DNA of 42,758 bases, taken from NCBI GenBank assembly GCA_947381435.1, contig CANCVE010000027.1, forward strand, positions 1-42,758, written 5' to 3'. The notes below the pieces were generated by a model, which saw only the letters and a program-made list of their open reading frames with translations, did no database searches and was not told where the DNA came from. This stretch comes from Chitinophagaceae bacterium. GTDB lineage: Bacteria > Bacteroidota > Bacteroidia > Chitinophagales > Chitinophagaceae. Within the stretch, counting starts at the first letter, position 1; every line of letters begins with the position of its first letter. Of the stretch, positions 1 to 42,758 are shown piece after piece. Position numbers and translations under genes: made by a program.

Positions 1-1655
1 ATTACATTGTTTTTTTAGTTTACTTCATAGTTGTTGCATCTTATGGCTATTGGGTTTACAATCGTAAGAAAAAAGAAGCAACAAGTGCTTCACACGACTA
101 CTTCTTAGCCGAAGGTTCACTTACATGGTGGGCAATTGGGGCATCTCTAATCGCATCAAACATCTCTGCTGAACAATTTATAGGCATGAGTGGTAACGGA
201 TTCAAAATGGGTTTAGCAATTTCTACTTACGAGTGGATGGCAGCCGCCACATTGATGATTGTTGCCATATTTTTTATACCAGTATACCTTAAAAACAAGA
301 TATACACCATGCCTCAGTTTCTAAGTACCCGTTATAACAGTACGGTTGCGATGATTATGGCTGTGTTTTGGTTGTTATTATATGTAATAGTAAACCTTAC
401 TTCAATACTTTACTTGGGTGCATTGGCTATTAGCAGTATCTCTGGTCTAAACCTTTACGTATGTATGTACGCTTTGGCAATATTTGCCATAGTAATTACC
501 TTGGGTGGTATGAAGGTTATTGGATTTACTGATGTTATTCAAGTGTTCTTTTTGATACTTGGAGGATTGGTAACAACTTACTTAGCCCTTGACTTAGTAG
601 CTCAACAATATGGCAGTGCAGGTGTAGTGAATGGTTTTAAATTGATGATGGAACATTCTTCTGATCACTTTCACATGATATTTAAGAAAGATAATGCCAA
701 CTTTCCAAGCTTACCTGGTTTAACGGTTTTGATGGGTGGTATGTGGATTGTAAACTTGAACTATTGGGGTTGTAACCAATACATAACGCAACGTGCTTTG
801 GGTGCGGATTTAAAAACTGCACGTGGCGGTATCCTTTTCGCAGCATTTTTGAAGTTATTGATGCCTGTTATTGTGGTATTGCCAGGTATTGCTGCTTATG
901 TGTTGAACCAAAAAGGTTATTTCACTAACCATGAGTTGATGGATGCAACAGGAGAAGTTGTTGGTGATAAAGCATATCCTACTTTGTTGAATCTATTACC
1001 TGTAGGCTTTAAAGGTCTTTCGGTAGCAGCTCTTACTGCTGCAATTGTTGCCTCTTTAGCTGGTAAAGCAAACAGTATTGCAACCATTTTTACACTAGAT
1101 ATCTATCAAAAGAAGATAAAGCCTGCTGCCACTGAAAGCGAATTAGTTGTAACTGGTAAACTTACGGTGTTGATTGCCATGATTATTGGTTGTATCATCT
1201 CTCCTTTGTTAGGTATTGACAAAAAAGGTGGATTTGAGTTCATTCAGGAATACACTGGTTTCGTAAGTCCAGGTATATTTGCCATGTTTATTCTTGGGTT
1301 CTTCTGGAAAAAGGCTACTTCTAATGCAGCTTTGTTTGCTACTATCGGCGGTTTCTTATTATCTGTGTTATTTAAGTTCTTACCACACTTTGTTGGTTTA
1401 GGTTTCTTAGAACCTCTAGGTTTTGCTACACTAAACAATGGCGTTTATGAAATACCTTTCTTAGACAGAATGGGCTTTGTTTTCGTAATCTGTATGATTA
1501 TGATGTACCTTATCAGTTCTTTCGATAATAGGAATGGCGTAAGCGCTCATGGTCTAGAAGTTGATACCAAAATGTTCAAAACAACAAATGGCTTTGCTGT
1601 TGGTGCTTTGATTATTGTAGGTGTACTGGTTGCCTTATACTCATTCTTCTGGTAA
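1..1655 (+). CDS. Sodium/solute symporter (SSS family, SGLT-like), 5' end cut by the window
   Basis: The frame is open from base 3 to the TAA at 1653-1655, about 550 residues. The true start lies left of the window, and family length suggests only a short piece is missing. The segment before the first internal ATG (base 186) is clearly coding: a membrane helix, a basic stretch (NRKKKEATS), DYFLAEGS, TWWAIGASLIASNISAEQF and IGMSGNG. This is the classic N-terminal signature of the SSS family, and SAEQFIGMSG is typical of its SGLT-like sugar branch. About a dozen hydrophobic helices follow. It should couple sodium entry to uptake of a sugar or related solute at the inner membrane; the substrate cannot be read from sequence. 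A strong terminator follows, so this is the last gene of its transcript. Confidence 0.9.
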   Translation, partial: YIVFLVYFIVVASYGYWVYNRKKKEATSASHDYFLAEGSLTWWAIGASLIASNISAEQFIGMSGNGFKMGLAISTYEWMAAATLMIVAIFFIPVYLKNKIYTMPQFLSTRYNSTVAMIMAVFWLLLYVIVNLTSILYLGALAISSISGLNLYVCMYALAIFAIVITLGGMKVIGFTDVIQVFFLILGGLVTTYLALDLVAQQYGSAGVVNGFKLMMEHSSDHFHMIFKKDNANFPSLPGLTVLMGGMWIVNLNYWGCNQYITQRALGADLKTARGGILFAAFLKLLMPVIVVLPGIAAYVLNQKGYFTNHELMDATGEVVGDKAYPTLLNLLPVGFKGLSVAALTAAIVASLAGKANSIATIFTLDIYQKKIKPAATESELVVTGKLTVLIAMIIGCIISPLLGIDKKGGFEFIQEYTGFVSPGIFAMFILGFFWKKATSNAALFATIGGFLLSVLFKFLPHFVGLGFLEPLGFATLNNGVYEIPFLDRMGFVFVICMIMMYLISSFDNRNGVSAHGLEVDTKMFKTTNGFAVGALIIVGVLVALYSFFW

Positions 1656-1683
1656 TAGTTACTTTATAAATTAATAAATGGTT

Positions 1684-1715
1684 AAGCCCGTACTTTTTAG
1701 TGCGGGCTTTTTTAT
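1684..1715 (+). terminator. Rho-independent terminator of the symporter gene
   Basis: Stem AAGCCCGTAC (1684-1693) pairs with GTGCGGGCTT (1700-1709), including one G-U pair, and a T-run follows (1707-1713). It starts 29 nt after the stop codon. Confidence 0.85.
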
Positions 1716-1748
1716 TGTTTATAGTCATTCCCTTATCTTCACCGCCTT

Positions 1749-2201
1749 ATGAGTAAAATAGAAAGAAGTAAAAAGTTATTGGGTGTAGAAAAAGAATTAG
1801 ATTTAAGAGAATTAAAGTCAGTTTATAGAAACATGATGAAAGATTTTCACCCAGATAAATTCCAAGATAACGAAGACGAAAAGAAAGCTGCAGAAGAAAA
1901 GAGTAAGAAGATAATAGACGCCTATCATTTCTTGGTAAGTATTGCTCCAGAAACAAGAGAAGCAAACCTTGCTCAATACAATGAAACTATCAACAATGCT
2001 TCTATTGATGATTTTCAGTATAAGGATAAAATTGAGATGTTAACTATCGAGTTCTCTGATGGAGCAACTTATGAATATCATGGTGTGCCAAAGTCTGCAT
2101 ACAAAAACTTATGTACTGCGCCTTCTGTAGCAAGATTTGCTCGCAGACACATCTGTAATACCTACATTTATAGAAGTACAAGTAAGCTAGTTGCAGAATA
2201 A
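1749..2201 (+). CDS. J-domain protein with C-terminal KTSC domain
   Basis: A 150-residue protein. Residues about 5-65 form a J domain with the HPD triad at residues 34-36 (DFHPDKF) and a charged helix III, so it should stimulate an Hsp70 (DnaK) ATPase. Residues about 90-145 match the KTSC domain: EFSDGATYEYHGVP, then a helix with APSVARFARRHI. KTSC is often a stand-alone domain, and its link to lysyl-tRNA synthetase-like proteins and stress modules is family knowledge only. There are no G/F-rich or zinc-finger regions, so this is a class C J-protein rather than housekeeping DnaJ. It stands alone between a terminator and the convergent lut operon, whose last stop codon is 2 bp away. Confidence 0.85.
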   Translation: MSKIERSKKLLGVEKELDLRELKSVYRNMMKDFHPDKFQDNEDEKKAAEEKSKKIIDAYHFLVSIAPETREANLAQYNETINNASIDDFQYKDKIEMLTIEFSDGATYEYHGVPKSAYKNLCTAPSVARFARRHICNTYIYRSTSKLVAE

Positions 2202-2202
2202 T

Positions 2203-2793
2203 TTAACCTAACAAATATAATGTCATCCCTTTTGGGCCATGAGCGCCTAATACCAACGACTGCTCGATATCGGCAGTCTTGGAAGGGCCGGCAATAAACA
2301 CCCCAAAGTCATAATTGGTTCCTGCTATTCTTTGGTAGGCTTGGTGCATGTTGTAAACAATGTCTTTTCTGTTTACAACGATGGCTAATTGCTGTGTAAT
2401 GAACGGTAGCACTCTGTATTTTACCAAGCTTTCAGTAACCCACATCGCTCCATTCTCTGCCACACCAAAATGTGCGGGTATAATGGCTAGATCAACATCT
2501 TCTAGGCTGTGTGCATCTTCTTTTACCGCCTCTATCAAGGTTGAAACATCGCTTAATTCAGAAATTGTAGTAACAGTTCTATCCTGTGGAATTGCTTCTT
2601 GCTTTAATAAATCTTTTAGGGCAGCGTAATCCGCCACTTCACGAACATCCACATGAAGAATTTCTAATCTTTTCTTTAAAGCCTCTACCCATTCTTCATG
2701 CGATGTGGTAACTGGTATGTCTATAACTGGTAAAGCCCTTTCTTCTGGCTGATTCTTCAATACTACCTTCAATATATTCTCTCTGCTGCTCAC
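2203..2793 (-). CDS. lutC: LutC-type LUD-domain protein of lactate oxidation
   Basis: Small LUD-domain (LutC/YkgG) subunit of the iron-sulfur L-lactate oxidation complex LutABC. Diagnostic stretches are TTISELSDV, AHFGVAENGAMWVTES and IAGPSKTADIEQSLVLGAHG, the last being the conserved C-terminal block. No ATG fits. The longest frame opens with a TTG at 2844, but its first 17 residues come from AT-rich repeat DNA. GTG at 2793 gives a protein beginning SSRENIL, as is usual in this family, so it is preferred here. It is the third gene of lutA-lutB-lutC on the minus strand. Start uncertain, function confident. Confidence 0.85.
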   Translation of the reverse strand: MSSRENILKVVLKNQPEERALPVIDIPVTTSHEEWVEALKKRLEILHVDVREVADYAALKDLLKQEAIPQDRTVTTISELSDVSTLIEAVKEDAHSLEDVDLAIIPAHFGVAENGAMWVTESLVKYRVLPFITQQLAIVVNRKDIVYNMHQAYQRIAGTNYDFGVFIAGPSKTADIEQSLVLGAHGPKGMTLYLLG

Positions 2794-2847
2794 TTCGTAT
2801 TGTTTTAAATTCTGTATTTTATATTTTAAATGACTAATTGTCAATTA

Positions 2848-4224
2848 TCAATTTTTCCTATTCTTCTTATACCACTCTTTAAACGATTCTTTTGGAGGAG
2901 CAGGCATTTCCCTTTGTTTAAACCATGGATTCATGCCATTGCTAACCACAAATGGTGTGTTCTTTAACACCCATCTTGCAGCTTTACCAGATATGTCATA
3001 TAAAGCAGGTTTAGATAATACCCATCCCATCATCTTCATACTTGCATTCTTGGTAGTAGGGCCTAATCCTTCTTTCATCAATACCTGACGCCATTTGTAT
3101 AGTTGATCATGTATATCAATCTTTACGGGACAAACATTACTACAACTACCACAAAGGGTAGATGCAAATGGTAAATCCTTATTTACACGCATATCAAAGT
3201 TCGGCGTGAGGATACTTCCTATTGGTCCTGCAACAGCATTGTGGTAACTGTGTCCACCGCTTCTTCTATAAACAGGACAAGTATTCATACAAGCAGCACA
3301 ACGGATGCACTTCAAAGAATTTCTAAAGTCTTCTTTGCCTAATTGCACGCTTCTGCCATTATCTACCAATACCAAATGCATTTCTTGGTGAGGTTGTGGC
3401 TTTTTGAAATGACTTGAGTAGGTAGTTATCGGTTGACCAGTTGCACTTCTTGCCAACAAACGAAGAAAGACACTAAGGTGCTGTTGTTTAGGGATAATCT
3501 TTTCAATACCCATACAAGCTATGTGAACGTCGGCTAAGTGTGCACCCATATCTGCATTTCCTTCATTGGTACTCACTACAAATTCACCTGTTTCGGCAAC
3601 TGCGAAGTTTACACCTGTCAAAGCTACACGTCTGGTAAGAAACGTTTCCCTTAAGTGTTCTCTTGCTGCAGCAGTAAGGTATTTAGGATCAGAAGCGCCT
3701 TTGTCGGTACCTAAATGCTCGTGAAATAGTTCTCCTATTTCTTCTTTCTTCCAATGAATACAAGGCAATACAATATGACTTGGTGGTTCTTTGGCCAATT
3801 GTACAATACGTTCACCAAGATCGGTATCAATTACTTCAATGCCATTATGTTCTAAGTGTTCATTCAGGCCGCACTCTTCGGTAAGCATGCTTTTGCTTTT
3901 CACCATGCGGTCCACCTTGTGCTTCTTCAATATTTCATGCACAATTTGGTTATGTTCTGCCGCATCTGCCGCCCAATGAACAATGACCCCATTAGCTATT
4001 GCATTCTTTTCAAATTCTTGTAAGTATTGGCTTAGATTGCTCAATACATTATTCTTTATCTGAGAAGCATATTCCCTCAATTGTTCCCATTCTGGTAATG
4101 CATGACTTGCCAAGTCTCTTTTCTCTCTGATAAACCAAAGAGTTTTATCATGCCAGTCTACCCTTGGTTCATCAAGGTTAAATTGTATTGCTGCATCTGC
4201 GTGATTGGTAACTTTACTATGCAT
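2848..4224 (-). CDS. lutB: LutB-type iron-sulfur LUD-domain protein of lactate oxidation
   Basis: A 458-residue subunit of the L-lactate oxidation complex. The N-terminal LUD domain carries TGVNFAVAETGEFVVSTNEG. A ferredoxin-like module follows with two 4Fe-4S cysteine clusters, CIRCAACMNTCPVYR and CGSCSNVCPVKID. The C-terminal tail (PWFKQREMPAPPKESFKEWY) is typical of LutB. Together with LutA and LutC it oxidises lactate to pyruvate and passes the electrons on; the known complex is cytoplasmic or membrane-associated. Its stop codon lies inside an AT-rich repeat and forms a double stop (TGA TAA) with the next codon. The same repeat occurs at the lutA end. Confidence 0.93.
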   Translation of the reverse strand: MHSKVTNHADAAIQFNLDEPRVDWHDKTLWFIREKRDLASHALPEWEQLREYASQIKNNVLSNLSQYLQEFEKNAIANGVIVHWAADAAEHNQIVHEILKKHKVDRMVKSKSMLTEECGLNEHLEHNGIEVIDTDLGERIVQLAKEPPSHIVLPCIHWKKEEIGELFHEHLGTDKGASDPKYLTAAAREHLRETFLTRRVALTGVNFAVAETGEFVVSTNEGNADMGAHLADVHIACMGIEKIIPKQQHLSVFLRLLARSATGQPITTYSSHFKKPQPHQEMHLVLVDNGRSVQLGKEDFRNSLKCIRCAACMNTCPVYRRSGGHSYHNAVAGPIGSILTPNFDMRVNKDLPFASTLCGSCSNVCPVKIDIHDQLYKWRQVLMKEGLGPTTKNASMKMMGWVLSKPALYDISGKAARWVLKNTPFVVSNGMNPWFKQREMPAPPKESFKEWYKKNRKN

Positions 4225-4231
4225 GTTTTTT

Positions 4232-4319
4232 TAATTGATAATTTTCAATTTATAATTGACTTTTCCACCGTTGATAAGTATCTTTCAACCTATCAATTGT
4301 AAATTATCAATTATCAATT
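4232..4319. repeat. AT-rich inverted repeat at the lutA/lutB junction
   Basis: Left arm 4232-4259 (TAATTGATAATTTTCAATTT...) and right arm 4291-4319 (TATCAATTGTAAATTATC...) are imperfect inverted copies of the motif AATTGATAATT. The right arm runs into lutA and supplies its last codons and a TGA TAA double stop. A related copy lies at the lutB/lutC boundary (about 2833-2855). Confidence 0.7.
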
Positions 4320-5047
4320 CCATTTAGTATTTCTGCAATATGAATAATTTTCGTCTTGCTATTCTGTCTTTTCAGGATGCCTTCCATGTGCATAAGGCAA
4401 CTCATATCGGCACCGGTAATGTATTCTGCTTCATGGCGTACATGGTCTGCCACTCTATCCTTACCCATCTTGGCACTAACAGCTTCTTCTGCCACGCAGA
4501 ATGTACCACCAAAGCCACAACATTCATCTATTCTGTCTAGCTTTATTAGTTCTACATCTTTTACCATCGCTAATAAACTACCGGGCTTAGAAAAAGGTTC
4601 AGCATTCAATTCAGACATTTGGCTTAAATGCAAACCTCGCTGACCATGACAGCTTTGGTGCATACCTACTTTGTGTGGAAAGCTTGCTTTAATGTCGTCC
4701 ACCTTCAACACATCTACCATAAACTCACAAAGTTCATACACCGTCTTGCGTATATGCGCTTCCTCGGGAGCATTCTTTTCTGTATGAAGGTGATGTTTAA
4801 TGTGTAAGGTACAGCTACCGGAAGGACAAACTATGTAATCGTAGCCTGCAAAGTTCTCTGCAAATAACTGGCTACAGCCTTCAGCCTCATGCTCGTAACC
4901 ACTGTTTGCCATCGGCTGACCGCAACAGGTTTGTTTAAGTGGATATGTAACTTTACAACCGTGTTTTTCTAACAATTCTAATGTGGCAATAGCTACATTA
5001 GGGTAAAACTGATCTACATAACAGGGGATAAACAACGCAACTCTCAT
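4307..5047 (-). CDS. lutA: LutA-type (Fe-S)-binding protein of lactate oxidation
   Basis: A 246-residue protein with two cysteine-rich CCG domains: PLKQTCCGQPMANSGY in the first half and IDECCGFGGTFCVAEE in the second. This is the layout of LutA/YkgE and of heterodisulfide-reductase-type subunits. It opens the minus-strand lutABC operon and acts with LutB and LutC in L-lactate oxidation. The ATG at 5047 gives MRVALFIPCYVDQF, the normal family start. The recognisable family sequence ends at HIAEILNG; the last three residues (IDN) and the stop come from an AT-rich repeat. A TATCTTTG box lies about 100 bp upstream. Confidence 0.93.
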   Translation of the reverse strand: MRVALFIPCYVDQFYPNVAIATLELLEKHGCKVTYPLKQTCCGQPMANSGYEHEAEGCSQLFAENFAGYDYIVCPSGSCTLHIKHHLHTEKNAPEEAHIRKTVYELCEFMVDVLKVDDIKASFPHKVGMHQSCHGQRGLHLSQMSELNAEPFSKPGSLLAMVKDVELIKLDRIDECCGFGGTFCVAEEAVSAKMGKDRVADHVRHEAEYITGADMSCLMHMEGILKRQNSKTKIIHIAEILNGIDN

Positions 5048-5143
5048 AATCTTATCTAATTGGCTAATCTACTACTTATTCGGGCTGCAATTTACTGCCA
5101 AAATATAGTTCGGGTGTTATATACTGTTTATAAAAGCGTGTTT

Positions 5144-5152
5144 GCAAAGATA
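5144..5152 (-). promoter_or_regulatory. Putative -7 box upstream of lutA
   Basis: Minus-strand TATCTTTGC matches the Bacteroidota -7 consensus TAnnTTTG. No good -33 TTTG is seen at the expected distance. The 5' leader would be about 90 nt. Confidence 0.35.
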
Positions 5153-5212
5153 AAATAAATAGTAGGTAAGATATGGTGTATATGAACTAAGGAAAATTTC
5201 ACTTCCTATCTC

Positions 5213-5983
5213 TTACCTCCATTTAAAAGCAAAATACTTACAAGGGTTTTCGGCAGTATTACTTACGCCGTGTAGTTTATTGCTTTCTACAATAAAGACG
5301 TCACCGGCAGTACCATTAAAGTCTTTTCCATCAATAGTGAGTTGCATTTCTCCCTCTGTAACCAAAATTATTTCGGTATCTATATGTGTATGTGGTGTAT
5401 GGCTAGGACCTTTATTGTTCAGGCCAGTTACGTGCATTTCCATATTGCTACACATGGCTGTAGGGCGATTAAAGTATTTCATACCGCCACCTTTTGCAGT
5501 GGGGATCCATTGCAATGAATCTATATTCAGTAATAAAGAACCTCCAGCAGAATCACTTCTTTCCATATTCATCGGTCTCTTTGCCTTGAACATCAAAACG
5601 TAATAAGAAAGCGGGCCATCACCAATATTCTCAAATGCTTGTGATTGGTGTGGAGGTATTAGTAACACACTTCCTGCACTTAAATGGGAGGTATTTTTGC
5701 CAATGATGCATTTCATGGTGCCCTCCTTTATAATTATCAGTTCCTCTATATCACTCTGCGTATGGGGTGGTTTAGGTATTGCACCTTTTTCTTGGGTAGT
5801 GGCATGTATCTCGAAGTAACTAAACTCGGCTGTTGTTCCTTCTACAAAACGGCGCATCTGCCTGAGTGTTTCGGTTTTAACAGGTAAGTTGTTCCAATGA
5901 AAAACACCCGAACCAACTGGCGCCAATTGTGCAAATACATTCATTGTAATAGCTTGTAAGATGAGGAAGAATGCTTTTTTCAT
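5213..5983 (-). CDS. Exported double-cupin protein
   Basis: Two cupin barrels follow a hydrophobic N-terminal signal peptide. Cupin 1 (about residues 50-145) has HTQSDIEELIIIKEGTM and IPPHQSQAFENI. Cupin 2 (about 175-259) has HTPHTHIDTEIILVTEGEM and VESNKLHGVSNT. Cupin 2 keeps the His-x-His...Glu...His metal set (HTHIDTE, then H in LHGV); cupin 1 is less complete. Enzymatic role unknown: it could be a periplasmic sugar- or metabolite-binding cupin, and nothing nearby points to a pathway. ATG at 5983 gives the cleaner signal (MKKAFFLILQ). ATG at 5992 is possible and is also downstream of the predicted transcription start near 6005. Confidence 0.75.
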   Translation of the reverse strand: MKKAFFLILQAITMNVFAQLAPVGSGVFHWNNLPVKTETLRQMRRFVEGTTAEFSYFEIHATTQEKGAIPKPPHTQSDIEELIIIKEGTMKCIIGKNTSHLSAGSVLLIPPHQSQAFENIGDGPLSYYVLMFKAKRPMNMERSDSAGGSLLLNIDSLQWIPTAKGGGMKYFNRPTAMCSNMEMHVTGLNNKGPSHTPHTHIDTEIILVTEGEMQLTIDGKDFNGTAGDVFIVESNKLHGVSNTAENPCKYFAFKWR

Positions 5984-6010
5984 ATAACTCATTATGCTTT
6001 ATCGCAAAGC

Positions 6011-6043
6011 CAAAGATACCCTTATTAGTATTTGCGTATCAAA
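6011..6043 (-). promoter_or_regulatory. Bacteroidota-type promoter of the cupin gene
   Basis: On the minus strand TTTG (6043-6040), then 21 bp, then TATCTTTG (6018-6011) fit TTTG-N19-21-TAnnTTTG. Expected transcription start is near 6005, just upstream of both candidate ATGs. This is the best promoter match in the window. Confidence 0.6.
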
Positions 6044-6098
6044 TGTAACATCATTACACTCAAGCTCTACCTATTAATAACTGATGTTACGCATTTTT

Positions 6099-6267
6099 AT
6101 TCAACACATAGGAACATTAGGAACATAGTCTGCTGGGTAGAAAAGAAAAAAGAAAAGGAAACATAGGAAAAAAAGTTTCACTTTTTATACACCCATCCTA
6201 TGTGACCTTAAAGTGCAACGCTTCTTACCTTATTTTTCTATGTGTCTAATGTTCCTATGTGTTGAAT
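6099..6267. repeat. Solo palindromic copy of the ACACATAGGAACATAG repeat family
   Basis: Perfect 22-bp inverted arms: 6099-6120 (ATTCAACACATAGGAACATT then AG) and 6246-6267. Degenerate copies of the same words (GGAAACATAGG, CCTATGTG) lie between them. The same family forms the tandem arrays at 14133-14421 and 14994-15323. It fills the gene-free gap between the cupin and acyltransferase genes; nothing else is seen there. Confidence 0.75.
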
Positions 6268-6322
6268 GAAAAGGATTTGCTATCGTGTTGATAAATATGC
6301 GTAAGGTGAGTTAATAAACTAT

Positions 6323-7396
6323 CTACATACGCTGAATCCATCTTTTGAGATAGTGGTATAATGGCTTTTCGATTAGTAGATAACCTGCAACGGATATCAG
6401 CCATAAAAAGATAAAGTTTCTATCTCCAAGCCATTGATAGTTGTATAACTTTCTGTTTACATAGCCAATGTGTACAAGATAAAATAGGTACGAAGCATTG
6501 CCCATCAGTATGGCAACCTGGGTAGAGAGTATCTTCTTAAAGAATGTATCTTCTTTTATCAATCCATAGATTAATGTAGAGAAGAATACGGGTAATAAAA
6601 GGTTGCGTAGTACTAATCCACCAATATGTTGTGTACCTTGATCGAAAGTATCTACTTCAAAAAGACTGATACCGTAAATAGTTATCATTATGAAGACTGC
6701 ACTTAAAAGTGTATAATGTTTGAAGTAGTATAATTTATTTATTGATTTATTATTAAGCAATAGATGCGCCAATAGCATCCCACTAAAAAACTCGAAGCAA
6801 CGCCCAAAGAAGCTGCAATCAAATATAAATAGCCAGTTGTAAAACCATCTTTCTGGGTTTCCATTGGCATAATACCATCCATATCCTACTAATAAAGAAA
6901 TACTTAGCAACGCTAATAGAAATGCAATGGCTTGGTTGTAATGCCGCTTGAGGAAGAAATAAATGAGCGGGGCAAATAGGTAAAACGTTAGTTCTACCGT
7001 GAGCGACCATGATTGTGGCAGACTTTCCAGATTGTATTTATCCGAGAATCCTTTTAATAAGGTGAAGTTGTAAAAAGCGATATTGGTAGCGGGGAAGCCA
7101 TTGTCGTAATAACTGATGGTAAGAATAAGTAGGTAAACAGGAAATATGCGTATCAATCGTACCAAGAGATATTTTGCATATTCCTTACGCAATTTACAGG
7201 GATTGTCCTGATAAGTGTAAGCAATAAGAAAGCCACTCAATACAAAGAAAAGGGTAACACCTACATGAAATTCATTCAAGTTTTGTATGATGAAGTTAGG
7301 CAACCAACCGCGCCAATACTTTCTGTTGTGGTATAGGAAAACCATTATTGCCGCCACAGCCCTCAATCCGGTTAATGCTTTAAAATGTTCCTTCAC
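6323..7396 (-). CDS. Membrane acyltransferase (acyltransferase 3 / OafA-like)
   Basis: A 357-residue integral membrane protein with about ten hydrophobic helices. The N-terminus is diagnostic of the acyltransferase-3 family: LTGLRAVAAIMVFLYH with the conserved His, then GVTLFFVLSGFLIAY, and further on LPQSWSLTVELTFYLFAP. These enzymes move acyl groups, often acetyl, onto sugars of O-antigen, exopolysaccharide or peptidoglycan at the inner membrane. The acceptor is not identifiable. The start codon is GTG at 7396, directly after an in-frame stop. The next gene upstream on this strand is an SGNH hydrolase, a family often paired with OafA-like enzymes, so joint sugar-ester metabolism is plausible. 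Confidence 0.88.
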   Translation of the reverse strand: MKEHFKALTGLRAVAAIMVFLYHNRKYWRGWLPNFIIQNLNEFHVGVTLFFVLSGFLIAYTYQDNPCKLRKEYAKYLLVRLIRIFPVYLLILTISYYDNGFPATNIAFYNFTLLKGFSDKYNLESLPQSWSLTVELTFYLFAPLIYFFLKRHYNQAIAFLLALLSISLLVGYGWYYANGNPERWFYNWLFIFDCSFFGRCFEFFSGMLLAHLLLNNKSINKLYYFKHYTLLSAVFIMITIYGISLFEVDTFDQGTQHIGGLVLRNLLLPVFFSTLIYGLIKEDTFFKKILSTQVAILMGNASYLFYLVHIGYVNRKLYNYQWLGDRNFIFLWLISVAGYLLIEKPLYHYLKRWIQRM

Positions 7397-7459
7397 TTAT
7401 TTTCTACTAAATACTTTTCTATTTTGTTTTGGCCTATCACAATCCTTTGTGGGCTTAAG

Positions 7460-8284
7460 TTAGCAATTATGCAATAGCAGTGGATTGAGTATAAATAAAG
7501 TATTATCTGTGGCATCGTAATCTTCTTTACGCTCCCCAATCAAGTAGCCAACAGCATCGGTTTTATTGCTTTTTCGGTAATCAATACGAAAGTTATTACT
7601 TCCTTTCAGCTTTAAAAACTCCTTTATTTGGTCATTAATCTGTTCCATACCCTTGATAGAAGGATGTCCACCCTTTTTCTCAATATTATGTAGCGAAATG
7701 CAATCTATGCGGTAATGTTTACAAATAGTTAGTACCGACTCGTTGATGGACTCCTTCAGCGAATCATTCAGCAGAAAATATATTTGAGAACTGCGGTAGT
7801 GGTTGGTCATACTATCAAGCAAATTAGCCATTGCGGGTCTAAATTGGTACAAATCTTCCTTCGTCCAATCGCTGTATTTATAGTCGCCAATGGGTGCACC
7901 AGCCCAGCTATCGTTGGTAGCACCGAATATAAATATGATATTGGGCTGCCCAAGCTGATTCATTCTCGTAAGGAAAGAACGGTCTGAATAATCTGCTTTA
8001 CGGTAGCCAGTATTGCAGATGGTAGCGCCCGAAAATGAGTTGTTTACACTTAGCTGATAATTATTGTCCTGTATAAACTTATACCACCATGTTTGGGTAA
8101 CGGTAGTAACATCTGTTTTATGCTGCGGAGTATTGTAATACCATACATAGTTGGTATCGGGCTGCACATATCCTTGAAAGGTAGAGTAAGAGTCGCCCAA
8201 AATGGACACAAGTTTGCGTTCCTGCGCAGAACAAACGGCACTATACAATAGTACAAGCAGCAGTAGGGTAGAAGTTCTTTTCAT
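7460..8284 (-). CDS. Secreted SGNH/GDSL-family hydrolase
   Basis: A 274-residue protein with a signal peptide (residues 1-20, ending CSAQ). Block I is ILGDSYSTFQGY with the nucleophile Ser32 in GDSYS. Block III is FIFGATNDSWAG with the conserved Asn. The catalytic His is in GGHPSIKGMEQI, although the usual Asp three residues before it is Gly here, so the charge relay may be incomplete or supplied elsewhere. It probably removes acyl esters from extracellular carbohydrate. It lies 63 bp upstream of the acyltransferase on the same strand and may share its transcript. The C-terminal 40 residues are not part of the core fold and are unassigned. Confidence 0.8.
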   Translation of the reverse strand: MKRTSTLLLLVLLYSAVCSAQERKLVSILGDSYSTFQGYVQPDTNYVWYYNTPQHKTDVTTVTQTWWYKFIQDNNYQLSVNNSFSGATICNTGYRKADYSDRSFLTRMNQLGQPNIIFIFGATNDSWAGAPIGDYKYSDWTKEDLYQFRPAMANLLDSMTNHYRSSQIYFLLNDSLKESINESVLTICKHYRIDCISLHNIEKKGGHPSIKGMEQINDQIKEFLKLKGSNNFRIDYRKSNKTDAVGYLIGERKEDYDATDNTLFILNPLLLHNC

Positions 8285-8396
8285 AAAAACAATTTAACTA
8301 TAGATTGATAGATTCGTAGCGCATTAACTGCGGTAAATGTAGAAAAATTAATAACACCTGATGGGTCGGGTCCATTACCTGTTGTGTATTGATACG

Positions 8397-8564
8397 CTAG
8401 TTGGTAACTCCCTGATTCGCGGGCTTTACACTCGTTTGTGCTTTTCTTGTTTTAAAGTACTCGACAATTTCTGCCTTTGTCATTGTTGACAACTTTTCAC
8501 TCATTTTGTCACGTTGCTGTCTCATAAACTTCACAGCATCAAATTGTTTTTCAATCGTCTTCAT
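8397..8564 (-). CDS. 55-residue partner of the PIN protein, probable antitoxin
   Basis: A short frame from ATG 8564 to TAG 8397. It begins MKTIEKQFDAVKFMRQQRDK and then has a second charged helix (KAEIVEYFKTRKAQ). The layout 'MKTI..DAVKFMR..RDKMSE' resembles the small proteins that commonly accompany PIN-domain genes in Bacteroidota and Cyanobacteria (recalled pattern, not searched). Its ATG lies inside the 3' end of the PIN gene, giving a 14-nt overlap and thus translational coupling. Here it is downstream of the toxin-like gene, the reverse of most VapBC pairs. Antitoxin role inferred. Confidence 0.65.
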   Translation of the reverse strand: MKTIEKQFDAVKFMRQQRDKMSEKLSTMTKAEIVEYFKTRKAQTSVKPANQGVTN

Positions 8565-9015
8565 ATTTTCTAAAATCTCTTGGTGAACGTATTTCTAATT
8601 GTTTGTAACCATTTTTGATGTTTATCGAATTATAGCCCCTTATCCGCTGCACATTAACAATATGCTTAAAGTTCCAACTTATTAAAAAGTCTGCTCTGCT
8701 AATCGTTGCAATTGCGATGTGCAGACAGTCGGAAAAGCTAGTTTTTCCAACTACCTTTTCAGCTATGTATTCAGATGCCAAATCAATTGCCTCATCAGTT
8801 GTATCAAGAAACTCTGTATTTTCAACATTAATGCCTATCACTAATTCTTTTACATTTTCAGGTGCGTTTTCAAGTTCATCTTGGGTGACTGCTGAGTAGA
8901 GTAATGTGAACTCATTGTGTTGCAGTCGTTCAAAAAGTGGAATGGTATGCTCCGAAAATTCAATGTCATAGTATCCACCAAAAACAGATGTGTCAATGTA
9001 AATTCGTTGTCGCAT
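8551..9015 (-). CDS. PIN-domain protein, probable toxin ribonuclease
   Basis: A 154-residue PIN-like protein. Visible acidic motif residues are the Asp in YIDTSVFGGYYD, the Glu in TQDELENAP, the Asp in FSDCLHIAIAT, and ADFLISWNFKHIVN near the C-terminus, the normal order for a metal-dependent PIN ribonuclease. The subfamily (YIDTSVFGG, SWNFKHIVN) is that of VapC-like toxins with small partner proteins. It overlaps a 55-residue downstream partner by 14 nt. A TACCTTTG box ends only 5 bp before the ATG, so the mRNA is probably leaderless. Toxin function is inferred from family and arrangement. Confidence 0.8.
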   Translation of the reverse strand: MRQRIYIDTSVFGGYYDIEFSEHTIPLFERLQHNEFTLLYSAVTQDELENAPENVKELVIGINVENTEFLDTTDEAIDLASEYIAEKVVGKTSFSDCLHIAIATISRADFLISWNFKHIVNVQRIRGYNSINIKNGYKQLEIRSPRDFRKYEDD

Positions 9016-9019
9016 GTTT

Positions 9020-9027
9020 CAAAGGTA
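9020..9027 (-). promoter_or_regulatory. Putative -7 box of the PIN gene (near-leaderless)
   Basis: Minus-strand TACCTTTG matches TAnnTTTG. Its last base is 5 bp from the start codon, which implies transcription beginning at or next to the ATG. No clear -33 element. Confidence 0.4.
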
Positions 9028-9227
9028 CAAGAATAATATTCATTAGAAGGTAGAGGTTATTTTTAAATCATTTGATGCAAGCCAAGTAACCAATCCGTCC
9101 ATGACAGGAGTCATGAACTTGCTTCCCGATTTTCAGAGTTTACTTTAATGGTTAGGTGTTCATGGGCTAGTTAAGTATTCATTGGCCAGTTGGGTAAAAT
9201 ACTTGTGGTTATTTAAACATTGATGCT

Positions 9228-9755
9228 CTATGATTTGAAAATATCCCTAATACCCACACAAAATGAAGTCAATAAAACATCATTTTCAATAAGTATCTTG
9301 TCTTTTTTAGCGTGAAATGCATTTGCCTTAGAGATTATTGTCGAATTTAGACCAGCAGAAGAATACTCATTATTTAAAAATTCATTTATTGATAAAAACC
9401 CATCCAATATTTTTTCAAGTTTTTCTTGCATATCACCATCAAAATATATTCTCAAAGTAAGAACTGATTTTTTCAAATCATTGAGTGGTGTCCAAATAAT
9501 ATTGTCAATCTCCGAAACGCTTAATTCATTAGCAAGTATTTTATATACTGCTATTTGTTGCCACATTAGTACCGTCCTAGAATAATCCATCAAGAAAAGA
9601 GATACTGCTGTAATCCTATTTTGTTGAAAAAGTGAGTGATTGATTTCTAACTTCTTTGACTTTAAATCAAAGAATCTTTTTCCAAAATAACCAAATACAC
9701 CAGTTAATATTAAAATTTTGTCCCAATAAATAATAATAAAAGTAAATACACTCAT
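9228..9755 (-). CDS. Unknown protein with one N-terminal membrane helix
   Basis: Not recognised. A 175-residue protein. Residues about 3-25 form one hydrophobic helix followed by basic residues (GKRFFDLKSKKLE), so the rest should face the cytoplasm. The remainder is predicted helical (WQQIAVYKILANEL, EKLEKILDGFLSINEFLN), without cysteine clusters or catalytic motifs. It starts 27 bp after the stop of the exported unknown protein at 9783-10466, so the two are probably cotranscribed. Hydrophobic N-terminus plus helical bundle fits a small anchored accessory protein; nothing more can be said. Confidence 0.6.
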   Translation of the reverse strand: MSVFTFIIIYWDKILILTGVFGYFGKRFFDLKSKKLEINHSLFQQNRITAVSLFLMDYSRTVLMWQQIAVYKILANELSVSEIDNIIWTPLNDLKKSVLTLRIYFDGDMQEKLEKILDGFLSINEFLNNEYSSAGLNSTIISKANAFHAKKDKILIENDVLLTSFCVGIRDIFKS

Positions 9756-9782
9756 CCTGGTTTAAGATTTTTTGACACACTT

Positions 9783-10466
9783 TTAATCAATATCAAACTT
9801 AATATTAAAACTTGAAGTTTGATTTGGATTAACTTCTACTTTAGAGCAATAGAATTTACCGCCAAACTCACACTTAGTATGTCTAGTTCTTTCAGTCGAA
9901 ACTACCAAAAGATAATACACGCCAGAAGGAACATCAGTTGAAAAGTTACCACTTCCATCAACTCCAAGCGTTATACGATCAACACCACCTCTGAATTTCA
10001 ATTGAGTTATCTCTTGATAAGCCTTTTCATCAGTTTCGTCATCCATTTGTACATTATTCTTTGATGACATATAGTTTTCAATATTTTTATAATTTACAAT
10101 TGGAATCTTTTCAACACTTATAATAGAAACTGTAGCACCTATATCTGGTTTATACCTATAGTTGTCATTAAAAAAATAAGTAACAACACCAGAAATTTTA
10201 CCTTTTTGTTCTTTATTGGGTTCACTTACAGTTGGTAAAGGTTTAATTCCTGCTTTTTGAATTGCATTTTCGTCAAAATATATAGATTCAATTTCTTTTG
10301 ATGAAAATTTCATTAAGTTTCCTTTAAATTTAAATGTGAGAGAGTCGTTTTTGAATCTATCAACCTTTCCACTCATCTTTTCACCACTTTTTAAGGTTAA
10401 AACGTTTTGACTGAATAAATTACTTGCAATTCCAATTACAAATACTAAGGTTAATAATTGTTTCAT
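9783..10466 (-). CDS. Unknown exported protein with a C-terminal beta domain
   Basis: A 227-residue protein with a signal peptide (about residues 1-19, ending NLFSQ). The segment NVLTLKSGEKMSGKVDRFK...DSLTFKFKGN...FSSKEIESIYFD resembles the short beta repeats seen in Bacteroidota periplasmic proteins that carry a 'KSG..I.GKV' motif. From about residue 90, KISGVVTYFFND, GVDGSGNFSTDVPSGVYYLL and the final strands look like a carboxypeptidase-regulatory-like (transthyretin-type) beta fold. It is probably periplasmic or surface-bound. It leads a two-gene transcript with the membrane protein downstream. No enzyme motif; function unknown. Confidence 0.65.
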   Translation of the reverse strand: MKQLLTLVFVIGIASNLFSQNVLTLKSGEKMSGKVDRFKNDSLTFKFKGNLMKFSSKEIESIYFDENAIQKAGIKPLPTVSEPNKEQKGKISGVVTYFFNDNYRYKPDIGATVSIISVEKIPIVNYKNIENYMSSKNNVQMDDETDEKAYQEITQLKFRGGVDRITLGVDGSGNFSTDVPSGVYYLLVVSTERTRHTKCEFGGKFYCSKVEVNPNQTSSFNIKFDID

Positions 10467-10626
10467 CTTATGAAGTTCTATTGTTTAAATAATTAATTTT
10501 AAGTAGCACTCACGGGTTACCTACAACGTTTAAATTGAGCGCACTTGTAATTTTTTATAAGTAGCGTATTTTTTCTTAACTCATTACTAATCATACAAAA
10601 AAAAAAATAGTTATTGCTTTATTAAA

Positions 10627-10676
10627 GTTGCTTCAATACAAATCTAGGGGAATTTGTATTGCAAATTATAAGCAAC
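10627..10676. repeat. Hairpin with 10-bp perfect inner stem
   Basis: CAATACAAAT (10634-10643) pairs with ATTTGTATTG (10652-10661) around loop CTAGGGGA. Outer arms GTTGCTT (10627-10633) and AAGCAAC (10670-10676) also pair. It is part of the gene-free tract 10467-11956 and is not followed by a T-run. Confidence 0.6.
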
Positions 10677-10917
10677 TCATTAAAACATTTTGTCTTAAAC
10701 TATTTTGAGAAACTAGTAAATTGCCTTACGGCTACAAAACCCAGAAACTCTCTTTTAAATCAAGATAAATTTGATTAAAAGATATTCAGTATTGGGCGTA
10801 TGAATCCTACTAATCCAATAATCACCCTAATCCTGATTCAGATACCTTTATTACTGAAACGCGGGCTATGTTTCCCCCAAAAATCTCACTTATTGCCATA
10901 TTTGGTATACTTTATTT

Positions 10918-11085
10918 GCGAATAATATGCCCTAAATTTTTGTACAGCACACTTTTACCGCGAATAATGTGTGCTAAATTTTTGTACAGCACGTTTTTGT
11001 CGCGAATAATATGCCCTAAATTTTTATACAGCACACTTTTGTCGCGAATAATGTGTGCTAAATTTTCGTACAGCACACTTTTTTT
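10918..11085. repeat. Four 42-bp tandem repeats of alternating type
   Basis: Units start at 10918, 10960, 11002 and 11044. All share GCGAATAAT...CTAAATTTT...TACAGCAC. Units 1 and 3 carry ATGCCCT where units 2 and 4 carry GTGTGCT, so the array is really two 84-bp pairs. In unit 4 GTGTGCT pairs with AGCACAC to make a hairpin (one end base is lost in unit 2). The unit is a multiple of 3, which keeps a spurious frame open. Confidence 0.85.
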
Positions 11086-11149
11086 CTGCTTTTTTAAAAC
11101 TTTTTAATGACTATCCGCTATTTGATAACTGGTGTTTTGAACAGGGTGA

Positions 11150-11257
11150 ACGTCATTGTAACGGTAGGAGAAATCTATTGGAATAATATTGGAGGCTTTG
11201 TATTATGATTTTTACCTACTTACTTCGATTAGATTTCTCCTTTCGTTACAAGGACGT
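11150..11257. repeat. Imperfect palindrome with 27-bp arms
   Basis: Arms 11150-11176 (ACGTCATTGTAACGG...GGAGAAATCT) and 11231-11257 match at 24 of 27 positions as inverted copies. The words resemble dispersed 'GTCATTTCG...GAGAAATCT' intergenic repeats common in Bacteroidota (recalled). The 54-bp centre shows no gene. Confidence 0.7.
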
Positions 11258-11279
11258 ACTTTGACTTTAAGAATAGACT

Positions 11280-11636
11280 CATCGAAAATCAGCCTGTCAG
11301 CCTGAGGCATTAATTAGTGTTCTCAAGTTTGTTTAAATGACAAAAAATTCATTTCGAATATCACGATGATTGTCACCCTGAGCTTGTCGAAGGGCAAACA
11401 GGCTAAGTTATCTCTATTGAATTTCAAACATCTTTTAAAATCGCTCAGGTCTCCCCGTCATTGCGAGGCACGAAGCAACCTTTTAATAAGATTAAGCGTA
11501 CTAATCCTAAAAAAGGTTGCTTCGTTCCTCGCAATGACGCGACGATTATGGAGTAGAACTAAGCGAATTGTCATTTACAACAAACTTGAGAACACTAATT
11601 AATGCCTCAGCGTGACAACCATCTTGATTTTCGATG
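11280..11636. repeat. Nested palindromic element with 32-bp perfect arms
   Basis: Outer arms contain a perfect 32-bp inverted repeat (11302-11333 and 11579-11610), and homology extends to about 11280 and 11636. Inside lies a second palindrome: CGTCATTGCGAGG...CAACCTTTT at 11456-11484 against 11511-11539, matching at 28 of 29 positions. The dispersed word CACCCTGAGCTTGTCGAAGG lies at 11374-11393. No gene is supported within. Confidence 0.8.
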
Positions 11637-11663
11637 TGATTGGTCACGTCCTTCACATTTTTT

Positions 11664-11677
11664 TCTGGCGCGCCAGA
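11664..11677. repeat. 14-bp GC-rich perfect palindrome
   Basis: TCTGGCGCGCCAGA reads the same on both strands and stands out in AT-rich surroundings. It lies 28 bp outside the nested palindrome. A direct repeat of about 25 bp (GACG..GA..GATTATGGAG.AG) occurs at 11536-11557 and 11692-11714, on either side of it. Confidence 0.6.
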
Positions 11678-11956
11678 TGAGACATTCAAAATGACGGAGA
11701 GATTATGGAGAAGATTAAATCGAAAAATAAAATGAGAGTGTTTAAACTATTTTTAATAAAAATTAATTTATTTTGAAATAAAATAAAAAATATAGTTTAA
11801 GTAATAATGTTTAGGTATATTTGCTCGTTATTTATAATTGTCGTTCTTATTAGGTTACCACTCCACTAAGCAAAAGTGTAGCCGCAACAAGGGATATCGC
11901 GATGGTTGGTTAAACAGATTATTAATCGTTTTACATTACCTTTTAAAATATTTCTT

Positions 11957-12901
11957 ATGGCTAAGTACACAAAAAAGTTCCCGCAATCCAGCATTGGCTA
12001 CCAACAAGCTATGACCAAGGCAAAAGAAAAGAAAGATGGCGTGGCAGCACCTGCCGACAATATTCTTACCGCCGCCACCTCCACTCGTTTAGATATTGAT
12101 TATGCGGCCTTTGAAGCTGCAAAAAATTTAATTGATGCTAAAAATGGTATATATCATAATGCTGTGGCAGATGCTCGTCCACAACGCATACTACTTAAAG
12201 ATAGTATTACCAGCTATTATGATAGAATGAACACTTTTATAAAAAGAGGTACCATTTCGGCTGCGGATCGTGTTTATTATGGATTGAGTATTACCAACAA
12301 GCAAATGCCTTTAATGAGTTCCGACGATTTGCTTTTGGCTGCTGCCGCAAGGGTTTTAAGTGGAGATATATTGCGTAGGGCTGCCGGTGGCATTGCCATA
12401 GACGAGCCTACCATTGCCGAGTTTACCATTGTTTACAATATTGCAAAACCATTAATCAAGGCCATTAGTAATTCACTTACGGCTTTAAATAATGCCAAAG
12501 CTGATTTGGAAAAACAAACACCCGAAATAAAAGACCTTATCAAGCATGTATGGGATGATGTGGTAGGGCATTATAGCTTGAGTACGCCAGCTGCCAGACG
12601 ACAACAGGCCCGTTTGTGGGGTGTGCGCTATCAAAGTGTGGGTACGGCCTCTACCGTTACCGGTATTTGTACAGATAGTGTAACTGGTCTCCCATTGTTT
12701 AATGTGCAACTTCACTTGGTGGGCGTGGGGCGTAAGGTACAATCTGATGCGGAAGGTAGATTTGTAATTAATACCTCTCTTTTTGAGGATCTTACCATAC
12801 TTGCCAAACTAATAGGCTACGATGATTTTACGCTAGAGTTTTTTAAAGAAGATGGCGTTACCATTGCCGTGGCTGTGGTGATGGTGAAGAAGATAGTGTA
12901 G
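11957..12901 (+). CDS. Unknown protein: helical N-terminus plus carboxypeptidase-regulatory-like C-terminal domain
   Basis: A 314-residue protein from ATG 11957 (MAKYTKKFPQSSIGYQQAM). A TTG further upstream keeps the frame open but adds nothing recognisable. Residues about 1-225 are alanine-rich helices (YAAFEAAKNLIDAKNGIYH, DDLLLAAAARVLSGDILRRA, FTIVYNIAKPLIKAISNS) ending in TPAARRQQARLWGVRYQS. Residues about 232-314 form a carboxypeptidase-regulatory-like beta domain: VTGICTDSVTGLPLFNVQLH...VQSDAEGRFVI. There is no signal peptide, so this usually extracytoplasmic beta domain is probably cytoplasmic here. The helical part has the feel of bundle proteins in Bacteroidota secretion-like clusters, but no such partners are nearby. 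Function unknown. Confidence 0.7.
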   Translation: MAKYTKKFPQSSIGYQQAMTKAKEKKDGVAAPADNILTAATSTRLDIDYAAFEAAKNLIDAKNGIYHNAVADARPQRILLKDSITSYYDRMNTFIKRGTISAADRVYYGLSITNKQMPLMSSDDLLLAAAARVLSGDILRRAAGGIAIDEPTIAEFTIVYNIAKPLIKAISNSLTALNNAKADLEKQTPEIKDLIKHVWDDVVGHYSLSTPAARRQQARLWGVRYQSVGTASTVTGICTDSVTGLPLFNVQLHLVGVGRKVQSDAEGRFVINTSLFEDLTILAKLIGYDDFTLEFFKEDGVTIAVAVVMVKKIV

Positions 12902-13063
12902 TTATTAGTTGTTAGTGATTAGTTATTAGAATTGATGTAGAAATATGAGTTTACTGTTTACTGGTCACTGTTTACTGCTCACTAACAACTAATCACTAAC
13001 AACTAATCACTAACCATTAATAATTAACCACTAACCACTAACCACTAATAACTAATAACTATT
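12902..13063. repeat. TTAGTTGTTAGTGATTAG-type repeat tract after the stop codon
   Basis: Starts directly at the stop of the preceding gene with TTATTAGTTGTTAGTGATTA. Inverted copies follow (CTAACAACTAATCACTAAC and CCACTAACCACTAATAAC), with ACTGTTTACTG.TCACTG words between. It can form a long imperfect hairpin and might act as a 3' end structure. Related tracts lie at 35885-35930 and 39035-39060. Confidence 0.6.
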
Positions 13064-13153
13064 ATTCTTTTTTACTTATTTTTACCCTCTTTTATAACCG
13101 GCTTACACCTATTACGAATTATGTCGCTCATAATTCATAATTTATAACTCACA

Positions 13154-13888
13154 ATGACCCACGAACTATATATGTTTTATGGCTTACTATTATTGGTAGC
13201 CTTCCTGTATTCATCGGTAGGGCATGGTGGTGCAAGCGGCTATCTGGCACTGATGGCCATATTTAGCATTGCCCCAAACGTAATGAAGCCAACCGCTTTA
13301 TTGCTTAACCTTTTTGTATCCGCCACTTCGTTTATACAGTTTTACCGAGGCAATCATTTTAAATGGAAACTGTTTGCACCCTTTGCCATTGCCTCTATAC
13401 CGATGGCCTTTTTGGGTGGATTGGTCATGGTAGATGGTGCTGTTTATAAAAAGATGCTTGGTGCATTGTTGCTAATACCCGCTATCAGGTTCTTGTTGTT
13501 TCCCAACTTTAGCGTGGATGAAATAAAGAAATCGAATGTGGCATTGTCGCTTTTAATAGGTGCTATAATAGGGTTATTGTCTGGCATGATTGGCATTGGT
13601 GGCGGCATCATACTTTCACCAGTTTTGTTATTATTAAAATGGACTGATCAGAAACAAACGGCTGCCATTAGTGCTGCCTTCATCTTTGTAAACTCTGTTG
13701 CCGGATTGGCGGGGCAGCTTACTAAAGGAATACATTTTAGTGTAGATATGCTATCGTATGTGGCTATTGCTTTTGGCGGAGGCTTATTGGGATCATACTT
13801 TGGGGCACATCGTTTTAAACAAACGGTATTGAAGAATGTACTTTCTATCGTGTTGTTATTTGCGGCCATTAAACTCTTGAATATATAA
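13154..13888 (+). CDS. TauE/SafE-family sulfite or sulfur-anion exporter
   Basis: A 244-residue membrane protein with about eight hydrophobic helices in two pseudo-repeats. Each half carries the family glycine motif: SSVGHGGASGYLALMA near the N-terminus and GLLSGMIGIGGGIILSPVLL in the middle. TauE/SafE (COG0730) proteins export sulfite, sulfoacetate or related sulfur anions. The stop codon directly abuts the ATG of moaD, so they form one transcript. Since molybdopterin is needed by sulfite-oxidising enzymes, sulfite handling is a reasonable reading, but no such oxidase is in the window. Confidence 0.88.
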   Translation: MTHELYMFYGLLLLVAFLYSSVGHGGASGYLALMAIFSIAPNVMKPTALLLNLFVSATSFIQFYRGNHFKWKLFAPFAIASIPMAFLGGLVMVDGAVYKKMLGALLLIPAIRFLLFPNFSVDEIKKSNVALSLLIGAIIGLLSGMIGIGGGIILSPVLLLLKWTDQKQTAAISAAFIFVNSVAGLAGQLTKGIHFSVDMLSYVAIAFGGGLLGSYFGAHRFKQTVLKNVLSIVLLFAAIKLLNI

Positions 13889-14119
13889 ATGCAGATAACC
13901 ATCATCACCTTCGGACAAATAGCAGAACTTTCTTCGGATAAAATTATTTTGGAGAATGTTCACGATACTGATACTCTACAACAAAGATTGGTAGAAGAGT
14001 ATCCAGCTTTACTAAACATTAAATACGCCGTTGCAGTTGATAAGAAGGTAATTTCGGGTAATACTGCTATTGGCGAAACATCGGCAATAGCGTTGCTGCC
14101 GCCATTCTCGGGAGGGTAA
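13889..14119 (+). CDS. moaD: MoaD, small subunit of molybdopterin synthase
   Basis: A 76-residue ubiquitin-like sulfur carrier ending ALLPPFSGG. The C-terminal Gly-Gly is adenylated by MoeB and thiocarboxylated to give the sulfur donor for the molybdopterin dithiolene. The PPFSGG ending separates MoaD from ThiS. It begins the base after the tauE stop. Its natural partners MoeB and MoaE follow on the same strand, but 1.2 kb of repeats and a nuclease gene now intervene. Confidence 0.92.
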   Translation: MQITIITFGQIAELSSDKIILENVHDTDTLQQRLVEEYPALLNIKYAVAVDKKVISGNTAIGETSAIALLPPFSGG

Positions 14120-14132
14120 GTGTTTTCTTTTT

Positions 14133-14421
14133 CAACACATAGGAACATAGGGAGATAGGAAACATAGGAGGAGAGTAATCATTGTTTTTTTTTTCAACAC
14201 ATAGAAACAATATGGAAATAGGAAACTTAGGAGGAGAGTAGTAATTGTTTTTTCGACACATAGAAACATAGGAAAATGGGAAACATAGGTGGAGAGTAGT
14301 AATTGTTTTTTCAACACATAGAAACATAGGAAAATAGTAAACATAGGAGGAGAGTAGTAATTGTTTTTTTTCAACACATAGGAACATAGGGCGATAGGAA
14401 ACATAGGAGGAGAGTTGGAGA
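14133..14421. repeat. Five tandem copies (58-62 bp) of the ACACATAG repeat, left array
   Basis: Copies begin at 14133, 14195, 14254, 14312 and 14372. Each reads CAACACATAGRAACATAGG, then GGAAACATAGGAGGAGAG and a T-run. Length varies mainly in the T-run, as expected of slippage. It begins 14 bp after moaD. The open frames on the minus strand here are products of the repeat and not genes. Confidence 0.9.
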
Positions 14422-14577
14422 GTTATCATTTAGATGTTTTTTCGTGGTCAATGGTGAATTGTAGTTGTTTTCTAATTTTCAATTGTTCCTTTGTTTTAGA
14501 AAGAATAAGATAATTAGAAAACATTGATAACATAAATTAGTGCTATTTCATAGACCTTTACGGATTAATACTAAGTT

Positions 14578-14988
14578 ATGATTACAAAAACTTAAGTAGA
14601 TAGATTAACTTATAAAATAATAGGTTGTGCAATTGAAGTACATAAAGCTTTGGGAGCAGGATTATTGGAAAGTGTCTATGAAAAGTGTATGGTTAGAGAA
14701 ATGGAGCTTAAGGGTATGGTTGTTAAATCGCAAATGATAGTTCCGATTAATTATAAAGGTCTTTTACTTGATGCGGAGTTGAAATTGGATCTTCTGGTAG
14801 AGGATATTGTTATTGTAGAACTTAAAGCTGTCGAAAAGATAAATCCTTTGTATTTAGCTCAGCTATTTAGTTACATGCGTTTAATGGATAAACCGAAGGG
14901 AATATTAATTAATTTCTGTTGCGATAATATCTTTAGGGAAGGTCAAAGAACAGTAGTAAATGAGATTTATAGTTACTTGCCAAACTAG
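14578..14988 (+). pseudogene. GxxExxY-family PD-(D/E)XK nuclease gene with an early in-frame stop
   Basis: Full family sequence is visible: LTYKIIGCAIEVHKALGAG, then GLLESVYEKCMVRE (the GxxExxY motif), LLDAELKLDLLV and IVIVELKA, ending in FREGQRTVVNEIYSYLPN. The Asp and Glu-x-Lys of LDLLV..VELKA are the PD-(D/E)XK catalytic set and are intact. The natural ATG is at 14578, but the sixth codon is TAA (14593-14595), before the conserved core. The only later start-like codon in frame near the front is a TTG at 14650, which would remove the first helix. It is therefore probably a recent nonsense allele; sequencing error or readthrough is possible. It sits between moaD and moeB, between two oppositely oriented arrays of one repeat family. 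Confidence 0.75.
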
Positions 14989-14993
14989 AAATC

Positions 14994-15323
14994 GCTTTCT
15001 ATGTTTCCTAACTTCCTATGTTTCTATGTTTTAAAAAGATAGAATCAACGCATAGAAACATAAATTCATAGTAGGATATTTATAGATAAGAAACACTATG
15101 TTTCCTAATTCCCTATGTTTCGATGTGTTAAAAAGATAGAATCAACGCATGGAAACATAGATTCATGGGAGGATATTTATAGATAAGAAAAATTATGTTT
15201 CCTAATTCCCTATGTTTCTATGTGTTAAAAAGATAGAATCAACGCATAGAAACATAGATTCATAGGAGGATATTTATAGATAAGAAAAACTATGTTTCCT
15301 AATTCCCTATGTTCCTATGTGTT
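14994..15323. repeat. 97-bp tandem repeats (3 full copies plus part), right array
   Basis: Full copies at 15033-15129, 15130-15226 and 15227-15323, each exactly 97 bp; a truncated end copy occupies 14994-15032. Each unit ends CCCTATGTTTCTATGTGTT and begins AAAAAGATAGAATCAACGCA, so across each junction CTATGTTTCTATGTGTT pairs with AACGCATAGAAACATAG. Relative to the left array the core word is inverted. The array ends 12 bp before moeB. Confidence 0.9.
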
Positions 15324-15334
15324 AAAAAAGAAAA

Positions 15335-16441
15335 ATGCAGCTAAATAGCGACGATAAAGAACGGTACAGCAGACAAATTATACTGAAGCAGTTTAGCGAA
15401 GCGGCACAGCAAAAACTATTGCAGTCGAAAGTATTAGTAGTTGGTGCTGGTGGCTTAGGATGTCCTGTATTGCAATATCTGGCAGCGGCGGGTGTAGGAA
15501 ATATTGGTATTGTAGATGATGATAAGGTTTCACTTTCTAATCTGCATCGACAGGTACTATATACTACTAATAGTGTTGGTTTATCCAAGGCGGTAATGGC
15601 AGTAGATGCTTTATTAGCCTTAAATCCGACAATTACTGTAAAAGCATTCCCTGTAAGAATTGATAAGAGCAATGCATTAGAACTGATAAAGGAGTATGAT
15701 ATAATAATTGACGGGACAGACAATTTTGCTACGCGATACTTAATAAATGATGCATGTGTGCTGCTACAAAAGCCGCTTATTTATGGTAGCATCTACCAGT
15801 TTGAAGGGCAAGTGGCAGTGTTTAATGTAAAGAATGATAATGGTGTTGCATCTGCCAATTATCGTGATTTGTTTCCGCATCAACCAGAACCTGATGAAGT
15901 GCCTAACTGTAGTGAAGCAGGAGTACTCGGTGTTTTGCCTGGTATAATTGGAGCCATGATGGCCAATGAATGCATTAAATGGATAACGGGTATTGGGAGT
16001 TTATTGGTAAATAAATTGTTTATCTACAATACATTATCAAATCAAACTTACGAAATGGAAGTTGTTGCCAAAGAAGAAACTAATAAATTAATTCCTGCTA
16101 ATGAAGAGGAATTTAAAGCCACACAATATTCTTTTTCGTGCGAAGTAGAGCACACTTTTGAAGATGTAGGTATAAAAGACTTTCTGAGTCTGATGCAAGA
16201 GGAAGATACTGTTGTTATTGATGTGCGGGAAATAGGGGAGAAGCCGATTGTTACTTCTTTTGAGCATATAAACATACCAATGAGTGTGCTAAAAAATCAG
16301 GAACAATGTATTAGTCAGAAGAACATCTTGGTGTTTTGCCATGCAGGTATCAGGAGTGTAGATGCAGCTAAGTATCTATCAAATAGCAAGAATAAAGTGT
16401 ATAATTTAAAGGGTGGGATTATTAGATATAATATTGATTAG
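15335..16441 (+). CDS. moeB: MoeB/ThiF-type sulfur-carrier adenylyltransferase fused to rhodanese
   Basis: A 368-residue protein. Residues about 5-250 form an E1-like domain: VGAGGLGCPVLQYLAAAGVG (nucleotide loop), DDDKVSLSNLHRQVLY, DGTDNFATRYLIND, and VPNCSEAGVLGVLPGIIG. Residues about 275-368 are a rhodanese domain with catalytic Cys in VFCHAGIRS (near residue 335). It should adenylate the C-terminus of MoaD and pass sulfur to it. All four zinc-binding Cys of E. coli MoeB are missing: the first pair is replaced in SANYRDLF and the second CxxC is absent. Related Bacteroidota proteins often look the same (recalled). The stop abuts the moaE ATG. No promoter is seen between the repeat array and the start. 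Confidence 0.9.
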   Translation: MQLNSDDKERYSRQIILKQFSEAAQQKLLQSKVLVVGAGGLGCPVLQYLAAAGVGNIGIVDDDKVSLSNLHRQVLYTTNSVGLSKAVMAVDALLALNPTITVKAFPVRIDKSNALELIKEYDIIIDGTDNFATRYLINDACVLLQKPLIYGSIYQFEGQVAVFNVKNDNGVASANYRDLFPHQPEPDEVPNCSEAGVLGVLPGIIGAMMANECIKWITGIGSLLVNKLFIYNTLSNQTYEMEVVAKEETNKLIPANEEEFKATQYSFSCEVEHTFEDVGIKDFLSLMQEEDTVVIDVREIGEKPIVTSFEHINIPMSVLKNQEQCISQKNILVFCHAGIRSVDAAKYLSNSKNKVYNLKGGIIRYNID

Positions 16442-16897
16442 ATGAAAGAAAAGAAGGTTAAAAACATATTTGTACAAGGGCCAATTGCCAGCTCTTTTAT
16501 TGCCGATAGTATTCAGAAGCATAGCACTAAAACAAGTATTGGCGCGCACAGTATCTTTATTGGACAAGTGAGAAGCGATGTTATTAACGATAGAAAAATA
16601 GTAGCAATAGACTATACTACCTACGAAGAGATGGCATTGGAAAAGATGCATGAAATAAGGGAAAGCATCTTTGCAAAGTACCCACTTACCTGTATGCACA
16701 TTCACCACAGCTTGGGCGTAGTTGCTTCTGGAGAGATGTGTTTATTTGTTTTTACCTCAGCTATACACCGAAAAGAAGCAATTGATGCGTGCGAAGAAGT
16801 AGTGGAACTAATTAAAAAAGAATTACCTATCTGGGGGAAAGAGATTTTTGAGGATGATTCACATAAATGGAAAGAAAATCATTACAGTGAACAGTAA
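16442..16897 (+). CDS. moaE: MoaE, large subunit of molybdopterin synthase
   Basis: A 151-residue MoaE. Recognisable parts are GAHSIFIGQVRSD, AIDYTTYEEMALEKM, HHSLGVVASGEMCLFVF, HRKEAIDACEEVVELIKKEL and PIWGKEIFEDDSHKWKEN, which include the conserved Arg, the active-site Lys of the IKKELPIWGKE block, and the final Trp-Lys-Glu. It converts precursor Z to molybdopterin with thiocarboxylated MoaD. It begins the base after the moeB stop. The last four residues (YSEQ) and the stop codon are built from a dispersed repeat (ACAGTGAACAGTAAACAG), so the repeat appears to have replaced the original 3' end. Confidence 0.93.
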   Translation: MKEKKVKNIFVQGPIASSFIADSIQKHSTKTSIGAHSIFIGQVRSDVINDRKIVAIDYTTYEEMALEKMHEIRESIFAKYPLTCMHIHHSLGVVASGEMCLFVFTSAIHRKEAIDACEEVVELIKKELPIWGKEIFEDDSHKWKENHYSEQ

Positions 16898-17090
16898 ACA
16901 GTTATCAGTAGACAGTTATCAGTAGACAGTTATCAGTTATCAGTGATTATCGGTTGGCATTTATCAGTAATAGAATCCTATTAACGTGCAATTATTAAAC
17001 TGAATAACATTTACTAACTGTTTACTGCTAACTGTTCACTGTAGAACTGCTAACTGCTAATTGTAGAACTGCTAACTGTTCACTGTAGAA
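16882..17090. repeat. CAGTGAACAGTAAACAG-type repeat tract at the end of moaE
   Basis: Plus-strand words AACAGTAAACAG and AGTAGACAGTTATCAG (16890-16950) face inverted words CTGTTTACTGCTAACTG and TGTTCACTGTAGAAC (17017-17090). A hairpin between the convergent moaE and lrp genes is possible. The left part overlaps the moaE stop codon and the right part ends 3 bp from the lrp stop. Confidence 0.7.
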
Positions 17091-17093
17091 CTT

Positions 17094-17591
17094 TCAGATT
17101 ACCACATGCGTTTGTTTAATTATCCCCATTACAAATACACTTTGTACATGACCAATGTTTTCAGCTTGGCTTAGTTTATTTACATGAAAATCGTAATAAT
17201 CGTCCATATCGGCGGCAACTACTTTAAGCATAAAATCGAACTCTCCAGATATATTATAGCACTCTATCACTTCATTCATTTCCTGTATCCGCTGAATAAA
17301 CTTAGCACCTTCTACCTTATCGTGCTGCCTGAGCGACACATAACAAATTACCATTAAACCCTTCTTTACCTTGGCATAATCTACCAAGGTAGCGTATTGC
17401 TTTATTACCCCGTTTTGTTCCATTCTTTTAATGCGTTCATGAACGGGAGTGGTACTTAAATGCACCGAATCGGCTATTTCCTTCACGGTCATCTTTGCAT
17501 TGCGTTGCAATAAAGCAAGTATTGCTAAGTCTTTATCATCAATACTTGTATTGTTGATAGCGGTTTGTTCTTTTGAAAGGGCTTTTGCCAT
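17094..17591 (-). CDS. Lrp/AsnC-family transcriptional regulator
   Basis: A 165-residue protein. The HTH occupies about residues 20-65 (DLAILALLQRNAKMTVKEIA then STTPVHERIKRMEQNGVIKQY), followed by the ligand-binding RAM/AsnC domain (GLMVICYVSLRQ, IECYNISGEFDFMLKVVAAD). These proteins form octamers, bind amino acids or related metabolites, and often control themselves and a neighbour. It is divergent from adenosylhomocysteinase, with 115 bp between the starts, which suggests a role in the methionine/SAM cycle (inference). The 18-residue N-terminal extension is polar and not part of the fold. Confidence 0.92.
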   Translation of the reverse strand: MAKALSKEQTAINNTSIDDKDLAILALLQRNAKMTVKEIADSVHLSTTPVHERIKRMEQNGVIKQYATLVDYAKVKKGLMVICYVSLRQHDKVEGAKFIQRIQEMNEVIECYNISGEFDFMLKVVAADMDDYYDFHVNKLSQAENIGHVQSVFVMGIIKQTHVVI

Positions 17592-17607
17592 ATTTAATTA
17601 ATTAATT

Positions 17608-17702
17608 GTTCTATTGATGATTTATATTATGTTGTTTTATTCTAAATAAAATAAAAAAGATATTATTCTGTTCTACAAATATACATTTGCGTTCTAAATA
17701 AA
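17608..17702. promoter_or_regulatory. Shared divergent control region of lrp-type gene and ahcY
   Basis: CAAATATACATTTG (17676-17689) contains overlapping -7 boxes: TACATTTG on the plus strand (17682-17689, toward ahcY) and TATATTTG on the minus strand (17683-17676, toward lrp). The word RTTCTA recurs at 17608, 17639, 17670 and 17691, spaced 31, 31 and 21 bp, i.e. whole helical turns. TTCTAAATAAA occurs twice, 52 bp apart (17640 and 17692). The -33 elements are poor. Possible regulator half-sites. Confidence 0.45.
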
Positions 17703-17706
17703 TAAT

Positions 17707-19032
17707 ATGTCTACATTAACATCATCTATCAATTTTGCGTTACCATACAAGGTAGCAGACATCAGCTTAGCTGAGTGGGGAAGAAAAGAAATTCGTTTGG
17801 CAGAAGCCGAAATGCCAGGTTTAATGGCTATCCGTGCAGAGTATGGTCCTAGCCAACCATTGAAGGGTGCAAGAATTGCGGGTTGCCTTCACATGACTAT
17901 CCAAACAGCTGTACTTATAGAAACATTGGTTGCATTGGGTGCAGAAGTAAAATGGAGTTCTTGCAATATATTCTCTACACAAGATCAAGCTGCTGCTGCA
18001 ATAGCTGCTGCTGGTATTGGTGTATTTGCTTGGAAAGGTCAATCTCAATCAGAAGCTGATTGGTGTATTGAACAAACATTGTTCTTTGGTGGTGAAGATC
18101 GTCCATTGAACATGATTTTGGATGATGGTGGCGATTTAACCAACATGGTATTTGATACTTATCCTGAACTAGTTGCTAACATTAAAGGATTGAGCGAAGA
18201 AACTACAACAGGTGTTCACCGTTTGTACGAGCGTATGGCGCATGGTACCTTACCAATTCCTGCTATCAATGTAAATGACTCAGTTACTAAGTCTAAATTC
18301 GATAACAAATACGGTTGTAAAGAAAGTTTGGTAGATTCTATCCGTCGTGCTACTGATGTTATGATGGCTGGTAAAGTGGCTGTTGTAGGTAGTTATGGTG
18401 ATGTAGGTAAAGGTTCTGCAGCTTCTTTAAAGGGTGCTGGTTGCCGTGTTATTGTTACTGAAATTGATCCTATCTGTGCTTTGCAAGCTGCAATGGATGG
18501 TTTTGAAGTAAAACCAATGCTTAAAGCTGTTCCGGAAGCAGACATTATTGTTACTGCATCTGGTTGCCGTGACTTGATTACTGAAAAACATTTCCGTGTA
18601 ATGAAAGACAAAGCAATTGTTTGTAACATTGGTCACTTCGACATTGAAATCGATATGGCTTGGTTAAACACAAACTATGGTCATACAAAAGATACCATCA
18701 AACCACAAGTTGATTTGTACAACATTGAAGGAAAAGATGTAATCATTTTGGCAGAAGGTAGATTGGTAAACCTTGGTTGTGCTACTGGTCATCCAAGTTT
18801 TGTAATGAGTAACTCTTTCAGTAACCAAACATTGGCTCAAATAGAACTTTGGACTAATAGTGCGTCTTACGAAAACAAAGTTTATGTATTGCCTAAGCAT
18901 TTAGATGAGAAAGTAGCTCGTTTGCACTTAGCTAAAATTGGTGTTGAACTAGATGAATTAACGCCTGAGCAAGCTGCATATTTGGGTATTCCTCAGTATG
19001 GTCCATTTAAAACAGATGCTTACCGCTATTAA
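17707..19032 (+). CDS. ahcY: Adenosylhomocysteinase (S-adenosylhomocysteine hydrolase)
   Basis: A 441-residue enzyme, full length for the bacterial family. Motifs are [55 protein letters not shown], the NAD-binding [30 protein letters not shown] and the C-terminal [10 protein letters not shown] that closes the neighbouring NAD site. It splits S-adenosylhomocysteine to adenosine and homocysteine in the cytoplasm, keeping methyltransferases active. The gene stands alone, divergent from an Lrp-type regulator and followed by a strong terminator. The promoter is 17 bp upstream at most, so there is no room for an SAH riboswitch. Confidence 0.97.
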
Positions 19033-19087
19033 GAATGTTGTAAGTGTTATGTTATAAGTATTACGTATTAAGTAATAGGTTTTAAGT

Positions 19088-19127
19088 AAAACACCCGCTT
19101 CGAGATATACTTCGAAGTGGGTGTTTT
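19088..19127. terminator. Bidirectional terminator between ahcY and the kdp kinase
   Basis: AAAACACCCGCTTCGA (19088-19103) pairs with TCGAAGTGGGTGTTTT (19112-19127), with one G-U pair and an 8-nt loop. Flanking A- and T-runs let it work on both strands. It serves ahcY (+) and the histidine kinase operon (-), whose stop is 59 bp away. Confidence 0.8.
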
Positions 19128-19185
19128 GTTATTGCACTTTATTCTGGTTTGAACTGAGACTATTTATTAAATAAAAAACCTGATT

Positions 19186-20868
19186 TTATACATTCAAGTT
19201 AAAGTAGAAATTACTTCCTACCCCATATTTGCTTTCTACGTTTATGGTACCCCCTTGTGCTTCAATAAACTCTTTACTGATGGCTAAGCCAAGTCCAGTT
19301 CCAGACTTGCTAGTCCCCGGTACTTGAAAGTATCTGTCGAATATTTTGCTTATATATTTTGACTCAATCCCCTTTCCACTATCTTTTACAGAAAATGAAA
19401 CGAGTTTATCATGTTTATTAATCTCTATATTAACTTCTCCATTTTCTGGACTGTAGCGAATGGCATTCGTTAAAAAGTTTATTAAAACCCATGCTGTCTT
19501 CTCTTTGTCTGCTTTTACATTTGGGAGATCTTTCGATGTTTTTGTAATTAAAGTAATATGCCTTTGCTCTGCTTGAACCTTTACTGCTTCGGTGGCATAC
19601 TTTAAAATATCAAAAGGGCTGCAAAGCTGTATATTCAGTTGGATATTGCCTGTCTCCACTTGTGACATGTTTAGTAGTTCGCCAGTAATTTTTAATAATC
19701 TATTGCTATCGTCTTTTATACTTTCTACCAGTAAGTTTTGTTCTTCATTGAGTATGCCAGTGTTGGTACTCTTCAAAAGTTGTAAACTCATTTTAATAGA
19801 CGCAATTGGTGTTTTTAATTCGTGAGAAACGGTAGCAATAAAATTTGTTTTAGCTTCATTCAGTTCATGGAAAGGTGTAATATTTCTAAGAACAATCACT
19901 TCCCCAATCACCTTTCCTTCATTGCTCACCTTCAACACATCCTTGTTGAAATAACTTTCTTTATTGTCAGCATAAATCTTCAATTCATGTTGGTCCTCAT
20001 CTTTCAACAAACGTCGCATCAAATCATTTTGGAGGGCAATGTCTGGTGCATATTGTCCAATAATATCCTTTTCTTTCAATGCCAGAACCTTTTCAGACAC
20101 CACATTCAAAAACAAAATGTTCTTATTTTCATCAAAGCCAATAATGCCATCACGCATCTGGTTAATGATGGTTTCAATCCTTCTTTTCTCAAAAGTAATC
20201 TTTGCTAAATTGCTATTTTCATATTCATCAAGCTTCTCTGTCATCGTATTTATGGCATCTGCAAGTTCTTTAAACTCATCTTCTTGGTCAAGATAAATTC
20301 TGTTTTTATAATTTTTACTAGCAATTTCTTTTATCCCTTTAGCCAATGCTTTCACCGGTGTAGAAATTACATCTGGGAAATTTATCGTTAACGTAAAAGA
20401 AATGATTGTAAGAACAGAGAACACAATGGTTAACCAAAAGATGGCACTACTTGCAGACTTCTGCGCATTTTCGTTTTTTCGAAGAATAGCATTTTGGTTA
20501 ATGGTATTAATTTGTTGTAAGGCCTGCCTCAATTCCTTGTAATTAGTATTGTCTAGAGGACTTTTTTTTAATTTATCAAAGCTGCTACGTAATTGTTTAG
20601 TGGCCTCTTCCTCACCATATTCCGTAATGTTTTTCTCCTGATTTTGCAGATTTGTTTCAAAATCAGTAAAGGCTTGTTTATTGTCTGGCAATTCATCCAA
20701 CGACTTCAGCATATTGTTATTATACACCAACGTCTCGTAGTTATTCTTTAAAATTTTATCTGCATCGTTGCTTAGCTTGCTGATAGAAACTATACCCAGT
20801 ATCCCAAACACCAGAATTACGATGAACAAGAAGCCGATGCCAACCGTCAATTTTGCCTTTAATTTCAT
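19186..20868 (-). CDS. Membrane sensor histidine kinase of the kdp locus
   Basis: A 560-residue kinase. TM1 is about residues 7-29, a helical periplasmic segment of about 110 residues follows, TM2 is about 142-164, then HAMP, then a PAS domain (about 230-330: INQMRDGIIGFDENKNILFL). The HisKA domain has His349 in ATVSHELKTPIASIK. The HATPase has an N box near Asn468 (FLTNAIRYSPENGE), DSGKGI and GTGLGLAISKEF. It overlaps the KdpD-N gene by one base (TAATG). In this split layout it takes the role of the C-terminal half of E. coli KdpD, although its own membrane topology (two TM with a periplasmic domain) differs from the four-TM bundle there. No response regulator gene is adjacent. Confidence 0.9.
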   Translation of the reverse strand: MKLKAKLTVGIGFLFIVILVFGILGIVSISKLSNDADKILKNNYETLVYNNNMLKSLDELPDNKQAFTDFETNLQNQEKNITEYGEEEATKQLRSSFDKLKKSPLDNTNYKELRQALQQINTINQNAILRKNENAQKSASSAIFWLTIVFSVLTIISFTLTINFPDVISTPVKALAKGIKEIASKNYKNRIYLDQEDEFKELADAINTMTEKLDEYENSNLAKITFEKRRIETIINQMRDGIIGFDENKNILFLNVVSEKVLALKEKDIIGQYAPDIALQNDLMRRLLKDEDQHELKIYADNKESYFNKDVLKVSNEGKVIGEVIVLRNITPFHELNEAKTNFIATVSHELKTPIASIKMSLQLLKSTNTGILNEEQNLLVESIKDDSNRLLKITGELLNMSQVETGNIQLNIQLCSPFDILKYATEAVKVQAEQRHITLITKTSKDLPNVKADKEKTAWVLINFLTNAIRYSPENGEVNIEINKHDKLVSFSVKDSGKGIESKYISKIFDRYFQVPGTSKSGTGLGLAISKEFIEAQGGTINVESKYGVGSNFYFNLNV

Positions 20869-21995
20869 TACGATAGTATTAAAATGTCAATTTCTGAGGC
20901 TGACAATTTATTTAATAATTGGTTGAAAACAGCAGAACTCAATATCACATTCCAAATAGTAAGATGTGGTTTACCAATACAAATTGTTGTAATACCTTTC
21001 TGCTCCGAAGCTTCAAAAATACCCCTTGCAATGTTCTTATTCTTCAATCGTATAACTTCTCCTCCCAATTCGGCAGCCATCTTAAAGTTATTAATCAAAT
21101 GACGTTGTTCGGCAAGTCCAATGTTATCTCCGCTTTCGCTTGGTGTCTGAACATAAAGCAAGAACCATTTGCTATTGTAAGAAGAAGCCATCCGCGCAGT
21201 TTTGCGAATAACTTTCTTGGCAATATCATGGTTACTACTAATGCACGCCATAAAACGTTCGGGTTTCAGTTGGGCATTCCGTGGAATTTCAATTTCAATC
21301 TTGCGTTCCACTTGGCTAGCCACTTCCTTCAAAGCTAGCTCTCGTAATTGTAAAATCTTCTCGCTTTTAAAGAAATTATTGAGTGAAATCTGAATCTTAT
21401 CAGGCGTATAAATCTTTCCTTCCTTCAACCGGTTTATCAGTTCGTCAGCTGTCAAATCAATGTTCACCACCTCATCCGCTTGTTGCAAAACACTATCAGG
21501 AATCCTTTCCGAAACACTGATACCTGTAATGTTTTTCACCTCATTATGTAATCCTTCTAAGTGTTGAATGTTCACGGCACTGATTACATTGATGCCCGCA
21601 TCCAAAATATCCATCACATCTTTCCAACGCTTATCATTCTTGCTTCCTTCAATGTTTGAGTGCGCCAGTTCATCTACAATCACCACTTCGGGGTGCAGGT
21701 TCAGTACTGCCTGCATATCAAACTCTTCCAATTCCTTTCCTTTGTAAAACAATTTCCTTCGGGGAATGATGGGCAGCCCCTCTATCAAATCGTGTGTTTC
21801 TTTTCGGTTGTGCGTTTCAATATACCCAATCTTAATGTCCACCCCACTCCTCAAAAGACTATGCGCTTCTTGCAGCATCCGGTATGTTTTTCCCACGCCA
21901 GCACTCATTCCTATATAAATCTTAAACTTCCCACGCCTACTTTTACGTATGAGGTCTAAAAAATGTTCAGCATTATTTCTTACTTCTTCTGGCAT
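20868..21995 (-). CDS. kdpD: KdpD N-terminal sensor protein (KdpD and USP domains, no kinase)
   Basis: A 375-residue cytoplasmic protein equal to the N-terminal half of KdpD. The KdpD domain has Walker A GMSAGVGKT (residues 29-37), GYIETHNRKET and VIVDELAHSNIEGSKNDKRW, followed by INTVISAVNIQHLEGLHNEV-like sequence. Residues about 245-375 form a universal-stress-like domain (FMACISSNHDIAKKVIRKTA, ICIGKPHLTIWNVILSSAVF). There is no histidine kinase part; the next gene, overlapping by one base, supplies one. It follows kdpC after 316 bp that hold the 21-bp palindrome array. Split KdpD is frequent in Bacteroidota (recalled). Confidence 0.92.
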   Translation of the reverse strand: MPEEVRNNAEHFLDLIRKSRRGKFKIYIGMSAGVGKTYRMLQEAHSLLRSGVDIKIGYIETHNRKETHDLIEGLPIIPRRKLFYKGKELEEFDMQAVLNLHPEVVIVDELAHSNIEGSKNDKRWKDVMDILDAGINVISAVNIQHLEGLHNEVKNITGISVSERIPDSVLQQADEVVNIDLTADELINRLKEGKIYTPDKIQISLNNFFKSEKILQLRELALKEVASQVERKIEIEIPRNAQLKPERFMACISSNHDIAKKVIRKTARMASSYNSKWFLLYVQTPSESGDNIGLAEQRHLINNFKMAAELGGEVIRLKNKNIARGIFEASEQKGITTICIGKPHLTIWNVILSSAVFNQLLNKLSASEIDILILS

Positions 21996-22076
21996 CGCAT
22001 TTTGTGTTATAATTAAACTGATTGGATAGAGAATAAGTATAGAGGTAAGTCTATGTCTATATAGTTTCTTACATAA

Positions 22077-22298
22077 AAGTTTAAAATTCTATCGCAAAAG
22101 CTTAAGCTTTCGTCGCATAAGTTTAAACTTTCGTCGCATAAGTTTTAACTTTTGTCGTATAAGTTTAAACTTTTGTCGTATAAGTTTAAACTTTTGTCGT
22201 AAAAGTCATGACTTCCGTGGCATAAGTTCAAGCTTTTGTCTCATAAGTTTGAACTTCCATCGGATAAGTTTGAACTTTTGCGACAGAAGTTTAAGCTA
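22077..22298. repeat. Eleven palindromes at exact 21-bp spacing between kdpC and kdpD
   Basis: A 12-bp core, typically AAGTTTAAACTT, starts at 22077, 22098, 22119, 22140, 22161, 22182, 22203, 22224, 22245, 22266 and 22287: always 21 bp, two helical turns. Linkers are variants of TTGTCGTAT. Several variants stay fully palindromic by changing both arms: AAGCTTAAGCTT (22098) and AAGTCATGACTT (22203). Others, such as AAGTTTGAACTT, are one step from symmetry. Stops in the array rule out a peptide repeat. It could be a protein-binding platform or an mRNA processing region in the kdp transcript. Confidence 0.9.
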
Positions 22299-22311
22299 AA
22301 ATACCAAATAT

Positions 22312-22878
22312 CTACTTCTTCAACTCATCCAAAGCAATATTCAGCTTCAAAACATTTACCTTTTCTGTGCCGAATAAGCCTAAAAGAGTTTTTTCTATAT
22401 GAGAATTAACCAAAGCAAGCACTTGCTCTGGGGCAAGCTTACGTTCCTTGGCAATTCTGTTTACCTGTACCAATGCACCTTGCACACTAATGTCAGGATC
22501 CAATCCACTACCTGAAGACGTTACCAAATCGGCAGGAATATCCAGTTTGGTGACAGTAGGATTATGAACCATGAAAGTATCAATCCTATCATTAACCTGC
22601 TTTAGATAGTCAGGATTTGATGGACCTTTATTGCTACCAGAACTACTGGCTGCATTGTAACCAGCCGCAGAAGGCCTACCGTTAAAGTATTTATCCTGCG
22701 TAAAGCTTTGCCCCTCCAAGGCATAGCCCTTTACCTTTCCATCAACAAGAATGGTTTGTCCCTCACCTTTATTAGGCGCCAATTGGGCAAAACCGAGAAC
22801 TATCAAAGAATACAATCCGCAAAACACCACTATACAGATGCCTGTAAGCCTCAATGCGGGAAGAATGTGCTGTTTCAT
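22312..22878 (-). CDS. kdpC: KdpC subunit of the K+-transporting ATPase
   Basis: A 188-residue protein with one N-terminal membrane helix (about residues 9-31) and a periplasmic domain. Family blocks are GYALEGQSFTQDKYFNGRPS, AAGYNAASSSGSNKGPSN, PADLVTSSGSGLDPDISVQG, RIAKERKLAPEQVLALV and EKTLLGLFGTEKVNVLKLN. KdpC holds KdpA and KdpB together and favours high-affinity potassium uptake. It is third in the kdpA-kdpB-kdpC order on the minus strand, 157 bp after kdpB, a gap that contains a 20-bp perfect inverted repeat. Confidence 0.95.
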   Translation of the reverse strand: MKQHILPALRLTGICIVVFCGLYSLIVLGFAQLAPNKGEGQTILVDGKVKGYALEGQSFTQDKYFNGRPSAAGYNAASSSGSNKGPSNPDYLKQVNDRIDTFMVHNPTVTKLDIPADLVTSSGSGLDPDISVQGALVQVNRIAKERKLAPEQVLALVNSHIEKTLLGLFGTEKVNVLKLNIALDELKK

Positions 22879-22893
22879 AACTATGATTTATGT

Positions 22894-23020
22894 GATTTGA
22901 ATGATATAATGATTAGGAATATCGTTTTTTAATTCATTGCGATGTTAGATTAGATTGAAATGATTGATTAAAATAAGAGTGTTTTTATTCTGATGAACAC
23001 ATCATTATATCATTCAAATC
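22894..23020. repeat. 20-bp perfect inverted repeat between kdpB and kdpC
   Basis: GATTTGAATGATATAATGAT (22894-22913) and its exact reverse complement (23001-23020) flank 87 bp of AT-rich DNA. In the kdp mRNA this would fold into a long hairpin, which could adjust the KdpB:KdpC ratio or mark a processing site (inference). Confidence 0.75.
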
Positions 23021-23035
23021 ATTTCAATCAAAATT

Positions 23036-25063
23036 CTAAAACCAAATACTCACTACCATATCCAATAACTTAATTCCAATGAAAGGAACGACTACACCGC
23101 CCAAGCCATAGATTAATAAGTTTCTTCTTAATAGCGCACTTGCACCAATTGGCTTGTAAGCAACACCTTTTAAAGCCAAAGGAATTAATGCAGGAATAAT
23201 GATAGCATTAAAGATTACTGCTGATAGTATAGCACTTTCTGGACTATGCAATTTCATGATATTAAGACTTTGCAAACTTGGGATAGATGCAATAAACAAC
23301 GCTGGAACGATGGCAAAATACTTGGCCACATCATTGGCTATTGAGAAAGTGGTTAGTGTACCCCTTGTCATCAATAACTGTTTGCCTATTTCTACTATTT
23401 CAATGAGCTTAGTAGGGTCGTTATCCAAATCAACCATGTTTCCTGCTTCCTTTGCAGCGGCTGTACCACTATTCATTGCAACTCCTACATCCGCTTGTGC
23501 CAAAGCTGGGGCATCATTAGTACCATCACCCATCATCGCCACCAGTTTGCCACCTTGTTGCTCTTGCTTAATGTAGTTCATTTTGTCCTCAGGTTTCGCT
23601 TCGGCAATAAAGTCATCCACACCTGCTTTCTCGGCAATAAACTTAGCGGTTAAAGGGTTATCACCTGTTACCATTACTGTTTTAACGCCCATCTTTCTCA
23701 AGCGTTCAAACCTTTCTTGAATGCCGGGTTTAATGATATCTTGCAATTCAATTACACCCATTATCTGTTCGTTCTGCGAAACAACTAAGGGTGTACCTCC
23801 ATTGGAAGAAATCTTTTTTACTTGTTCCAATGTTTCTTCTGGGAAGGAGTTACCAGCCTTCTCAGCAATCCTGCGGATAGAATCGGAAGCTCCTTTTCTG
23901 ATGCGAAGACCAGTTGCTAAATCAATACCGCTACATCTAGTCTCCGCAGTGAACTCAATAAACACGGCCCCGTCAATCTTGAAGGTATCCTTGTTAAGGT
24001 TTGCCAGTTCTATTATCGACTTACCTTCTGGTGTTTCATCGGCCAATGAAGAAAGCACACAAGCATCAATAAAAGTCTTTGGATCAACGCCATTTGCTGG
24101 CCAAAAGTTAGTCGCCTTTCTATTACCGATAGTGATGGTACCTGTTTTATCGAGCAATAAGGTATCTAAGTCACCCGCGGTTTCTACAGCCTTGCCACTC
24201 TTTGTGATAACGTTGGCACGTAAAGCCCTATCCATACCTGCAATGCCAATTGCACTCAACAAACCACCAATGGTAGTAGGAATCAAGCATACAAACAACG
24301 AGATAAATGCTGCAATGGTGATAGGTGTACTTGCATAGTCGCCAAAAGGTTTTAAGGTAACGCACACAATGATGAACACGAGTGTAAAACCAGCCAATAG
24401 GATAGTTAATGCTATCTCATTTGGTGTTTTTTGGCGGCTAGCACCTTCCACAAGGGCAATCATCTTATCCAAAAAGCTTTCACCAGGCTCTGTTGTTACT
24501 CTTACCTTAATTCTATCAGACAATACTTTCGTACCACCGGTTACAGAACTTTTATCGCCGCCAGATTCCCTAATTACAGGTGCAGATTCACCAGTGATGG
24601 CGCTTTCATCGATGGTAGCAATACCTTCAATTATCTCACCATCCATCGGGATGGTATCTCCTGTTTCGCAAAGGAAGACATCTCCTTTCTTTAGTTGAGA
24701 GGAAGGAACTATTTGCACATCCTTTCCTGCTACAATCCATTTGGCAGGTGTTTCTTCCCTTGTTTTTCTAAGGCTATCTGCCTGTGCCTTACCTCTTGCC
24801 TCGGCAATAGCTTCCGCGAAGTTTGCAAACAAGAGGGTTACAAATAATACGGCGAATACAATCAGGTTGTAAGCAAGGCTTCCCTGCGTTTTATCGCCAC
24901 ACATAATCCAGATACATACGCCGAGCATGACGGCGGTTCCTATTTCTACCGTAAACATTACGGGATTACGAAACATAATTTTCGGATTCAGCTTGATAAA
25001 AGAGTGCCTTAAGGCTTCCTTAACCAATGCTGGTTCGAAGAGTTTGTTTGACTTTGTTGACAT
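23036..25063 (-). CDS. kdpB: KdpB, P-type ATPase subunit of the K+ pump
   Basis: A 675-residue P-type ATPase of normal KdpB length. The A domain has [19 protein letters not shown], the P domain [14 protein letters not shown] (phosphorylated Asp), and the hinge [20 protein letters not shown] and [20 protein letters not shown]. About seven membrane helices are visible. It powers KdpA in the inner membrane under potassium limitation. It is separated from kdpA by about 720 bp that carry an oppositely oriented toxin-antitoxin-like pair. Its ATG is only 32 bp from the antitoxin ATG, so the two starts share a very small divergent region. Confidence 0.97.
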
Positions 25064-25095
25064 TTGTGTAATTTTAAATTTTTAAATAAATAATT

Positions 25096-25392
25096 ATGTT
25101 GGTAAACGAACAATCTTTGGCATTATATGAAACCATCAACCAAATGGGTTTTGGTACAGTAGAGGACTTTGCATTAGAGAAGGCTAAAGAGACTCTACTG
25201 AAAGAAGTAGCCAATTGCACACAGCGTATGTCTTTCTTTTCAAGTAAGTATGGAGTTGACTATGCTGAGTTTTGTAAAAATTTTCACTCATTACCTCAAC
25301 CCATTTTTGAAAAGGAAGAAGATAGTGCAGACTGGAACGCAGAATTGAAACATTTGGATATTTTAATGAAGCGATTATCCAAACTAAGCTAA
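25096..25392 (+). CDS. Probable antitoxin-like partner of the TumE-like protein
   Basis: A 98-residue soluble helical protein (ALYETINQMGFGTVEDFALE, AKETLLKEVANCTQRMSFFS, WNAELKHLDILMKRLSKLS). Family not firmly recognised, and no clear DNA-binding HTH. Its TAA shares one base with the ATG of the DUF6516/TumE-like gene (TAATG), the tight coupling usual for toxin-antitoxin pairs. It runs against the kdp operon, between kdpB and kdpA. Antitoxin role inferred from position, size and coupling. Confidence 0.65.
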   Translation: MLVNEQSLALYETINQMGFGTVEDFALEKAKETLLKEVANCTQRMSFFSSKYGVDYAEFCKNFHSLPQPIFEKEEDSADWNAELKHLDILMKRLSKLS

Positions 25393-25742
25393 TGTTATCC
25401 ACTATCTCCCTCTTTACAGATACCATCAATTCTTTTGAAGTCTTATTACAAGAAAAACGGATTGACCTTACTAAAACTAAAATCAAACTGATATTGCGTG
25501 ATGAATCTATTATCTTCCTACGTGAAATCATTATCAAAGAAATTTTATGTGATTATTCTTATCATTGGTTAAATCCTGATGGTAGTTTAATTATCCGTTG
25601 GGATAATACACCTCACTTTCCTGAAATTTCCGAAACATTTCCACATCATAAACATGTTGAATCTGAAACTAATGTCTTACCCTCTAATGAACAGAACTTG
25701 TTGGATGTTCTTCGTTTTATTAAAGGAGCAATAAATCAATAA
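25392..25742 (+). CDS. DUF6516 / TumE-like protein, probable toxin
   Basis: A 116-residue protein. The middle and end match the DUF6516 (TumE) family as I know it: CDYSYHWLNPDGSLIIRWDN, then TPHFPEISETFPHHKHVESE and a terminal NLLDVLRFIKGAI helix. Conserved His and acidic residues suggest a catalytic or metal site, but the activity is not known to me for this member. It is translationally coupled to the preceding 98-residue gene by TAATG. It ends 41 bp from the end of kdpA, which is convergent. The pair lies antisense in the kdp operon. Confidence 0.75.
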   Translation: MLSTISLFTDTINSFEVLLQEKRIDLTKTKIKLILRDESIIFLREIIIKEILCDYSYHWLNPDGSLIIRWDNTPHFPEISETFPHHKHVESETNVLPSNEQNLLDVLRFIKGAINQ

Positions 25743-25783
25743 TGGACTGACCGTATTCCTCCACAAGTCCCTTTAAAGACTTA

Positions 25784-27508
25784 TTACTTCATTCCAAAGT
25801 ACTCCGCAATCGGTCCTAATGCCAAAGCAGGGAAGAAGGACAATGCAGCAATAATGAAGATGACAGCGAAAATCATAATACCAAATGTTGCAGTATCTGT
25901 TTTTAGTGTACCCGCACTTTCAGGAACATATTTCTTGTTGGCTAGTATGCCTGCAATTGCCACTGGACCAATGATTGGTAAGAACCTACCCAACAACATC
26001 ACTATTCCGCAACTGATATTCCACCAAGGTGTATTATCTCCCAACCCTTCAAAGCCACTACCATTATTTGCGGATGAAGAAGTGTACTCGTACAGCATTT
26101 CGCTAAAGCCGTGGTTACCAGGATTGTTAAGCCATCCAGCATAAGTAGTTGGATCGTGTGAATACAAGTAACTTGCCAATGAAGCACCTACTAATATCAA
26201 GAAAGGATGCAGTAAAGCAATCATTGCGGCAATCTTCATTTCTTTGGCCTCAATCTTCTTACCTAGAAATTCTGGAGTTCTGCCTACCATCAATCCACTG
26301 ATGAATACGGCGATGATGATGAATATGTAGAAGTTGAGGAAACCAACACCAACACCGCCATAAAAGGCGTTTACCATCATACCTAATAAGCAAAACATTC
26401 CAGAGAGTGGCGTAAGGCTATCTTGCATAGCGTTTACAGAACCATTGGAGGTTACGGTAGTGGTTATTGCCCAGAAAGCAGAGGCTGCCGGACCAAAACG
26501 AACCTCTTTTCCTTCCATACTTCCTAAGTTCTGGGTAATACCCATCTTACCAATGGCAGGGTTTCCTCCCATTTCTAGCGAGATGGACGGTACAACAAAG
26601 AGCAGGAAGCCGATTGTCATGATTCCAAACACCATATACGCAAAGCGCATCCGTTTAATCATATATCCTAAGGCAAATACCATCGCTATTGGAATTAAAA
26701 TGATTAAAACATTCTCTACAATGTTGGTAAAGTAGTTGGGGTTTTCTAATGGATGCGCAGAATTGGCTCCAAAAAAGCCGCCACCGTTAGTGCCAAGTTG
26801 TTTAATGGCTACTAAGGCAGCGGCCGGCCCCCTACTAACAGAAACCGTATCACCTTGAACTGATATATATTGATCTTTTCCTTTAAAAGTCATGGGCATT
26901 CCGTTAAATAATAGGATTACCGCAATAACTATTGATAAAGGAAGCAATACCCTTGTTAACGATTTGATGAAGAGGCTATAGAAGTTGCCACTTATTACCG
27001 AACCCTTATCATCTTTTTGGAATTTAAAGTTTGGTCTCATCAATAAGAATACGGCTGCGCAAGCTGCCATGCCCGCTGCGGCACTGATAAATTGCCATAA
27101 CATCAATACCAACTGGCCTAAATACGATACACCGCTTTCGCCGCTGTAATGCTGAAGGTTAGTGTTTGAGATGAAACTGATAGTGGTATTAAATGCCAAA
27201 TCTGGCGACATGGATGGGTTGCCATCGGGGTTAAGTGGTAAAGAACCTTGCGTCATCAGTACCAACATAGATAATAAAAACCAAACTAGGTTGATGGTTA
27301 ATAGTGCCACCAAGTGTTCTTTCCAATTCATTTCCTTGAGGGGCTTAATGCCGCCAAGTTTAAAAAACAATTTGTCTAATGTGTTCAAAAAAGCGTCTGC
27401 CCAGGTTGCGTCTCCCATGTAAACTTTGCCCATATATCGCCCTAAAGGGATTGCCAAGGCAAGAGTTAGCACGAACATGAATACGACGCCGAGAATTTCT
27501 GTGTTCAT
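25784..27508 (-). CDS. kdpA: KdpA, K+-channel-like subunit of the K+ pump
   Basis: A 574-residue membrane protein of the SKT superfamily with about ten TM helices. The four pore loops are visible: FNTTISFISNTNLQHYSGE, QLGTNGGGFFGANSAHPLEN, TTTVTSNGSVNAMQDSLTPL and YEYTSSSANNGSGFEGLGDN. It binds and conducts K+ in the high-affinity Kdp pump. ATG 27508 is 3 bp after the kdpF stop. Upstream on the same strand are kdpF and two further microproteins; downstream, a TA-like pair on the other strand separates it from kdpB. Confidence 0.97.
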   Translation of the reverse strand: MNTEILGVVFMFVLTLALAIPLGRYMGKVYMGDATWADAFLNTLDKLFFKLGGIKPLKEMNWKEHLVALLTINLVWFLLSMLVLMTQGSLPLNPDGNPSMSPDLAFNTTISFISNTNLQHYSGESGVSYLGQLVLMLWQFISAAAGMAACAAVFLLMRPNFKFQKDDKGSVISGNFYSLFIKSLTRVLLPLSIVIAVILLFNGMPMTFKGKDQYISVQGDTVSVSRGPAAALVAIKQLGTNGGGFFGANSAHPLENPNYFTNIVENVLIILIPIAMVFALGYMIKRMRFAYMVFGIMTIGFLLFVVPSISLEMGGNPAIGKMGITQNLGSMEGKEVRFGPAASAFWAITTTVTSNGSVNAMQDSLTPLSGMFCLLGMMVNAFYGGVGVGFLNFYIFIIIAVFISGLMVGRTPEFLGKKIEAKEMKIAAMIALLHPFLILVGASLASYLYSHDPTTYAGWLNNPGNHGFSEMLYEYTSSSANNGSGFEGLGDNTPWWNISCGIVMLLGRFLPIIGPVAIAGILANKKYVPESAGTLKTDTATFGIMIFAVIFIIAALSFFPALALGPIAEYFGMK

Positions 27509-27511
27509 AAT

Positions 27512-27589
27512 TTAGAATTTTTCAGGTTTTACTAATACATAACAGATGTAGATGAACACCAGTATGGAAATGATGAATAATGCTGCCAT
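27512..27589 (-). CDS. kdpF: KdpF, small stabilising subunit of the K+ pump
   Basis: A 25-residue frame from ATG 27589 to TAA 27512. It starts MAALFIISILVFIYICY and ends VLVKPEKF. One hydrophobic helix followed by the (V/I)..KPEKF ending is the KdpF signature. KdpF lies in the membrane beside KdpA/KdpB and stabilises the complex. It stops 3 bp before the kdpA ATG and starts 12 bp after the preceding microprotein stop. Confidence 0.85.
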   Translation of the reverse strand: MAALFIISILVFIYICYVLVKPEKF

Positions 27590-27601
27590 AATTGTGAAGT
27601 T

Positions 27602-27685
27602 TTAAATTTTATCGAAAACATCTATTGATTTGTAAAAGAGTGCAAAGCCAATAAGCCCGGCAATAACTAAGATGAGGGTAAGCAT
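27602..27685 (-). CDS. 27-residue membrane microprotein before kdpF
   Basis: ATG 27685 to TAA 27602. One hydrophobic helix (MLTLILVIAGLIGFALFY) and a short charged tail (KSIDVFDKI). It sits 12 bp after the 41-residue frame and 12 bp before kdpF, a spacing typical of cotranslated genes. It may be a second KdpF-like helper of the pump; no family is certain. Coding status rests on spacing and the clean membrane-helix design. Confidence 0.6.
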   Translation of the reverse strand: MLTLILVIAGLIGFALFYKSIDVFDKI

Positions 27686-27697
27686 AATGAGTGTTTT

Positions 27698-27823
27698 TTA
27701 TTTGATGAGTAATATTTCTATACGATTAACTACATGGTAGAGAGCTGTTAGGGAGATTCCCCATACAAAAGCTATCACTACAAAGTCCATAGTGGCTGTT
27801 TTATTAAGTTTCATGGCATACAT
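27698..27823 (-). CDS. 41-residue membrane microprotein at the head of the kdp operon
   Basis: ATG 27823 (or 27814) to TAA 27698. A short basic N-terminus (MKLNKTATMD), one hydrophobic helix (FVVIAFVWGISLTALYHVV) and a basic end (NRIEILLIK). It is 12 bp upstream of the 27-residue frame. Not recognised; position suggests a pump accessory or a regulatory leader peptide for kdp. Confidence 0.5.
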   Translation of the reverse strand: MYAMKLNKTATMDFVVIAFVWGISLTALYHVVNRIEILLIK

Positions 27824-28331
27824 ATTTAAAGGTTAATAAATACGGTGACTGTTTCTTGCTACGCTGCAAGTGCTTCTGTTTGCCTGTTAGTATTTTTTTC
27901 ATTTTGAACGATTTGATTTATATAGCCAAAGGAAGTGCCTAATCAATAAAATATTTATACCAGTTGGATAGAATGCAGTACTGTATTATGTTTTACGTAA
28001 AATAGTAGGGATGCCAATAAAGTAGGAAGCAATTAAAAACAATACCGTTTTAATAGTGCTTTTTCAAAACGAATTGCTGAATAATCTTTTTCAAAGTTGG
28101 AAGATTGTGACTGATTACAGAGGTGGATTTATTATATTCGGGGATAATTTAATTGATTGCTAATAAATTACAAAAAAATGACTCTTGCAATGTGCTAATT
28201 TACCAATATCAACCGCCCCTGCTCGCGTACTTTGCAAGGCGCTAAGCAGCCTTTTGTACACTATTGGTATGGTTTAAATTATATATAAGCCCACTCTGAC
28301 AATAAACCTATACCTTCCACCAAACTTAATT
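27824..28331. other. Gene-free region upstream of the kdp operon and the unknown gene at 28332
   Basis: This divergent region should hold both promoters, but no clean TTTG-N-TAnnTTTG pair is seen. Two perfect palindromes lie close together: CAGTACTG (27976-27983) and TTTTACGTAAAA (27991-28002), plausible operators for kdp. CTTGC/GCAAG arms at about 27856-27871 could form a leader hairpin. At 28201-28269 TACCAATA and TATTGGTA flank a decayed copy (CAACCGCCCCTGCTCGCG) of the repeat at 29711-30077. Confidence 0.5.
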
Positions 28332-29276
28332 ATGGAAGAGTCTGATGATGTAGTCTATTTTGAATTACCACCATCTTATGCGGATAAGTTAATTCTTCCG
28401 ATGTATCATATTGTAGAAGGAATTATGGTAGCCTTGCCTGGATTGCAATTTTGTACAGATTTTGGTGAGATGCATGACTCGGTAAAAGAAAGGATGAAAG
28501 ATGCCGACCCAGAAATACCGTTTATAATGAGGCATGATGACTGTATGGCGATAATTGATATGATGAGTATTTTGAAATTTTATTATTATCGGGTGATAAT
28601 GCCAAGCACGGAATTCAGGGATTCTCTGTCAGAGTCGGATAACAAAATAATGGAGATGTATGAGCTATGTATGAATCATATAAGTGAAATAGGTGAAGAC
28701 ATCGTTGCCGTTTTTCCTTCATTGAGTGAGCCATTATTTTGTAATGAAACCTTGATGAAGAAAGAAAAGGAGGAAGCCAAATCGATGGGGCTGGATAAAA
28801 CCACCATGGCTATACAATTTTCGCTTGCTGATGGGCAATGGGCAACCTACATGAACACTTTATTTGTGTTTTTTGAGTTTTTTATCATACAAGGTGAATC
28901 TAATTTTAGCGAAAGGGTACGGGATGCCCCTTTTTGTTGTGTGACAGAAGTGCGTGAGGTACAAGAAATTTTTAAAAATGCCATGGCAGAAACCAAGCTT
29001 AATCATCGTTACGCCACCTCTTTTTCATTGAGGGATGTGGTGGTATTGTTGATGCTGAATAATATTTCGCAAAAAGCTAATTTTTCTGATGGTGGTGATG
29101 CCATTGAAGAACTTTTTGATAGGATGATGCAGAAATTAGCTAATTATGAACCAGGAAAGCTGCGAAATTTTATGTTAAAGCACGCTAAGTTGTTGGAAGA
29201 ATACATGTATGGCATTGCCAAGAACACAGAGGGTTTTGAAGAAGCCATGAAACCAATATTAGCATTTGAAGTATAG
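28332..29276 (+). CDS. Unknown helical protein
   Basis: A 314-residue protein of unknown family. No signal peptide or clear membrane helix. It looks like an all-helical soluble protein rich in Met, Glu and Phe (MSILKFYYYRVIMPS, YMNTLFVFFEFFIIQGE, LRDVVVLLMLNNISQKA, LRNFMLKHAKLLEEYMYG). ATG 28332 is followed by acidic residues (EESDDVVYFELPPSYADK). It is alone on its strand, divergent from the kdp operon and convergent with the GIY-YIG gene. Codon use and length support a real gene. Similar size and helical style to the unknown protein at 41595-42533, without obvious alignment. Confidence 0.6.
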   Translation: MEESDDVVYFELPPSYADKLILPMYHIVEGIMVALPGLQFCTDFGEMHDSVKERMKDADPEIPFIMRHDDCMAIIDMMSILKFYYYRVIMPSTEFRDSLSESDNKIMEMYELCMNHISEIGEDIVAVFPSLSEPLFCNETLMKKEKEEAKSMGLDKTTMAIQFSLADGQWATYMNTLFVFFEFFIIQGESNFSERVRDAPFCCVTEVREVQEIFKNAMAETKLNHRYATSFSLRDVVVLLMLNNISQKANFSDGGDAIEELFDRMMQKLANYEPGKLRNFMLKHAKLLEEYMYGIAKNTEGFEEAMKPILAFEV

Positions 29277-29345
29277 TAGTAAATGTGTATTAGTAAGCCG
29301 TTAATTGGTAAAAGCAATCTTTTTGTGTAATGAACAACAGACTTG

Positions 29346-29648
29346 CTACCAGTTTTTATCTATTTCAGCCCACATGTCTTTCCATTCTGGATTAATATTG
29401 GTTATTAAATTCTCTTTTTGGGTTCTATTTCCGCCTTTTATTCTTTTTTCTTCGGCGATAGCCTCTTCAATGGTAGAAAAGAATTGGTAATAAACCAGTT
29501 TTATGCAATTATATTTCGCTGTAAAGCTTGTTTCGTACGTTTTTGCTTTATGTTCTTGTACCCTTTTTAGCAAATTGCTAGTTGCGCCAGTATAAATTGT
29601 ACTATTATTTGGGTTTGTCATCATATAAACACATCCACCTCGTTGCAT
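29346..29648 (-). CDS. GIY-YIG nuclease-superfamily protein
   Basis: A 100-residue single-domain protein. The core GIY-YIG pair appears as GCVYMMTN...TIYTGATSN, followed by LLKRVQEHK (catalytic Arg region), FTAKYNCIKLVYY, IEEAIAEEKRIKGG (catalytic Glu) and the family end NPEWKDMW. These small proteins are abundant in Bacteroidota; single-strand or structured-DNA cleavage is proposed for the superfamily, and the role here is unproven. Stand-alone gene on the minus strand. Just upstream of its start lie two copies of a palindromic repeat element (29711-30077). Confidence 0.88.
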   Translation of the reverse strand: MQRGGCVYMMTNPNNSTIYTGATSNLLKRVQEHKAKTYETSFTAKYNCIKLVYYQFFSTIEEAIAEEKRIKGGNRTQKENLITNINPEWKDMWAEIDKNW

Positions 29649-29710
29649 AACTAAATTATTTTATAAAATTGATTAAAGTTAATGCATTTCTACCCTTTGA
29701 TTACTTTAGT

Positions 29711-30077
29711 TTTCTTACCATCAACCGCCCTTGCTCGCGTCATTGCGAGGTACGAAGCAACCTTTTTCGCGTAATTAGCTTGTTTTAATTGGTAAAAGGT
29801 TGCGTTTAATTGGTAGAGTGTTGCTTTGAATTGGTAAAAGGTTGCTTCGTGCCTCGCAATGACGTTCATTTTATTCTGGAAGGTTGAGATTTAGGGGGTG
29901 ATGTTGTTATTTTATTTTCATTTCTTACTATCAACCGCCCCTGCTCGCGTTATTGCGGTCACGAAGCAACCTTTTTCGCGTAATTAGCTTGTTTTAATTG
30001 GTAAATGGTTGCGTTTAATTGGTAGAGCGTTGCTTTGAATTGGTAAAAGGTTGCTTCGTGCCTCGCAATGACGTTCA
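29711..30077. repeat. Direct duplication (offset 210 bp) of a GCGAGG...GCAACC palindromic element
   Basis: Copies at 29711-29868 and 29921-30077 differ at only a few positions. Each is bounded by CATTGCGAGG.ACGAAGCAACC and GGTTGCTTCGTGCCTCGCAATG, so each can fold on itself. Inside each copy are three 21-bp units around TTTAATTGGTA...GGTTGC (in copy 1 at 29783, 29804 and 29825). The family is also at 11456-11539 and, decayed, at 28201-28269. Confidence 0.85.
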
Positions 30078-30396
30078 CTGGTTTCGAGAAAGTCAAAATT
30101 TAGAGAGCATTATGTTTGTTATTTTCTCACTTTTCAATACCATCCTCCCCCAATCCAAATCTTTCCTTCCTAATAATGTTTAAAACTGTTAAAATAGTAC
30201 ATTATTTTGTCTCATTTCAAGCTAATTCTTGCTTATTTTGGCTTGTTTTTGTCAGGATATTCGTGTTTTTTGTCTGCCATTGTATGTGTCCCCACTGTCC
30301 AAAGTTGGTGTTCTTCACCAATATCAATCAATCGAAAAGTCAATTAATGATTTCTTTTACAAATATATAGGTTCTGCTTATAGATGTTGGTAAAGA

Positions 30397-30488
30397 GGGC
30401 GCATAAAAGTTTTTCGCTCTATAAATTATGTTGCGAATGTAGAGACGCATATCAATGCGTCTTAAAAGCGAAAATCTTTTATGCACCC
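30397..30488 (+). mobile_element. 92-bp MITE-like element, copy A
   Basis: Terminal inverted repeats GGGCGCATAAAAGTTTTTCG and GGGTGCATAAAAGATTTTCG (the latter on the opposite strand) and an inner palindrome AGACGCATATCAATGCGTCT. It is flanked by GGTAAAGA (30389-30396) and GTTAAAGA (30489-30496), an 8-bp target duplication with one change. It sits in the loop of an older hairpin (GATGTTGGTA and TACCAACATC). No coding capacity. Confidence 0.8.
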
Positions 30489-30665
30489 GTTAAAGAATAC
30501 CAACATCGGCGAGTGAAAAGTATCCACCACATTAAACTGCCATCAGCATATAATTTGAATTAAAAGAATGATTGATTGCATTCCCGTACAAAAGATTTCA
30601 CACTAATTTCAACAGTCAATTTTCTCTACTAATACAGTCTTTCACTCATTTTCGATGAAGAAGCA

Positions 30666-30770
30666 ATAAACCTTACGAGAGTAACCATATACCTCACGAG
30701 AGTAACCATAAACCTAACGAGAGTAACCATAAACCTCGCAAGAGATTCAATAAACCTCGAAGAAGCAACA
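30666..30770. repeat. Five 21-bp tandem repeats
   Basis: Units anchored on ATAAACC (ATATACC in unit 2) start at 30666, 30687, 30708, 30729 and 30750, exactly 21 bp apart. The common words are ATAAACCT.ACGAGAG and TAACC. The array lies downstream of uvrA, before its terminator on the far side. It is unrelated in sequence to the kdp 21-bp array. Confidence 0.85.
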
Positions 30771-30805
30771 TTTTAGCGCAAAATGGTAATGCAGATAGGA
30801 TATAA

Positions 30806-30839
30806 AAAAGCCCTTGAAGCAAATGCAACAAGGGCTTTT
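30806..30839 (-). terminator. Rho-independent terminator of uvrA
   Basis: AAAAGCCCTTG (30806-30816) pairs with CAAGGGCTTTT (30829-30839), an 11-bp perfect stem. On the minus strand a T-run follows. It starts about 52 nt after the uvrA stop. Confidence 0.85.
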
Positions 30840-30891
30840 CTCTAAAAATGTATACGCTTCTCGCTCATAATTCATATCTACTATCTCCTAT

Positions 30892-33816
30892 CTAAAGCCC
30901 CATTTCCATTTTCAGGAACCTTGCGGTGTGACTGACTTTGTTCTTAATCATTTGTTCGGGAGTGCCCTCAAAGAGTATCTTTCCACCGCCATCACCACCT
31001 TCTGGGCCGAGGTCTATAATGTGGTCGGCCATCTTTATCACATCTAAGTTATGTTCTATAATCAATACAGAATTGCCTCTGTCCACTAGTTTATTAATTA
31101 CCAGCATCAAATGTTCTATATCCTGAAAGTGAAGCCCAGTAGTAGGTTCATCTAGTATGTAAAAGGTTTTACCTGTATCCTTCTTGCCTAGTTCTGTACT
31201 GAGTTTTACTCGTTGCGCCTCACCACCACTCAATGTTACGGCACTTTGTCCGAGTGTAATGTAGCCAAGTCCTACATCTTGCAAAACCTTTATCTTATGA
31301 TACAACCATGGGACAGGCTGAAAGAAATCTGTAGCTTCATCAACGGTCATGTTCAATACATCACTGATAGATTTTCCTTTATATCTAATCTCCAATGTTT
31401 CCCTGTTGTATCGTTTGCCATTACATTTCTCGCAAGGCACATATACATCTGGTAAAAAGTTCATTTCAATCACACGCATACCTCCTCCTTCGCAAACATC
31501 GCATCGTCCACCTTTTACATTGAAAGAAAAACGACCAGCTGCATATCCCCGAATCTTCGCTTCGGGAATGGTAGCAAACAAAGTCCTTATATCTGTAAAG
31601 AAGCCGCAGTAGGTGGCAGGATTACTGCGAGGAGTGCGACCAATAGGAGATTGATCAATCTCAATTACTTTATCTATTGCTTCCAATCCTGAAATACTCT
31701 TAAACTCCATGGGATTGGTGCGGCTATTGTAGCAATGTTTGGACAGGATAGGGTAGAGGGTTTCGTTGATTAGGGTAGATTTACCACTACCACTCACCCC
31801 ACTCACCACAATCAGTTTACCCAACGGAAAGGATACATTAACACCCTTTAGGTTATTGCCCACTACGCCCTTTAGTTCCAGCGTTTTTCCATTACCTGCA
31901 CGTCGCTCCTTAGGAATCTCCAAACCCTTTGTGCCATTGAGATAGGCGGCAGTGTCGCTACCACTCAATAGTACTTGCTGAGGTGTGCCTTGCGCAACAA
32001 TATTACCTCCATGTCGTCCAGCTTTTGGTCCAATATCTACTAGATAATCAGCAGCCAGCATGATGTCCTTATCATGTTCCACCACCAATACACTGTTACC
32101 AATGTCTCGCAGGTTTTGCAGTGCCATAATCAAGCGATGGTTATCGCGTTGGTGTAAACCAATACTCGGTTCATCCAATATATAGGTGATGCCTTGCAAT
32201 TGACTACCTATTTGTGTAGCCAATCGTATGCGTTGACTCTCTCCGCCACTCAATGTTTTTGATGGGCGATTGATGGTTAGATACGTGAGACCTACATCCA
32301 ATAAAAACTGTAGTCTTTCTCTTATCTCCTTTAAAATATCCTTCGCAATGGTGTTTTGTTTGTTAGATAATCTTTCTTCCAAGTCAGTAAACCATACCTG
32401 TAGTTTATCTAGATTGAGGTTACTAATATCTGCAATATTCTTTTCATCAATCTTAAACCAAAGACTTTCCTTTCGCAGTCGTTGTCCATTACAAGCAGGG
32501 CAGTTCTTTAGTTCCATAAACTTCTCCACCCATTCGCGCATCGTTTCAGTACTGTTTACACCTGCAAACCAACGTTTTAGCATGGGAATTATTCCTTCGA
32601 ATGCAGTGCTGTAAGGATCGGCTTCTGGAACGTTTTCAAAGTCTAAAACTTCTTCACTAATACCTTCAGGGTTACCATACAATACCAGATTTAAAGCAGC
32701 GGGAGACAATTCGCTCAATGGTTTATCAATGCTAAACTTATTCTTTTTGGCCAATGTTTCAACGCTTTTAAACAGTTGTGCCTCCCTCTTTTCGCCCAAA
32801 GGAACGATGCCTCCTTCCTTAATAGATTTTGAATAATCAGGGATAATAGCTTCCATACTAACCGTATAAACATTACCTAAACCCTTGCAGGTTGGGCAAG
32901 CACCATAAGGAGAGTTGAAAGAAAAGGCATTGGGCGAAGGTTCTTCGTAGCTGATACCCGTATCTTGACACATTAAATGTTTAGAATACATGGTTGCGCC
33001 CCCATCCCCTAAAGGGGTGTTTTTGGATCCCCCTTCAGGGGCTAGGGGTAATACAAACATTAGTTCCCTACCCATCTTAAGGGCTTGCTGCACGCTTTGG
33101 CTAAGACGAATTTTCATGTCATCCGTTGCTGCAAGCCGGTCTATTACCACGTCAATATCATGAATCTTGTACCTATCCAATTGCATCTTGGCTGTAATGT
33201 CTAGTAGCTCTCCATCTACTCGCACTTTCAAGAAACCCTTCTTTCTGATGTCCTCAAACAGTTCCCTATAATGTCCCTTACGCCCCCTGATTAGTGGTGC
33301 TAGTATTACAATCTTCTTATCCTTAAACTTGGCAAATATGTTTTCTACAATCTCCTCTTCGCTAAACTTCAACATCTTCTTACCCGTGTTATAGCTATAT
33401 GCTTCGCCAACACGTGCATACAACAAACGCAGGAAATCGTATATTTCTGTAACAGTACCTACAGTAGAGCGTGGATTTTTGCCAGTCGTCTTTTGTTCAA
33501 TAGATATTACGGGGCTGAGACCAGTAATCTTATCTACATCGGGCCGTTCCATATCGCCCATAAACTGACGGGCATAAGCACTAAAGCTTTCCATGTAGCG
33601 GCGTTGACCTTCGTTGTAAATAGTATCGAATGCTAAGGAAGATTTACCGCTGCCACTAACGCCCGTAAAGACAACCAGTTTGTTTTTGGGAATGGATATG
33701 TCAATATTTTTTAGGTTGTGCTCTCTAGCACCAAAAACCTCTATATATTCTGTGGGTTCTGAAATAATTGCTTTCGTGGATGGAGTTGTAGTAGTTGCCT
33801 TTGTTGCTTTTGCCAT
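30892..33816 (-). CDS. uvrA: UvrA, damage-recognition ATPase of nucleotide excision repair
   Basis: A 974-residue UvrA with two ABC ATPase modules. Walker A1 is GVSGSGKSS (about residues 52-60) and the second is VVSGVSGSGKSTLINETLYP. Signatures are LSGGESQRIRLATQIGS and LSGGEAQRVKLSTELG. Zinc-finger cysteines are CPTCKGLG, CPACNGQR and CDVCEGGG...CEKCNGKRY. UvrA2UvrB finds bulky DNA lesions for UvrC. Residues about 257-273 (PEGGSKNTPLGDGGATM) look foreign and are encoded by a GC-rich palindromic repeat inserted in frame just before the YSKHLMCQDTG segment. A TACATTTG box lies 17 bp upstream of the ATG, so the leader is very short. Single gene with its own terminator. Confidence 0.97.
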   Translation of the reverse strand: MAKATKATTTTPSTKAIISEPTEYIEVFGAREHNLKNIDISIPKNKLVVFTGVSGSGKSSLAFDTIYNEGQRRYMESFSAYARQFMGDMERPDVDKITGLSPVISIEQKTTGKNPRSTVGTVTEIYDFLRLLYARVGEAYSYNTGKKMLKFSEEEIVENIFAKFKDKKIVILAPLIRGRKGHYRELFEDIRKKGFLKVRVDGELLDITAKMQLDRYKIHDIDVVIDRLAATDDMKIRLSQSVQQALKMGRELMFVLPLAPEGGSKNTPLGDGGATMYSKHLMCQDTGISYEEPSPNAFSFNSPYGACPTCKGLGNVYTVSMEAIIPDYSKSIKEGGIVPLGEKREAQLFKSVETLAKKNKFSIDKPLSELSPAALNLVLYGNPEGISEEVLDFENVPEADPYSTAFEGIIPMLKRWFAGVNSTETMREWVEKFMELKNCPACNGQRLRKESLWFKIDEKNIADISNLNLDKLQVWFTDLEERLSNKQNTIAKDILKEIRERLQFLLDVGLTYLTINRPSKTLSGGESQRIRLATQIGSQLQGITYILDEPSIGLHQRDNHRLIMALQNLRDIGNSVLVVEHDKDIMLAADYLVDIGPKAGRHGGNIVAQGTPQQVLLSGSDTAAYLNGTKGLEIPKERRAGNGKTLELKGVVGNNLKGVNVSFPLGKLIVVSGVSGSGKSTLINETLYPILSKHCYNSRTNPMEFKSISGLEAIDKVIEIDQSPIGRTPRSNPATYCGFFTDIRTLFATIPEAKIRGYAAGRFSFNVKGGRCDVCEGGGMRVIEMNFLPDVYVPCEKCNGKRYNRETLEIRYKGKSISDVLNMTVDEATDFFQPVPWLYHKIKVLQDVGLGYITLGQSAVTLSGGEAQRVKLSTELGKKDTGKTFYILDEPTTGLHFQDIEHLMLVINKLVDRGNSVLIIEHNLDVIKMADHIIDLGPEGGDGGGKILFEGTPEQMIKNKVSHTARFLKMEMGL
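32998..33050. repeat. Palindromic repeat captured inside the uvrA coding sequence
   Basis: CCCCTAAAGGGG (33006-33017) and CCCCTTCAGGGG (33030-33041) are two palindromes, and the outer words CCCCATCCCCT and AGGGGCTAGGGG also pair. The words match an intergenic repeat common in Bacteroidota (CCCCTTCAGGGGCTAGGGG, recalled). The frame stays open, adding about 17 residues to UvrA. Confidence 0.75.
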
Positions 33817-33832
33817 AATTAATTAATCGAAT

Positions 33833-33840
33833 CAAATGTA
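33833..33840 (-). promoter_or_regulatory. Putative -7 box of uvrA
   Basis: Minus-strand TACATTTG matches TAnnTTTG, 16 bp before the ATG. No matching -33 TTTG is found at 19-21 bp. Confidence 0.4.
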
Positions 33841-34099
33841 GAACAAAAGTGGAGGCATTTAGTTATGAGATTAATTAATTGGGAATACTAACCACTAAGA
33901 ACACAATGAAACTCACAAAGAACACTAGGATTACAGGGCTATCATTTGTTAAAAAGCATTCAAGTAGACGCTAAATCTTTCTGTTCTTTTCGGTAAAACC
34001 ACTTACTGTAAATGCCTTCTCAAATTAACTAATCATTATTTCATTGAGTAAAAGTAGTCGCCCAACTCAACTATCTTAGCGGCTTAACGTTATACCTAC

Positions 34100-35035
34100 A
34101 TGCAATCTGTTATTAAGGTTTCTAATCTTACCAAGCAATTCAAAGGACTCACTGCTGTAAATGACTTGTCTTTTACCGTAAACAAGGGCGATGTGTATGG
34201 TTTCTTGGGGCAAAACGGGGCTGGTAAAAGTACCACCATACGTATGTTGCTCACCCTTATTGCCCCCACAAGCGGAGATATTGAACTATTTGGCATGAGT
34301 ATAAAAACGCATCGTTCGGAGATACTTCGTCAGGTGGGCGCGGTAGTAGAAAAGCCCGATGTTTACAAATACTTATCTGCCTACGAGAATGTTGCGCTGT
34401 TTGCCAAGTTGAGCGGTGTAAAGGTGACCGAGAAATTAGTGATGGATCAGTTGGAAATGGTGGGTTTGGCGACTCGTGCTAAGGATATTGTAAAAACATT
34501 TTCTCAAGGAATGAAACAACGGCTAGGCATCGGCATTGCCCTAGTGCACAATCCACAACTGATTATTCTCGATGAACCAACCAATGGATTAGACCCACAA
34601 GGTATTGCCGATATCAGAAACCTAATACTTAGTTTGAGTAAGGATATGGGTAAAACAATTGTAGTGTCGTCACATTTGTTGAGCGAAATAGAACAGGTGG
34701 CTAGCCGACTATTAATAATAGATAAGGGCAAAAAACTGGTAGAAGGCAATGCAGACGAACTCTTCGATCCTGCACAAACCATTGTGGAAATAGAAACAGT
34801 GGATAATCAGTTTGCGCTACAGCAATTGCAACAGAGTAATTGGGTTAGTTTGTTGCAACCACAGCGTAATCATAGTATTTTACTGAAACTACATCGGGAT
34901 GAAATACCTTCCCTCCACAAAAGCCTAGTGGAGATGAATGTTCAGGTAATCTCTTTTCAGCCACGTCATAATTTAGAAGACTTCTTTTTACAAATCACTT
35001 CGAACAACCAACATGTACAAGCTTTTACAAATTGA
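34100..35035 (+). CDS. ABC transporter ATP-binding protein (exporter type, with ABC-2 permease)
   Basis: A 311-residue ATPase. Walker A GFLGQNGAGKSTTIRML (about residues 34-50), Q loop, signature FSQGMKQRLGIG, Walker B LIILDEPTNGLDPQG and the switch His in VVSSHLLSEIEQ. Residues about 225-311 form the short C-terminal extension usual for NatA/CcmA-like (DRA) exporters. It powers the permease encoded by the next gene, whose ATG lies 23 nt inside this one, so they are translated together. Substrate unknown; a gliding or antibiotic exporter cannot be distinguished. The 283-bp gap before it contains only a short repeat (ACCACTAAGAACACAATGAA) and the divergent uvrA promoter. Confidence 0.93.
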   Translation: MQSVIKVSNLTKQFKGLTAVNDLSFTVNKGDVYGFLGQNGAGKSTTIRMLLTLIAPTSGDIELFGMSIKTHRSEILRQVGAVVEKPDVYKYLSAYENVALFAKLSGVKVTEKLVMDQLEMVGLATRAKDIVKTFSQGMKQRLGIGIALVHNPQLIILDEPTNGLDPQGIADIRNLILSLSKDMGKTIVVSSHLLSEIEQVASRLLIIDKGKKLVEGNADELFDPAQTIVEIETVDNQFALQQLQQSNWVSLLQPQRNHSILLKLHRDEIPSLHKSLVEMNVQVISFQPRHNLEDFFLQITSNNQHVQAFTN

Positions 35036-35888
35036 GTTATATAAAATATTTAAACGTCCGCGTACTTATATTGCCTTCTTGGCAATCACTGCATTGGTGG
35101 GCGTTATACAATTGGGTCTCGTAAAAAACGGAGATGATTACGTAAACTTCGTGATGGGCAACGTGATGCAGTCCTTTTCATTTGATGGGAAACTGCTAAA
35201 TGGATACCTAGTTTGCTACATTCTATTACAGCTTTTACTGGTGCATGTGCCGCTATTGATAGCCCTTGTTGCCGCCGATATGATTAGTGGCGAGGCAAAT
35301 ATGGGTACGCTTAGGTTGATGCTTACCAAGCCAATAAGCCGCACACAATTCCTGCTGGCTAAGTTTCTGGCATCAGCTATCTATACTTTTATGCTCTTGG
35401 TTTGGATTGCCTTCCTTTCACTTTTTGTAAGTATGTTCCTCTTTGGGGTGGATGATATGGTTATTCAAAAAACTAATTACTTAGTACAATTACCAGTTGG
35501 CGATGTGTTTTGGCGATACATTGGTGCATTTGGTTTTGCCTTATTATCTATGTTGTCTGTGGCCGCATTGGGTTTCTTCTTATCTAGTTTTGCAGAGAAC
35601 TCTATCGGGCCAATCGTTGCAACCATGAGTGTTATCATCTTCTTTACCATCCTCAGTACCATGAGCATTCCATTGTTTCAGAAGATACAGCCCTTTCTTT
35701 TTACTACTTATATGGTAAACTGGAAAGAGTTTTTTGATCCAAAAGTAAATGCCGACAATGCAGTAATACTTGGCAGTTTGCAACGACCCGATAGAATTAT
35801 TACTTCCGCCTTAGTACTGATATTTCATATTGTTGGCTTTGTTGGGGTAACGATGATGCTGTTTAAAAGGAAAGACATCCTTAGTTAG
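35013..35888 (+). CDS. ABC-2 type transporter permease
   Basis: A 291-residue membrane protein with about six hydrophobic helices. It starts LLQIELYKIFKRPRTYIAFL, the usual ABC-2 N-terminal amphipathic helix and TM1. GEANMGTLRLMLTKPISRTQFLLAKFLAS is the conserved cytoplasmic loop of this family, followed by four further helices. It overlaps the ATPase gene by 23 nt and forms a half-transporter that would dimerise. The next gene (LolA-like) may be in the same transcript, 159 bp on. Exported substrate unknown. Confidence 0.9.
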   Translation: MYKLLQIELYKIFKRPRTYIAFLAITALVGVIQLGLVKNGDDYVNFVMGNVMQSFSFDGKLLNGYLVCYILLQLLLVHVPLLIALVAADMISGEANMGTLRLMLTKPISRTQFLLAKFLASAIYTFMLLVWIAFLSLFVSMFLFGVDDMVIQKTNYLVQLPVGDVFWRYIGAFGFALLSMLSVAALGFFLSSFAENSIGPIVATMSVIIFFTILSTMSIPLFQKIQPFLFTTYMVNWKEFFDPKVNADNAVILGSLQRPDRIITSALVLIFHIVGFVGVTMMLFKRKDILS

Positions 35889-35985
35889 TTGTTAGTGTTT
35901 AGATATTAGTTATTAGTGGTTATTTGTTTTAAAATCAATAAACTTGATAACACAAATTAATGTTTCAGCGTGACAATATGGTGGT
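35885..35985. repeat. TTAGTTGTTAG repeat after the permease stop, plus an element fragment
   Basis: TTAGTTAGTTGTTAGTGTTT begins at the stop codon of the permease. It is followed at 35941-35975 by AACTTGATAACACAAATTAA...CAGCGTGACAA, a diverged piece of the outer arm of the palindromic element at 11570-11618. Confidence 0.6.
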
Positions 35986-36047
35986 TTTTTGAAGTTAAAT
36001 AAATTAAACAAACCCAAGCCAAATAAATTAGTTTTTAAATTGATAGT

Positions 36048-36743
36048 ATGATGAAAAAAATAATCACATTTCTTTTTGCTTTGTTTGTGTTACAGTCTGT
36101 AGGTCTTTGTCAGGACATGACAGCATTGGTTAATAAGGTAAAAGCCAAACTTGATAAGGTAAACGACTATGTGGCGGAAGGTAGTATGAAGACCGATGTT
36201 GCGTTTATAAAAGCGCCTGTAGGAAGGGTGAAAGTTTATTTTAAAAAGCCTAATCGTTTCAAACTAAAGCGTGATGGGGGTATTTCTATTTTGCCAAAGG
36301 GTGGTGTTACGGTAAACATGAGCACATTGGTAGAGGGTAATCAATTTACGGCTTTTGCGGCGGGCGATGCAGTGGTAAATGGTACAAAAGTAAAAGTGGT
36401 GAAGCTATTGCCTACCTCAGATAATAGCGATGTGGTACTTTCTACTTTATATATTGATGAAACAAATCACTTGATTCTGAAAGCGGCTACCACTACTAAA
36501 GAGAATGGCTCATTTGAAATAGAGATGACTTATGGCAAATTCATGGCGTATTCATTGCCTGATAAAGTAATCTTTAGTTTTAATACAAAAGATTACAAAA
36601 TGCCAAAAGGTGTAGCACTAGAGTTTGATGATGAAGAAAAGCAATCGGAGGCTGAGAAAATAAAGCGCAAGAAGGGGCGTGTACAGATAAACTATAGTAA
36701 TTACACCATCAACAAGGGATTAGATGATAGTGTGTTTAAGTAA
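36048..36743 (+). CDS. LolA-like outer-membrane lipoprotein carrier family protein
   Basis: A 231-residue exported protein with a signal peptide (residues about 1-21, ending LCQD). The beta-rich body begins MTALVNKVKAKLDKVNDYVA, then VKVYFKKPNRFKLKRDGG, STLYIDETNHLILKA and EMTYGKFMAYSLPDKVIFSF: half-barrel strands as in LolA/LppX/RseB-like proteins. It differs from classical LolA in a longer C-terminal tail (EKIKRKKGRVQINYSNYTIN). It probably carries lipids or lipoproteins in the periplasm; coupling to the ABC exporter just upstream is plausible. ATG 36051 is an equally good start. Confidence 0.7.
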   Translation: MMKKIITFLFALFVLQSVGLCQDMTALVNKVKAKLDKVNDYVAEGSMKTDVAFIKAPVGRVKVYFKKPNRFKLKRDGGISILPKGGVTVNMSTLVEGNQFTAFAAGDAVVNGTKVKVVKLLPTSDNSDVVLSTLYIDETNHLILKAATTTKENGSFEIEMTYGKFMAYSLPDKVIFSFNTKDYKMPKGVALEFDDEEKQSEAEKIKRKKGRVQINYSNYTINKGLDDSVFK

Positions 36744-37639
36744 AGATTATTAGTAAACAACATTGAATGATAGTGTGGTAGAAGCCAATTGGTACAGTCA
36801 GTTCGGCCATACGTTTGAGTCATTCAAGTTATGCAATTGAGAGAGTAGAGGAATACGTTTGAGTTAGTTGGGTTGTGCAATTAAGGCAATCAGGTCAAAC
36901 CTTTCTTTTTTTAAATGATTAATTTTGAGTTTTAAATTGAAAACAGTGGTATTCTACGCTCAATTCAAAATTCAAAACTTAAATTCATATTATCAATTTC
37001 GACGGTTAAATTAAGACATACTGACTACATTAAGCGCTTCATTTAAAAATAAGATGGTGAAAAATCGAACCAGTTAGTCTTTGCCAATTCTTTACTTTAC
37101 TAAAAGATTATGCAGCCTTTTCTCAAGCAAAGTCTGTTCTCTTTTTTGTAAATCTGTTACAATTTTGAATTATACTCGCCTAGGTTTTATAAAAGTGAAT
37201 TCCAATAAATTCTTCTCAGATTTGAAACTAACTGTATAAGTAATCTGACTGTTGCAAGCTGAAACAATTCCAGCTTTCTAGAAAAACATTTTAGCAAGTT
37301 GAGAAATACCATTCAATAGGAAGGTTTGAGGTTGTACTTTGACTTTATGGTGGTTATTTTGTTATTTAATTTTAGGTAAGGGTTATTGATTAAATGTTTG
37401 TTTGTAATAAAGCAAAATCTTCACTCTATTGCCCATTTGGCTACTTAATCATCTGAATAACCTAATTCACTTGAGTATGAGATTTCGCAAATCGATTGGT
37501 AAAGCATTTCTTTTCTTTAAAATTTCATTTAGAAAAAATGCTGACTAAGAATTCTCGATATTTTTTATCAACTTGGTATTTAGCACTCGATTCTCCTTAA
37601 TCATAGATATATATTGATGCTATCACCTATTTTTACCAC
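36744..37639. other. Gene-free 0.9-kb region
   Basis: No open frame with a plausible protein. ATACGTTTGAGT occurs twice (about 36810 and 36863), followed in both by similar GTTRTGCAATT words, a diverged direct repeat of about 40 bp. AT-rich inverted words GAGTTTTAAATTGAAAAC and ATTCAAAATTCAAAACTT (about 36927-36980) make a hairpin. The rest looks like decayed sequence, and the promoter of the lipoprotein gene must lie at its right end. Confidence 0.5.
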
Positions 37640-39034
37640 ATGAAAATAGTCTATTTCTTTCTATTGATATTTATAGTTGCAGCAGCAATGCCTTCTTGTA
37701 AAAAAGATACTTTTATCACATCCTCAGATGCTAATGTTTATTTGTCGATAGATACTTTAAATTTCGATACTGTATTTAATGGTACAGGATCCGTTACCCA
37801 ATACTTCAAGATATTCAATAATAATAACCAAAAGCTAAGGCTTAGTGAAGTAAAACTAATGGGGGGAGCAAGTTCTTATTTCAAGTTAAATCTTGATGGA
37901 TCACCAGGTACATCTTTTACAGGCATCGAAATGGAAGCTAATGATAGCCTATATGGGTTTGTAACGGTAAACATTACACAAACTCCGTCTATTACTCCTT
38001 TTGTTTTTCATGATAGTATACGTGTTACCTACAATGGAGATACCTCTTATCTGCAATTGGTTGCTGCCGGGCAAAAAGCCAACTTTCTTAAGAGCGCTGT
38101 TATTACAAAAGATACTACTTGGACAAATACGCTTCCGATAGTTATAGGCGGTAATGGTGTAACGGTTAATGAGGGAGCTACGCTTACTATCGAACAAGGA
38201 ACAAAAGTTTACCTAGGGGCACATTCTCCCATCATGGTAAATGGAACTTTAAAAGCTTTGGGTAGTGCAGATTCGAGTAAACAAATTAGCTTTCTATCTG
38301 ATAGGCTCGATGAACCTTATAATAGTTTGCCAGGGTCTTGGCCGGGTATCTTTTTCTCTAGTAAAAGTAGTAATAATATATTGCAGTATTGCAATATAAG
38401 TAATGCAAATGAGGGCGTTGCTGTTGCTTCACAGGTAAGTAATACCGGTGTAATGCTTACACTCAACCAGTGTGTGTTTAATAATATAAAAGATATTGCC
38501 ATTGGTGGTACTAATTCCAGTATTGCTGCCACAAATTGTTTAGTTAGTAACAGTGGCAATAATGTGGTACTATCTAGTGGAGGTAACTATAGTTTTAATT
38601 ATTGCACTATTGTTGGTTACGATAATAGTACTGTTTCTCACACTAATCCTGTAATGAATATTAGTAATACAGATTCTACTGGTAAAGTTTACAATCTAAA
38701 TTGTGTTGTTACCAATAGCATTATTTATGGTGTTAGTGGCATAGTAGGGGATGAGTTGATGATAAACAAAAAAGACGCTCTTAATTATACTGTATCGTTC
38801 ACCAATACTTTGTACAAAGCCCAAGATGCGATATTAACTTTAGCAACATTTAATAATTGTATTTCTAACAAGTCTCCTTTGTTTGTAAGTGATAAAACAG
38901 ATAGTAGTTTCAATTTTAAATTGCAAGAATCTTCTCCATGTATCAAAGCTGGTATTACTAATTCGGCTACAATAGATTTATTGGGTAATCTTCGCCCGAG
39001 TATTCCAGACATAGGATGCTATCAGAGGAAATAG
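37640..39034 (+). CDS. Surface lipoprotein with right-handed beta-helix and choice-of-anchor Q end
   Basis: A 464-residue protein. Signal peptide with lipobox-like MPSC (Cys20), then KKD. Residues about 30-135 form an immunoglobulin-like domain (FNTVFNGTGSVTQYFKIFN-type strands). From about residue 150 there is a parallel beta-helix rich in Asn and Ser (NVVLSSGGNYSFNYCTIVGY, NCVVTNSIIYGVSGIVGDE). The C-terminal SPCIKAG...DLLGNLRPSIPDIGCYQ is the choice-of-anchor Q / polysaccharide-lyase-like closing motif. It is probably exposed at the outer membrane and may bind or cleave polysaccharide; no catalytic set is evident. It is followed by a bidirectional terminator. Confidence 0.8.
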   Translation: MKIVYFFLLIFIVAAAMPSCKKDTFITSSDANVYLSIDTLNFDTVFNGTGSVTQYFKIFNNNNQKLRLSEVKLMGGASSYFKLNLDGSPGTSFTGIEMEANDSLYGFVTVNITQTPSITPFVFHDSIRVTYNGDTSYLQLVAAGQKANFLKSAVITKDTTWTNTLPIVIGGNGVTVNEGATLTIEQGTKVYLGAHSPIMVNGTLKALGSADSSKQISFLSDRLDEPYNSLPGSWPGIFFSSKSSNNILQYCNISNANEGVAVASQVSNTGVMLTLNQCVFNNIKDIAIGGTNSSIAATNCLVSNSGNNVVLSSGGNYSFNYCTIVGYDNSTVSHTNPVMNISNTDSTGKVYNLNCVVTNSIIYGVSGIVGDELMINKKDALNYTVSFTNTLYKAQDAILTLATFNNCISNKSPLFVSDKTDSSFNFKLQESSPCIKAGITNSATIDLLGNLRPSIPDIGCYQRK

Positions 39035-39060
39035 TTTTTAGTTGTTAGAGATTAGTGGTT
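39035..39060. repeat. TTAGTTGTTAG repeat after the lipoprotein stop
   Basis: TTTTTAGTTGTTAGAGATTA and GTGGTTAG follow the stop at once. An inverted counterpart, CTAATAACTAACCACTAAC, lies at 39138-39156. Both flank the terminator, as in the tract at 12902-13063. Confidence 0.5.
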
Positions 39061-39081
39061 AGAATAATTTCGGTGATATAA

Positions 39082-39125
39082 AAAAGAGGCGGTTAGAAAG
39101 TTAATACTTCTGAACTGCCTCTTTT
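39082..39125. terminator. Bidirectional terminator between convergent surface-protein genes
   Basis: AAAAGAGGCGGTT (39082-39094) pairs with AACTGCCTCTTTT (39113-39125), including one G-U pair, with T- and A-runs on either side. Confidence 0.8.
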
Positions 39126-39155
39126 CTTTTGACTTAGCTAATAACTAACCACTAA

Positions 39156-41189
39156 CTAATATTTAATTACTTTCTTATTTACTACATCAGTGCTATTGGT
39201 AATGTTTACGGTATAAGTTCCTACAGCTAATGATTTGAAGGCAGGAATGGAAAGTACACTAAATCCTTTCTTGCCAAAACTCTTTTGTGTATAAACTAGT
39301 TTGCCATTAATATCAAATACGCGAATGGCTAGAGCTTCATCTTTGATAGTGTAAAGATTGATGTTCGCCACATTATGTACAGGGTTCGGGTAAACTTCTG
39401 CTGTAATTGCTTTTAAACTATTTGATACTGCTACAGAAGCTATATTGCTATAAGTGTAAGTGCCATCTTTATTAATCAATCTAAGTCTGTAGAAAGCTTT
39501 TGTAGCAATTCCATCAGTTTTGTCAATAAAATTATAAAGGTTTACGCCAGCATTTCCTTTGGCTGCAATTGCCCCCACGTAACCATAATTAATTCCATCA
39601 TAGCTTTTTTCTATTTCAATAGTTCTCACATTAAGTTCTGTTGCAGTGCCAATGTGTAAACTTACAAAAGGGGAAGTTATGGCTGTAGCGGTAAATTCCT
39701 TAATGGTAAGTGGGAGTGGACTGCTTGTGCCGCCACCATACAAACTGTCAACCTCTACTTTACTAATTGCGCGGCTGTAAATGCGTATATCATCGAGTGA
39801 ACCATTGAACCAATATGGAGCAGAAACATCATAGTATCTTCCAAAAATCAAATCGTAAGTTGTATTAAAAGGTTGTACGTTAGATTTTGCATTTGTTTTA
39901 ATCAATTTGTCATCAAGATATGCACTAACAATATTACTATCTGCAACTAATACCAAATGATACCATTTGTTTTTCTCAATAAATGTAGAATCATTCCATC
40001 CCCCAAGAGCAGAATAGAATGTTTGATGCACCGTGTCAGGAATAATTATAGAGCAGGCATCTTTTCCATACTTGCCATCATAAGGACCATCATCAAAAAC
40101 TGCGTTCAAATTATAGTTCGTTGCAGGTCCTTTACAAAGCATGTAGTTTCCATGACAAGGCCCTTTATAAAACCCATTTACTTTTACCCATAAACTAATA
40201 GTTGCCCTTGTATCACAATTTAAAGTAGCACTATTGGGTATCTGCATATAGCTAGTTACTCCATCAAACTGATAAGCACTATTTGGATGCCCAAATCTGT
40301 CTGTGGTAAGTTTAGCATTATCAAATGTTGGATTATTATGATTACCACTTTTGTCTTTATCGTTTCCATCAAAAGGATACCAAGCCATTAAGCCAAGGTT
40401 TAAATCAATTTTAGGTTGGTAATTATGCAAACTATCTATTTCAGTTGCGTTCAATGCCCTGTTGTAAATACGTATATCATCCAGAACACCATTAAACCAG
40501 TAAGGTGTAGAACTTGCATTATAGTATCTTCCCAAAAATAAATCATAAGGGCTATTATATTCCTGAACAGGTGACTTGGCATTTGCCTTAATCAATTTGC
40601 CATCTAAATAAGCACTTACAAAGTCGCTATCTGCTACTAATGCCAAATGATACCATTTCCCTTCTGCTATAAAGGTGGAGTCAGACCATCCGCCAAGAGA
40701 TGAATAAAAAGTTTCATGAGCTGTATCTACAGGGGTTGAAATTGAGCAGGCATCCTTTCCATTTTTGGCGTCATATAGGCCATCACTAAATTCAGCATTC
40801 AAAGTCCAATTCGTTTCTGGACCTTTACAAATCATGTAGTTGCCATGACAAGCTCCTTTGTAAAAACCATTTACTTTAACCCACATACTAATTGTTACCC
40901 TAGTGCCACAATTGAGGGAAGCACTATTAGGTATTTGCATATAGCTTGTTGCTCCATCAAACTGATATGCACTTTTCGGATTTCCGAATCTATCTGTAGT
41001 CAATTTTGCATTATTAAATGAAGGGTTGTTGCCATTTCCACTATTATCGTTGGCATTTCCATCGAATGGATACCATGCCATCAACCCTTTATTGAGACTA
41101 GTTTGAGCTATACCATTAAAAACTAAAGCGAACAAGCAAACAAAGGTGAATGTAGTTTTCACTATTGCTTTGGTAGAAATTTGTTTCAT
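39156..41189 (-). CDS. Secreted twin-LamG protein with type IX secretion sorting domain
   Basis: A 677-residue protein. Signal peptide about 1-28. Two tandem LamG/concanavalin-like domains (about 31-255 and 265-490) each start GLMAWYPFDGN and end WFNG.LDDIRIY.RA. They are very alike: 49 of the first 60 aligned residues are identical, pointing to recent internal duplication. A fibronectin-like segment follows (about 500-590). A type A sorting domain at about 605-677 (VYPNPVHNVANINLY... ending NKKVIKY) directs export by the type IX system and surface attachment. LamG domains bind glycans or proteins, so an adhesin-like role is likely. Stand-alone minus-strand gene. Confidence 0.88.
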   Translation of the reverse strand: MKQISTKAIVKTTFTFVCLFALVFNGIAQTSLNKGLMAWYPFDGNANDNSGNGNNPSFNNAKLTTDRFGNPKSAYQFDGATSYMQIPNSASLNCGTRVTISMWVKVNGFYKGACHGNYMICKGPETNWTLNAEFSDGLYDAKNGKDACSISTPVDTAHETFYSSLGGWSDSTFIAEGKWYHLALVADSDFVSAYLDGKLIKANAKSPVQEYNSPYDLFLGRYYNASSTPYWFNGVLDDIRIYNRALNATEIDSLHNYQPKIDLNLGLMAWYPFDGNDKDKSGNHNNPTFDNAKLTTDRFGHPNSAYQFDGVTSYMQIPNSATLNCDTRATISLWVKVNGFYKGPCHGNYMLCKGPATNYNLNAVFDDGPYDGKYGKDACSIIIPDTVHQTFYSALGGWNDSTFIEKNKWYHLVLVADSNIVSAYLDDKLIKTNAKSNVQPFNTTYDLIFGRYYDVSAPYWFNGSLDDIRIYSRAISKVEVDSLYGGGTSSPLPLTIKEFTATAITSPFVSLHIGTATELNVRTIEIEKSYDGINYGYVGAIAAKGNAGVNLYNFIDKTDGIATKAFYRLRLINKDGTYTYSNIASVAVSNSLKAITAEVYPNPVHNVANINLYTIKDEALAIRVFDINGKLVYTQKSFGKKGFSVLSIPAFKSLAVGTYTVNITNSTDVVNKKVIKY

Positions 41190-41594
41190 ATTGAATTGTT
41201 TAAATTTTTGACAAAGTAAAGTGAAATTTTATTAACTGAAAATGTTTTTTTTCTAGTAAATTAAATCAGCCAATTTATTTTATAATAGTTCGATAGGGTG
41301 CATAAAAGATTTTCGCTTTTAAGACGCATTGATATGCGTCTCTACATTCGCAACATAATTTATAAAGCGAAAAACTTTTATGCGCCCGTTCGATATTTCT
41401 ATCTATTTAGAAAGTAATAACTGCTTATTTTATTGGGCTTAAAAGTATAAAATTTGAAATTATTTTTATTAAATGTTGATTTTATTAAAGAATTTACCAT
41501 GTGGGACAGATAATAAGGGCTACATTACATTCAGTATAGAAACCAATCATTTCTTTATTAAAATTATTTAATCAAATTTTAAAATAATCGCAAA
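41190..41594. other. Divergent gene-free region with MITE copy B
   Basis: It should contain promoters for the twin-LamG gene (-) and the unknown gene at 41595 (+); no clean TAnnTTTG with a -33 partner was found. Its main feature is the 92-bp element at 41296-41387. Confidence 0.5.
41296..41387 (-). mobile_element. 92-bp MITE-like element, copy B
   Basis: It is the reverse complement of the copy at 30397-30488, with one base difference found by eye and the same length. Its ends are GGGTGCATAAAAGATTTTCG and, on the other strand, GGGCGCATAAAAGTTTTTCG. GTTCGATA is present directly on both sides (41288-41295 and 41388-41395): a perfect 8-bp target duplication. Confidence 0.85.
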
Positions 41595-42533
41595 ATGTCA
41601 CACATTAATTATTCATCAGTTTATGAAGAACAACGTAAAAATCAGAAAGCATGTTTTAAAAAACATACGGATGATGAATTGGATAGTCCATTAATTAGTT
41701 TTCTGACAAAGAAGGGAATTGATTTTGTAAAGGACATGGCCGATGGAAATGCAGCAGATGGTCATAATAAAAGTAGTCTGGCATTGATTGGTCAGAGTGA
41801 AAAGGCTACTAGAAACCGTAACAATGCATTTGCACCAGTATGGCATAGAACATTGATGTGGATACAGTTTTTGAAACCTGTTTTTAATGAAAATATGAAA
41901 GAGTTTATTGAATGGGGAGTGGATGTTGATGTAAATGGGAAAATATTGGGCGCTAAAACCTTTGCCACAAAGGTAGAAGTAACTAAGGCTATAATAGAAA
42001 AGCATGGTAGTTATGAAATTGGTACTAGTCCGTTGCAACCTTTTATTACTACTAATAAGGACGACCTGCTAAAATTGCTAACAAAGACTACCGATGCGGA
42101 AGCGTATGAAGTAAGTAGGGACGATTTGAAAAGTAAGGCTGAGGTAGAAACCGGAAAAAGAAATACCACGTGGGCAATACCCTACAGCAATCAAAAAGAG
42201 ATAGGAGGCTACCTTTCTGGACTTTTTCCTGAAGATAAAAAGAATGTTGCTCTTTGGGGGTATGATGTGGTGGACGCAGTAACTGCTGCGAAAGAAAAAA
42301 CTATTACCGTGAAACCATTATTAAGAAGGGTAATTTCGGGGATATTACTAGGATCGGTAATGACAAATACAGGCAAGAAGGATTTCAGTGTTTTTCAGGG
42401 GAAGAAAGGACTTGGTATGGAGACCTTGCTAAAGGTAGGGGAAGAGTTAGGGATGAACAATGGATATAGCTCGGTTGTGGTGTTTAATCCAACTGGAATT
42501 GGCAATATCATGTTTAGGGTTACCAATAAATAA
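41595..42533 (+). CDS. Unknown protein
   Basis: A 312-residue protein of unrecognised family, with no signal peptide and no membrane helix. The N-terminal 160 residues are mostly helical (LISFLTKKGIDFVKDMADG, WHRTLMWIQFLKPVFNENM, EFIEWGVDVDVNG). The C-terminal part is mixed (LGMETLLKVGEELGMNNGYS, VVVFNPTGIGNIMFRVTN) and looks like a small alpha/beta or beta-sandwich end. A helical front with a beta-type end is also the plan of the unknown protein at 11957-12901, but no alignment is claimed. Lone gene with its own strong terminator, beside an IS256-family element. Confidence 0.6.
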   Translation: MSHINYSSVYEEQRKNQKACFKKHTDDELDSPLISFLTKKGIDFVKDMADGNAADGHNKSSLALIGQSEKATRNRNNAFAPVWHRTLMWIQFLKPVFNENMKEFIEWGVDVDVNGKILGAKTFATKVEVTKAIIEKHGSYEIGTSPLQPFITTNKDDLLKLLTKTTDAEAYEVSRDDLKSKAEVETGKRNTTWAIPYSNQKEIGGYLSGLFPEDKKNVALWGYDVVDAVTAAKEKTITVKPLLRRVISGILLGSVMTNTGKKDFSVFQGKKGLGMETLLKVGEELGMNNGYSSVVVFNPTGIGNIMFRVTNK

Positions 42534-42553
42534 GGGATTGAGAATAGTTTGTA

Positions 42554-42600
42554 AAATGGGGTTCTAATTTGGTTGATCAAATTGGAGCCCCATTTTTTTA
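42554..42600 (+). terminator. Strong rho-independent terminator
   Basis: An 18-bp stem: AAATGGGGTTCTAATTTG (42554-42571) with CAAATTGGAGCCCCATTT (42578-42595), two G-U pairs, 6-nt loop and a long T-run. It belongs to the unknown gene ending at 42533. Confidence 0.88.
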
Positions 42601-42609
42601 TTTTTGAAT

Positions 42610-42758
42610 GAGAGAGTATAAAGTAGTTTGTGTAAACTGGCTTTTTAAATATTACATCTTGCTTCAAAAATAATTAGAAATTGGTTTAATATTAATTGCC
42701 AGTTTGCAATAGGGCGTGTCCATGCTTTTTCAATGTTTTTAATAGCCATGAACAATGC
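42610..42758 (-). mobile_element. Right end of an IS256-family insertion sequence, cut by the window
   Basis: GAGAGAGTATAAAGTAGTTT (42610-42629) followed by GTGTAAACTGG resembles the terminal inverted repeat of IS256-family elements (GTATAA...TTGTGTAAA type, recalled). The transposase end lies just inside. The other end is outside the window, so the exact border and target duplication cannot be set. Confidence 0.6.
42645..42758 (-). CDS. IS256-family transposase, C-terminal 37 residues only
   Basis: An open minus-strand frame runs from the window edge to TAA at 42645. It reads ALFMAIKNIEKA and then WTRPIANWQLILNQFLIIFE. The pattern of W..P(I/V).NW...LNQF.I.FE is the well-conserved C-terminus of IS256-family (MULE-related, DDE) transposases. 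The catalytic part lies outside the window. It probably belongs to a recent element, since the frame is intact here. Confidence 0.75.
   Translation of the reverse strand, partial: ALFMAIKNIEKAWTRPIANWQLILNQFLIIFEARCNI

Follow-up and report, generated by a model that had tools for sequence, protein, structure and literature searches.

The tandem array between kdpC and the KdpD sensor-domain gene in a stretch of 42,758 nucleotides from a Chitinophagaceae bacterium (hereafter the window) is an ordinary member of a real and unusual class of repeats, and no kdp-specific role is needed to explain it. With moderate confidence, we regard it as belonging to a genus-specific class of intergenic minisatellites that undergo birth and death, have a period of 21 bp or 42 bp, and are biased towards symmetry. 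A length of 21 bp corresponds to two turns of B-DNA. The arrays and the neighbouring genes in the window are as follows.

22077-22298, no strand: 11-unit array, period 21 bp; unit AAG-N6-CTT plus a 9-bp spacer; consensus AAGTTTAAACTT TTGTCGCAT
22312-22878, minus strand: kdpC, upstream neighbour of the array (Pfam KdpC, 1.9e-66)
20868-21995, minus strand: KdpD sensor-domain gene, downstream neighbour of the array (Pfam KdpD, 3.2e-91)
10918-11082, no strand: further array of the class, period 42 (TRF)
29783-29847, no strand: further array of the class, period 21, 3.1 copies (TRF)
29992-30056, no strand: further array of the class, period 21, 3.1 copies (TRF)
30666-30758, no strand: further array of the class, period 21, 4.4 copies (TRF)

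The units of the kdp array start at 22077, 22098, and so on to 22287, all exactly 21 bp apart, which confirms the strict register over 11 units reported in a preliminary description; the last (11th) unit is without a recognisable spacer. TRF assigned to the array a period of 21, 10.4 copies, 75% matches, and 1% indels. Its position between the pump and sensor genes had also been given correctly, and kdpB, kdpA, and a histidine kinase gene are found around the two neighbours. The naming of eleven palindromes was overstated: five of the 11 12-bp cores are perfect palindromes, whereas four have five of six pairs and two have four of six. The entire window contains 16 perfect 12-bp palindromes, including the five inside the array. 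Both symmetric variants described earlier are present, AAGCTTAAGCTT at 22098 and AAGTCATGACTT at 22203. The inner six positions are palindromic in six of the 11 units as compared with 3.4 on shuffling (P 0.04). Measured against chance, the array nature is clear and the signal of paired arm change is only weak.

The class was defined in a sample of the own genome consisting of the window and twenty 20-kb stretches picked by contig, in total 443 kb or about 9% of the genome. TRF detected 44 arrays of at least 60 bp, of which 28 have a period of 21 or 42 (63 per Mb) and seven more have a period of 22, 41, or 43; the units are many and mostly unrelated in sequence. This density extrapolates to roughly 300 arrays of period 21 or 42 in the own genome. 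The same periods were found in 10 of 15 arrays in stretches from ten relatives of the genus (180 kb, some of it selected at kdp or array hits) and in 10 of 11 arrays at nine kdpC loci of the genus, whereas they were found in 3 of 12 arrays at 71 kdpC loci outside the genus (1.21 Mb, 2.5 per Mb) and in none of three arrays from ten other genera (165 kb). L137 was counted with the genus group. The frequency of these periods in the own sample and in the relatives' stretches, set against that at the 71 outside loci, favours the minisatellite reading. Among named relatives, uncultured Chitinophagaceae are the nearest by KdpC. No array of period 21 or 42 was present in the examined stretches of G155, G135, G148, G150, and G152; the G152 stretch L205 carries 9-bp arrays of up to 46 copies at 3398-4243 instead.

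For the orientation of the gaps, 35 arrays of the own sample (443 kb) with a period of 20-22, 41-43, or 63 were counted: 17 lie in tandem, four in divergent, and three in convergent gaps, three are at stretch edges, and eight lie under short ORFs (55-96 codons) that were retained by our own hexamer gene caller and are probably spurious. Gaps of at least 150 bp in general are tandem in 72, divergent in 27, and convergent in 11 cases. Since the orientation of array gaps is roughly that of gaps in general, a 3'-end role of the arrays was rejected, and the transcript boundary proposed in the preliminary description is not borne out.

Units related to that of the kdp array, which we call the AAG family, were found at six further places in the own genome (C31, C21, C11, C23, and two in C3, one of the C3 arrays being divergent), where they adjoin unrelated genes. 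Beyond the own genome they occur in 4 of 12 genus relatives, that is, in 5 of 13 genomes with the own included; a family-level sample of 147 genomes gave two with matches, namely the own genome and another of the genus. After kdpC, a period-21 TRF array is present in 8 of 12 genus orthologs (own, G155, G148, G154, G149, G047, G156, and G151; 2.4 copies in G148), but the AAG unit is absent from this gap in all 11 relatives examined. One unit is common to G155 and G047, and the others differ. G153 has about 1.6 units (by eye) of the unit that is repeated 10.7 times in G156, and the kdpC orthologs of G135, G147, and G150 showed no array by TRF and no unit; in G147 no kdpD frame was seen within 1.5 kb after kdpC. 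Because a three-protein tree joins the own genome with G155 (support 85, with weak values of 41 and 56 at two inner nodes), either the own kdp array would have replaced an older one or the unit common to G155 and G047 would have moved.

Turnover was likewise observed at other orthologous gaps. The gap between a gene that we take to be bioD-like (AAA_26 by Pfam; similarly, the name lipoprotein is our presumption for a DUF5017 gene) and the 5-FTHF cyclo-ligase gene carries arrays of at least five unit types in 7 of 12 genomes (2.1 copies in G153) and none in five of 12; in three of these five (G147, G152, and G150) the upstream reading frame extends into the next start. Three further gaps carry arrays sporadically, in 5 of 11, 1 of 13, and, provided that a period-44 array in G153 is counted beside the own array, 2 of 10 genomes; at the last of these gaps G152 has 7-bp repeats. 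Two gaps retain arrays in most inner species, which counts against the minisatellite reading. At the C31 locus the AAG family is present in the own genome and G155 and absent from five further orthologs, among them one with a 28-bp array; homogenisation is visible at unit position 21, where 15 of 16 own units have T and 10 of 12 units in the G155 ortholog have G. The own C21 array and its G155 ortholog both have 11 units and differ by 14 substitutions without a gap, and one of these changes falls in AAG/CTT as against four expected by length. Changes affect 14 of 222 array sites and 19 of 1507 flank sites (Fisher P 1.9e-5), but 14 of the 19 flank changes lie within one 300-bp stretch, and the near-identity of the two sequences (L258 and L259) ends beyond about 300 bp on the other side, with 231 of 983 sites differing in the 1000 bp downstream, so that the comparison gives only a hint that the array may change faster than its flanks. 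The border between near-identity and divergence in L258/L259 is as recombination would leave it. Diverged tandem units, homogenisation within arrays, and a unit number varying between relatives (one genome per species) were thus all found, as in a variable minisatellite. The preliminary description had named random unit numbers, indels off 21 bp, and a lack of symmetric substitutions as marks of a neutral minisatellite; unit numbers and families do vary freely, but 23 of 28 period-21 arrays have 0% indels in TRF, whose parameters favour indel-poor arrays, and symmetric variants exist.

Self-complementarity of the class is a bias and not a rule. Units had higher stem scores than shuffled units, with a mean mid-P of 0.279 for 53 mutually dependent arrays, as against 0.477 for 400 control intergenic 21-mers. 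With a control in which one column permutation was applied to every unit of an array, 25 of 27 families folded better than the middle of the control and seven were below 0.05; the 45 arrays of this test are mutually dependent, and the families are loose (units with four or more common 8-mers, single linkage), some unlike units having been merged. A symmetry test on 20 arrays from four orthologous gaps gave a mean P of 0.18, and a first palindrome test by unit shuffling gave P below 0.05 in 5 of 28 arrays. Curvature through A/T phasing at 10.5 bp was rejected, as no enrichment was found (mean P 0.447, 53 arrays). At L098:10238-10412 two short period-21 arrays are mutual inverted copies, and at L115:19766-19966 (period 41, by eye) and L202:5376-5611 (period 42) each unit consists of two largely complementary halves and equals one hairpin.

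A half-site profile was made from 99 interior units of the AAG family, taken from 182 without a motif filter (15 of 18 arrays contributing, two divergent arrays excluded, two units trimmed per array end). It was revealed that A1, A2, and G3 have frequencies of 0.95, 0.95, and 0.99 and C10, T11, and T12 of 0.99, 1.00, and 0.99; T5 (0.99) and A8 (0.91) are also frequent, positions 4, 6, 7, and 9 range from 0.44 to 0.78, and the spacer from 0.61 to 0.93. The profile is mirror-symmetric (distance 0.10 versus a median of 0.70 over axes). Conserved symmetric half-sites, as in an array of operators or nucleoid-protein sites, were found for the AAG family only. AAG-N6-CTT also occurs at 21 bp in three other units of the cyclo-ligase gap, but was rejected as a universal motif; at least three copies are present in 19 of 73 arrays, 16 of which are of the purposely collected AAG family. 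The preliminary description had proposed testing covariation of the arms across the kdp gap of relatives. Because none of them keeps the AAG unit there, that gap offers no comparable sequences, and covariation was examined within the AAG family, in 154 of 182 units (28 without a 5-of-6 match to AAG..CTT dropped). Full palindromes are weak at 23 versus 20.6 expected (P 0.24), and pairs 4-9, 5-8, and 6-7 gave P 0.36, 0.017, and 0.004; with unique cores per array (89 units) the values were 0.30, 0.07, and 0.009, and 0.18 for full palindromes, and with the 51 globally unique cores 0.08, 0.17, and 0.03, and 0.10 for full palindromes, all uncorrected for several tests. Arm covariation was rejected as proof of selection, being weak. 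The earlier suggestion that two-fold symmetry is favoured stands across the class and in the half-sites of the AAG family, but paired arm changes are weak.

The location of the window array between pump and sensor genes, together with the recurrence of period-21 arrays after kdpC in the genus, might point to a regulator site that belongs to the kdp operon alone. We find this hardly credible, because the unit mostly differs in relatives and related units stand beside unrelated genes; the own-genome copies at other loci and the survey of orthologs after kdpC speak against an exclusive kdp role. The kdp-specific element of the preliminary description has thus been given up, since related units occur at six other places and mostly unrelated or no units follow the relatives' kdpC. 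An RNA element, in which the transcribed array would fold into a long structure and part pump from sensor expression via termination or processing, is improbable. Predicted RNA folds are strong (z -6.8 for the own kdp array, -5.9 for G155, and -8.4 for G154), but tandem palindromic DNA folds well regardless, the weak arm covariation speaks against an RNA stem as the selected feature, arrays lie in divergent gaps too, and the kdpC orthologs of G135, G147, and G150 are without array or visible unit. A comparison with Rfam gave 12 matches at E up to 1, none of which came near its gathering score. Still less probable, in our view, is an origin of the arrays as cargo or remnants of a MITE-like mobile element. 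This would accord with one unit family at several loci, but nine arrays, compared with their 150-bp flanks, have no flank sequence in common apart from a duplicated gene region, an orthologous pair, and a single 13-bp match, their best left/right inverted matches do not go past 5-8 bases, and no phage, plasmid, or viral match was obtained. Array searches, including that with the exact pattern, were without such a match, and an origin from phage, plasmid, or virus was rejected.

The main rival of the minisatellite reading, which we consider possible but do not favour, is a binding platform: a dimer of a DNA-binding or nucleoid protein, or a methyltransferase that recognises a bipartite dyad, would occupy AAG-N6-CTT dyads spaced by two helical turns on one DNA face and form a filament or local domain. 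Near-fixed AAG and CTT, a variable remainder, and a mirror-symmetric profile are the pattern expected of two independent dimer half-sites, for which weak pairwise covariation is also expected, and the three other units with AAG-N6-CTT in one orthologous gap agree with it. The half-sites of the AAG family look constrained, as if dimer-bound. Frequent inversion of cores could explain the mirror profile but leaves the fixed ends unexplained, and neutral homogenisation does not explain why AAG/CTT are near-fixed while other positions vary. On the other hand, the units of other families are unrelated, so a single protein would not read all of them, many orthologous gaps are without arrays, and the AAG-family units have common ancestry and hence are not independent. 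It is unlikely, though not negligibly so, that 21-bp dyad arrays are built or read by a dedicated factor that is nearly indifferent to the letters, period and dyad symmetry being the selected signal while the sequence drifts; such reading would amount to a geometry-based chromosome code.

According to the minisatellite reading that we prefer, arrays would arise, have their units homogenised against one another, be present at several intergenic sites, and be lost or replaced by other unit families. Hairpin-prone seeds may be duplicated and inverted more easily during replication, but this route is not the whole story because several arrays lack self-complementarity. The AAG-N6-CTT half-sites of the AAG family may be kept because they are read, probably by a dimeric DNA-binding protein. 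Tandem repeats in bacteria are usually ascribed to slippage, which alone gives no ground for one unit length across many unrelated sequences; this also weighs against a minisatellite. A clade that has in common 21 or 42 bp and a symmetry bias, but not sequence, is a natural test case for whether repeat length is set by helix geometry, by a protein, or by the replication machinery. Should a protein take part, the arrays would represent a novel type of binding platform spanning the genome.

A CRISPR array has by definition unique spacers between its repeats, whereas the spacers of the window family are copies of one consensus. No description of a genus-wide 21-bp repeat class was found by title or start of abstract in the open-licence literature. 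The nearest known system in form is BrickBuilt, a MITE minisatellite of Porphyromonas gingivalis, which has 23-nt head-to-tail units without spacer, always intergenic, in 19 copies in one strain, with one unit and with leader and tail ends carrying inverted repeats (PMC4596501); 41-nt tandem repeats of 464/PgRS elements are mentioned in the same paper. The present arrays are from the same phylum and share head-to-tail units of nearly two helical turns without spacer, intergenic location, and several copies per genome, but differ from BrickBuilt in having many units, a period of 21 or 42, and no common ends, no shared leader or tail with terminal inverted repeats being found in nine arrays with 150-bp flanks (PMC4596501). 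REPs of the CGTC type have 8-9-bp stems and are mostly head-to-head dimers, head-to-tail ones being negligible (PMC3733652). They resemble our arrays as short palindromic intergenic repeats in many copies, and some spacers here include CGTC itself while many have CGTC-like letters, but the present units are head-to-tail at 21 bp with cores of at most six pairs; neither a CGTC tag ending an 8-9-bp stem nor a predominance of head-to-head dimers was found (PMC3733652). The tandem repeats of archaeal Borgs are perfect copies of varied length, about half of them in genes (PMC9879509); they too are genome-wide, fast-evolving, of many unit sequences, and restricted to a group, whereas here units diverge, the period is 21 or 42, and arrays are intergenic. 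TAACTGA heptamers are direct repeats of one 7-nt sequence that, in the genome chiefly studied, usually lie close to start codons (PMC4679880). They are similarly intergenic and patchily spread, five Bacteroidetes included, but differ from the 21/42-bp units by their single-sequence 7-nt unit (PMC4679880).

Further features were observed in the window. Separate arrays of period 7 or 14 (e.g. CACTAAC, CAGTTAT) at 12979-13061, 16884-16944, and 19035-19088 resemble the described heptamer repeats (PMC4679880). Period-58 and period-97 arrays at 14128-14415 and 14999-15328 (TRF) are built from similar CATAGAAACATAGG-like pieces. KdpD is apparently split at 19186-21995 into a sensor-domain protein and a separate HAMP-HisKA-HATPase kinase that overlap at 20868, and two plus-strand frames (98 and 116 aa) at 25096-25742 lie between kdpB and kdpA, opposite to the operon. 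A long inverted repeat (GCGTCATTGCGAGGTACGAAGCAACC ... GGTTGCTTCGTGCCTCGCAATGACG) encloses a period-21 array at each of 29738-29864 and 29947-30073; the second copy is partly altered, and the ends resemble CGTC-type REPs.
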